Below are positions 1-64,000 of a DNA stretch of 64,000 bases, one piece after another. The DNA is taken from contig WIXG01000038.1 in assembly GCA_009869945.1 (NCBI GenBank), positions 248,001 to 312,000 of the forward strand, read 5' to 3'. The position numbers and the translations under genes were made by a program. Below the pieces are notes generated by a model. The model was not told the origin of the DNA. It saw only the letters and a list, made by a program, of their open reading frames with translations, and made no database searches. The stretch is from Mesaphorura yosii (lineage: Eukaryota; Arthropoda; Collembola; Poduromorpha; Tullbergiidae). Every line of letters begins with the position of its first letter. The stretch's first letter is position 1.

Positions 1-3000
1 TACATGGGCCAGAAACAAGAATTGCACTCTTATTTACTGAATTTGGTGTTGTGACGAGGAAAAGCCAAGTCCATAAGTCTCTCGTTTCTTGGCTGAAATG
101 GCCGGCTGACTTTCTCTTGCCACTTTGCACAATATTGTTTCACTTCAGTTGCTGCAGTTGCCATTACATTTTCCTCCTCGTGAAGCCGGCTTCTCATTTC
201 GCTGACTTGTATGATCCGCGTCTCGTCGCGTTGTGTGTCGGGCGTCGGGTTTCTAGCATGTCACAATCATAAATTAAATGGACAATTACAACGTTTATTG
301 TTCCTGATTTCTAATTAATTGCAGTTCATTTCATTTTTGCCTTGCTTTCCCTCAAACTCCCTTCTGGACCGGCATTAAATGTTGCTCAACTCTCCGCTGC
401 CGTGCCTCTTCCCACTGAGCGTTTGTGCGGTGCGCCTTTTCTAATTAGAAAGAGCTTAGCACATTTCCCCTTACCCGGCTACAAATTGCACGTCAGTTGA
501 AACTTGATTGCTCAATATTTTACCCGATAATTACAGACTGTGGTTTTTTAACTTCCTGCTGACTACAAATCAGAATGACAAAACTGCACTCGAGGGAATT
601 GGAGACTCGATACAAACGTAGCCTCAGAAGATTTATTGCATGGTCTGCTAAATGCATTAAGAAAATTGTAATTACAAGCAAATCGTTGTCTCCAGTGAAA
701 GTTAGTGTTTTTTTTATTCAAATTCTGAACGAGGCCATGCAAAAGCAGGGAGTAACTCTCGGTAAGTCGAGTCGCAATGGATTTTAACGTGCTTTTCGCA
801 CATTTCTATCTTGGCTTTAAATCCGTCCGCACAATAAGGAAAGCGTCGAACGCTGGTAGGAACGACAAATTTTTATTTTATCACTTTGCTTAATTTAACT
901 TTGTTCGCGCATTCAATTCTGGGAAGACTCGCACAAAATACGCGCAACTCGCACTGGAGGAAGTCTCCGGAAATTCGAGCAGAAAGATTATCCCTAGAAA
1001 GTTAGGTGAAGATCTGGATATTATACACTTATTTTTATTACTTGTTCCTGCTTCAATAATAACATTTTAGGGGCAAGTTCTATTTGATTCAATCCTCTTT
1101 CTCTGCGAAGGAAGATTTTCGCGTACCTTTCCGGCGCCTTTCTTGCCCTCGCGTCTCTCGCTCGGTTTCTGCTCAGAGGCAAGTCGAAAGGTATTCACGG
1201 TTTCAAATTTTATTCCCTACATTTTATGTCGCTGAATCTATTTGATATTCACTTCAATATCATTCATGTTGATGGCCATTCCAAAACACTCAACAGAAAG
1301 CCCGAGCCAGACCTTTCTTTTATTTTTGTGACTTTGGAGCCAAGAGGGAACAATTTGTACAAGTTTCTCTTCTTTCTCCAGACGAGGAGTCCGCCGGATA
1401 ACTGCGAGCTTTATTTCATAACATTTTACATATATTATATAAATGTAAAAAAGTAATGAAACGAATTGATATTGGACACACCACTACGCCAAATGAGTTG
1501 TTTTTCATGTTCCTATTATGCTAAGAAAATTGTACCCCATCTGGCTGAGCAAGCAAATATTCTAATAAAAATAATAAAACAAGGAGAATAAAAACCGAGT
1601 TTAATAAAAGTCCCATGGAATAGGAGAAGAAAGAGCGAGTGGGCAAAAGAAAACGCAATATTTTAGTGCTTTATGAGTCTGTGCGTAATTTCTTGTATCC
1701 TCTCTCGCTCTGCCTGTCCATCGTGCCATTCCTCCTTCAGCCTCCACGGCGGTCGAGCTTTTGGCTGGTTCATGGATGCCACTCCGCATTTATTTCCGTC
1801 TGTATCCAAAATAGCAAAATATGCAATTGAGTAATATTTTATTTCTCATCCTATTTTGATAAAACGACCATTGCGAAAATGTTGCAATCAGAAATGCTTT
1901 ACGCCAGACTTCTTGCTTGCTGCTTGAATGTCCTAAAATGAATATTAATTAAAATGTACAGTCAAATTTCCGACATTCTACCCGCGTCATTCCTGTCTGC
2001 TCCTACTTTTGATGTGAAACAGAAAATTCTGATTCCAATGAATCAAAAGTTTACTTTATATGGAAAACTCCGGAAACATTCCTTTTTATGTATTTCAAAC
2101 GCAGGAGAGTCAAGTCAGAAAATGGAAACGAGAAAAAAGGGTAGGCGTGTGAAAGACAAAAGGCAAGTGTATCCAGAGAAAGTTTTAATTAAAATTTGTT
2201 TCATACTTATTATTGTTATGCGTTAGTATAATTGTGCAGTCTGCACAACATTCCTGAAAAGTTATCGATCAAATAATGTGCACTGCCGGAGTCATAAAGC
2301 AAGGCTGCGTCCACGACTTGAATGCAGCTTGGTTCTCGAAAGTTAAATCAAAATATCAGTCTTCCGCCCTTCTGCGTTGATCTTTCCTCAAGAAAAGTCA
2401 CAACAGCAGCATGGATTCCCAAAGAGAGCAGAGGGAAAGACGGGAAAAATTGATTTTTGAATAAGACGTGAGCAAAACAATCAGTTTTATTCGTCGTGCT
2501 TTACATAAAATATGAAAATCCTGAAAGATGAGACGAGATATCTCGTAAGCGGAACTTAAGATGCGGAGTATGAACAAGAACGCATTCCAGGAACCAGTTT
2601 GAAGATTGAAATTCTATAACCCGTGCCAGAGATTGAATGCCTCTTACGCTAGAGTTGATGATAATCATAACTTGATCCCAGCACGGCTCGTGTATGGCGA
2701 GTCGCGAGTGGTGACTGTTATTTAACAAAAGAGTTCAGGCTTTGATGAATTTCGCTTACGGCCATACCATGTTGAATCAGGACAGGTTGAAAGTCTATGC
2801 AGCGCAGTACAGTGTTGGTGAACTCTGTGCTCTAGAAATTGAAAATAGAGAACAATTTGATCTCTTGCACATCGTCGACTTCAAGGGACCGAGATATTTG
2901 AGTTATAAACTTGATTATTAACATAGGAATTTTCTCAGAACCCCGGAAGCCATTGACTTTAAATCCCATCCCAAACATGTGTGCAGTGTGTGTAAATCTT

Positions 3001-6000
3001 ACGATGAGATATTCCTGTACGTGCTTTTTCTTGTCGGATCGAACATCCACAAAGAAACTTAAGAAACAAAACAATTATGCTGACACCACCAGTAATTAAA
3101 TTGTTTTCCTTGTATGCTGTTTAATTATCATTATAGTTAATGCCGTGTTGTGTGATGTAATGCATTATAATGACAATGTGCCGAGGAAATAATATTCAAC
3201 TTGTGAGGAATTCAAAATGAGTTACGAACAATTTGCGAGGTTGTAATCTGATAGTCCGTCATTCCTTATAGTTAAATTAACATTTTACCATACAACTAAA
3301 CAATAAGTGGAAAACAGACAGACAGAAAGACAACTAAGGAATGAGTAAATGCAAAAAACAAAAAAAAACTCATTTGAGAGCACTTGTCACCTGAATGAAT
3401 CGTGCTAGACGTCGATGAGTTCATTCCCGTGTCCTGTGTCCCGTGCGGCCGTATTCCACTCTAAATTCCGAATCTAGAGTACTTCAGATGACAAAAGTCA
3501 ACACCAGCCGAACATTGATCTTTTTGATAATTTCGTGTGCTATACAAATTTTAATTCAATTTATTCCGTGGACATTCCGATTTCCACAGTCTGTCTTCCA
3601 CGCTGCCGCGCTAAGCCTAGTCCGCCCGTGAAGTGAATATTATCTACCGCTTCGGTCCCAGGAGCAGAACGGATGCAAGTTATTTACAGAGTTTCAACGG
3701 TTCAGCCTCCTGCAAATTTTAGAGACGAATTTGGTATTTGTACTTCATGAAATATTTAAATGAAGCTGAGCGCACAAAAGACCAGTCCTGAAGTCTTGTT
3801 CCAGAGAAGAGTGCTCATCTCACAGGCTCGACGCTCTTGTCCTGGATTACTCATTCTGTTGGTTACCAGATATTGCTAATTTTGTTGGAATGAAGTGCCT
3901 GCAAGCGCGGCTTGGTTGAATGAAGTGGAATCATGAAACTTTACGGCAGCGGCAGTGTCATCCTGCATTATTAATCACATCCTTTGAGATATCCTGACTC
4001 TGCCATTATGCGAACAGTGAAGATTGCATTGGGGGTGAAATGATCTACAGGATTTTAATTCGCTGCGTGGCGGTGACTCTGAAGAGCTCTCGAGGAGACT
4101 TCATTGTTGCTCTACTTGGCCTCAAAGTCAGCTTGAAAATGGGCTCGTGCAATATTAATTAGGAAATCTAAGAAAAGAGCAACGCAAATTCTGGAAATGC
4201 GACATCATTACCCCTCGTATGAATTATAGACGAGGGCGCTGGCGCTGGCTAAGTGGTGATAAAAGTGTACAGGAATGAGATTCGGGGTTCAGCAGAAGAT
4301 CGGACAGCTTCTGAAGGCTCGACAAGCGCCAGCCCAGCCAGGTCGAGCCGTCTTGGCTCAGCAGTTTCACGCTCACGCATTCTGTGCACATACCAAATTG
4401 TAAATAACTTGAAGTATGTTGAACAATTCTTTTCTTTCAAGATCAAAGAGAATTTAAAATGTGGATTCTGTGCCGTACAGACTCAGACTTAGTTACGCTT
4501 ACGCTGTAATTTGTTCCGAGTTAAGAAAACATTGATTTCTTTGCTCAGAGAAAGTGGTGGCGGTGGTGGCAGCCCCTCCATGAAAGATTAAAAGAAAGTG
4601 GGGTGCGTGCACAAGAGGAAGGATCAACAAAAGGAAAGGTGAAAGCAAAGCAAAGCACTACGAAACTCGCCTGAATAATTCATGCTCTTCGCCATTCTGT
4701 TTTCCTTCGTGTGTCTGCCCATCTCACTTTCCCCGCTGCCGGTTTCTTTACATTGGACAGCTTGAATGCGGTCTCCTGTTTTGAAAAATATAAACAGCGG
4801 CGGCGTCTTCAATCCATTGACTTGGCGTGGCATGCATGTGAGCAACTTAAGACTCCATTATTTCCATTTCATCTATTAAAAACCCGAGGAGCACTTGTCC
4901 GCGTGTGCGAGCATTACGCACACATAAATATACAATTTCCACAGAACTTGAAGGAATGGCAACGGCAACGGAACGGATTCACTATTCTCGCAGCAACATG
5001 GAAATATTAGAAGCACTTTTGCTTTTACCAAGCAAACAAGCCTCTTGTTTTCTCTGTCTTTGCTGGCAGGAGAATTTTATCCCGCAAATTTGAAACTGCT
5101 CTCTTTCCGCTTTCTGAGAATGCATAAACATAAACTCAACTGGTACTGTCTCATATTCGCAACAGCTGAAGACAAAGAATTGATTTATGTAGACAGACAA
5201 GAACAGCCGAGCTCAAGACTTAAGGCCTGGAATGCCATGCTATGCAATGCAATTCGAAATAAATATGATTTGGGATGACACAAACAAGCGTGGATGAACT
5301 CTCGAGGATTCGGCAGTCGCGCGTTGTTTCATAGAGATTTCTGGTTCATTTGTTAATATTTGAATAAGCAAGAGTGACAACAGACACCCAAATCGTGCGT
5401 GTGCGTATGGGTACGGAAATAAAATGCGTTCGTGTTTTTATCATTCCCAAAGTTGATAAATGTAAAGTAGATTACATTATGCTCGTCTTCATGTTTTCTT
5501 CTCCGCTCCGTCGCGACATGCGAAAGAGACAGGCATCAATGCGGTGACGATAGGCATGTGTTGCCTTTCATGAATAATGATTGAAAATTGAGATATTCAC
5601 GGCCCAACAAACGCAGACTCCGAAGCTCCGACCGTCTCGGCACGCGACGCGGATGAGGCCAAGCCAAAGGCAGCCAGCCCGGATTTGACAGCGACGAAAG
5701 AAGAATGCGACGATGACAAAAATAATAATAAAACGATGGGAACGAACGGAGAAGAGCGAGATGGCAAGTCACGAGAAACAAAAATGTGGAGATTGTGAAA
5801 GGATACAATTTCGTCTAGTTTGCATCTTTTAAGATGATTGAACGTACGGCCTCGGTGCGACTTCGGATCGCGTCGTATGTCTCGTACTTTTTCACGCACT
5901 ACTTCAGCGACTGCAGCCATCCTGCTTCCGTGAAATTTCGTCCGTATGTAAATGTAATGTTTAGACCAGCTCAGTCCAAATGTAACGCATTAATGCATAG

Positions 6001-6287
6001 TCCGAATTGTTTAGTCTATTTAAGCCCATAAACCACAATGCTTTGTCTTCCCTGCGTCATGTCAAGGATGCGTGCCCATTCATGCTCGATTCTGCTGCAG
6101 TCTTAACCTCGGATAACAGACAGTAAATTTGCATTATTCACCGCTGTCATTCTTCTGTTCGTGTTTATGCCCCCGCGGCTATTTGAATAGAGCCGGCTGA
6201 CGCTTCCTTTCTCGCTTGTGACTTGTTATTTTGCTGTTATCTAATCCTTGACTGGATATACTCCTTGCTATTTGTCTTTAGATTAAT
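1..6287. other. Intergenic, no supported gene
   Basis: I see no conserved protein segment, splice-consistent exon chain or RNA gene here. Open frames are short, overlap on both strands and show no family motif. The sequence is AT-leaning with many homeodomain-like TAATTA/ATTAATT words. It could be regulatory DNA or the intron of a gene whose exons lie outside the window; the sequence does not decide this. Confidence 0.6.
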
Positions 6288-7568
6288 ATGGACTACCACG
6301 AATCGGAAATCACCTTGTCAGGTCTTTCGACATCAACTGATGCTTGTGGCGACTTCTGTTGCCGATATAAAAATAGCCGTGAGTAGCTTCTCAACCAAAC
6401 AACGCAGGTAAGCCTCGCCACTTCCATTTGATTAGTCGTGCAGCCAAATTAACAACTAAACGAATTCTTCTTTTGACCCATTTGTCAGAGCGGAATTGCA
6501 ATCGCTCGATCGCAAAATTCACTGGAACAAGATAAATTCGTCAATGGTGTGGTGTTTCGTGGCAATGTGAATCTTGTCAGCCACGCGTCACAGCAACCAG
6601 GTCATCTGAACCATCTCGTCGTTGTCTCCCTGAATTATGTTTCTTATTCAACATGGAAGGAGGCGGCGGCCGCCACAACTCTCTCTATTCAATGTATGAA
6701 TACCAAAGGTGAATTTACACAGGAGCAAGTTTGGATCAGGGACGAATGGAAAATGTATCATTTCCGGGAGAGACTGGTTTACACCTACAAAATTCGAAGA
6801 ATTTTGCGGTAAGGGAAGTTGCAAGGACTGGACAGAACCATTCGCTTCGGAGGAGACAAGCTTGAGATGCTGATTGACAAGGGATTCCTTGTAAGGCAGG
6901 TTTAGGTGTTTTAATGCACGGACGGTGCATCAGCAGTAAGCAAATAACTCTTTCCTTTATTAGGCCTTGAAGGAAGTGTGTGAAACTCGAATTGTAACTT
7001 GTACCTTCACTTTACAATGCAGAATGACCCGTTTCTGTTCACGTCCCACCAAAGAAGGCGAAGAGGTAAAATTCGCGAGAATCTGAGAAAGCAAGTCAAA
7101 TCTAAGAGGCCTACATCCGAAACTTCAAACAGTATCAAGTTATCTAATATGACTGAGTCCTCAGGCCTGCTTGCTGGCAGCATAAGCCAAGTGCCATTGC
7201 CGGTTTCCAATGACGACGCGTGGAAAATACTGGGACAGATTAGTTAGAACTCGAATTAACTCTCACGATCACACTAAGCCGAGCCGAACAACAGTAATTA
7301 ACAGTAATGCAAACGTTTCTTTCTGCTTTGCTAGGGAGCTGACCAAATTGTTACCGCAGCTGTCAATCTGAAAAACGTGATCCAAGAACTGAAAGAAAGA
7401 TCAACTCAGGAGGCTGAAGCACTAGGATCTCAACTGCACAGTAAAGTTCAAGGGACTGCGCAGGCCAGCCCAGTATTCGGCCAACCACAGATTTTTCACG
7501 TTTTTGAAGACAGAACTCCAACATACTCGATTGAGGTTCTGGACCCGTACAGTTATACCTCAAATTGA
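6288..7568 (+). CDS. Unrecognised small protein, six exons, 161 aa
   Basis: I do not recognise this protein. Six exons join in one frame: 6288-6321, 6377-6407, 6489-6546, 6723-6808, 7023-7065 and 7335-7568, giving 161 residues. Four joints keep phase across standard GT-AG borders (donors GTAAGC, GTGTGG, GTAAGG, GTAAAA). The first joint is weaker: donor GTCTTT and a 55-nt intron. The middle is rich in charged and aromatic residues (for example DEWKMYHFRERL), and the last exon begins with a helical, Glu/Lys-rich stretch (LKNVIQELKERSTQEAEAL) that could form a short coiled coil. There is no signal peptide or membrane segment. An AATAAA lies 120 nt past the stop. The phase agreement across several short exons is the main evidence that it is real; no function is inferred. 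The start exon is the least certain part. Confidence 0.55.
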
Positions 7569-7687
7569 CAAAATTAACCTCCACAGCAAAGACGATTGGA
7601 AAACTAACTCAAAATTGTTTAACCAAAATTAATTACTTTTATGCGGGCGTTGTATTGCATTTTAGCTACTGAGTTGCATGATGTCGT

Positions 7688-7693
7688 AATAAA
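7688..7693 (+). terminator. Poly(A) signal of the 161-aa gene
   Basis: AATAAA lies 120 nt downstream of the TGA at 7566-7568. Confidence 0.5.
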
Positions 7694-9132
7694 TGATCAA
7701 TTCTATCATTTTAATGAGAAAAACTTAACTACTGCCGTCCCATAGCCAGCAGAATCTGTTGGAGCGAGGGACCAAATCAAATTGTGTATGCTCTTGAAGT
7801 TATGGGACTTGTGGACAGGACAAATTGTGGCATCAGAGAAAGGACGCCGTGCACACTGTGCACACTGCCGGGCTGGGTTTCCCAAGTTATTGTCAGCGAG
7901 TAATAACAATAAATTCATTTTCTCTATTTCCATCAAGCTCCCGATCATTTATCAAGTGCCGTGAGTGCATTGTTTCAGGATTACATTATTTGTAAATTCC
8001 GGGATAAGGAAAGAGACCAGAAGCATGATTTGATAAACCTAAGCGCTCCCTCTTATCTTGAGACTTCTCCAAACCTCGTTCTCGTTTCTCGTTCTCTGGG
8101 TCGTGTTCCAGCCAGCAGTCCGTGTTCATCTTTCACCCGGAGAAAGTGGAGAAATCGACGACTTGGCGCAAAAATAATCTTTTCATATCTGTCGAAGATG
8201 AATGAGTCTATTGGGACTGCGAACTCTTCTCACTGTTTCATTTCTCTGCTCCGTGCCATTGTAAAGTACAGTTTATGTCTACTTTGTCGGCCTTTCCACG
8301 AGCGTTTTCTCCTCTCTTCGCCGTCGTCGTATTGTTGCTCCGCCAGACATTACGTGGGCATAAATGTCATTGAGTTGATAGTTTGCTCTGTGGCAGAGCA
8401 CAAGTGTCAGCCTGCTGGTCGGTCGGTCGTGTAACTCTCGCAATATAAAAACCAATAAGAAATCCGGCAATTCCGACAATGCTTCTTGGTGAGGTTTTTC
8501 TCTGCCTTATTTCCCATCATTTAGATTTCTCCCTGCAATTCCATTCTGTATGCATGTGCACAGCCAAGCTGGCTGTGTAGTTCCAGAATATAAAGTATCT
8601 CGCAGATAGCACGAGGCTTCCAGCAATTTCTCTCTGCAGCTCCTAACTTGAGAGTGTCATCAACTTTGTCCATGTGACACATTGCCCTCTCGGGAGATCC
8701 CGGAACTTGTTCACTTGAAATGAGCTCCGAGTCTGTCTTTTCTGTCCCAGTCCTTTGTCTTTCTTACCCTTATAATTTGACTTTCATACTTTTTCATTTT
8801 TTTCGTGAAAAATATAATAAGATCAGTTTATGAAAAGAAACCCGGAAGCAGCAGCAGCAGCGTTATGAGTTCCTTAAAGAAAGAAAATGGCGACGACAAG
8901 CAGAGTCATGTTACAAATTGGATTTTGGCAGGCAGATCTCAACCGGAGTGTCCATTATGAAGTAAAATGACGCAAAGTGAACCTGCCAAATAATATAATG
9001 ACAGAGACGGGGCGGTTTTTTACGTTCGTGTTGTCTTCCTAATTAGACAGACGCTGTTGCTTTCAGTGTTGACAGGTCATGACAGTAGTCAACTAACTTG
9101 TCATCGTAACCAGAAGCTGCATTTGAGTTAAT
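7694..9132. other. Intergenic, no supported gene
   Basis: The longest open frame (7961-8434) lacks an ATG at its listed start, shows no family motif and has uneven composition. A short CAG run lies near 8851-8865. Nothing else is supported. Confidence 0.5.
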
Positions 9133-9400
9133 TTTATGAATCTGAACAAATACGAACACAAATATACTGGGACTTAAGTCAACTTATCTTAACACGACGC
9201 ACATCGAGCAAGCAGGTCAGATGGAATCTCTTTGGCTTCATGACTCATCGACATTGACATAGATGCATAATGAAAAACGTTCACGGTCCTCTCATGAAAG
9301 GAGACTGTACTTTTCCAAAAGCTACGCATTCCTTCGAAGGTCAAGTAAAGCGAGCGAATCGTTCTCAGAAGTACAATCTCCAATCACGACCATGGTCGAG
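9133..9400. repeat. Diverged direct repeat, copy 1
   Basis: This segment resembles 9793-10035 in the same orientation. Shared blocks include a left part around 'gggacttaa..cttatctta' and a right part around 'cttttccaaa.gctacg' followed by 'aagtacaat'. On the minus strand both copies keep a similar open frame: copy 1 has E-I-V-L...RSFWKSTV.FHERTVNV and copy 2 has H-I-V-L...RSVWKSSI.SHNRLINV. Confidence 0.6.
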
Positions 9401-9671
9401 GGAATGTGTTCGAAATTCGACGAATCTGATGCAATAAATTCTCTTGTCAGCCTTAGTAGTTCTGATACCCTGTGACGGTCGGTGGCCGTTAGCAGATGGC
9501 AAATGAAGCCAGTTTGTGCTGATCTCCGACTTTTTATACCAAACTTCGTCTTCGACCCTCCAGGCTTGATTCTTTCGTAAGTTTCGATATCAGGAACAGG
9601 ATAGGCTGCGTCTAAGAAGTTTAACTTCATCATCTGGGACAATTTTGTGGACATCATCCTTCGACTTGGCT
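9321..9671 (-). CDS. Candidate terminal exon of an unrecognised gene
   Basis: On the minus strand a good acceptor (polypyrimidine then TTTTCAG) at 9672 opens a frame of about 116 codons that starts P-S-R-R-M-M-S and ends at 9321. The frame contains KLNFLDAAYPVPDIETYERI and a basic patch, with no family I recognise. Its end overlaps the diverged direct repeat, where a second minus-strand frame shows protein-level resemblance to the other repeat copy. The two frames differ, so either a splice or a frameshift separates them, or this is a decaying gene. No upstream exon could be chained to it. Confidence 0.25.
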
Positions 9672-9792
9672 GAAAAGGAATAAGTTGGTTAGAATTACAT
9701 TGCCTAGGCCCTAAGAGGTGCTCAATCTGAATTCTTCAAACTTATATTCAGGCGACTTGCCACCTGAAGTTGGGTTTACGTTAATTTTCTGA

Positions 9793-10035
9793 AGCTGATC
9801 AAACAAAATACGGGGACTTATCTATCTTAGTAAACACGAATCAAACCTCAAAAGAATCGCTGGGTCTCATCACACGAACGGACGCGTACATTCGCCTCAC
9901 ATCAAAGGACGGCAAGCTTGCTGCAGGTCTCTGCAGAGACGTTAATGAGCCTATTATGACTGGTGATTGAGCTTTTCCAAACGCTACGTATGGCCTCAGG
10001 AGTTAAACGAACCTTTTTCTTAAGTACAATATGCA
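9793..10035. repeat. Diverged direct repeat, copy 2
   Basis: Partner of 9133-9400. On the minus strand it carries an ATG-started open frame of about 52 codons, roughly 10058 down to 9903, that begins M-L-N-T-D-L and includes the RSVWKSSI segment shared with copy 1. Confidence 0.55.
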
Positions 10036-13000
10036 GGCATATCAAGTCCGTGTTGAGCATTGAGCCTGAGCCTGCTCATAAGTCATAAGCATGCTCGTGT
10101 GACACACACTTGACATTCACACCACGATATGGAATGAACCATCAAACTGTCAGTGCGAAAACCCGAACGTTCAGTTGTTCTATCTCGCTAATGCTGTTGC
10201 TCCACCTTTCAGGCCCTTTTAGAGCATTAGAACATTAAATTAGCAACCACAAATCAAATGAGCATTCTCATCGAGTGTTTACGAAACACGAGTCTGGAAA
10301 ACTTCCACAAAACTCGCGTGCGTTGATCGTGAAAGCCTGTCAACCAAGGCCTAAGGTCTTGCTCTTGGTGAATTAGAACAGGAGAATCTTCCTAATCAGC
10401 CGTCTAGAAAGTGAAATGAGCGAGCCTGAAACGCAACTGATCCGGAAGCCTGGCAAGTGAAATTTGTTGCGGTTTGCCCGCTGTAAGCGGAGATGTTGAT
10501 ATGCTTTCTCTTCTCTTTTATTCCTGCCAGAGCCTGTCCATCAAAGCGACCGCGACTGTTGCACGGCACGACGCCCTCCCACGTGGAAAGTTCCTGGACA
10601 GCCCGAAACATGGAATGTCACTTTATTAATATAAACTCCAAACAACTTTCCGTGTCAAATTATTCACTGCGAGGTTTGTTAGCAGTTTCTAAACTAGAAC
10701 TAATTTCCTTCCTGAACGGTGTCGTCTGGCCATGGCTGCTGCAATAAATGCTTCACTTCAGGAAGAAGATAATCCACACACGCACGTTTAGCCCGAGCAC
10801 GACTGCAATATGGCTTGTGAGGTTGGAATATTTAAAAGATTTATTAACTACAACAAAGAATAGCATTTCTTTTCAACTTTTATAAGCCTCATCAGTTTAC
10901 ATTTTCCACGAGAATCTGTTCATTGTCTAATTTTTCTCTTTTAATGAACAGAAGCCATTCTCAGTCGAGTACCGGCCGCTACAGGAGTTTCTTTCCAAAG
11001 GGAAAAGTTTATGGGAAGGGAAATAACTTCCAAGCTTCTCCGGGACAAAGAAATTAATATGCATACGCAGACTACAGACAGAATAATCTTAATACCGTGC
11101 GATCTCAATTTTTCCCAAGTCAACTCCGGAAGAGAAAAGTGGAGTCAGTGCTCAGCGGAGGAAGATCCGTTTTTCATAATTGGAAATAAGAAACAGAAAG
11201 AAGTTTTCAAAAACAGATTTCTTTTTTATATTTTAAATTTGTTCACTTTCTTTGAATTTTAATGTGCTTGTTATAACTTTATAATAGCAGGAGCAGCAGA
11301 AAAGTAGCGGAGGAAACTTTATTTTATTGTTCCAGTGTGCGTGAGGCTGCGAGGAAAAGAATCCGAAGAAAGTTTGTCTTGTTATGTTATTTTTTCCAAC
11401 GAAAGTCTCCTTCATTTCGTATTCTGCTTAAAATAAGGTTCCTTAACTTGGAAATCCAATTTTGATACTACTTCAGTATAGCCCGCGTCCCGCACTAATG
11501 GAGTTATACTATTAGCTAATATTGTCTTGTCTTGTAAATTCACGAAGTTTTTTCAGTTCTGACTGCTACTTCCATATTTTATTCCAGAGCCATTCGGGAA
11601 CATGGATGAGGCACACTGAACATGTCATTTCCACGGAAAACTTTTGAGATTAGGGAAAGCTGAAAGTGGAGCAAGAATAATGCAAATTTAATGTTCTCAG
11701 CACTCGCTTGTTCGCCGGCATTCTGACATTCAGCGGCTCATGCAGAGTACTTGAGCACTTGTAGAATGCGTTTCGTACCCTTCTCGCTGCATTCGCATTG
11801 GCACACGATGGTTTCGTAGTTTCGTTCGTCAAAAGACTGATTCTGAGGGCATGTTAATATTTGTATTTGAATACAATTCAATTTTACGTGACTGTAGACA
11901 GCTTAACAATTGTATTGGCTTATCAAGACGAAAATTAATGCGGTGGGCATTTGAGCATTTGGGGATGATGCATTTCAAGTTTCGTTGCATGCGGAAAACT
12001 TGGATTATTGGGACAAAAGTTCCAACTTCCAATACGCTAATACGTCTTCGCAAGGGTTGTTTCTTTTTTTTATTTTTAGAAAACTCAGAAAGGTGATGTG
12101 AATGCGAAGGCTCAAGCGAAAAATGCTGTCAAGTGCCAAATCATGTCGCAGTCACACTTTGGTAAACACAAGTCGTCAAAGTAAGTGACGCTATAAAAGT
12201 TCTGGCTTGCCTTTCTTTCATATCATGTGAGATAGAAGCATGCCTTTTGTGATGGCAAAGCAGCGTCATGTTTACCACTCAAAAGTAAAGAAGTTCTTTG
12301 AAGGATTTGTGCAAAAACAACAACTGGTCGATTCTCAACCGTGCGGACAGTGAATGAATGTCCTTGGAATTGGAAGATGAGTAGTGAGAGCATTTTACAG
12401 TTAACGCCAACGTCTCTTCTCGTAAAAATAAAATGAAAACTGCGTACGGGCACAGGAAATGCCGATTTTGTGGAATTGCGGCGCTTCGGAGTCGCTGTCT
12501 GCTACCTTTCCCCAACAATTAAAGAAGGCTGATCGTTGATGCAGCAGCGACCGGCTCAGCGAATTTAACGACACCATGCACGAAATTCGCTGGTGAAAAT
12601 CAATGAAAACGTATGACCAGTACGACGCTGTTGGAAATGACACAAGTAACAAGTTCGTACACTCGTAACTCGAAGATCCGTTATTTAGAATTCGGAAAGA
12701 AAAGACGCCCTAATGAATATTGAGTTTCCAACGCGGCACGTAATTTAGCCCCGTTCGGTGGTCCATCTGCAGTGTCCCCTTGAGAAATGACGAGGTCTGC
12801 GTCGTATTAAAGATACAACAAGCCACGAGCAAGCAACACGTACCAGGAAATAATAATGAGGTTCTCAGAATGTTTTGTTCACTCGCCGATTGTGCTTTGT
12901 TTAAAAAACTCAATTCTCCCGTTTCTTTCCCATTCTCAAATTCCCATTCCAACTTGTCTGATGTGAACAGAGCACAGAGGAGACGCTGACGCTATTACCG

Positions 13001-13499
13001 GGGCTTAGCCAGCATCACGTACGAGTACGCTGAATTCGGAATGGAAAGCGGGCGTCGAAGCAGAGCACGTTCGCAGTTCGCCGTTGCAGTTGCATTGAAT
13101 AATGCAGAGCAGGTCTGAATGAAACGAAAGGGGTGGTGGTGGTGAAAAGGAACGGCGCGTTTCTTATTTTGCACCGCCATATTACACATCATTGCCCATT
13201 TGGGTGCAGCCAGCTAGTCCCCTTTTAATGATTATCACTGCCACAGAATGATGCCCGCTGGGAATCCTACTTCGGTCCTGAGTTCAATCCCGCTCGCCTG
13301 CCTGCCGTTGCCTTTTTCTCGCCGTAATTCCTTCCACCTTTTCCGCCTGCACTACTGCCTCTTCCTGCGATGCTCCTGGCCAAGACGACTTTTCAGTCCA
13401 TTACTTGCCTCAGATGGAAAGAAAATGAAAAGATTTCCGTAGTCAGTGACTGGGATACAACTGCAACTTGCAACTTTCTTGCAAAAATAGAAAATTTCA
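10036..13499. other. Intergenic, no supported gene
   Basis: Only short overlapping frames without splice support or family motifs are present. A small (GGT)n run lies near 13131-13142. Confidence 0.5.
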
Positions 13500-13505
13500 T
13501 TTATT
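13500..13505 (-). terminator. Poly(A) signal of the polymerase gene
   Basis: TTTATT on the plus strand (AATAAA on the minus strand) lies 83 nt past the polymerase stop codon. Confidence 0.6.
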
Positions 13506-13588
13506 CCATGACAAATGAATATTGAGTAGTAATAGCAAAAATAGACGGTTAATTAAATGTTAAATGTTAGATGCTGATTGTTGATTAA

Positions 13589-15012
13589 TTAGTTGAGTTG
13601 GACAAATTCTGGCACAAAAAGCTTGAGCGAACCTTGAAACGGAAACTTGAATGTCATGGCCGACAGGTTGCGACGAATAGCCTCAAGCATCGAGCACCTT
13701 GTCTCATCCGCCCTCCAATTGACGTTGCCCAGGATGCCGTTGGCCATCATGATCGAGATCTTCTTTGGACGCCGGCAGTTGAACGTGCGTTCCTCTTCAA
13801 TCTTCTCCCACAGCTCACCTCCAAGACGCTTCTCGCCAAACCAAAAGAGAAGCGACCCTCTGTCGTTGACCCGGACATATTCTTTACCGGCACTCATTGT
13901 TGCCTTCATTTGCCGCTCCATCACCACGTCGTGACTGATGCCGTGCGCCCAGGCGATGAGACGATGGCAGTTCTCCGCTTTGAAGACGCGATTCAGTTCG
14001 CCCATGGGGACATGTTGAAGCTGGTGCATGCTGTAGATTCCCATCGAGCGGAGTTTCGCGCCGAAAGAGTTTAGACCCGCCCCACCCAAACCAGGGATGA
14101 ACCTCACCATAACCTTCTTAGAGACTCGTGAGATTCCGGCCAACGGGAGCATCGTTATGCCGTCGGGCTTGTTGAGAGAGCATCCAACCTTGGCAAGCAG
14201 CATGTTGTGTGAGATGCCGGCAGAGCACGTGAACTTAGTAGCTTCGCGAATGGCAGTGATAATCCGCGATACCAGCACGGCGCCATGGATAAGCCGAACT
14301 TCGTCTTCATAACGCCTCTTGTCCTTCGGATGAAGTTGCCCGATGCGGTACGAGATTTGCTCCTTTGACTGCTTCTGCCTTGTCGACTCCAGGTAAAATT
14401 TTTGCGGCGATGGCTGCGCACGGATCGCCTTCTGGATGTTAATTTTCCCCTGAAGAATTGCCTTGTTCACTTCCTTCGTAATGTCGAGGTAGAACTCGTC
14501 ATTGCTCGCATAGTCGAGGACCACGTCCATGTTGTTGTTGTGCAGGAAATTGAGAACGGCGTCCTTGATATCCCTGCTGCTCTCACGGAGCGCACGCTGA
14601 GCTGGTTTGCCGAATTCCATCTCCTTGTAGTGAACAACGAGGTCGGGGCATCGGGCGACGGCTTCACGAACGGTGTGAGTGTCCTTCTGAGAGATTCCAA
14701 ACTCGCGAGCTTCATACGAGACGGCGACGATCCTGCAAAGTAATAATGATAAAAATGATAAGAGATAAGCGAATGTATTAATTAACCATTGACCATCTTC
14801 ATGCTGTTTCTGTTGCTCCGATTTTTAATGCAAACGCCGTCTCAGTTTTGAACTTACTTATTCGGAGGATTCACAACAATCCCAGGAGAGCCAATGTATT
14901 CCGGATACTGACGACAGACGACTTGCCACTCGAAAGCGTCGACGTCGATGTGGGCCACCGTGCGCGACCCATTCACCGAATTTTCGTTGACCAATCCACC
15001 AAACATTTTCAT
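13589..15012 (-). CDS. Y-family DNA polymerase eta-like, catalytic core
   Basis: Y-family polymerases copy past damaged bases in the nucleus; the eta type inserts opposite UV dimers. Exons are 14858-15012 and 13589-14732, joined in phase by a GTAAGT...TTGCAG intron, giving 432 residues. Two start codons lie close together (15012 and 15006); I take the first. Eta-type signatures are the block after the splice (IVAVSYEAREFGI, residues 53-65) and SAGISHN (222-228), followed by helix-hairpin-helix and little-finger-like sequence. Metal ligands are kept: Asp23 in HIDVD, and Asp130-Glu131 in SNDEFYLD. By alignment from memory to human POLH, the steric gate (Phe18) is Glu28, Gln38 is Asn48, Arg61 is Gln67, and the Lys after SAGISHN (Lys231) is Met229. 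Tyr58 and Arg61 (human Tyr52, Arg55) remain. The protein stops after the core, so the UBZ finger and PCNA-binding tail of the human protein (about 713 aa) are absent. The family call is firm; activity is uncertain. Confidence 0.85.
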
Positions 15013-16449
15013 CAGCGGAGCGTCCACTGGCTAAGTGCTAAGTTAATTAACTACAGTTTAAATTAAGTAATTTCGGTCGACGAAGCTCAATCGTGATGTG
15101 ACGGGGCTGAGAAGTTGTGGATTACTGAACACACGTTTCCTTCTTCGTCTCGCGAACAAGACAAAAAACGTTTTTGTGACTTTCTTGTGGGAAAATTATC
15201 TTATCGTACCCGGCGAACTTCGTGGTGATATAGTCTTTTGTTTACTCATTTCTCCACTGGCCAAATGTCTCAAACAATGCAACTCATGCAGATTCAACTC
15301 ACTCTGGGTTAACATCGACACACATTGATCTCATTTCTAATTTAGAAGGTCAACATTTGTATATTAGTCACAGCTTCTATGCAAATGAATTCAGTGCATT
15401 TACATTGGTGTGGATGCTTGCCTAGGTGACGTGATGTTTATTAACATCTTCGCTACGCGATAGATAAATGCCTCTTTCCTAAGACATTCTTTTCCAAGGC
15501 CGGCCGGTGCAAGACACAAAGAACGATGCATAACCCCAGAATCGTCTTAACTTTGGCGTAGTTACGACGCGTATTCATTTACACTTTCCACGTTGAGTTT
15601 GCGTTCGCCAGCATTCCAAGTCTATTTTGACTAAATTGCATCTGTTCCACAAATATTCCGCCGGTCTTTCGTTTTGCTGCGTTTGAGATAAAGACTCGCA
15701 GCGCAATGATGCAACGAAGCCAAATTGTGTTCACGGCGGTGGCCCCAGCGGCGGCATGAAGAGCTTAAGTTGATTTTCTTTCTCGTTTAATATTGACGTT
15801 GACAAACTGGGCCCCAGTCTCACCCGCTCCATTCTCATTTGTTCTGCATTTTGATAAAGTGCAGCAGGTTCTTTGTGGATTACAGCGGTTTGGCTTCTGC
15901 GCAAAAATCCTCTCATGTCATAAAAGTTGGTTTGGAATCGCTGCTGCTGCGGCTACAGTGCTGCAGATCCCATTCAGGGCCTGAATTTCAGGCAGAGCAT
16001 TGGAGATGGCAAGATAAACTGGATTTAGTGCGACCAGAAACTAGACGCAGTTTGAATAAAAATTGGAGGAGTGACTTTAATCAGTCTTTGGGTGATGGTG
16101 CTCTGTGCTTGTGTTTTCGGCTTGAGATCACTTAATTGCATTGAGCACATTAACTCGCAGTAAAAAATAATGGACGCAGGGGTGAACATAGCTCGCATAC
16201 AAATGATAAGCTTAGGATGGCAAAAGGATAATAAAACAAAACAAAGAACACGTGCGAGTAAATGGACATTAGGCAATGGGAATCTACGCTGTGAGTAATG
16301 AACGGATAATCGCCACCGGGCTCGGATTTTACCAAAACTGGAAGATTTTAAATCACGGACGTACGATGAAAAGGCGGATCGCCTCACACGCCCTCTCCTT
16401 TCTAATCGTTGACCGCATTCACTCCATTAAAAATAAGTTAATTCACCAA
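15013..16449. other. Intergenic, no supported gene
   Basis: This holds the presumed promoter side of the minus-strand polymerase gene. I see no clear TATA box or other gene. Open frames here overlap on both strands and carry no motif. Confidence 0.5.
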
Positions 16450-16853
16450 CTAACGTATGCGATGTCCAGCTGAAGGCGGAACTTCTCTTTCGGAAGTGAT
16501 GGCTGCTGGTCGCCTGCAAGACAATGGCGTGAATAAGCCCTGATGCTCTTACGCACAGAATTCGCAGAATTTTGGGCGACTGTAATGGAAGCTTAGGAAT
16601 TGGAATACTGAATGAGGGAGCTCAACTGTGGCCTACTGTGGTGAGGTAAAGTTAAACAGAGAATTAATAGCAATCCTTCACCTCTATTCATCGCTCTGTA
16701 AATGATTTCTGTAAATGTAAATCGGCGAGATTTGCAACCCCATTCTATTTTTCTTTCAGGATCAGGGCAAGGTCCAGAAAGAACACAATACCACATAGAA
16801 ATGTCATTACATGTGTTGGAAACTACGTCAATATTATTGAACTTTAATAATTA
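16450..16853. repeat. Flanking repeat copy 1 (upstream of dead-end-like gene)
   Basis: This segment aligns with 18877-19352 in the same orientation through shared blocks such as 'ggaacttctctttcgg', 'cacagaattc..agattttggg', 'gcaatcctt' and 'acatgtgttggaa', with many substitutions and indels. Copy 2 carries roughly 120 extra bases near 19060-19185. The two copies bracket the RRM gene. Confidence 0.65.
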
Positions 16854-17325
16854 GCTGAACGCTGGGATATCAAGTCACATGCAGCGAGGGATTCTTTGAG
16901 ATTGTAGGAGTGGATAAATATGGTAGTGGATTCGGTGGCTCTGTTACCTAAACAATACGATCTTTGTCTATCGAAAAAGATCAAACGAATACGAATGTAT
17001 GCGCATTGCATTGCAATGTACTATGTTCTGCCAGTATGCGTGCTCTGGTGGACTGGTTTTGCTTTCGAATATTTCAGTGCAATCAACCAACTTTTAGTGA
17101 TCTGGCTTTGGCAATTTCTGCAGATAGCTGATCAATTCTCAAGTTCTGAGTGCTAAATTTTAATCTATCAATTTTTTGATTCTTCAATCAGGTGATTAAT
17201 TAATTTACTCATTTGTCCTGGCATTTAAAGTGCGCAGTTACCGAACTCTGCTCAATTTAACTGAACTATCGGAATTTCATTAATTGACCTTTCTTTCTAA
17301 ATCTTGTCACTGGTCTGGAAGAGCA

Positions 17326-18704
17326 ATGTTTGGAAATCAACGTAGTTTTGGCCAGCACGGGCCATCAGTCATGGTATTCAACCCAAAGGACCTAAATCCT
17401 TCACAAGATCTCTTCTCACGGTTTGATGAGGCCCATACTCGTAATCACAGCGTGTATAGATTGAAGCTCTCTGAGTACTGTGGCGAAACACCTGGCAGCA
17501 ATAATGAGGTAAGTGAGATTAGCCTAATCAGATCAGTTATCGAATCTCAGTTATCAGTTATCTGATTTCTAACTAACGACTATTCTATTCATGCATGTGT
17601 CTCAATTGTGAACAGGTTTTCTGTACTGGGTTTCCGTATAATTATACTGACCAGCAAATACTAACTGAATTCCTAAGGAATGGACAAGTTTATGAAGTGC
17701 GAATTCCACGGGACCGTGGTGGATCGTACAACCAAAAGGGGTTTGCCTTTGCAAAATATCTGAGTGGTCGTGATGCTTGCTCTGCCGTGGTTAAGGTAAG
17801 GCAGTGGAAATCTTTGATTGCATGCAAATATTTAAGGTCAGGTTTCAGCCCAAGTTTTCGAATAGATGTCTGGACGTGAGCTCTTCCCGGGGAGATCACT
17901 CCGAGCATCTCTTGCTTGGGCGGACCGAATGACTTCTTTCCTCGTCGGAAACATTCCAAGATCTAAATCGTACGAGGTTCTTTGGATGGAATTTAATCGC
18001 CGGACAGGTACGGAACTTGGAAATAAATGTGCAGATTCTGCAGACTCACTTCTTGTCTTCAAAAATTTGAATTTTTGTTTTTCAGTTGGTTTGCAAGAAC
18101 TAATTATCTTTCCGGATGCACTCGAGCCACAGCGGTACCCGAATCAAGGAGTCTGTCGTCTGACGTACGATTTCAACTGCAACGCGGCCGTGGCATCCTA
18201 CAAAATTGCAAATGACAACTATCCATTCTGGGGACGTCAATTAACTGTTCAGCGGGGAAGCGAGAATGAGTTGATTTCGATGGTATCCAACCCTCCTGGT
18301 ATGTTAAATAAGGCTTAACAGCTACCCATTCCTGAATTGCTCGTAATCTCTGCTTGGGCAAGATTATTTTCACAATTAGACCTTACCTACGTGCAGATGT
18401 TGGAGCATGGCCGGTTGATAATCCGGGAGTCTCATGTGCAACTCGTCAAGTAGTCCGAAGTGGCCATAGCCGTCCTTCAGTGGTTGAGCCTCAATTGCCT
18501 AAAGCACAAACATCAGGTCGCGTTTCATACAAACAATACGAAGACTCTGCTCCGGCAGCCTCTCCAGCCGGCGTATTTAAGGCAAAGGTCGTCGAGACAG
18601 TCCGACAGGCGAAGCCCACACTTCCGCCAATAGTTTATCCATCCGAAGAAGATTTGGCGACATTCGGACTGGAGTATCTCTTCGGTGAACTCAACGCTAT
18701 GTGA
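17326..18704 (+). CDS. Dead-end (DND1)-like two-RRM protein with dsRBD-like tail
   Basis: The A1CF/RBM46/RBM47/SYNCRIP/DND1 clan binds mRNA; DND1 protects germline transcripts in germ granules. Five exons (17326-17508, 17616-17795, 17866-18007, 18086-18298, 18397-18704) join in phase to give 341 residues. RRM1 spans about 62-140, with RNP2 VFCTGF and RNP1 KGFAFAKY. RRM2 spans about 144-222, with SFLVGNI and NQGVCRLTYD. Residues about 285-341 resemble the second half of a double-stranded-RNA-binding domain (GVFKAKVVE, then PSEEDLATFGLEYLFGEL). There is no third RRM. That order and the length match DND1 (human about 353 aa) better than RBM46, RBM47 or A1CF, which have three RRMs. The segment before RRM1 (SEYCGETPG) sits where the clan has its conserved Tyr-Gly-Gly-Pro block. 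The clan call is firm; orthology to DND1 is inferred from architecture. Diverged repeat copies flank the gene on both sides. Confidence 0.75.
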
Positions 18705-18811
18705 GAAAGCAAAATTAAAAGAAGCAAGACACCCAAATCTTCAGAATTCAAACTCTTCAGCTAAGCATTTGTGCAATTAGATGTTCTAAGTCCAATTCGC
18801 AATAGTGAATG

Positions 18812-18817
18812 AATAAA
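18812..18817 (+). terminator. Poly(A) signal of dead-end-like gene
   Basis: AATAAA lies 108 nt past the stop. The surrounding 'gtgaatgaataaaacaa' recurs near 20810-20826 in a diverged copy. Confidence 0.6.
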
Positions 18818-18876
18818 ACAAGCATCAAGGGAAGACTATCCATTTCTTAACTGACACTTCGGCGATAAATGTGCTT

Positions 18877-19352
18877 CAACAATTTAACGTGATATCGCCA
18901 GGTGAACGTGGAACTTCTCTTTACGGAAATGTTCTCTCCTGGCCGCCTACAGCACAATGGCATGGACACTCCTCCAAATTTAAACACAGAGTTCATAGAT
19001 TTTGGGCAGCATGATTGAGACATGCTATATTGAACTAAGGAGCTCAGATCTTGCACCTCGGGCGCATTTTATTTACTGAAATACATGGAGTAAAGCTTTT
19101 ATCATCTTTTTTCATAACTTAACTACAGAGGACATGAATACAAGATAGTAAAACCCTGCAAGTTAATCAAAACCACGCCGCGCAGCAACAATCCTTCCCT
19201 TTTATTTGTAGTTAATGCTGCAAATGTAAAACGGAGAGGTTGTAATTTCTATTCAGTTTTCCGTTCAGCATCGGCCTAAGAAAACATCGGCACATAAAAA
19301 TATCATTACGCGTGTTGGAACCTGCTTCAGAAGTATTGGACTTTCATACTGA
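18877..19352. repeat. Flanking repeat copy 2 (downstream of dead-end-like gene)
   Basis: Same orientation as 16450-16853. Its left edge continues from the 3' UTR of the RRM gene, so the duplicated unit appears to be the gene's own downstream flank. Confidence 0.65.
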
Positions 19353-22300
19353 CTCTCTTTGGTAATTCCAGTGACGATGGGCAAAGGCCAGTGCGTTTTC
19401 CAATTATCACAGAGCCCAGCAACAGGAGAGTGGGTGAAGCCTGAAATGAAGTGTCAAACATTAGCCACGTCGAGTGTTTTTATACGAAATTATACTGACG
19501 TCGTTCTTTCTGATTTCTTTGGAGTCTTACTTAGTTCCAGGGTTCAAGTTTCTTTCCGATGTCCAGTGAGGAACTCGCCTTCGAAAAATGCGGCGGCAGT
19601 GGCCAGCCTCCTCTTGCCTGAGACGTGCTTTAGAGCCATCTTCACGAATTGCCAACTCGAGGCGCTGAAATAAAGTTGGGAGTTCTTGGAGACCGACCTG
19701 CCATTAGAAAAGTTGGAATGAGAATCACATTGACGTCGTAAAGTAATAACGGCTTACCGCTTTTCTCGGTTTCTTCTTTCTCCGGTTTTTTGTGCGTCCC
19801 TTGGCCAAGGTTTTATAACGAGAATTGAACTTTATCGTTTTACCTCCTCATTTTCTTTCATTGCATCACACTTCGTATGATTAACAGCAGCGGCAGGAGC
19901 CGCGAATACGAGCAAGTTCCAGTCAATTCCAAGGAGTGTCATTCATTTTTCCTTATCCATTTCTTCCCCGTTCATCTGATTGTAATGTAAACGCAATCAT
20001 AAAAACGATGACTTGAATTCATGCCTTAAGAGAAAATTTAAACTTACTTGAACCATGATTCCATGAAATACTTAACATCCCCAACCCACTAGAGTGGAGT
20101 TTCGGAATTTGTGACTACCTAAGCCGAATGGAGGAAGAACAATGGGACAGAGGAGCTCTGGTCAATTCGCATCTACGGACGAATTTCCATGTGGTGATGG
20201 TCAAATTTCAGCACAGTTCTCGAGTGATTTAGATGGATGTTCATGGCGCAGATAATTTATATCTCCGACGCACCCGTTGGATAGTAGACGTGGACTACAG
20301 TTGTTAGGCGGCTGTGGAGGAGTCGAAGATCTGAATAGTGTCCTCACATCTGTGGTCCACTCATAAAATATCCAATAACACTATATTATTTCTCTCTCCA
20401 CTGGAATGGCTTCATTTATTACAGATGCACGGATGCCTTTTGTCAATATCAACTCCCGCACCAACCTCGGCCGGAATCTTGAGATAATGCCGTCAAAATG
20501 ATGACTATTCGTCTCCAGAGCACTTATGTGAAAATTATATGGGTTCGCAGAATGACGGCCCGAATTCTTTTACTCAGCACAATAAAATGGTGGCCATAAA
20601 TTAATTCGGCAGCAAAGCGAATGCAAGGAAGCTCGTAATCAACTCGAACAAGGATCAGCAGCATGAATGAATGCATGTGATAGTTACTCTGGTTGAGGTT
20701 CTATGAACCACACCCAACCTAAACAACGCGATCGCCGTCCGTCGCAAACTCGAACACGAAAGCAGGTATATTATTACGTTGCACTGAGTGCACTAGTGAA
20801 TGCAATGGTGAATGAATAAAACAAAAACCAAGTGAATACTATCAAGTTCTTCATTGACATTGCGTTTCAAAAATTTAGCGTAGTGCATTCGGCGCGTACA
20901 CAAGTTAAGCTTCATCATTCAACACGGACAAACTTTAGTAATGCCACCTCATCCTGCTGCATATTTACACCTGTGTCCTGTGTGGCTCCACCTCCATGAT
21001 TCCTTAGACTTGGACTTACCATTTTTGAATGCAATTTGCGTGCATCTGCCATGTTGAAACCTTGAAACTACCGCATTCGTACAGCACCCAGCCGAATGCG
21101 TGCAATGCGCAATTGATTGCGTGTAGCTTCGCGGTGCGGAGGAGACCGGAATTCCAAACGAGGTTTGGTCTGGCTTTATTGAGCATTTCGAGACAGATGT
21201 TTCATTATTTCGGACTCAGGAACCTATTTGTATTACACGGTGCGTCTGCTCCTGAGATTCGTGGGAGTCTGGAAGGAGAAAAGGAGGGAGGAAAAGTGTA
21301 GCGCGGAGTGGAGAGAAAGGAAATAGAATATTATACTCTTAACTTTGTAACGGTGAGACGACAGGACATAAATGCAAATTTGTTCCATCTTCTTTCTAAT
21401 ATTACATTTTGTGTCACATCACGTTGTTGACTGCTCAGGATTCTTCCGTGCGGAACACAGTTATTTACATAAGGAGCGAGACTGACATAAAAGTGTAGTT
21501 AGGGAACCAGCCGCCACCAGAGCAGTGCAGGGAAAAACCAAAGAGAAAGCAGAGAGAAGGCAGACGGTGGAGCAAAGCCCAGTCAGTCAGGATTCCCCAC
21601 TCCTCTTAATCATTTGAATACCAAGTAATAACACAGCCACCATTATCATCGTGTTACACGAGCTAAAGGGTTCGGAATAATTATTTCTAAAGCTTTCCAC
21701 TGTAATAAAATCTCTACCCACTCAGCCGAACACGAGATGGAGAGTGCATGCGGGCAGGTGGCACATTGCGCTCGCGCTGCACGCGTTCGGGGAAGCACAA
21801 AGCCCTTAAGTGGGTGCGTGTCGTGTGTGTTTCACAAAATGACACTTAATTACGCTTTACATCCATGCGGTATCATTTTCATGAATTTATTACCGCTAAA
21901 ATGCCAGGAGCCCGTGATTCTTTCTATCTCCATTTTACACGCAAAATAAATTTAACAGTAAGTGTCGTAAGACCAAAGCACTTCACTTTTCTCCATGTGG
22001 GCCGAACCATACGGGTGCTTATCTCCGAGCATGCAGAGAACGCAGTGAGCTTTCACTTCAAGAACGTATCAGACCTCTCTGCATTCAAAGAACGAAGGGA
22101 AAGCAAAGTACACCATCAAAACTCTAGCCGAGTACTTTCCATAATGGCATAATCCTTTTGATGTTGATGTTGATGTACAAGTCAGAGATTTCTCTTGTGC
22201 AAATCTCCAAGAGGCTCGTAACTTTGCTCGCATGCTCTTCTTAAATATACTATGCACTGCACTGCAATGGGCTTACCTCAGAGTGTGTGCACTGAATTTG

Positions 22301-25300
22301 CCATTTACCTTTGAGCTGGTTGTGCATTTTGGATTTGGTCATCGGTGTGCGACTCGCGCTCAGGCTCATTTCATGCTTTTAAGGTCTAAGCACGTCTAAT
22401 GCGGCAGCGCCCCGTGCATGACATCATAAATATCCAAAGACTTTCCCATTCTCCCAAATTGAGAGGATGAAATGTGATGTACTCACCCGCCCGAGCCACG
22501 GCACGCAGCCGGATCTGCGCCGCGCTGCAATTGTGGCCGAGCAGGTAAGTTCGTCATATGTGCACAAATAACTGGCGTCTGAGGCGAGTCACGAGTGCTC
22601 AAATTCAGGCTAACAAATTGTGCATCTGCGAATACCGTTCGGCATGAATAATGCAGAATAAAATATACGAATTTCGCAAAGGCACAGGCTTTCTCCGCCA
22701 GCGCCAGGGTAATGCAGTGCTGCGGTATGACGTACTGACAGTCCGAGTTCATTACTTTGGGGAAATGGTTCGGCTCCATTATCCTGGTATGAGTTTCTTC
22801 ATAAGAGAAAGAAAAGTAAGTTTTTCTTTTCATTTTTCCTTTCTTTCTCTTTCCGTCCCTTTGCCCTTGCTCGCTGCTCTCCACCCGCAGCGCTTAACCG
22901 GTTCATATTGAAGCCTTCACAAAAGAATCCTATTACGAATTCAGACTCAAAATTTATTCCGTGACAAGGCTCCGGCCCATTGCTCGGGCTTGAACAACTG
23001 AAAAGTTCAAGCCGTATAAAAAATGGGGCCATTTGTATTAGTGCATTACATGTTTTAATGGACCAAGCAACGACTTTCCTAATGCGTACTGCCGCTTCGT
23101 CGCAGCATTCGAGGAGCAGCAATTCGTTTAAGAATGAACAACATAATTTTTCTCTGTTTCTCGCAGAAACCGCCTGCAATGGAAGCCTGTTTCGTGGCTT
23201 TTCTTTCTTCACGCACGAGCAGGTCAACCACGCCACGCACAAAACAAGGATAATCGTCCCGTGTTTCGTGTTTCTTTATCCGCGCGCAGGAAGAATGAGA
23301 TTTGCGACCGGTTCCGATTCACACACTCATATGTTTGAGTGAGGAGCACAAACTAAATTCTCATTTCGGGGAATTATTCTAGCCTGGAAACCAGAACAAT
23401 GAACAAAGACTCCAACAGCAATTATCGTTGAAATAATTGCATTTCATCCGATCAAGTCAGGGCCGGAGGCAATGAAGGCAGGGCAGAGCACAACCGCCAT
23501 GCGTGTAAGAGCGAAAAGTGCAGAGAGCATTAGCCTTGTTAGTTGAGAGAAAGCGGTGGGTGAATGGATGAGAGGAAAGTATTTAAATATGCGCGTACGT
23601 TTCCTTATAATTAAATTTTATAATGAAGTACCGGCAGTCATGTACGTGATATCCACGCATAAAGTACGTACAAGTACACGCTTCACGCTTAGGCGATATC
23701 CTCTCATGAAAGCAGCAGCGTGTCGTGGAGTGGCGTGGGCCATGTGGAAAGTCGAGTTGGTTGGGAGACGGGCGGAGAAGGGTTGCCCTTGCACAAAGAG
23801 AATCGGCGAGAGACAAGAGATTAAAATCACAATGGCGGATCTTCCTTTGTCCTATTGTGTAATTTGCAAAGAGTAACTAAACTATCTAATAACATATTAT
23901 ATTATTATCGCAACTGCACATAGGCACAGCAGCAGCAGACTGACTAGCCCTAAATTCATATAAACATCGCATCAAAAGAAGATTAATGTTTGCTAATTGG
24001 TACTTGGGATCACGAGAGCGAAAAGTCCAAACGACAAGAGAATAGCATTTCAACTGAAATAAAACTCCCTTTTAACGGCTCCGTGCGAAGAGAACAAAAG
24101 AGATTTCTCGATTCCGCTTTCATTTGTCCCTGCCGTTGCCGTTATTTACCGGCTGAATTGATGCTGCTGCTGAATCTGACGATCTGTAGCACAACGCAAT
24201 TCTCAGCCTGGCCATTCGTACGATTGACTAAACTCGCCTTGCCAGTTAATCCTGGAATGGAAGAATATTAATGACCAAATCCTTTCGTGTTACTCTGAAA
24301 TTTCGGATAAGTCAATTCTACACGCAACGTGTCCGTTTGTACATGCAACACGAGCACGAGTTTGTACATAGAATTTTGGCCATTCATGGTACATGGCTTA
24401 CATTCGCTTTCGCTTCGGGTTTGGTTCTTGTGAGTAATAGCTCAAGAGAAAGAAAGAGCTCTCTTTGTGGATTGCTTATGACAGAACAACAAGCGTTCGC
24501 TTTCTTATTCACTTGGCGGAATTATTAAGACCAACGTGTTCGTGTTTCGCATGCCGTGCCGGGCAGCAAACTTCTGGCTGTCCGAATGCGAGAGAATGGA
24601 AATGGAAAAATTACAAGTTGATACACATATGGTTGTTCAGTGAAGTGAATAAAAGGCTATTGAAGGAAATCCAAAATGACGTTGAAGTGCTTCTTCTGGG
24701 AAGTGGGCCCTTGTCCGTATCCCGCAACATGTCTGCTTCAATCCTCTTCGTCCTCCCCAATTGAAGAGACAGAATTCCTGACAGATTCGGACGCAGCAGC
24801 ATCAGCATCAGCATCATTTGAGGTTAGGTCGTGGCGGAGTGGAGTGGCGTTCGGTTCAGGAAACCGGCAATTTGTAAGACGCTATGTTCGGCGCATTCGT
24901 CCCATGCACTTGATATAATTCGTGAGACGGAGACGGATGAATGAACGGCTTGGGAAGAATCTTAAGCCGTGTTATTTCATGAACTGTCGTTCAAGTTTTG
25001 CGGACAAATTAAGGACGAGACCAAATTTTCATCTGTGAAATAAGCCTAAGCCCACGTCCAATGTCCAATGAAGTGTAAATGTATTTATGCATTACGCACT
25101 TGAATTACGAATGCTTTCGAATGAAGAATGCGAAACGATGAAGCTATTTATGGCAAACGAAGTAATGGTGAGTTGAAGTTGAAGGAGCAGGAAAGGGAAT
25201 CACATTGAGTTGTTCTTTCAGGAGATACGCTCAGGCTGATACGCAGCAGCAGCAGCGTCGTTGGATTTTATTTTACGTAGCTACTCATGCTTCGTGCAGT

Positions 25301-28300
25301 GCTCATTCCAGTCGAAAGAACACGAGAGCACTTCTATTAGGCTGATACTTTCATACAGATTAGCAAGCCTGCTCTAATGGCATGACAGCGAGTATTTACG
25401 CAAGATTAGGATTCTGTGTGCATGAGCATTTAAGCATGGGGCACGGAATCTCGAGTGGCAAAGCAAGCGATGAAGTAAATTGTCACTCACTTTAGAGCGA
25501 GAGAACAAGCATGTGAAACATAAGGACAAAGTGATTCCCAAGTTTTCACATTTTCCACCACGAACGAACCAGCTAGCATTTCATTTCTTTCACCGGACCA
25601 TACCATAACGTCAAGCTCTGAACGAGGTAATCTACTTAAGCCTTTCGAATCTAATGCAGAGGTGGGTAAACGAGTAAACGTTTATGGGAACGCGAGCATG
25701 CTAGAGAGCGGCAGTGTGACGTAAATCGAATGTCAAAGGTCAACAAATATAAAGAAAACACCGAATTGAGTTTGTTCCGAGTTCATGCTCACACTGACTT
25801 TGAATTATACATTATTAGAAGAGAAAGAAAGCGACGCAGAGGAACGGCGGAAAGCGGACGGAGAAATGTAATTTTATTTAGAAACCTCTTCTGGGCGGTC
25901 GCATCGCGCGAAACGCGATAGGAAATTGGAAGCAATCCAAAATAAATAAAAAATAGAAGAACAAAAGGTGAGCGGGCTCTGTATTTCTCATTCTCACCAT
26001 TACAATTCCAAAATTCGATTCGACAGGAGTCAGTCTCCTCTTCTTCTATTTCGTGGTGGCTCGTCCGTCTTGGGTATATCAATTGAAATAACATCAGAGA
26101 GACAAGACAAGACGAAGAGAAGGAGCACGATTTATATTCGCACACGTATACATTACAACGGCGGGATAACACAATTGAACCAGGAAACTTCATGTCTTGT
26201 TTCACGTCTCGTGTAATAGTTACCTACCTCGACTCGGATATTGGGAGAAAATTGGAGAAAGTGTATTAAGGGCCTTTGAGGCATCCCAAAACGACAAAAC
26301 AACTAGCACATTCAAACACCGACACGGACACGTCCATTCTCCGGTCGCCAACCCGACGTCCCACGATTTTCTCAGCTCTGGGCTCGAGTGTGAGGAAACT
26401 GTGACACCGCAGTTCCATCCAAATATGTGCCTGTCTCCTCAAATTGCAATAAACTGCAATATTCATAAGCTGAAACTGAATTGCGATTGCACACCAAGTA
26501 AATACTGATAGAAAGAGACAAGCATTCTCTGAGGATAAAAACTACTGGCGGAACAAACAAACGGCGACGGATTTTTGAATGAAATGCGGAATCTCCAATA
26601 CACAATGAAAACGGCAATAATACAATTAATCGCTTTTGAACCTACATACAAAAGAGACCAACGGAATTCTTTGCCCGTCCAAACCTCGACTTGGCAAAAA
26701 CAAAAACAAATAGGCGCGGTAAATTGGAGCAGAATTTGTATAGTTGACCAGTCACAAGAGAACTAAAATCAGCATAAACTTTCGCTTTGTAGTCCCATAT
26801 GCCACGTTGTAAATTGTGTTGACTCTGGCGGAATATAGTCCAAGAAAGGCAGAGGCAGGTTGACGTTTGAAATTTGTTGCAGTGCGACTACACAAATTTC
26901 ATCAATACAGGAAAGGTGAACGTGAAACTTTGGCAGTGAGAGTTGTATAATCGTTGGAGAAGAGGAGTTGAATGATGATGAGTTTGAATAAAACAAGAGA
27001 CTCATTTTATCCAAAGAAAGGTGAAAGAACAAAGAGTGAGGCTGCTTTGTCCTTTTGTTGACTTTGTCTCTCCATTAGTTATTCTTTGCTGTCCGGGTGC
27101 GTGCGAAGCGCGTGCAATAAGAAGACTGAGAAAGAGAGTATTTCATACCCACCGAAAGCATTGTTGCATTATCTCTGCTGCTGCCACACGCCGGCTCCAA
27201 ACTTTCTCGACGTCTTTGTTGTATCATCACCGTATTTCACCGACCTTATCAAAATATTTTCTCAGCAGCTTTCCTCTCTCGTTTGCCTATTTATCTGTCT
27301 CACTGCTGCCGGCATTCCCAGACTGCCAGTTTCGCAGTTTCACCAACGCAAAGCAAAAGCAGCTGAATTCTTCAAATCTTGGACTAGTGCAGAGTGTAGA
27401 AGCAGTGAATGAACTCCCGTTGCCGGGAGCGTCAACTTTCTCATCGGTCGGGTGGTCGTTTAATACATTATGACCTCTGGCTACTCATGTTATCAAACGT
27501 CAGACACATTTGTAGATATCAACGCCGTTAAAATGCGTCAGTCACTGCTCGGCTCTGTTCAATTGCTAGACGGGGAAAGTTAAGCCCGCAATTTACACCT
27601 GCAAGTCTTCGCCTTACATATGAGCTTTTAGTTCCTTAAAGTTACCGTTTGCTCATCCCAAAACGAAAAAGGAATTGCTGGATTCTGACTTGCTGGTGCT
27701 GAAAGTTAATCCAATCCTGAAACAATGCGCACGGTTTCCACTTTGCCCGAATACGAGCCCAATATTAACATTCGTATTCTTAAAGCCGGTGCCTCATGAT
27801 GATTTGTTCTCCGCTTTTCTTATTTCTTGGAGATGAAATCAGGCGATCATAAACAATTCATTTCACATGTGGGTTTTTCCCGTGACATTTATCATATGCA
27901 ATCTCCAATCGTACTTCATATCGCAACGATTTGGAACAGTCTCCACTCCATCTAAATCCTGCTCGAGGAAAGGTTCTGAATGTCGCTCGCTGCCTTGTTG
28001 GCGGCTTACGCAGAGACTGTGCGGGCGATGAAATATCTAGATAATAACGAACAAATGAATTATTTTTCTCAAAAATTATATTTTGTTGGCAAGAGAAGAC
28101 GTTCCTGAAGCCTTTCCTCGGTGTTCGAAAGGTCTTCGATTCATTTCCATGAAAAATCAATCTCGCTCTCTTTTGTCTTTCTCCCCTTTGCCCAAGAAGA
28201 TTCTTCCTTTATCTCTTCTGCAGTCATTTGGTTCTTAAAAGTCTACCTCAAAGCGGAAGCCGAAGGAAGAAATCCACCTTATTTCAGCTGAGGCATAATT

Positions 28301-31300
28301 TCTTGGCATTTTGTGACTTTTTCATTTTTTTCTGCTGCATTTCTGCGAAAAGATTAGGAACAGACGAGATGAAAAATAATAATGACGCCATTTCTTGGTT
28401 CGGAAAGCATAATGGAATTTGTCTGGGTATTTGCTTGTGGCTGCGCGCCACATTGGAATTTCGTGTTGGCCGCGTTGAAATAAAGAACTTTTGCTGTGAG
28501 CGCAGGCACAACTGTCCAAATGAAATTCTTCCCAAATCAGTTGATAAGTTTGGACCCGCGAAGTTTGGCTCACAACTGGCAACCGCGATAATGCGTGGAA
28601 AGTTTAGGATTTGAGCTTATTTTCATTTAGACTTCCACGTCTGCGGCTTCCAAACAGACGAATCGGATGCGACGCTGCTGCTGGAATGGCATGCTTTCGG
28701 ATTTAATGTCCTCGTCTTTTACGTCCACGATAGAGAGCGAGAGATTGAGGATGGGCTCCGCAGCTGCGTTTTCTCTCATACTTTGCCATTGTCATCGTCT
28801 CTCATTCTGTCACCTTCGCCGATTCCTACGCGCCGTGCCGTCACTTTCAAGCAGTTGAGCGACGAAATCTACCTATGCGTAGGGTATAACGCGTCTCCAT
28901 CTTCTTGAGCGTAACAAATTGAGGTGGCTGCGTTGAAAACCGACCGCCCTCCTTGAATTTCTTTACCTCGTCCATTCCGTGCCCGCTCCTTCATTAACTT
29001 GGATCCTCTCACTTCGTTGCACAAACTTGAATCTTGACAAAAAGTCAGGAAGGCGCAGCAAAACGCTCGCCACTCATTTTTTTTGCTTTTATCTTAAAAC
29101 TTTCCGTTAATGAGTCATGAATCGCTTTATCGCTTATCGCAGTTGATCGCTGGAATGCGTATTTACGGCCCTGATGTTGTGGAAAGAAGAAGATTGTTCA
29201 ACAATATTTTCCACACAGAAGCGTTAGAAACTTCTGTAAAAATCTGGTGAATGGAGAACCGTCTCTTCTTTGTGCATGCGTCGTTATCAAAATGTGCTCA
29301 GTGGCCTGTGCCTTGAAGCGGCGGTTTAAACAAAAAATGTGTGAAACTGCAAATGACAAGTGTCCTTCTGATAACCATCAGCAGGGCTCACGAGTTGTGA
29401 AAAATGCTAATGCTTCGACATTAGTACGTGTTAGTGTTGATGCGGGAGCATTAAGCATATAGCAGACGAGCCGCCCAGAGACGCTTGACGCTTGACTCTC
29501 GCAATAATCGATCATTCTTGCCTACTATCTCGTCGTTAGAGTTGTGGCGTGGCGTGCATAAAGTCAACATGCTAATGGTAGGAGCACTAAAGCGAATATA
29601 ATAATGGTAATTTATTTCAGTGCAGCCACAGACACTTGAATTTGATCAAAACGTGGATGCTGGTGAAAATTGTCTTGAGACGAGACAAGAAGACAGCACC
29701 GAAAGATTACAAGTGGGAATAAGAAGAGCATGTGTTGCTGTTGCCGCACAGTTTTTTTGTGTGGTGTAGTTTACCATTTTGGAGAGACGCGAGACACATG
29801 GCGAGACAAAATCGCGAAAGGCGAAAGAGGTTTTGGTTCACTTGTCGCGTGCTTCAGGAAAAGAGATATCGCCGCCTGCCCATAGAAACAATAAGACCAT
29901 AACGCTCAGATCCATGCGATGTGCGATGTGTGATTTTTCCATATTTGTAGCGGGTTGGATGCGTAAGGAAACATGCCACCTCTTTTGGATTGCTTTGTGC
30001 AAGCGCTGTTCCAGATGACTCAACTCCTCAGAATTAAATTCTCAACTTTCACACCGACATGAAGCTCCTTCGTTTACGTTTACGCGATGAAAACCACTTT
30101 CAAGTTGGAATTGGAAGAGCAAGAATGGAGAAAATCTTTCCATGTCATTTTTGCTTTCTCATTAGTCGCCATTCTTGAAATTTTTATACTCTCACTGATA
30201 TGCCTTGCTACTATTTTCTCCCTTTGCCCGGTGCCGTCACTTTCCAACATGACGCTGGCTGGCTGCTTTCTGCACGGCGGTGAAATTGTGAAGATTTTGC
30301 GACTAAAAACTCGGGCATCGGGTTGCACAAGTTTTGTGCTTGTAAACTAAAACTGGAAGCAGAAGAATTTTGCCAGACGGCGAAGGGTGACTGAAAAGAT
30401 AGCGTAGGTGTGTGACGTGCGGGTTTGAAGTGTCTGGTTATGCTCTAGAGCAGCCAGGGTGGAGCGAGTTATCTGATTTTACATGACAGATGACAAGTCG
30501 TAGTAATCAAGTTCAGCTCATTTCTCAGTTCAATTTCAAACAAAGGAAAATTGCATTTTGGCGAGAGCAAACGAGAAGAAAATGAAGGAGAAACTACCCG
30601 GCGTACGTAAATATGAAAGCGCGAGTTGAAAGACGGTCTGCTCTGCCTGTCTGAGGGCAAGTTTGAATCTGAAAGTAGTTTGCGTTTCTGTTGAGTGTTC
30701 GTTTGCTCTTTCCACGCGCGTTTCCTGCGCGCTCTCACGCCACGCCATTCCTCTACTTTACATATTATATTCTCATTCCGGTCGCACGCGCACTGCAGCC
30801 AGTTTCTTTCTCTAATGGCATGGCATTGGAGATTCCTGGGGTGAATGGAAAACAAGTGGATGTTGATTAGCATAGAGAGTGTCACAAATTGACTTGCATG
30901 AGCTCCGGTTTTCAACAAGCTCTCTTCTAGAGATCTAATCCATTCTTAAGTTCTCACCACTTGTCGTCTCGTCTCGCTCCTGGCATGGCTTCTGTACTTC
31001 TCTGCCTGCCTTTCTCCTCTATAATTCATATGCAGCGGCAGCTGCAGCCGCTCGCCCGTCGCTCACAACGTGCTCAGCGACAAAATTTCGCCCGCGCGCA
31101 CCTTTATCCCGACTTCCCGACTTGATATTCGTAACCATCTGCAGTCTGTGCATTGGCAAGCGTAAATATCGCTCAGACCTCAAATGAACGCCTGACAGTC
31201 TTACATGTAATCTAAAAATCTCCGTAATCTCTTTCACAAGTAATTAAACGAAGAAATAGCAGAGGAACTCTGGAAAACAAGCTCAATCAAAACGACGGTA

Positions 31301-33487
31301 GATTTGGCTCAAATATTTCGCCGGGCACAGCAAATGGTTTCTTCTTCATGTGAGAATAGCGAACTGGACTGAATGCGTACGTTAAATCGGTGTAAAGTCT
31401 CAAAACACAAGTGTCGAGAAGTACGTCAATGTAAATAAGTTTTGTGTACAATTCTTTCGTCATTGTACAATGCTCTCCGTTGCGTAAGTGCGTAAGTCTT
31501 GCACGCATGCAAAGTGAGAAGGCAAGCCTTTCAAAAAGATCGCGTCAGAATTTATTGAATTCAAATGAGAAAAGTTTTTTCATTAATTCCAAACGGAAGT
31601 TGGGTACACGCGCTAAGCAAAGCTGGCTTGTGATCTGAAAGCCATTATGCAGTGCAATGCAAATGCAAGGCTGATTCGGGCACCGAGTCGGTTGCTTTCT
31701 TTGCCTTACACCATTCTGCTGAGGATAGAAAAGTTGAGCGTGGCAGGCTTTCGACTAGACTGCTTAGACGGGGGTAGATAAATATATTGAAAATAAAATT
31801 TCAAGGCGGTTACCGTCGAAGTCGAACTCTGCAGCCTAATCCACAAACGATGGGGTACACGCGCGCAGCCCGTATTTTCTAAACGCATTGAAGGTGACAG
31901 CCGAACACACCGACATCTGCAAGGAGTCAAGAAGATTGTGAAACTTCGCTAAAGCTAAAGCACTCAACAGGCCGATGCAATGCTCCGTCAGTGATTTATT
32001 TGCTCAAATATAAATTTAAACGCACCCTTCGAAATAAAGCCGAAACTGACGCTGAACTTTGTTGTTTGAAGGATTTGCCGTTTGGACAAAAAAAACTTAA
32101 TTCCAAGCCAAAGCGCTGATCGCCAATTTCTAGGAACCAGCTTTGGTTTCATGTGGATAGAATTGAAATCATCTTGCCATTATGAGTGACCATCTTTCAT
32201 TTGCAGGTAGGCAAATTTCGCATCGCACGAGTTGCAGCCGGAATTTTTTTGACAAGTATTCAAGTAAATTCGTCTTGGTAAAATGTGACACATGACAGCT
32301 TGAAAAATTGGACACGGACAAGGAATTGACAAGATTCCCCGTCAACCTCCAGGAGGGCTCTGTCACTTTCCGCGAGAAGCATTTGTTTCCAGTCGGGTTT
32401 AAGAACGAAAAATGTCTGGTTGTCAGTCATTCCCCTTCAGGCCGCTTCAAAGTGGGCATTTAAGGAGAAACACTTGCATTTGAATAAGTCAGGTTGATGG
32501 ATCATTTCAAATTCACCACGGCGACGTGGACTTTCGGAGGACGCGGACGCTGAACTTTTCTGGAAAGAAGAGCCAATTCGAGTGAAAGTCACCGGACAAA
32601 ATGTGTCTCAGAATTTTACATTTGAGAATGTAATGTGAAGTTTTTGTGAGTTCGCTTGCGTATTTTGCGAATGCATCCATTCGTTTTGTGGCAGGAGAGC
32701 AAAGAACAAGCTGCGGGCTGCTGGCGGTCTGGTTGAGAATGTTATTGTTGAATAATGCGAAACTGTTATTGGTCTCGAACTCGAGCGCTAGCATTTTGTC
32801 TCTGGTCTGAATATGCTTCTTTCCTTCCACGTTTCCAATATTTCATTTCCACATTGTGAGTTTATTATTTTCCATCCTGCGCCACCCGAAAAGCGCCAAC
32901 CTGCTTGAAAGTGGTCCGCAACAGAAAATAAAATATATTAAAGTGGCTTACTCTGAAAGCAGGACCAATTTAAACAAAATTTAATATGGAACAGCTTCCA
33001 AGCGCAGTCATTTTTTATATTGCTTTGTCCGAAACCGACTGACCAGTGGCCAGCGAGCGTAGCTACTGCATCTCATCGTAAATGCTTGTCATGCACAACG
33101 CACGGTCCGAAACGAGAATAGAAATATTTGTGACAGCGACAGCCACTTTGCAGGCAAATGGGGTCATGAATTACGAATTGTGGAGGACAATTTGAGCATT
33201 AAACTTTCGTTATGATGGTTTCGCTAGTCGGAGGAAGCATGCCCACTTTAACAGCATAAATATTTCCTGTAGCTTTGCGTCTGTCCGAAATATTTGTCCA
33301 TCGAGCATCCTGATACCCGGAAGAATTCTCATTAAATTGGGACGGACGGCGAGCAGTTTGAATTTGCCCAAATATGGCATTTTAGCGATTACATTCACAT
33401 TTACATTTAATTCTAGTAGAATGACATCATCCATTTATTTAGACTGCTCGTATTTTCAATAAGCTACGTATTTCAGGGTTAATAACA
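19353..33487. other. Gene desert of about 14 kb
   Basis: Apart from the repeat copy at 20790-20905, I can support no gene here. Many frames of 60-150 codons occur on both strands, often several overlapping at one place (for example 27021-27473, 28228-28614, 30469-30918). None has a family motif or a phase-consistent exon chain. Short CAG/CAT runs occur near 23928-23938, 24797-24817 and 25241-25253. Long-range regulatory DNA is possible but not shown. Confidence 0.5.
20790..20905. repeat. Third partial copy of dead-end-like 3' flank
   Basis: This matches 18780-18895, the poly(A)-signal region of the RRM gene, in the same orientation. It includes the 'gtgaatgaataaaacaa' block and the following 'actatc..ttctt.a.tgaca'. 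Upstream of it I could not recognise RRM coding sequence. Confidence 0.5.
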
Positions 33488-33770
33488 ATGGGTCGTGATT
33501 ACTTCACCACTTTCATTCGCTGCACCGACGGAAAGCTCAAGGCGATGGTCACAAGTCCGGTCTAAAGCAAGCGCCTTGAATCCAGACTATTATTCAGATT
33601 AATTACGCTTGAAGTGAAGTCGAATGTATGAAGAAGTAGAGAAGTACTCACTTGCTTGCTGCTTCTAGGCTCCCAGTCCTGTCGCTCCAACAGAGAATTA
33701 CGTCCATGCTTCACTGAGCACAGCTGCCGTCGCTATCTTCAAGGGCCTTCGCTCCAACTTCTTGTTTTAG
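33488..33770 (+). CDS. Candidate small two-exon protein gene
   Basis: After a clear acceptor (TATTTCAG at about 33477) an ATG opens a 25-codon frame (MGRDYFTTFIRCTDG...) that ends at 33565. A second acceptor (CTTCTAG at 33668) opens a 33-codon frame ending in TAG at 33768-33770, and AATAAA follows 54 nt later. Joining the weak donor GTCTAA at 33560 to the second exon keeps phase and gives about 57 residues. Without that splice the first frame encodes only 25 residues. I do not recognise the protein and see no signal peptide. The acceptors and poly(A) signal suggest a transcript; the coding claim is tentative. Confidence 0.3.
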
Positions 33771-33823
33771 TTACCTCTTCGTTCTAGAAGCTCGAAAGAT
33801 GATTGCGATTACGTGTCCTCGCC

Positions 33824-33829
33824 AATAAA
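33824..33829 (+). terminator. Poly(A) signal after the small candidate gene
   Basis: AATAAA lies 54 nt past the TAG at 33768-33770. Confidence 0.4.
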
Positions 33830-33910
33830 AGCAGCTCGCCAACTGCCCAGGCCACACATAACGAGGGTTCGCCGTATCTTCTAGTTGGCTTGAAGTGCGA
33901 CACTAGACTC

Positions 33911-33922
33911 GGGGGGGGGGGG
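33911..33922 (+). repeat. Homopolymer run of 12 G
   Basis: Twelve consecutive G bases, the only such run noticed in the window. Its length may vary or be mis-called in sequencing. Confidence 0.9.
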
Positions 33923-36900
33923 CAACCGCGAAGAATTTCGTTTCTTACGCGGAGAGTAAGAAAATGGCGGTGAAGATCAACGCTTACATCTCACTACTCA
34001 GCCTTGGAGGAGTTGCACATTGATAAGGTTATCGAGGCCGTTTTTCGTATGAACGTCGAGGAGGAAGAAAAGCGCGCTGAAATGAATGCATTTGCAAAAT
34101 TTTTCAAGAGAAACTAAATGCTTCGTTGCATTGCTTTTGCGTCTTGTTTTGCGACATTGAATAAAAAGCATCCATACGCGAACCTTTACCAATCTCGTTC
34201 TTGATATATCAAGACCATTATTGGTTAAGACTCTCTTATGCTCTAAAAATGTGCTTCTTCCATCTTTTCAATAGCAATTGAGATGCCAGGTGTTCCTATT
34301 CAGATTTCCGGGGTGGCCTGCTGAATTCCCATGCAGTCAACGCAGAAATTACGAGATTTAGTCAGTCAACGCAGAGAGGCGAGGGAGCTCACGAATAAAT
34401 TTGCACGCTGCATCAATTTTCATGTGTTTAATCAGGCATTAATTTGAAGTTGTGCTCAGTCTTTCATGGCTGATGAATATGCATAGTGTCTTCATTGTCA
34501 CTGGAACCAAACTTGCCGCTCGGCTTCGGCGTTCTCTCGCTCGCTTGACTGCCTATCGTCACTCTGGAAGAACGCATCTTCTTGACTCGAATCCTTGAAG
34601 TGTGAAGCATTTGATACTTGAGGAACTTAGAGACAGATTTCATGAATTTAGTGTCAAGCAGCGTGAAAGCATGTGACACAAGGCGACGGCAAGTCAGGTC
34701 TTCATCATTTTGTACTTGTGAACATTTTCCAACCGCCAAACTTTAATTCCTTATTAGTATTTATCTTCCTCCTCTGCTCCTCGTGCTGTAGTTTTAGAAC
34801 TGATAATCTTTCGTTGAGTCGGTGATAGTATGCAAATTGGAACACTCTCGAAAGGGTCGTAGTATATTTGCAGGCGTGGTTCGGACTCGAAACTGCAAGC
34901 GAGTCTGTGGCTGAGTAGAGTCAATATTTTTTAGAAAACTACTCTCGGACTTGGGGGAAAGACAGTCTGGTCTGCGCGTCGCAAATAAATACAAACACCT
35001 AATCAAGCGAAGACGAAACGAATGCGCCATAAACGTTAATTGAATTTATCCACAAAACAACTCGCAGTCATCGCTAGTATCAGATCGCCGAGATCTCATG
35101 ATCTCATCCTCTTCCTTTCAGTCGTCTCAATGATTCTCTTGATTAGCTTAAATTGAACGCCAGCGAGTCAGCATTTTCTGGAGGAGACACGCGATTCTTT
35201 TTCTTCGTCGACGGTCTTCTTCTGACTGCTATCTTATTGACCCTTCTCATTTCTCGTCTCCTCGTCGCTTTCTTTTTCTGGTTCATTAACGTCATCGAAG
35301 GCCTCCCATGCAGCTTCAATTTCATTAAGAAAAGCCGAAGCCATCTCAGTTTACAGACAATAGCAAACACTGACTGACATTCTGCTTCTGAAGTTCAATG
35401 GGTTTGACTTCCTATTTTGTGCGTGCCTATTCCTATTCTTATGAAAAAAGATCCGTAATGATTCGTTGGTCGTTGAATACTGAAATTCCATGCTGACACT
35501 GGCTGACCATGACTCGTTTAGCAGTAAGCAACGACAACGACAGCACGTTCGTTCACGTGCAGTCATCGAGTCGGAATAATGTTGTCTGCATACTTAGAAT
35601 GTTGTTACTATGATGATGATGGGACTTTATGGAAATTTCACGCCGAAAGATTGGGACTGAGAGCGTGAGCCAAAGCTAAAGTAAAAGTCAAGTCATGGTG
35701 TCATGGCCTGGCTTTGCTTTGCTGGCTGGTAAGTGCTCACGCCGTCATTTGTCCCTGCCCAGTAAAGTTAAATGATTGTTAGTGAAAGTTGAGTTGGGGC
35801 TTATTATTATTCCTCAAGTGTTTTGGTTCGTGTGCGAGCTTAATAAAACGTGCGTTGAGTTGATCGTTGATCTGCTTTCCGCTTTCTACTTCCCGACTGA
35901 CTGACTTTAGAGTGCAACTTGTGTGAAGCGATGAATGGATTGCCCGCTCGAGCTTGCAGTGGCTGGCGTGTCATTCTCTCGCGCATTTCGATTCCTTCCG
36001 TGATGTTTGATCATTATTTTGATGACTATTCTTCTTCTTTCTCATCTTTTACGACATGTCAAGCGGAACTATTACGCTCTCAGTCGACGGTGAAAGCAGG
36101 AGACAAACCCTCCATTTCCTCCTCATTTAATGAGACGAGGCTCATTGACATTTTCTCCTTACCGTTCGTTCTTTGCCCGTCTCAGCCACTGCCACATATC
36201 ATCATCTCATCATATTATATTATTATTGGTACTTTAAGCCTTCTCTCCTCGTCGTCGAAATGACAGAACATGGCACGTACAAGCTCTCCAACTCCTCAGA
36301 TACACTCGAGAAATTGAGCACATCGCATCTTCAAAATTCATTTCATCGTGCCCGAACCAACTTCATATATAGGACAATTTCGGTTCTAAACAGCAGGCTG
36401 AGGAAGTTGCTCGCCATTACGGCACACATTTGACAAAACGAAATAAGTAATAAAAAGGACGAAAACGACTTCTTTTCTGTCTGACAAAACTAATAACAAT
36501 ACGAAAGTTTATGTGCTGTCGCTGTCCCCCAACAAAGGAAAGCAATAACAGGCATTTTCGCAAAACATGGTATAAAACGTGTCGTCGAAGGACCGAGGCC
36601 AGCCTCTAGCAGGCCGTTTCTGCAAAATAAGACCATATTTGGCCGTAAAATTAGGCAAAGTAAGGCCATTTAGTTCTATTGGTTGTAAATTTAATTACTA
36701 CTTTGCGCGTGGATATGAGTCATACCTTCCACACTCAACACACGACGGGGGGTCCTGTGTTTGACGACAGCAATGCGCCGAGCCCGACCTCCGCCAGCAG
36801 TCAGCAGAGGTTCAAGGCAAGGTTCAGACTGCTTTCAAGACGTCCGTCGAATTTGCATCTCGAACTGCGGATGTGCCTGCTTATGTCATCGTCAGCTGCG

Positions 36901-37713
36901 ACGTTATGATACTAAAGACTCGAATAAATCCGACTCTCTCGGTTTTGCATGCATTCAATGGCCTTTGTACAGAATAATCTAATATTCACAGAACGAGAAA
37001 CCCATTTCCAAGTAACGGCGAATGAGAGCATTTTAATGCCTAAAATTTGAAGACTGTCGTCCAGACCAGTGGAGAAACTCAACTTTCGAATTCGAAATTT
37101 ACGACTTGGAGCAGCCTTCAGCCAATGATGGCAGCCTAACTGCGATAAAATAAATAAAATAGACCACTCGAACAAAGGCAGAGATAAAAATAGAAATAAA
37201 TAAATTTTATTTGACGCCACAAAGCAATAATATACTCTTTGGGTTTATCACCGCGGACGCAGGAACGAACGCCAGACTTCCATTCAATATAAATGCTTAT
37301 TTCATTACACGTTCTGAATTTATGCGTATAGCAATTTTGAGTCTATGACAAGAGGTACTTGTGCAAACGGTTACACGGTAAGATAAACTGAACAATAAAG
37401 CATTGCGCAATGTTGGAGTACTGAAAAAACGTTAGTAAAATTGTAGCATCGTTTCTTTGACATTTGACTATTGTTGACAACTAAATCTTAAATCTGGTAC
37501 TTCTATTCACGCCAATTTCGTAATTTCCTTGTTTAATCACAAACTAAATGCAAGTTCCAACTAGTTACGGTTAGTCAGTTCTGTAGCCTTGAAAGTATAA
37601 AATATCTACGCATAAAACTTATTGTTAATTTGGCTCAAACTGTTTGATTGTCTCGGAGTACCTAAAATTATTACGTCTGTTAATTAAGTTAATGACTTAT
37701 GAACTCAATTTAT
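33923..37713. other. Intergenic, no supported gene
   Basis: No gene can be supported. On the minus strand around 35240-35350 a purine-rich stretch opens MASAFLNEIEAAWEAFDDV... for 36 codons before a TAA. It is acidic and could be a small start exon, but no partner exon was found. The right end is the presumed 3' UTR side of the BLTP3 gene. Confidence 0.45.
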
Positions 37714-40700
37714 TTAAGCTTTGCTGTGCTGATTTTGGAATTTTCTGATAAGACTTAAGTGGGTGGATTTTTCTGCCTGAAGCTTATTTACTTGGTCCTG
37801 GAGCTGGACAATCATCATCTTCAGGTCAGGAATGCTTTGCAACTCGGACTCAAGAGTAGAATTCTTCTTTTGGGCGAGGTCAAGCTGCTTCAAAGCTTTT
37901 TCCAAGTCTTGTTGCAACACGTCGGTGTCATTCTTACTTCTCGTCGTCGAATGTGTGTGGTTTGCTTCTTGAAACATGGAATTTGTATCACCTGAAGTGA
38001 GCAAAGTCTGGTCACTTCGTTCTCCGACGTGGAACACACCGTGCTTGTCTCGGGCGACGGGCAGAGGATTCGAGATTGACACGAGTATAGGAACAGGGCC
38101 AGGCGATGTTATGTTGGCAGATGGGCGGTCCTCAATCATTTCCAAATTTATGCCTGCCAATTCCAACTGAAAATCAAACAAGCTCAATTAATCTCCAATC
38201 TGTAATATTATTTACCTTCAGCTCTGTTTTTTTTGCTTTAGCTTGCCTGTAATGGAAAAGGAGTGGGAATGATTTCATCTTCCACAAAATCGGCCAATCC
38301 CATCGCAGTCGTCATGTGCAGAACGAATTTCTCTTCATTTCGGAAATCGACATGGCAATCCAAAAATACCGCTGTGGAATTTGTGATTAACGATCTAATT
38401 GGTGAACTATCTCCGGGTCTGTCGCTCAAGTTAATTCGTGGATTTGAAGGAGCCCTAATTTTCTTGATTTCTTCAAGTGTGGTGTCGGAACTAAGATCCT
38501 TCTTGAATGCTTCTTCGTCGATTCTTTGGGAAAGCCGAATCTTTAAAGCTCGTTTCTGAGTAGGGCTACCAAGTGTCTGAGTTTCTTCAGGCCACGTTCG
38601 ACATCTTGCAGCAAACATTTTCTGAAATGAAAATTAAACCACATTTAAATCAAACTGATATTTTTCTGGATTAACAATTAAGGTAATTAAGCATTAAGAT
38701 CACTGCAGAGACAAAGCCATTTCGTTGCAACAAAAATACGAACAGATATTACATAGTAATTTCGAAATGAAATAAAAGTAGGCATGTTAGTGACCACAAC
38801 AAAGCTCTGACGCATTTAGAAAATCGCAAGCTACCTTATCCAAGTCACCTGTCTGCATGTAAAGAGAGTAAAAATGCGATGTTAAGGCAAAGGCACTCCT
38901 GACTTGAGTGTGATAGTCAAAGGGCAATTGCAATGCGTTGCGTGGTAAAGGAGGTGTGATTTTCGAAACAACAGTTATAAATCACATTTAAAAAATACGA
39001 AGTGAACTGTGATTTTTAGTGATACAAATTTAGGTGAAGTTAAATTAAATGTTATTAAAAAATTCAGTAGCTCACCTGGAACTCATTCCACGGAATGCTT
39101 GTGCATTCTTTAAGTCCGACAGATTTGCACTGGATCTTAATCACGGAGTCCAAACCACGACCTTCCTGAGCAATTTCAACTCCTTCCAGTCTTGCAGTTA
39201 ACAAACTAACCTGAAAAATTTGAAAAACTTATAGTTTCGGGAAAGGTAGCAAATAGAATTGTATCGATTAAAGTGTGATTCCTTACGACAGTCTCGTCAC
39301 TTTCATGTTTCAGTGATGCACCATCAGTTGGAACCATCGGTGACGGAGTTGATCTTTCAGTGAGGTCATTTTCCTCCACAACTTCTGTTGCAATTTCCAC
39401 ACCATCGTCATCCTCAAAGCCCTCCTCTCCGTTGTTACTAAACATTTGTGAGTTTCGAAGAGAGACCGATTCCGGGTCGACAACGTCAAGAGTGATAAAA
39501 TTGTTTTCAGACGACGAAGAGCTGAAATTTGACCAGTTTGATGCTATCTCGCTGTCCGGAGTGGAAATTCCTCCCTTGTTGAATGACACCGCCAAGTTGC
39601 TCACTCCATGACCATGCTTAATATTTTGTGTCAGATTGGAGCGGATAGTTTCTAGTGCGGGGTTGCTTCCATGCAAGTTTAGTGGACTATTGCTTAGCGA
39701 AACAGGAGCTGACACCAATGCGGGTGTGGACAAGGACACTGGCAACGCTGCAGTTTGTGGACCACCCTTCCCGAAGCTACGTCGGTGCAAGGATTTTTGA
39801 TCTCGCCTAATGAAAAATGACCGCTTATTTACGTGACCTGTCTCACTAAAAGGTTGGCCGAATTTAATAGAAAATACTTACTGGTCTAATTCAGCGTCTA
39901 TGCTGGAAGACTCGGGAATTGTGGAGTCCATTTCCAGCGATGGAGTCTCTGCTTTTTCTGGCAATGGTTGTGGGAAGAGCAATGAAACTTCAATTGACGG
40001 GGAACACCCGAGGAACGTGACGAGGTTGTCCAGGACTGATGTACCAATTATTTGCTCCATGTCAAGAGTAATGAACAAGGACAATTCGCCTAACGCCTCC
40101 GCCATTCGCATCACAAAGAGGTATTGATAATGGTTTAGTTGTACTTTACAAATTGCATTTGTACTAAAGAGAGCTTGGATGTTTTTCTGTTCGATTTTGC
40201 CTTTCCTAATTTTGCTTGGGTGCAGCCACACTGTCAGCGGAACAGAATCCACAAATGGATAGACTAGAGATTTGGTATTTGCTTCAGCGATTGGCTTTCT
40301 TGACAAGCTCCTTCTGTTTTGCGTTGGTTTCTCTTCCGATGGTGCCCGGGGTTTCTTCGTCTCAAGTCGAAAGTCAGCCCAGAAAGGATCCATAAAGACA
40401 TACCAAACGTCCCGAGGATCGGTCCACAGCAAGTCTTTAGTTAGCTCAGACGCAAGCTCTTGAAAACTGGTGCACTTAACTTTCTTGAGAGAATGCAATT
40501 TGTCTCGTCCTACACAAAAAATTTAATTACATCGCATAAATCATTTCAACATTTTCCAAAAATTCTGCTTTACCTTCTGCGTGCGCCAGGAATTTCTCCG
40601 ACACTAGGTTGACGTCATTTGCCGTGGAAGGGAAGTCGGCCCCATAAACAAGGTCACCTCGCTGCAGAACCTCTAGACATTGGGTCAACTGATGAAGCGT

Positions 40701-43235
40701 ACCCGTATCTGCGGATCTGTAGTTTGACAGAACCATTCTGGAAACTTGAAAATGTATGGACTGTGGACGCTCCTTCTGTCCCGCGTACACAGTCTTATTC
40801 TCGAAAATCACCTGATTAAAATAAAGAATCATACAATTCAGATTCAGGTACGTTTTACATTACGAAGCTTATAATAAAGTAAATTACCTTTGGCATAATC
40901 ACTTCAATTCTAATGTCGACGTAATCACTTTCTTGAGGAGAACTTTCAAGGGTCATTGAATGCTGGAGGTTGGAGATGAAGGCATTTAGCCATAAAATTG
41001 TGCAAGTGTCCAAGTGGACTTGAATCGGATGTATGTGAGAATAAATCTTTGGACTAGGCACTGAAAATACAGGTTTTGAGTGTTTAAGTAAATCAAAAAC
41101 ACATTGCAGTTAATTTTAATATGGCTCCTTACAGGGAAAGCAAACCTCCCCAGGATAATAAAACCATGCGAATTCTGTGTGGATGACTGGCAAATCTTTC
41201 GGTCTCTCAATAAAAGCTGTTTAGGACATTCTCATCGTTAGACACTCGAAGACCTAATTAATGCATGACTTACTTGAAATGAATGGTTGCGGAGACTCTC
41301 TTTTGGATGCCGTCGTCACTCGAAACAGACGAAGATCCTGAACTTTAAGTATCAGACAAGTCGTCATGAGCTTCGCAAACTGTTCAGTTATACTGTCCCT
41401 CAGCTGATTGTTTTCTGGTAGTCCAGGAGGAGACTGGACTTGGTTTTGCTTTCTGGTGAGAGGTGGATGCATAGATTCCAAAGATAAAGTGTCAATCAGG
41501 GAGATCCTAAAACTCTGCAGCGCCTGATGCAACCACTGAGCCAGTGTATTGTCAGCATACTTTGGCCAAGACTTTCGGCTTCCTCTTGCCAGGTGATACG
41601 GATAGAAATCAACCATGACTTGAGTCAGTGAAAGCTGGAGCGCGCCTCCTTCCTTCAAGTCTGGATGCTGAGACCGACCATCTAATTATAAATAATAAGG
41701 TGTATTATATATCTATAGCATACCGGAGAGAATCAGAAGTCTCGGGTTTCTCTAGAGAAAATAAAGCATATTTAAAAAAAACTTACTTCCAGGATCGTCA
41801 CAGAAGTGTAAGTCTATCTTTTCACAAATGAAATGATACGAAGTTTCTTTCACATCAAAAGCATCAAATTTCTTCAAGGCTATGTCAGTTCTTGCGTCTT
41901 TCTGCATCGCGCTAGCCTGAGAAAGTTGAGCTTGGTATTCTGGCAAGCTCTGTAAAAACATAAAAAATGTTTTCGTGAAGCTTTGAAATTAGTTTACTTA
42001 GCGAGCATGCTAGTGATGGCAGGAAGAAAGAAGCTTACCTCCAACTTGCGTTTCGCTTTGACTTTTTGAGTCATTTCAGTAGCTTGCTTTATGAGCCCAG
42101 ATAATGAGTTAATGAAATGTAACGCAGCCAGGATCTGCGAGTCAGTCAGTACCCATAAGAGATCATCAAGAATAAGTGAAAGCCGGCATCCAACAACTTG
42201 TGAATCTGAGATGAAGAAAAGTTGAAGAGAAATAGTTAAAGTAGCAAAAAAAAGAAAACCTAGGCCTCTTTGTAAAATCCAACATGCAGCATACCGGATA
42301 GTTTCTTTTTCATTACGATTCGGGCTTTCGCTTGATTTGTAAGCAGTCTCAGCGGAGCGAGATGAAGTTCCGTCGTCGACCTCGCTTCTAAACGCAATGT
42401 CTGCCACTCCATCTCCTTGAATATCAAAGTCTCGTCCTTTTGCATATCCTTCAGTCTCGTCCCGGAAAGCTCCACCTTTTGCCATTCTGGTGACTTTGAT
42501 TCGACGCGTATTCGAGAAATCTGCTCCGGGGAAAGGTAAAAGAGTTGAGAAAAGTTATTATCTTGTTACAGCAAACCCTTTGAAGAACTAGTGCGAAGTA
42601 AAAATTGAATTATAGGATCACCTGAACTTTCGACTCGAATGCCTGACTATGAAATGTGATCTCAACGGAATTGACTGTTGCTGTGATGCCATCGATTACT
42701 TTGTTAACAAAGCCATACTTTCCCAATGAAGTTGGAATTGTCGGGGCTTCAGTAGTTGGCGTTCCTTGCCTCAATTCCTCACACGCCTGAACGCGTATGT
42801 GAACTTCGTCCAAGCTCTGAAGCGAACAGATGCACAAATTAAACACAAACTGAAGGCTCGATATGCTCGGACGCTCAGTTTTTACTTACCAAATGAATTG
42901 GGACACTTTTCAGTTTTGTCCACTGTATTCGGACAAGCACTCTGTTGCAGTGAGCTTGTGTCAGTTTCATCCATGTTGGCAACGACAGTAATTCAGTCAG
43001 TACATCTTCTTCAAGCTCCAAATTATTCAGTTCGCCTTCTCCTTTCAGAGTACTCAGGCTTATTTTATCAGCCGAAAGATTCTTCACGAATCTGAAATAA
43101 ATTAGCCGGCTTAATTGATACCTGATACATTTCTGATTGTTTCTGATACCAATTTAATTGATTGCGTGAGGCGTAAGTGGATAGTACGAACCTGGACAAA
43201 TGCTTCAGAATTTGGTTTTTGATAATTCCGGCCAT
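37714..43235 (-). CDS. Bridge-like lipid transfer protein family member 3 (UHRF1BP1/SHIP164)
   Basis: BLTP3 proteins are rod-shaped lipid channels of the VPS13/chorein superfamily acting at endosomal membrane contacts. Exons, 5' to 3': 43192-43235, 42890-43091, 42622-42816, 42295-42520, 42039-42205, 41787-41949, 41274-41681, 41133-41216, 40888-41060, 40574-40811, 39882-40509, 39287-39806, 39076-39210, 38835-38852 (microexon), 38247-38621, 37714-38166. They chain in phase to about 1342 residues, against roughly 1440-1460 in the human proteins. The N-terminus (MAGIIKNQILKHLSR, then KNLSADKISLSTLKGEGELN) is the chorein-N start typical of the family. Other family blocks are VDFYPYHLARG, FIERPKDLPVIHTEF and DIRIEVIMPK. 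Residues near 780-960 are Ser/acid-rich and probably disordered. The C-terminus is a coiled coil (DVLQQDLEKALKQLDLAQ). One intron begins GC instead of GT. An acceptor near 43312 suggests a 5' UTR intron. Confidence 0.9.
38835..38852 (-). other. Candidate 18-nt microexon of BLTP3 gene
   Basis: A strong acceptor (TTTTTACTCTCTTTACATGCAG) and a GTAGC donor enclose 18 nt encoding Thr-Gly-Asp-Leu-Asp-Lys in phase 0 between two phase-0 exons. Inclusion or skipping both keep the frame. The open frame extends upstream, but no AG acceptor serves a longer exon in the right phase. Confidence 0.4.
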
Positions 43236-46200
43236 GGCACGGAGAATACGCCACCACTCTAAGCTAATATGCCCAGCTAATTACGACGACTGACAGTGTG
43301 TTTTGAACCTAGAAAACAAAGCAAATGAAAATAACATTCAAGATTACTTTAGTTCAAGCTGTCATCGGCATTTACGTAAGCAGTTTCTCCAAAACCTTTG
43401 ACACGTAATATTTAAAGCACAAAAGAACCAAGTCATCGTTGAAGTTAAGACATTTACACGGTAATTCCATTTGTCCCTGCCAGATTACAGAAAGGAGCAC
43501 AGTGTAATGAGTAACGTGCAGCTGCAGCTCGTTCGGGCATTCGTTTGATTGCATAATCATAATCACAATTCTCATTGTCTCCTTAGCAAGCGCGTGTGCA
43601 TGCATTGTCCTGTCATTCCAGGACCAATGCGATGAAAGAAGACATTTAAATATAGTTCATTATTCCCTCGTTAATCAACATGTGTAATTTACCATTTGGT
43701 TTCTGCAGATTTAATGACTAGTGCCTGTTGCTGCAAGACGAATAGCTTCCAGCCTTCCGTTGCTGTTGCCGTTTGCTATGATTTGACGAAATGAGTTCTT
43801 TGTCAAAGGGCATGCTAAGTTGAACGGAGTCAGACCAGGCCAATAACGTGTGCGCTCGCTCGAGTGAAGTGGTTGAACCTGAATCAATAGAATCAAATTA
43901 GATTTATCAGAATGGTAAATATAGAAATATACGTGCCGTTCTCAGTGAAACGCTGAGTATGGAAATTAAATCATGTCTACGCTGCAATGTTAATACGAGA
44001 ATACGGGAGGTCATAAGGCAATGGTGTAATCAAAAGTCTTCCTTTAAAAACAAATGTGTAGTGTATTTATGGATTTTATCTAAACTTTCAGTCTTGTTGA
44101 CATGCAAATCCGGGCTTAGGCGTAGGCTTTCAGTTTTTACGGATCGAACACCAATCTAAGCAATCATTCAAGTTTCAGCTCTTTAATCCTGACTTGGCTG
44201 CCATGCCATGTCACCGAAAAATGAAATTACCAGGAAAATGAACTCAGTCGAGCATCATCACAGCGCTTCAAGGTCTCAAACGACATTCATGGAATTGCTA
44301 AGTAAAACCAGAACAAATTGATCCAAGGCCAATGCAATTTGGCAATTTGCATGGTCATTACGGGGAGTATTCAATATCATGCAAATTTCCTTCATCTTCC
44401 TCTTATACACGCATCTCGGAATAGAACAAAGTATCTAAAACATGCATTGAGCTCCACAGCATTCCAAATTCCAGTTTCTGACATAATATAGAATTTAAGA
44501 ATTTATTGCTTACCTGTTATTGACGTATGATGAGTGAAGATGTCACACGACATGAAGTCTCAATCCTAATTTGAGGAGCTTCGAAGATGGATTGTTAACT
44601 ATCACAAGGCAAACACAGTCACGAAGTAAAGTTGGTTTCAATGTTGCAGCAACAACTGTTTAACAACCTAGGATCTCATCTCTTGTAATTGCACAAAGTA
44701 GTAGGGCCAGCACGTTACAGAATAGAATCACGACAGTGGAAATCAGTCTACTGTAGCAAGATCGACAGTTGATAACTCAACATTATCAATGAGCATAAGC
44801 GTTACAAAGATAAAGACGCGTTCATCGACAGTGGAAAATGGATACTATTACAATTTAAGTGCCTTCCTACGCGAAAACAATAATTATCTTCAGCCTAAGC
44901 TAAGTTCTAGCAAAATAAGCTACGTTAATTACACAACACATTTGAATTATTGCTAGAATTGGGCAATCGGCAATGAAAAATTTGTGCGAATCTCTTCCTG
45001 GCTGCTGTCGACGTCGATAGTACAACTAGGACTACTAATTACAGGAGTATGGCGTAATTTCTAAAGTATTGATTTCCGATATTTGCACGGGCGATAGACA
45101 CGGGTGCGATCAGGTTTGCTTCACTTCGATTAAACCAACTTCAGTATCAGTCATTGACCAATTAGAAGAATTGAAGTTATTGAAAAGTCGCAGAAATGAT
45201 GAGTCACTAAACACGAGAGTGCCGAGAGTCCACGCTACAAAGTCGTGATATGTAAAAATAACAAAGACGTACACGATGAATGATTAATAGCACAATTAGA
45301 ACTGCTGAATACTGATGCAAGTTAAACAAAAATATTTGTGTGTGGAACTTCTTTGTTTAAATTCCATATTGAGTCGTGCACGGTCGTCTGCGCGAGCTTC
45401 GTGGCTGCTCAAATGATGATCATGAAATCATCATTTAAATTATTATTACGTTACAAATAACAACTTGTCCGACCACACTAAACTAATCTATGCACGATTC
45501 GTGGCAAATTACTACCTTACGCACTACCAGAGTCGGACCTACTGTCTACATTTCAATACGATGGAATTTATGATAGTCAGCTGACGACTGACGACGAATC
45601 CCACCTATGCATGCACTTCCCAGTCAGTCAATGCGAGCGGGTGTGTGCTCACAGAACTGCCTTGGGCTTGGGTTGTACTCTGCACGTCGAGCCAGTCTTT
45701 GTTATTCCAGAAGGCGAAAGAGATCCACTCCAAATTCCTTGTGCCTGACGCCTCGGTTTCTTGTAACCCGGTTCCAGATCCAGCTCCGCACTTGATTTTG
45801 GTTACTGACGCAGCAGCAAGTGGTCCAAATGGCATTTATGAAACCTGACGGAAATATTTCACGGCCACCATACAAGGACGTGTTTCAGGATTCAAACAGG
45901 CGTTGCCAGATGTTCATAAACACTGAAGTCTTAAATCGCATGAGTTCGAATTCGTGACTTGTCCGATAAACTCTGCATCTTTATTCCAACGCTAGTGGCT
46001 ATGTTCCAGTTGTCGGAATGGCAGACGTCAAGCAAATGAGATGTGAATCGCTGAATATACCTTGATGACAAACTTGACTATAGACTTGGTACTTCCAGCC
46101 ACGTAATAAAAACGATACTTCGAGTTCTTTCCCTGATGCTCTCTTCCTGTTGCCCCTTATTCAATCTGCACTTTGCATTCGTTTCATTTCAAAATCGTAA

Positions 46201-46412
46201 CTAATTTTAATCGTTTCCAGTTGCTGGGGCTAATTTATTAATGCCTACATCAAGACAAGTCAGTAAAGTGAATTGTGTGGTCTTGGAACAACCGAGCTCG
46301 CCGCTCTGGATAGTCTTCTAGCTGGAACAACTAAGTTAACTGCGGGCTGTACACTCACTAAATCATTGTGCTGCTGACCATGACCATAGCATTGTGTGCG
46401 TTATCATTACAG
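43236..46412. other. Intergenic; upstream region of BLTP3 gene
   Basis: The first hundred bases or so probably hold 5' UTR of the minus-strand BLTP3 gene, with an acceptor-like TTTCTAG near 43312. A minus-strand frame at 43711-43880 follows an acceptor-like TTGATTCAG but has no motif and no chain. From 44160 to 46400 I see no gene on either strand. Confidence 0.5.
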
Positions 46413-46664
46413 ATAACTGATGCGGATCGAGTAAAAGAAAAATGCTCACCTCGTTTCAATTACGACAATCACTTCGAAAACGACAAATCCAAGTTGGTGC
46501 TGGCGCATCGACTACCGAAAGACCACAGTGAAGTGATCCAAGGTAGATTAAAGGAGGGTATCACTAAGGGGTGTCTTTGGGCCACAATTTTTTATTTTTG
46601 TGATTAATAGGCCTTAGTCCATAGAAAAATAATCCGTCGAGGCCGGACTCGAAAATTTGAATTT

Positions 46665-46683
46665 CCCGGGTCCCAGACCCGGG
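46665..46683. repeat. Perfect GC-rich hairpin
   Basis: CCCGGGTC and GACCCGGG are perfect 8-bp inverted arms around a 3-base loop (CCA). It lies in the zinc-finger relic region; no role is evident. Confidence 0.85.
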
Positions 46684-47078
46684 TAAAGTCTGACCCTCTA
46701 TTTTTCAACCTTTTCCTGGGCGGTGCTATCGGGTCATAATGTTATGTTGAGCCAACAGGCTTACGAACCTCAGCTAACGTATCCCATGCAGTCCCATGCG
46801 TTCTGGGACTTAAATTTTCCTGCCACTCGAAATCCCACTCCAGCCCAAAGGCGGACCGAGCAACCGAATCCCATTCTCTTGCTCGTGTTTTGGGGAGACT
46901 CACAACAAAAGGAAGCAAATGTCACGAGAGGATTGTGAGGATTCATACTGGCGAGAAGCCTCATCTGTGCACATAGTGCCCGGCCACTTTCACCTCTCAC
47001 GTTATCCATGATTGTTCTTTTTCTTACGGATTCATAATTTGCAGAGCATGAATTTTGAACCCTGAATCCTGATACAAG

Positions 47079-47408
47079 ATGACGAAGACCATCGCTATGG
47101 TTGAACAGCATTCTACAATTCTACCAGTTTTCTGGAAGTGCTTGCTTCTACAACTGCTGGTAGGAAGCCCCTCAAAACCTCGAACATGCCCGCTCTGCAA
47201 CAAGATGCCATCAGGATGGGCCAATGCGGTGCAGCACTGCAGCCGCAAACACAAAGAGGAATGCGACCTGACGGCAATGAAGGCTCGTCGGGCGGGGGCG
47301 AAAGTTCTGATACACGAGCAATCAGCCCCTCCCATTCCTCAATCTGATGCACCAACGGAGGACAATCCTGCAACACCAGCATCTCGTGCAGCGTCAACCA
47401 TCGATTAG
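47079..47408 (+). CDS. Single C2H2 finger open frame, 109 aa
   Basis: An ATG-started frame of 109 codons contains one C2H2 finger, CPLCNKMPSGWANAVQHCSRKH, with C-x2-C and H-x4-H spacing, followed by a Pro/Ala/Ser-rich tail ending in Ile-Asp. The first 30 residues look like read-through of intron-like sequence, and a GTAGGA donor-like site precedes the finger. It is either a surviving exon of the broken zinc-finger gene or a small independent gene. I favour the first because the fingers on both sides are broken. Confidence 0.35.
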   Translation: MTKTIAMVEQHSTILPVFWKCLLLQLLVGSPSKPRTCPLCNKMPSGWANAVQHCSRKHKEECDLTAMKARRAGAKVLIHEQSAPPIPQSDAPTEDNPATPASRAASTID

Positions 47409-47911
47409 GCCAAGAATCTTTGGACTTGGAAAAAGAAGGCAATCATTGTCCACGCCTTCGTGAAACTTGAGCCCCACAAATGCCCGTACTGTGACAAGAT
47501 ACTTTCAAGTCGGACCAATGTGGTACAACACTAATTCTCCCTGATTTCGGTAAGCGAGAATCGGTTGAATTGAAGATGATATGACGGTAGTGTGCACGTT
47601 TTCTTATGGTTGTTTATGTTTGTAATTTGCAGATCCTGATCCCCGAGTCATTGACTCCACAGATGCTGGTCGCTAGTCCTCAAAGTTGCACATAGCCCAT
47701 TCTAGGACAAGGTGCTTCAAGTTGGGCCAATCTGGTGCAGCACAGCAGACATCAACACAACGATGACTACAATATATCATCGGGGCGCTTATTGGAAAGG
47801 TAGGCACGCCGTTAAAGGCTGCAACTGAATGAGGTCTGCACCAAAATAGCCAGACACCAAATTCCATTAAAGATACATGAGATATGAGCAGAAGCAGTGT
47901 AATTGTATTAA

Positions 47912-47951
47912 TATATAAATAGTTTAGATTACGGGATTTTGCTTCATTCAC
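47912..47951 (+). promoter_or_regulatory. TATA box and initiator of carboxypeptidase gene
   Basis: TATATAAA at 47912-47919 is followed by TCATTC at 47944-47949, which fits the arthropod initiator TCAKTY. The first T of TATAAA (47914) is 32 nt before the initiator A (47946), the canonical spacing. The proposed start codon lies 80 nt further on. Confidence 0.55.
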
Positions 47952-48025
47952 TCACGTTCGTTCTTGGGCATTGGACGCATTCAGATCTTCACATCAATAC
48001 AATACAGTCAAGTGTCCGAGCCAAG

Positions 48026-50196
48026 ATGGATTTCTTTCAGGCAGACCAGTTGCTGGCGCCTGTCACTTACGCCATTCCAACACTGGCCTGTTTGTTCTCA
48101 ACACTGACGAGCAGGGACGGGGCACGCCAATACGACGGGTGGGTGAATACTATAATGCCAAATTAGCCACTTTGCTTACTGATTTCTTACAAAATTGAAT
48201 TTCAGTTACCAAGTATTTCGTGTCAATATAACAAATGAACCTGCAGTGGACACGCTGACAAGGCTTTTCTTAAATGACAACTTTGACTTTTGGATTCGAC
48301 CCAACATGAGAACCCCAACTGACATCATGGTCTGTCCCGAACAAGTGGAAAACTTCAAGCTTATACTCGGACTTGTTGGTGTTCCTTACGAAATTATGAT
48401 AAAGGACTTGAAAAGGTAACTTAGGTAGCCAGTGATCACATCAATTTCTTTTCATATGTGCTCTAAAATAAGAATCTTACCTCGTAGGACTATTGATAAA
48501 GAAAAGGTCATGCTGTGGACAAAGCAATCAAACACCTTCAATTGGGACACTTATCATCGACTGGACATTATCCAGGAATGGATGGACGGGCTGGCTGCTG
48601 AGAATCCGTCCCTCGTTACCGTTTTGTCAATCGGCAAGAGCGGCGAAGGACGCGATATGAAGTTGCTGAAAATTTCCTCAGGAGGCGAAAACAAGCAAGC
48701 TATATGGATTGACGGTGGTATGTATAATGCATTGAAAATGAGTAATAATCTGCTTGAAGTCTGCATGCGTTGACTTTCAACTTTGTGTGCCAGGAATTCA
48801 TGCGAGAGAATGGATTTCTCCGGCGGTGGTTACGTTCATAGCCAACGAGTTGGTTAAGCGAGCCTCCAAGAGAGCTGACTATCCACTCACCCAATACTTT
48901 GACTGGTACATTCTTCCGAACGGAAATCCGGACGGATACGAATACTCCCATGCAATGGTAAATTTGTCACCAATTGTAGTTATAAGACTGCCCTGAGGAA
49001 TTTTAGTCTAATCGGAATTCGCATTTTAGGATCGGATGTGGCGAAAGACGAGGTCGACGCAGGATACCTTCATTTCAAACTTATTCCGATGCAAGGTAAG
49101 CAAAAGCTGCAAAGGCAGCTCACCCTAATGACGTGCTAATGATTTTCAGGGAACGGATCCAAACCGGAACTTTGCCTACAAGTGGGGAGGTAATTTAATG
49201 AAACAGGATACTAACGATAAATAATTCAGGCGAGTACTCACTCAAAAATTGCTTTCAGGGAAAGGAACATCGAACAATCCGTGCTCGGATATTTACAGGT
49301 ACAGAATAGAGCTGCGGAGCATGGGCACGTTAATTAATTCTCGTGGCATGAATGCAAACGACGAATTTTATCAGAGGTCCTTCACCAGCCAGCGAGCCTG
49401 AAATTTCCAGTGTTCAGAAGTTCGTGTACGACAAAAAAGATATCTTTAAGTTGTTTTTAACATTCCACAGCTATTCCCAGGTAATTAGAATATTTCCAGC
49501 TGCAGAGAATTTGAGGGTTTACGAACTTACAAGGCCAAAATGTGATGCATTCCAGATGCTGTTCCTGCCTTGGGGTTATGATAATATTCGAGTGGACGAT
49601 TATGACGACCTTGTAAGTCGGCATAAATGCAATCAAATTATGGAAATCAGTGCCCGAAGATTTGACTTACTTTTCCTTTGGTATTCGTTTTCGCAGATGG
49701 CCGTAGCAAACAAAGCAGCCAAAGCACTGGAGAGCGTGTATGGAACGAAATTTGACGTCGGACCTTCACCCGAGTTACTGTGTAATTGCATGCATGCCTT
49801 CATTGCCTTCTGTTTTATTCTGGAAAACGAGACATCTTGGTTAGCAAGGTTTTTGTTCTGCTTCTGCAAATTATAGACGCTGCTGCCGGAGGAAGTGAAG
49901 ATTTCGCAAAGGGAGTTGCTGGAATTAAATATTCGTACTGCTTTGAACTGAGAGACACTGGAAACTACGGGTTCATCTTGCCACCAGAACAAATTAAGCC
50001 ATCGGGTATGGGCGATAGAAATATATGACAGGTCAGGATTTGCCTTAAACCGCATTAAAATATTGCAGGCGTCGAAACGTTTGCGGCAGTGGAGTCAATG
50101 GCAGAGGATATGATTGTTATTTATAAGCTGAACGAAACATCTACAGAACCATCGACAACTGTCAGCGACAGCAAGAAGTATCGTCATCGTGGATAA
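48026..50196 (+). CDS. Zinc procarboxypeptidase, M14 A/B type
   Basis: A secreted zymogen that removes C-terminal residues from peptides, as in arthropod gut digestion. Twelve exons (48026-48138, 48206-48415, 48488-48717, 48794-48957, 49030-49095, 49150-49189, 49259-49298, 49375-49480, 49556-49612, 49697-49781, 49877-50005, 50069-50196) join in phase to 455 residues. Residues 39-115 are the activation peptide (YQVFRV...); the catalytic domain follows. Zinc ligands are His187 and Glu190 (IHAREW) and His319 (TFHSYSQ). Substrate-binding residues are Arg244/Arg247 (WRKTR), Asn266-Arg267 (DPNRNF) and Tyr371, whose codon is split by an intron. Glu394 in FELRDTG is the catalytic base. The specificity position after GGS (Ile255 in CPA, Asp255 in CPB) is Glu378, suggesting preference for basic C-termini. 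The signal peptide is the weak point: the first 35 residues have only a modest hydrophobic core ([11 protein letters not shown]), so another first exon is possible. Confidence 0.9.
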
Positions 50197-50263
50197 TTCC
50201 CAGCTGCTAAGACTAAATATATTGATGCAGCTGAAGAACTCATATGGAAAGTTCATTAAATTG

Positions 50264-50269
50264 AATAAA
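50264..50269 (+). terminator. Poly(A) signal of carboxypeptidase gene
   Basis: AATAAA lies 68 nt past the TAA at 50194-50196. Confidence 0.65.
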
Positions 50270-50302
50270 AGAGTTGCACTTAAAATAGTTTCATTTCATG
50301 AG

Positions 50303-50436
50303 TGTCCGCCCGATGGACATGACGAGGAAGGTCACGCGGTTGATCCTGGCGTACAAATGTTTCGGAAATGTCGGAGCAATAGTGCACAAACTGGCTCGAA
50401 TGAAAGGTATCATCACAAATCTCATTGTTCGTGACT
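50303..50436. repeat. Diverged copy of last bestrophin exon segment
   Basis: This aligns in the same orientation with 51289-51434, inside the last bestrophin exon; shared blocks are 'ggacatgacgaggaa', 'ggttgatcctgg' and 'ctcattgttcgtga'. On the minus strand it stays open and reads TNNEICDDTF...SDISETFV.QDQPR, against [10 protein letters not shown]...[13 protein letters not shown] in bestrophin. Confidence 0.8.
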
Positions 50437-50530
50437 GACAATATCGTCATCGTGAATAATTCCCAGCAAAACCATCCGAAAATATGTTCATGCAGCAGAA
50501 GTATGAGTTCATAAGGAAAGTACTTTGTAT
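50436..50530. repeat. Diverged copy of carboxypeptidase 3' end
   Basis: This aligns with 50166-50265, the end of the carboxypeptidase last exon and its 3' UTR, in direct orientation. Shared blocks are 'tatcgtcatcgtg.ataattcccagc', 'aatat.ttgatgcagc' with small changes, and 'tcataaggaaagt' against 'tcatatggaaagt'. It directly abuts the bestrophin-exon copy. Confidence 0.75.
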
Positions 50531-50876
50531 TAAAAAAGACGCTAAATGTTAAATCATACTGAATTAAACTTGGAGTTCGATCATTCCTGAATTTCCTGTG
50601 GGAGCAGTAAAAGCTTTGATAAGGGTGAATGCCACACTTTCTCTTTCGGCACAATACCGGTGTGCCGTGGAATTATCAAGGCTGTTGCAAATATTTGTGT
50701 TTCAGCAAATAAGGGGGCGCCCGAAGTCTGAAGTCCCAATGGAGTCCTTATGTACTCTAACCCGAATCATGGTCAAGTAAAGCACATGCTCCATTACTAA
50801 AAATTCAAATAGATTGTCTGATAGTAGGACTGCGTTCTAGTGAGCATGAAGCGGATTTATGTAATGCATCGGGTTG

Positions 50877-50882
50877 TTTATT
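50877..50882 (-). terminator. Poly(A) signal of bestrophin gene
   Basis: TTTATT on the plus strand (AATAAA on the minus strand) lies 69 nt past the bestrophin stop. Confidence 0.6.
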
Positions 50883-50951
50883 AAAAGATTAAAATGTAGA
50901 ATCACATTAGGACACAAGTTCCCATTCCTTAAAGGCAAACGAGATCCCTGC

Positions 50952-53900
50952 TTAACAGTTACTTTCTTTACTGATATCATTGAGCAAATGTTGTTCCGTG
51001 ATTGATTCGTCCTTGTCACTGCCACCGAATCCAAGAGTCTTGGCCACTCTCGTTCCAATCCCGTCTTTTGATTTCTTCCCCAACGATTCTTCTGGAGTGT
51101 CATCTGAGTCTGATTGGTTTAGGAGAAAAGCAGAATGTTCCCCCGTTTCTCTGTTTGCCGAGCTCTCAGCTAAAATTGTCTGAAAAGGGAAACTATCAGA
51201 CACAGAAGCGTCTGACGGGCTCAGGTCAAAAAGCAGGCTTAGCGACGAGGAAGTCGGAAAACTTATTTTTACTGGCAATGATCTGTCAGGCAGCACAGCT
51301 GGACATGACGAGGAAAGCTGGGCGCTTCCACGTGGTTGATCCTGGAGCACAAGTGTGTCGGAGTCGTCGGAGAAAGAGCGCACAATCTGTTTCGGCTGAA
51401 AGCTATCATCGCTCTTCTCATTGTTCGTGATTGGGCCTCCACCGAAAATGTCCTGAACGGTTGGTTTTTTCTTCTCCCCACGCGTGGAGACAATCGTTGT
51501 CATATTCTCATCCAGTTCAGGGATCACATCATCCAGAATATTCCTGTTCACGTTGATAACGCTCCCGTACACGTCTCCCGTGCGTCCTGAGGAAGGAAAC
51601 ATTTGAAATCAATAGCCTGACCTTCGCACAAAAGATGAGACTATTAAATCCATCCTTAGCATAATGGCTGATTGGATTGGCTGCCTTGTTCACGGACAAT
51701 ACCTACTTAATATATAATAATACTCAAAGTTAAGTTGCTGTCGAACTTTCACCATACATCATTTTGATTTTCAAAGTTCAAGGAGACGAATTAGCGAAAT
51801 GCGAATGCAATTGCTCGATGTCGCGAGTCTGTTTAGCAGCTTTGCGGATTACTTATTGCCAGAATTCGAATTAAATCTACTTTGAGTTCAAAGTCACAAC
51901 AAGACTAATTCGAATAATGCTGAACCCACAAAGCAACAGATACAAAGCGAACAGGAAAAGTCACGACCACTGACTGTCTGCTTCTCTAAGCACATTAAAA
52001 GCAAGTATTATAATAAATATATTTTGCGAGCTTTGAGTTTTGCATTACTTAAATTGCAGACCTTCAAAGAAAAATGAGTCGTCTTTGTGGCAAAAAGTGA
52101 AGGCGAAATTTTCCGGGAATTATTTAATCCAAGAGAATATTCCACGCTCGTGTTACCAAAGCTTTCGATTAAATAACATTTCTTGGAATTTCACGCTCCC
52201 ATAAAACCGACTGCTTAAATCTGAGCCGCGTGACGCCTGCAGTGAACGCAGCAAGATTCAAAATAGTTTGTCCTCAAAGAATACATACGACAAATTATGC
52301 GACGATTTTAGTTGCAGTATTTACATTTTAAGGATTTTTGCATACCCTTACACTTTAAATATGCGTGTGTTCGTATCTCTGTGTGTCCAAATTCGTCAAA
52401 CGAGGACAAGACACCAAATCTTAATTTAGGCAAGTCAAGGTTGTCATTTGCATAATTTATATTCAGTGATTCGACCGAAAAGCTAATTAACACGATCTGA
52501 TCGGAAAGTCAAACAAAACAAGAAATCATGGTTGCTAATTTCCGTTTCCCGGTTTAAAAGCTGGCTGGTCGTATAACATTTTGGAAAGAAATGTCGTAAA
52601 TGAAAACTGAAAACCAAATTCTAAGAAATAGAAATGCAAATATAAGAAGCCCCTGAATCCTGAAGAATTTCAATTTGAAATTATGCTGCGCTATTTCTTG
52701 AGAAAAACTTTTATTTGCGTCTATGAAAATTTCCAAGAAACCTTCGTCTTAAAGCGTCAGACAAGTTTTGATTACTTTGGTGCTGGGCATGACGTTTAAC
52801 CAGAAGGAAGGCATTTGAGGCTGAGATTCAGTTTTAGGGCACTTCATTATTTTGCCACAGTCATGAAGGCTTTGAAGATGTAAGGAACTTTTTGACTGAC
52901 TTGTTGAAGCCCAGTGGTTGAACGCACTTTATTTCCCGGAAATATTTTAAAACAAAGTTCCAAGATGCCAGGTTGTGGTCGAGACTGCCATTGAACTTCC
53001 TCGTATCCCGGGCTTAAACCTGATTAACTTCTCCTTGTGAGGACAATCGAGAGAAACTTATGAATGAAGCATTCTCACCGAATTCTTGAGTCTGAGCTCG
53101 GTCTGCTTGCTAAAGCGAAACTTCTAGCACATGCTCTACATTCATTCTTCACTTTGTTCATGAACGTGAAAATGAAATTGGAACATTTGCCTCAGTGGTT
53201 TTTATCTACCAAGTTAAATATATGGAAAACCGAAACAGAACGCAGACCGCGTAAGGAAAGTGAATAACGAATTGAAATAGAGTAAATCGAACAATGATCT
53301 AATATATAAACATTCTTTTCAAGAATGTAGCCAAGCCAAACAAAGCTAACAGATGAGGATTCTGCCAGAATTTGCAATACAGGCCAGATCAGGTCAAGCA
53401 AACGCTGTGTATCTGATTCCAGTGAAAGGCTACATTGCATTGCATTGCAAGACGATCAATTAATGACACTTTCATTTCTCACACGAGTGCCGTTGATGCT
53501 GTGCGGGAAGGAAATTCAGGAATCCAAATATAAATAAGAATACAAATACCACAGGAATGGTGATCTCGTGACTTTGGCTTGCGAATCAGTTCATACAGCA
53601 CAATGAGCACGGGCAATTCCCTAACAAACGAACTTGCGTCAGGAAGGTTTGCTTCAGACCGCCCAACTTATCAATGTCACTGTAAATACGAGCGGCTGGA
53701 ATCTGCTCGTGCACGCAAACGAAGGAAATTGATAAGTACGAATAAAAGATACGAGAAATGGAGTCAAGTCAAGTCAGGTCCGAGGAGCATCTCGCCGACT
53801 CACCGTCTACGCTGAGGCAGCTGCCGCCGGTCTGCTCCGTGCCCCGTGAAAACATCCTCTTGAGCGCTGAACTGATGGAACTCGCCCGACTCATCTTGCC

Positions 53901-56900
53901 ACTCGCGCTCTCGGCCAGCGTGCTCTGACTCGCGTTCGATTTCACACTCGCATTTCTCTCACGTGAAATGGACCCACTTCCTCTTGATTTGGACGGACTT
54001 CTTGAAGGCGGCTTCCCAATTTCCTGTGTGGAATAAAGAGCACGTGTTTAAATGAGAATAAAAGATTGCGGTAGTATTTTATTGCCCTCCCAGTTCACAA
54101 TTCAAGCACGAAAGTTATCTGCTCTAAATTCATATTTCTAATCAAAGTGCACGGAAAGGAAGATTAAATTAACAATTCTAATGCGCCATTACTCGACGGA
54201 ATCAAGGTTTCCATATCGAGACCTTATTGGCAAGCAGTGTTTCTGCACGTCATCCAATTACTTTCATGCAGAAATCTCATGCATGGTAAAATATTACACA
54301 CGAAAGAAGAAAAAGTTTAAGGAGAAATTTGTAGTCTGTGAAAGTTTATTGCGTATGTAAAACTATGCAAATTATACATGGAAGCGATGCCTTTTGCCAC
54401 GCCACACACTGTAATCTGCAAACAGACACAGATTGACTTAGGGAGCCATGCTACTTGAGTTTTTGCGCTAAGAGTGCGACAGAGCATATAACACCGATTT
54501 TTAGCATGCTGAAAACTGGAAGGCAGATGACTATGGAGCACAATCGGCGAGAGCGGGAGCGCAATCCGAATCACATTTCTATTTATTGCATTGCAGTGCA
54601 GTGTAGATATTCTGGAGAAGTCGAGTTCGGAGAAGGAAAGTCATTAATGAAAGTGTTGCGCCAACAACATAATAAAGTGCTTTCACCCTGAACTTTTTCT
54701 TTTGTGTTGTCGGAGTCTGACATTTGAATAATGAATGCATTTGCAAAGAATTCCCTTCCCGTGTTCTATATTTTGTGAGTAGTTGTGTTTTTGTTTGAGT
54801 TACAGAACGTGCAGGCATTCAATCTTGCAACTGGCAAGACCATTTACATAAAACTTGACACAACATTCGCATGCGGGCCAAGAAGTGCACCTCAATCTAA
54901 GCGGTGATCAGACTCACTTGTGATCCATGTCCGTCTAGCCTCGTCACGCAAGGTTTCATATAAATTACCTAGGAAAAGTTGTCCGAGTCAATTAGTGTCT
55001 GACCCAGAGAGAGATAAAACTGAGAGATTACGCGGACCGACAACAAAGTAGACGAACGCTATTTTTGTGTTTAAATTTCAAAGCAAGTTCCCCTCAGAAT
55101 TGCCCTTTCAATTTATTTTCTATTTAGACACCGCGAAAGAGCCTACTGAAACTTAAAAATCTTGCTCGTGGTGGAGTTCAGAGAGAAAGTTGGAATTGGA
55201 AATAAAAAAGAAACCATCTTCACCGTGTCGTCATAAGAATTACATCAGGGAATAATTACGCCGGGAAAGGCCGCCCAACTAAATTTAAAAGCCTTTCTTT
55301 CGCTCACAGAGAGAGAAAGTTGCAGTGAGTCGCATTCAAAGTGCAGAAAGTAAAATACCCCAGAATCAGACATTTCATCCAATTTGAGTGATGACGGTGC
55401 AATAATTTCGGCATCATTCTTCGAGACTTGGATCTTGGCCGTGGAGTGAGTCGGAGGTTTATCTCTGTACTGTTCTGAGCCGATTGTATACGGAAGTTCC
55501 TGCGGGAACACTTCGTCCCAATATTGGTCCTTCAGCAGCTCCGGATGCTCGTGATGCATCTCGTCCACAATCAAGTACGATACCTGGAATATAATAACAT
55601 GACGGCATACGGCATATTACAATAATTTCATGTTTCATGTTACGAAATAAGAACGCGTGGATTGTAGATAATCTCCAGCATATATCTGAAGCTGTACTCG
55701 GGAGCCGTTCTTGAATAATAGCAATGACCCGACCGGCCTTGAATCGAATGTTTGCAATTCAATGCCCTCAAACCATGTGAATGCGTCAAATATTCACAAC
55801 CAACATGGAAACCTGATGCTCAAATTTTACATTCCAGACGGGAAAACATTAATTAAACATGATGCAGGTTTGAGGTTTTGGTTTTCCAAGTTCTGTTTTG
55901 GATTTAATATGTATATAATTACTCGTGTATGTAAATAAGAGCAAAAAGGAATGAAAATGACTTCGTTTAAAGAGAAAACTTTCGTCTGTCTGCTCGAATA
56001 ATTACATTCATGAATAAGAATTCTACTTGCTACACTGCGCCAATAGCACGTTGTTACGCTGTAATTTAAAGGCGCAGCCAACTTTCTCCGGATTCAGTCG
56101 CTCAAAGAATGGTGTCAACTTAATTTACGAAAACACGAGTCACTCGTGTTGCTAAAAAATCAAATAAGACAAAGCTTGGACCTGCCTGCGCGCTGTGCCT
56201 GTGCCCAAGACACGCAGAGTCAGAACGAGCACGAACTCACTAACACTCGAACCGGGAAGACCTCGGGAGACGAGTTGTAACTTGTAACCAACGCAAAACT
56301 TTTTCAATATTTGTTTAATGTGAAAGTAGAAGGAACAGTTGCTTAAAAGCTGGTGAGCAGTGAAGAAAAACGAAAACGAAGAGAGAGTCCGCTGAGTTTG
56401 CGATTCGTCCTTGGAGAATTCAGCTATTCTCCTTTTCTTGTTTCCAATTGCATTCAACGAATGTCAACGTCATGCCAACCGTCATTAGCCGAAAAGTACT
56501 ACCGGCCTTTGACGAAAGACACGTGGTTAATTTGAGAGAAGAGCGCTTTGTAATTTGCGCATGTATCGCATGCTTTTTATGTCTGAAGTCTCCAGAAGTT
56601 CCCGGCCATTTACACATTCTTTGAGAGCTGAACACTTTTTAAGAACTTTCAAACTGTGGGTGCTGAACTTGGACGTATTTCGATGAATCGTTGACGCAAG
56701 TCGTCGTCAGTCCAACTTTTAAAGGGAAGCAGAAGCAGCTTACCTGCAAATTTCTGTCTACTATCCAATTGAGTTCAAAGTCATCATCGTCATCACCAAA
56801 CGGATTCAGGAGCGATTCTGCAACCTTTAGCCATCCCATGTAGAAGAAAAACTATCAAAAAGAAGAGCCGACACTAAAATTAAACTCGTAATTACTGCGC

Positions 56901-59900
56901 GTGTAATTAATTAGTGAAAGTAAAGTCTGAGCCAGTGTGTGTAAAAAGGCTCGGTTCATTGCAGCAGAATCTCAAGCATCGAAACACGTGCCACCAAATT
57001 TACGAGTTACGTTCTTTCAGCTCAGATTAAGGATGATTAAAGCTATTAAAAGGCAACAGGCACTTCGGGTGACCATAAAACCCTACTTCAAGAATCTGTT
57101 ACGACTTCATAGTTTCATAATAAAAGGAAGTCTGTTCTGCTCTGCTTTTTGTGAGAAAGAAAAATTCTAATTTTTAACCATCCTGTACCCAGACGGGGCT
57201 AGGCTCCTTCCTGAGAAATTTTGCTGGTAGTTTTCGGCCAAAGCCCAAAACAATTTGGGCTTTAGAGGAGTTCACCGGAAAGGTAAATTGAGTCACCTTA
57301 TCTCGAGCACGTATAGGAAAAAGGTGGTTAAACCTTGTATGAAATTTTAATACACGTAAGTATTTCTGAGTCCCTGTGCGTCTCTCTTCTCCATCACAAT
57401 GTAGTGCAATGTTTGTTGAGTTGAGCGTATATTTTTGAACGAGCCATACGCTGAACTTGACAACTCAGTCGCTTTCGACAGTGCGGAGCGAGCGGGACAA
57501 GTGCCTGGGATGGGATTTCGAAAGTCATTTGTACTAAGTGCAGAAGATCGATAAGTTTAGAAGAGCACTCAGGTGAAATTGAATGAGACACTATCTATAA
57601 ATGGAATCTGTGTACGGATCATTCGGTCACGTTAAAGAATTGGGATTAATCTAATTTCTTGTGAGGATCTTCCTCATACGCAGGAAGAAATTCAGGAAAT
57701 GTACGCGGGGTTACTGCGAGCAAATAGAATATAGAAGAAATACCCACTTGTAATGTTGTAAAAATTGGAAAAACCAAATCCAGGTCTGGAACTTTATTCT
57801 TCGCCACGGCGTTCGGATGAGCCGGGCTCAGCCACTGCCTCCCCATCACGCATGAAAGAAAATAAGAATAAACGGCCAGTGTTACAACCTGAAATCAAAT
57901 CAAACTGTAAACTTTAAAATAGACAACAGCCTTCGTACTTGTTCCGGAAATTGGAGAAATGCGTACCAATATTAAAGCAGGACGTACACATACACAGATT
58001 TGCAGTACAGACGGATTTACGCACGAATAATTGTTATTGTTTACTCAAGGAAAATGCGTTATCATTGATTGTGCGATCTCAACGGAGGTATAACGCACTT
58101 GTCAATAAATCCGCAGAAATTGAAAACTTGAACGCGTAAACAAGTTTTAAATTCTGCCTTTGGCACGTTCAACTTTAATGGAAACAAGCAAACGCAATCT
58201 GAGGGTTCGCAATTACTCAAACAAATTCCGAAAGTATTTACTATTTACAGAGCTCGAGGAGTACGTTGAAAAGATTACTGGGTTAGTCACCTGGGTGTAA
58301 ACGAGGGGAACGCTGATCCAGTCATAGCTGATGAGTAGACCGCAGCTGCCCCGAAATTTGTTCAGTTCGTCCAGCAGTGTCTTAACCGCAAAGTCGTCCC
58401 GAATCTTGCCCTCTTTCCGTGCGCGTGTCACAATGGAGGCTGCCCAGATGATTGGGAGCCATGTCTTTGAGTATCCGGGAACAGATTTGTTCAGAGTTTC
58501 AATCACCTTCTTCTCGTTTTCAAGCAGCAGACCTGTTTCGCATTCGTAAACAATTGAGCATGAGAGATGAGCGAAATACATATTAAAAGGTGTTGGAAAA
58601 CACTTCTCATGTACGAACGTAAACATGTTTGCTCAAATTACAATTTGTGAAGCTCAAATAAATAGCAGATCGATAAAAATTCCAATCACCCGCTAAGAGC
58701 ATAGCTTTTATGCGCTTTTACCTGCTTCAATGAGATGATCCAAAGTTGAAAATCTCTTCTTCACACGAGCACTGATGAGAGTGAAGCACATGGTGAGTGA
58801 AAGACAACAGTAGCGCATGATGGTTCTTCGCATGAGTCTACTTTTCTCTTCCTGAAATTCCAAAGTATCCAAGGGCTGAGCACAAATCCAGCAGAAGCAA
58901 ATGTCACGTCAGTGTGTAGCTCAACGATGCAGAAGAATTAAGCGAGTCTGCCGTTAATTTACTTGATCAAAAGAACAAAGAGAAATCGATTCCAGGAATC
59001 TCGCATTTTGATAATGCCAGACTCGGTCGTGGAATTGAAGAATCATTTTGTGGTTATTTAGGGCCTCTTTTTGTTCAGAATTCAGACCACACGTCTTTTT
59101 AAGCGTGCTTACTGATTTCGCTGGAAGCCGGGCAAATGGTTGGCTCAATTCATGAGAAAACACGGTTTTAAACGGGTTCCATTGAGCAGCTGACTAGCAC
59201 TGTTAATTATTCAGCTTGCCTAGCCGAATCACGTAGCCGTAGCTGGGCTGCTCATTTCCTTCTGCTCGTGCTTACCTGCCCGTGGATGCTGGCACTGACA
59301 AAGACGGCGACGGGGTCTGGCCATGGAATTGCTTTGTATTGATCCCACCAGCGGCCGACCACAATCGAGACGTAAAAGCCCAAGACAAATGACACTGGAA
59401 TCAATGTGCCATAGTTCTCGCAGTAGGTCGAGATTTGTTCAAACAGCCTGTGCAAAAAATATAATGCCACATAATCAAGAAAAATTTCCTTCACATGCGG
59501 CACATCGCACAAGAAATGTCGGCAGGTATGCTCGGCTTCCCGCCTCACGCTCACACAAAAGGGATGCTTCGCATGAAAGCATAAAAGACTTTTCAGGGAC
59601 GAGAACGAATGTCGTTGGATTTGCTTTCTCCTGTCCTGATGTCAGGAAGGAACTCGTAGAATGTGTCAAGGAGTGTAATTTAGGGCGACAAATGTATCAA
59701 TTCAATATTGTGGAGGCTAGAAAAATATGTTCTGGTCGCATCGATGAAAAGAACTCAGTGCGCTTCTTCTTCAGTGTCATGGTGTACAGCATCACAGCAG
59801 CTCGAAGATTCAATCCAAATTACACAACAGACCTGGCAGCGTCACGCGTATGCCTGTTTTGACTGTATACAAACAATAAGGCGTAACAGCAGTTGACAGA

Positions 59901-61330
59901 AACGTAGAATTTCATAATATTGCTGCCCCACTTCTCATTTTGTCTGCTGGCACTGCGATCTATGTGATGCATGCTGGGACAGACGTCTTGCGATCTAAGC
60001 GTGCAGACTTCCCGACCTTCACTGACTGAAACGAAGTTATCATTGCCATTGCCACCACCCTTTGCTTTTGCCTTTGCGGGCTTTACCCTTCGCAAACATA
60101 TGGCGTACGATGTTTTCCGAATTTTTCAATGAATCGCTGAAAATTGAGTTTGTCACCCACGGCGTGGCTCGACACAGAAAGATGAGAAGGCAAAGGATTG
60201 ACTTACTTTTGCTGTGACGGAGTCAGGAAGAAGCGGTACAGCGCGCTGAGAGCGAAGTATGTTCCGAGAAAGAGAAACAAGTCGGGCCACATCAGCTTGT
60301 AAATACTTCCTTTCCATCTGAAATCAATCAGAAAATATTAGATTAGAAACGTCTCGTATTTAAACTGCATTAAAACCGGCGACACGGCCTCATCATTTCG
60401 TTTCTGGTTTTCCCGTTCCTTGGACATTTTTGAAGTTTTGTGACGTCCTTCGAATTATACATTTGCTGGGTGAGCTTCATTTTTCCGGCAAAAATCAAAT
60501 TCAGGCTCATTCAGGCTCAGATTTGGTTAGGTTAGGTTAGCAAATGCATGCGAGCCTGAGCCTGAATGAGCCTGAGCCTGACCCCAACAAGCAAATGTGT
60601 GCGAGCCTGAGCCCGAGCCTGAATTTGATGTTTGCCGGAAAAATGCAACTCACCCCATTTGCTTACCGAAAATTGGCAGTCTGACCTTCACTTTGCGTTA
60701 TGTGAGTAAAGTTCATTCAAATGTTGTCTTTCAGCGTTAATACTGCCAATACTCGCTGTTTTCGCATGAATGCCATAAAAAGTGTAGCATTTCACAAATG
60801 TAATCATGCGCAGTGTAAGAAAACAAAAGGTTTTCGGTCCGGATTTCAAGTAGCAACAACTTCTGTAAATTGAACGTACCCGAAAATCAGTATAATAAAA
60901 TTGTTAGCACAAGTCCTAGTCTTGATGCTAGAATTTTCAACTTTTTTCTTTCAATCACCTTTGAAAAGGTCGATGAGTGGGTTGTATTTACTTTTAAGAG
61001 CATTAGAGTGGAGAAAAGAATGACTTTTTAATGAAGTCGATGGTAGAAGAAGTAACAAACACGAAAGTGAAGAACGATCGTAGACTCTCGTACGAAATTA
61101 TAAGCGCATGACTTGATTAATGGGCAGAGGGGCAGGGAGCTGATGAATTAATGACTTTTGGTTAAACGAATTGTGGAGTGTCATCAAGCTAGTATTTCTA
61201 AAGACTTTGAACTGCAGAAAGTAGGAAAAATCCTTTTCGTCGAGATCAAAACAACTTACCGAAACAAAAGCTTCACGAAACAGCCGAAGCCCTTGCAGGT
61301 CGCGACCTCGGCCGTGTAGGTCACCGTCAT
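50952..61330 (-). CDS. Bestrophin, calcium-activated chloride channel
   Basis: Bestrophins form pentameric plasma-membrane anion channels opened by calcium. Ten exons, 5' to 3' (61260-61330, 60207-60317, 59276-59447, 58722-58851, 58291-58532, 57748-57888, 56744-56851, 55359-55583, 53804-54023, 50952-51586), join in phase to 684 residues. The start [10 protein letters not shown] is typical. The neck gate is kept: Ile77, Phe81 and Phe85 in [11 protein letters not shown]. So are [21 protein letters not shown], and the calcium clasp [12 protein letters not shown] at 307-318 (Asp309-Asp313). [15 protein letters not shown] ends the conserved core. The tail (about 370-684) is Ser-rich and low in conservation, as in relatives. 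Intron 1 carries a short inverted-repeat element. The intron between the last two exons is about 2.2 kb, and 52 to 53.8 kb holds no other gene. The gene is convergent with the carboxypeptidase. The core call is very firm; tail exon borders are less so. Confidence 0.93.
60460..60663. mobile_element. Non-autonomous inverted-repeat transposon (MITE), 188 bp, with 8-bp TSD
   Basis: The element spans 60468-60655. Its termini are inverted repeats of about 41 bp, starting GGGTGAG and running through TTTTTCCGGCAAA to AAATTCAGGCTC, with three mismatches between arms. Both sides are flanked by the identical octamer CATTTGCT (60460-60467 and 60656-60663), a perfect target-site duplication. The interior has direct repeats built on GAGCCTGAGCC and three TTAGG-like units, and no coding capacity. 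An 8-bp duplication fits hAT and P/Merlin-type DNA transposons; I cannot choose the family from the termini. It sits in intron 1 of the bestrophin gene. Confidence 0.9.
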
Positions 61331-62352
61331 TTTAATCACCGTCACGGCAGTTGTTGGAAGAGATCAGATCAAGGCACTGATCCCGTTGCGTTGCCCGGAC
61401 AAGTAAATCCTATATTCAATCAAATTGAGAGCAAGCATTAAACGCCCTTCGAGCTGCTTTACTTTTTGTCGTCATTTGCTATTTGAGAAGGTCATATATT
61501 TGAACCGTAATCGTAATTTGTAAGGCCAGATTTAGCGAATAGAGAATTACATGGAAACCAGTTCCGTTTAATATTAAACCGCTATCACTGCATTGAACGG
61601 CTTGAGCCAATATTTGCTCAAATATTAGACTGGCCGCGAGTGCAGCCGACCTTCACACTTTCTTGCTGGGAATCCGTGGATCAACGTCTCCAAATGATTA
61701 ACTTCAAAGTTCGTTCTAATGTGTAGTAACTTCCAGAATTGCATGATCACGTTTCATCTGCCCTGCACGAAGCTGTGCTGCGAAACTAGTCGGGATTACT
61801 TTCGGAGCTATTTTTACTCCCGAACTGCACGATAAGACAAGCGAATGGTGAACTACATAGCGCGTGCAAATTTTACGACAGCATGCGTGCATACTTTTCT
61901 GTAAATTTTGAATGCGAAATGTGAATCATGCCGTCGCATTTATTGTCCTTCTCGCGTCGATATCTTCACAGATATCAAAGATCGCGACTGAACCTTTTAA
62001 GCGTGGACACGAACCGACATTTCATTCGTTCGATTCGCCTTGTAACCACTTTCAATCGCGGAAAAATATAATTGGAATATGCCAAAATCCAGTAATTTGA
62101 CGCAATCTTTGTACCTTGGAGCCAGAATCAATGCGACAAAGGCCTTCCATCTCCAAAATGTTCAATTCATTCCTTTGTTTTCTTTCATACATAACTTAAT
62201 GAAATTTAGTTTTTATACCAGCTTAAGTTGGCCAATCTTCCATTGCACTTCAATCACATTTGCGACCAAAAATTTGGAAAATGCTTTCTACCGTTGCAGA
62301 TGTCAAACTCCTCCGGCCTGTTTTCTTACAGGCTTCACCAAATTAAAGGCAT
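61331..62352. other. Upstream region of bestrophin; no supported gene
   Basis: This holds the presumed 5' UTR and promoter of the minus-strand bestrophin gene; no TATA box is evident. On the plus strand an ATG at 61912 opens a 62-codon frame whose first 20 residues (MRNVNHAVAFIVLLASISSQ) resemble a signal peptide, but the rest has no motif or splice support. Confidence 0.4.
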
Positions 62353-62526
62353 ATGCCAATTAAATGGCAAATGAAAGAGCAGAAGCTTGCTTTGAGAAAT
62401 GAAAATATTGACACAATTGTCACAAATGTGGGCTGTGCTCTGGTCATTACTGACAAGGAAAGGAATTGCTTGGAAATCCTACACTCTAATGGATTCGGAG
62501 AAATTGGCAAATTGGTCACAAGTTAA
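62353..62526 (+). pseudogene. Orphan fragment like the C-terminus of AIR synthetase (PurM/GART)
   Basis: AIR synthetase makes aminoimidazole ribonucleotide in purine synthesis; in animals it is the middle domain of GART. A 57-codon frame starting MPIKWQMKEQ resembles the end of that domain: a Pro-x-x-x-Trp-x-x-x-Glu start, an Asn-x-Gly followed by a hydrophobic strand (TNVGCALVITDKE), then a helix and GFGEIGKLV, which fits the family's final Ile-Gly-x-Val/Leu-Val strand. The usual Phe before Asn is Thr and the Gly-x-Gly motif is shortened. I found no other part of the enzyme nearby and no clear splice sites, so I call it a decayed fragment or stray exon. The resemblance is judged by eye and may be chance. 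Confidence 0.3.
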
Positions 62527-64000
62527 ATTCCGAGAAGTCAGACTAAAGCGTAAGAATCGGGTCAGTCGCGAATCATTTGCGATTTGCGAGGTTTCATATA
62601 TTCATGCATTCAGGCGGAAAATTTGGTTGCAAAACTACGAACGAATGACAGCGTAAAATTCCATGCTACATTTAAGCTTACCTCAAGTCAGCATTCCAAA
62701 TCCTTAATCTTTCTTGTCATCACATCGCTCGCTCTTGGACTCCCACGTATTTACCACGGACTCGGGAGACGCAGGTTCCAAGTTTTAAAACAAATGAACG
62801 ATGCACTGTAACGAGCTAGCGTAAAGCGCAATTCGTAAATGACCGTGCTATAACACCACAAACACGAAATTCGATACCGTGGCTAATGCTAAGTGAGTAC
62901 TCACATCACATCTGCAACGCGTCCATTCCAATACTGACGGGATGACTTCAAGAACGCGAACACGGATCTCAATACACTAAAACCTTGGCCAGTTGGCCCG
63001 TTAAAAAAAGTCTATGAGGTACTGTAATCGAATAAGTGAATCCGAATTATGTCAATAAATTTGATACTGTTATTGCCACCGATTCAATCGCAATAGCAGC
63101 GGCAGCACAAGCGTCAGCACCAGGATGGAGAGTTTCCTTTCCTCAAGTTTAGTAAACATCTAAAAATTGAGTGCGGCCAGAGTCGTGAGTTGTTGTCGTA
63201 CGAACTTGCGTTGACTTAATGAGAACAATAACATTAATACGTTCAACTGCACGGACACTTGCCAAAGATTATAAATAGACACGTACGCGTACTTTATATC
63301 CAACTATCTACTGCGTTACAGCGCAGGGGGCTTGAAAGAAGCGAACCCGTTACACGTCCGTGTACGAATCTTATGCAGACTCATGTGCAGATTTGAATTG
63401 AAGTCGGTCACCTAAGCAGCAATTACATTTGCCAAGGTTTAGATGCGAGAGCTGTCAAGAAATGCGTCGGTTCAGGTCCTAGTCGGCCTCGGCTGCCGTC
63501 ATCAACTTTTAACGTGGTGCATTTAATTTGTGAAAAAATTCCGACGCTAAAACGTCGATACTTATTATCCGTCCACGAGGAAGTACCTTGGCGCTATTTG
63601 CAATATTCGCTGTGTGAACAGGAAACCTCAAAGTGAATGAAATATAAGGCTGAATGTCAAGGCTTTGGACATCGACTAGAATCATATAATCTGGCTGCTG
63701 CTTTTGCTGGCCAGAGTATACCGCTCAATTCTAAGTTCATTGATTCGGTGACGAAAAAATTCTGTCGTCTCTCAAGAACTTGTTTCGCTTGAGAACTGGT
63801 AACTGCGAAGAATTGAAGACTGCTTTCGTACTGTGCAAAATCGGCTGGGCTTGATTGTGATTGCGCCCATTCAAAGATTCTAAGCACAGAATTGCGGTGT
63901 ATAATTACGTGGATTGACTTAACTTGTAATTATCTCATCTGACGTTAAGTCATAAACCGGTCGCTCTATTCGTTATTCCGTTTCTGGCGAGCAGCTCATT
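62527..64000. other. Intergenic, no supported gene
   Basis: Frames are short and without motifs. Nothing further is recognised up to the end of the window. Confidence 0.5.

Follow-up and report, generated by a model that had tools for sequence, protein, structure and literature searches.

The Mesaphorura yosii window analysed here, a 64,000-nucleotide stretch of one contig, contains a gene, W, whose protein is most similar to DNA polymerase eta and carries glutamate at the position of the aromatic steric gate and leucine at the position of Tyr92, the tyrosine that stacks on that gate. Two further eta-like copies with open frames, A and B, are found elsewhere in the same genome and have likewise replaced both residues, alongside an ordinary POLH gene. 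From these comparisons, we tentatively read the W family as fast-evolving, eta-derived polymerases that may have a remodelled sugar pocket and discriminate less strictly between sugars.

Structure and coding evidence of the window gene

W lies on the minus strand and consists of two exons (15012-14858 and 14732-13589) totalling 432 codons. Exon 1 (14858..15012) starts at Met1, ends two bases into codon 52, and contains both the first metal-binding Asp and the gate site; it is followed by a 125-nt, phase 2 GT-AG intron (14733..14857) and by exon 2 (13589..14732), which runs to the stop codon. An in-frame TAG is located seven codons before the ATG, and a short AATAAA motif on the same strand, 83 nt past the stop codon (13500..13505), is a candidate polyadenylation signal. 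Given the base composition of the window, an open run of 380 codons would be expected by chance at a rate of ~1e-10 per frame start, and the predicted product has matches among solved chains of polymerase eta at 5.3e-33, all homologues found being ~30% identical. The GC content at third codon positions of W is 66%, against 34% in its intron, with 43% and 44% in the two 2-kb flanks of the gene, a contrast that is compatible with a maintained coding sequence and stops short of proof. At third positions, POLH has 42%, B 49%, and A 47% GC.

A sequence-only reading of this DNA had argued from the intact frame against recent pseudogenisation. This is supported by the second open copy on another contig (B), which has Glu at the gate by a different codon, and by the residues that W has retained: 31 of the 38 positions invariant across six aromatic-gate rows of the alignment, as compared to 116/393 identical positions overall with human eta. 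At the domain level, W matches the Pfam family IMS (PF00817) with 78 bits for a cut-off of 23.2, and residues 14-377 align by phmmer to residues 11-373 of an eta chain. Searched with a permissive limit of E 1, Pfam gave no match to IMS_C in W or B, in which the little finger is therefore putative, and A stops before this region. A UBZ finger, present in POLH, was found by Pfam in none of the three copies. With no UBZ and a protein ending at residue 432, without room for the usual tail, recruitment of W would have to differ from that of POLH. In the same window, exons at 39206-42554 (minus strand) are similar to the bridge-like lipid transfer protein BLTP3A/B (PF24917), with E-values of 2.4e-8 and 1.1e-9.

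Gate and pocket residues

All coordinates in this section are on the minus strand. Alignment with eta places the first metal ligand of W at Asp23 (14944..14946; human Asp13) and the remaining two at Asp130 and Glu131 (14495..14500; human Asp115 and Glu116), so that the full set proposed from the sequence alone is indeed kept. Glu28 (GAG, 14929..14931) aligns to human Phe18 with no gaps around the first metal site, which bears out its assignment to the steric gate position. An assembly error at these three nucleotides had been named as one finding that could overturn this assignment. Such a one-site error is very unlikely and was rejected, since any Phe or Tyr codon would need at least two base changes to become GAG and since B, on another contig, encodes the gate Glu with GAA. 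The aromatic partner of the gate is also missing, with Leu100 (14588..14590) aligned to human Tyr92. In human eta, Tyr92 is reported to stack on Phe18, and the Y92A change to relax ribonucleotide discrimination (PMC10639073).

Among the other pocket residues, one earlier assignment had to be changed. Met229 (14201..14203) had been taken as the substitute for human Lys231; several alignments instead place it at Lys220, and the counterpart of Lys231 is Lys240 (14168..14170), which is conserved. Tyr52, Arg55, and Lys231 of eta contact the triphosphate, and W keeps the counterparts of all three. The eta-specific lesion contacts, given as Gln38, Arg61, and Ser62 in excerpts of PMC11507097, are by contrast Asn, Gln, and Lys in W. 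Of these replacements, Asn48 for Gln38 was confirmed by alignment, while Gln67 for Arg61 holds in an ungapped alignment and not in a second one, which shifts the loop and places an Asp there. The same loop is ambiguous in B, where Arg and Ser are kept at Arg61 and Ser62 in one alignment and the loop shifts in another. Finally, W has Val32 in place of human Glu22 and an Asn next to the second metal site.

The gate and its partner across Y-family polymerases

Tyr92 is replaced in all three copies, by Leu in W, Val in B, and Gln in A, and is kept in POLH, REV1, human eta, and human iota. To place these replacements among more distant relatives, we surveyed 24 bacterial and viral sequences (in two sets of 14 and 10), 20 of which had a readable first metal motif, a small sample without eukaryotes. 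Those scan patterns that included the gate position allowed Glu, Ser, or Tyr there, and Glu was thus detectable. An aromatic gate was found in 20/20 readable relatives (9 Phe, 11 Tyr), and all 20 also had a counterpart of Tyr92. Glu22 was invariant in these 20 relatives as well as in POLH, human eta, and human iota, and has been replaced by Val in W, by Tyr in B, and by Leu in A; it is a weaker mark, however, because REV1 of the same genome has Ala at this position.

These patterns sit alongside published observations on DinB. Excerpts of PMC3096655 describe F12, F13, and Y79 of E. coli DinB as an aromatic triad required for in vivo bypass, and report Phe or Tyr at the gate in 97% of more than 100 DinB sequences. 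In our reading of the alignment, Y79 appears to be the counterpart of Tyr92. Overall, an aromatic gate with its tyrosine partner is nearly constant across the Y-family.

Y-family genes in the genome

When all 1127 contigs of the genome (93.0 Mb) were searched with the IMS profile, seven matches were obtained, which we read as REV1 (C590), a kappa-like gene (C46), POLH (C3), A and B (both on C674), and W, with B accounting for two of them. The REV1 gene was identified by eye through its BRCT-like N-terminus, and both it and the kappa-like gene have Phe at the gate. The sequence-only reading had suggested looking for a second, canonical POLH, and one is indeed present on C3: it reaches 388.9 bits against a solved chain of eta, has both IMS_C and the UBZ finger above cut-off (45.9 bits for UBZ), and carries an aromatic gate, Tyr27. 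The gate of this POLH is Tyr where human eta has Phe, and it has His where human eta has Ser62. The kappa-like gene (C46:174000-183900, minus strand, Phe gate) is at odds with the apparent absence of POLK from all arthropods reported in PMC6797769. Among other families scanned for, cuticle proteins (PF00379) gave 66 matches, an arthropod-like trait, whereas nematode collagen (PF01484) and insect odorant receptors (PF02949) gave none, zeros that do not in themselves demonstrate absence; a search for COX1 did not find it.

A and B are arranged in tandem on C674 and have open frames like W. The gate residue is Ser19 (TCG) in A and Glu15 (GAA) in B, which is only 28% identical to W. Of the 38 reference-invariant residues, B keeps 35 and A 30, while REV1 keeps 28. 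Each of W, A, and B retains the full set of metal ligands together with the equivalents of Tyr52 and Lys231; Arg55 is conserved in W and B and is Lys in A. Copy A is 342 amino acids long and stops just after the thumb region, and may thus be incomplete or have a further exon missing from the model. Given its Ser gate, the Lys that replaces Arg55, and the missing C-terminal region, A is the copy of the three for which inactivity seems likeliest. On the same contig (C674:4000-13900, minus strand), a UMP synthase-like gene (OPRT and OMP decarboxylase) lies between A and B, and a replication factor C subunit-like gene precedes A, both named by eye.

A relative of W that is broken by frame changes and an in-frame TGA is found on C344, at ~4600-5210 on the minus strand of the locus extracted from that contig. 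It was detected with an E of 3.6e-5 in the search with W, and the reverse search returned W at 5.2e-6. This relic is a decayed family member, and part of the W/A/B family is therefore dispensable. An acidic gate in the relic, considered from a hand alignment of its possible first exon, was discarded, as the alignment was at chance level (1414/2000 shuffles scored equal or better). With W, B, and the relic as queries, searches gave 8, 12, and 5 matches, respectively, and scoring of the best candidates yielded no further open copy beyond the genes described.

Ancestry of the W, A, and B copies

In a ten-row tree that included POLH, human eta, human iota, REV1, and three DinB rows, W, A, and B formed a clade (support 97/98) that in turn grouped with the eta rows, POLH and the human protein (98/96), away from the three DinB rows and hence outside the DinB lineage. 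The placements of REV1, W, and human iota are less sure because of their long branches, the terminal branch of W alone reaching 2.14 changes per column. AU tests, with topologies picked after the tree was seen, rejected A and B with eta to the exclusion of W (p 0.016), as well as W with eta to the exclusion of A and B (p 0.0096). Pairing W with B (p 0.105) or with A (p 0.116) was retained, so that more than one branching order inside the family is compatible with the tests; the Glu of W and B may accordingly have been either inherited or gained twice.

Pairwise scores agree with the tree: W scores ~117 bits to solved eta chains vs 39 to iota chains, B 123 vs 66, and A 78 vs 36, and among Y-family members W thus appears closest to eta. 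Gene structure also agrees with a common origin of W, A, and B, as the first of the six POLH introns (phase 2) is found at the same alignment column in all three. The POLH introns at codons 100, 238, and 312 are missing from W, A, and B, and B has one private intron at another position. This pattern suggests that a single intron-poor eta copy was probably the source of the family.

Comparison with known systems and alternative explanations

Polymerase eta (POLH, Rad30A) is the best match to W, which shares its metal ligands, Tyr52, and Lys231, along with the first intron of the POLH of the genome; W differs from it in the Glu gate, the lost Tyr92, the changes at Gln38 and Arg61, and the lack of a UBZ or a Pfam IMS_C match. 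An aromatic gate is typical of the Y-family, not defining for it, and its absence from W has a natural precedent. According to excerpts of PMC4176160, Mycobacterium smegmatis DinB2 has a Leu gate and uses rNTPs, DinB1 gains rNTP use through F23L, and further actinobacterial DinBs carry Leu, Ile, or Val gates. DinB2 resembles W, A, and B in having a naturally non-aromatic gate (Ser in A, Glu in the other two) with ordinary paralogs alongside, but it belongs to a bacterial DinB lineage, its gate is aliphatic, and its rNTP use has been measured, whereas for W such use is a prediction. Engineered enzymes provide a second comparison: human iota Y39A is reported to take rCTP as well as dCTP opposite G, well in manganese and poorly in magnesium (PMC3979402), and both this mutant and eta Y92A (PMC10639073), which lack the gate or its partner as W does, relax ribonucleotide exclusion. 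Unlike W, which differs naturally at both sites and has an acidic gate, these are single laboratory changes.

A Glu near the sugar is also reported for A-family polymerases, where it acts as the steric gate (PMC4176160, PMC10639073). Glu28 could by analogy be a working gate that occupies the space of the ring while excluding the 2'-OH, W being then a DNA polymerase with an altered lesion preference. That W and B both have Glu at merely 28% identity would fit this explanation, and the loss of Tyr92 could follow from there being no ring left to brace. We nonetheless consider it unlikely, if a serious alternative: copy A has Ser, and the A-family is unrelated, with a different pocket, so that the likeness is one of residue type alone. 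More improbable still is that W, A, and B represent a strongly diverged polymerase iota lineage instead of eta duplicates. The IMS matches included nothing else that we recognised as iota-like, the loop ahead of the YEAR motif resembles that of iota in being short (a by-eye reading of the alignment), and the AU test retained a clade of W, A, and B with human iota (p 0.056). All three copies, however, score higher to solved eta than to iota chains, and the free tree groups them with eta.

The three copies could instead be weak, decaying, or non-catalytic proteins whose pocket drifted after duplication, with the remainder binding DNA or protein or doing nothing. We regard this as a serious alternative yet somewhat doubtful, although several observations point in that direction, including the fast evolution seen in the end branch of W, the change of Lys220 to Met, the Lys for Arg55 and missing C-terminal region of A, the unmatched IMS_C and UBZ in all three, and the broken relative on C344. 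Against it stand three open frames that have retained every metal ligand at ~30% identity, and the third-position GC of W, which suits a maintained coding sequence without proving it.

Possible activity and significance

If the W family does consist of eta-derived polymerases with relaxed sugar selection, W and B would still be template-dependent, two-metal enzymes, as the retention of the metal ligands and most invariant residues argues for phosphoryl transfer in both. With ring and brace both absent, the usual stacking of the pocket on the deoxyribose would be lost, and W and B would be more permissive than POLH towards a 2'-OH or an otherwise altered sugar. They would possibly be slow or manganese-preferring, and would reach damaged DNA otherwise than by the usual C-terminal tail. 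That W may accept other nucleotides had been suggested from Glu28 and its surroundings, and the joint loss of Tyr92 strengthens this suggestion. Changes outside the pocket, namely that at Lys220, the loss of Glu22, and the Asn near the second metal site, could, on the other hand, mean a weak enzyme, and the precedents for a relaxed gate have small or aliphatic residues, whereas W and B have Glu. The literature searched yielded no Y-family enzyme that had been assayed with a Glu gate.

More speculatively, and with considerable doubt, repeated duplications of eta in an animal lineage may have led to acidic-gate, braceless polymerases that normally insert ribonucleotides or altered nucleotides, for instance as RNA patches in damaged DNA at low dNTPs. 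We know of no eukaryotic family in which both gate and partner are replaced, and no comparable eukaryotic case was found by titles and abstracts in the open-access literature searched. As a natural eukaryotic family with both residues replaced and an intact POLH alongside, W, A, and B would allow a test of whether sugar exclusion can be dropped or rebuilt in acidic form, and of what an enzyme without the usual sugar gate is for.
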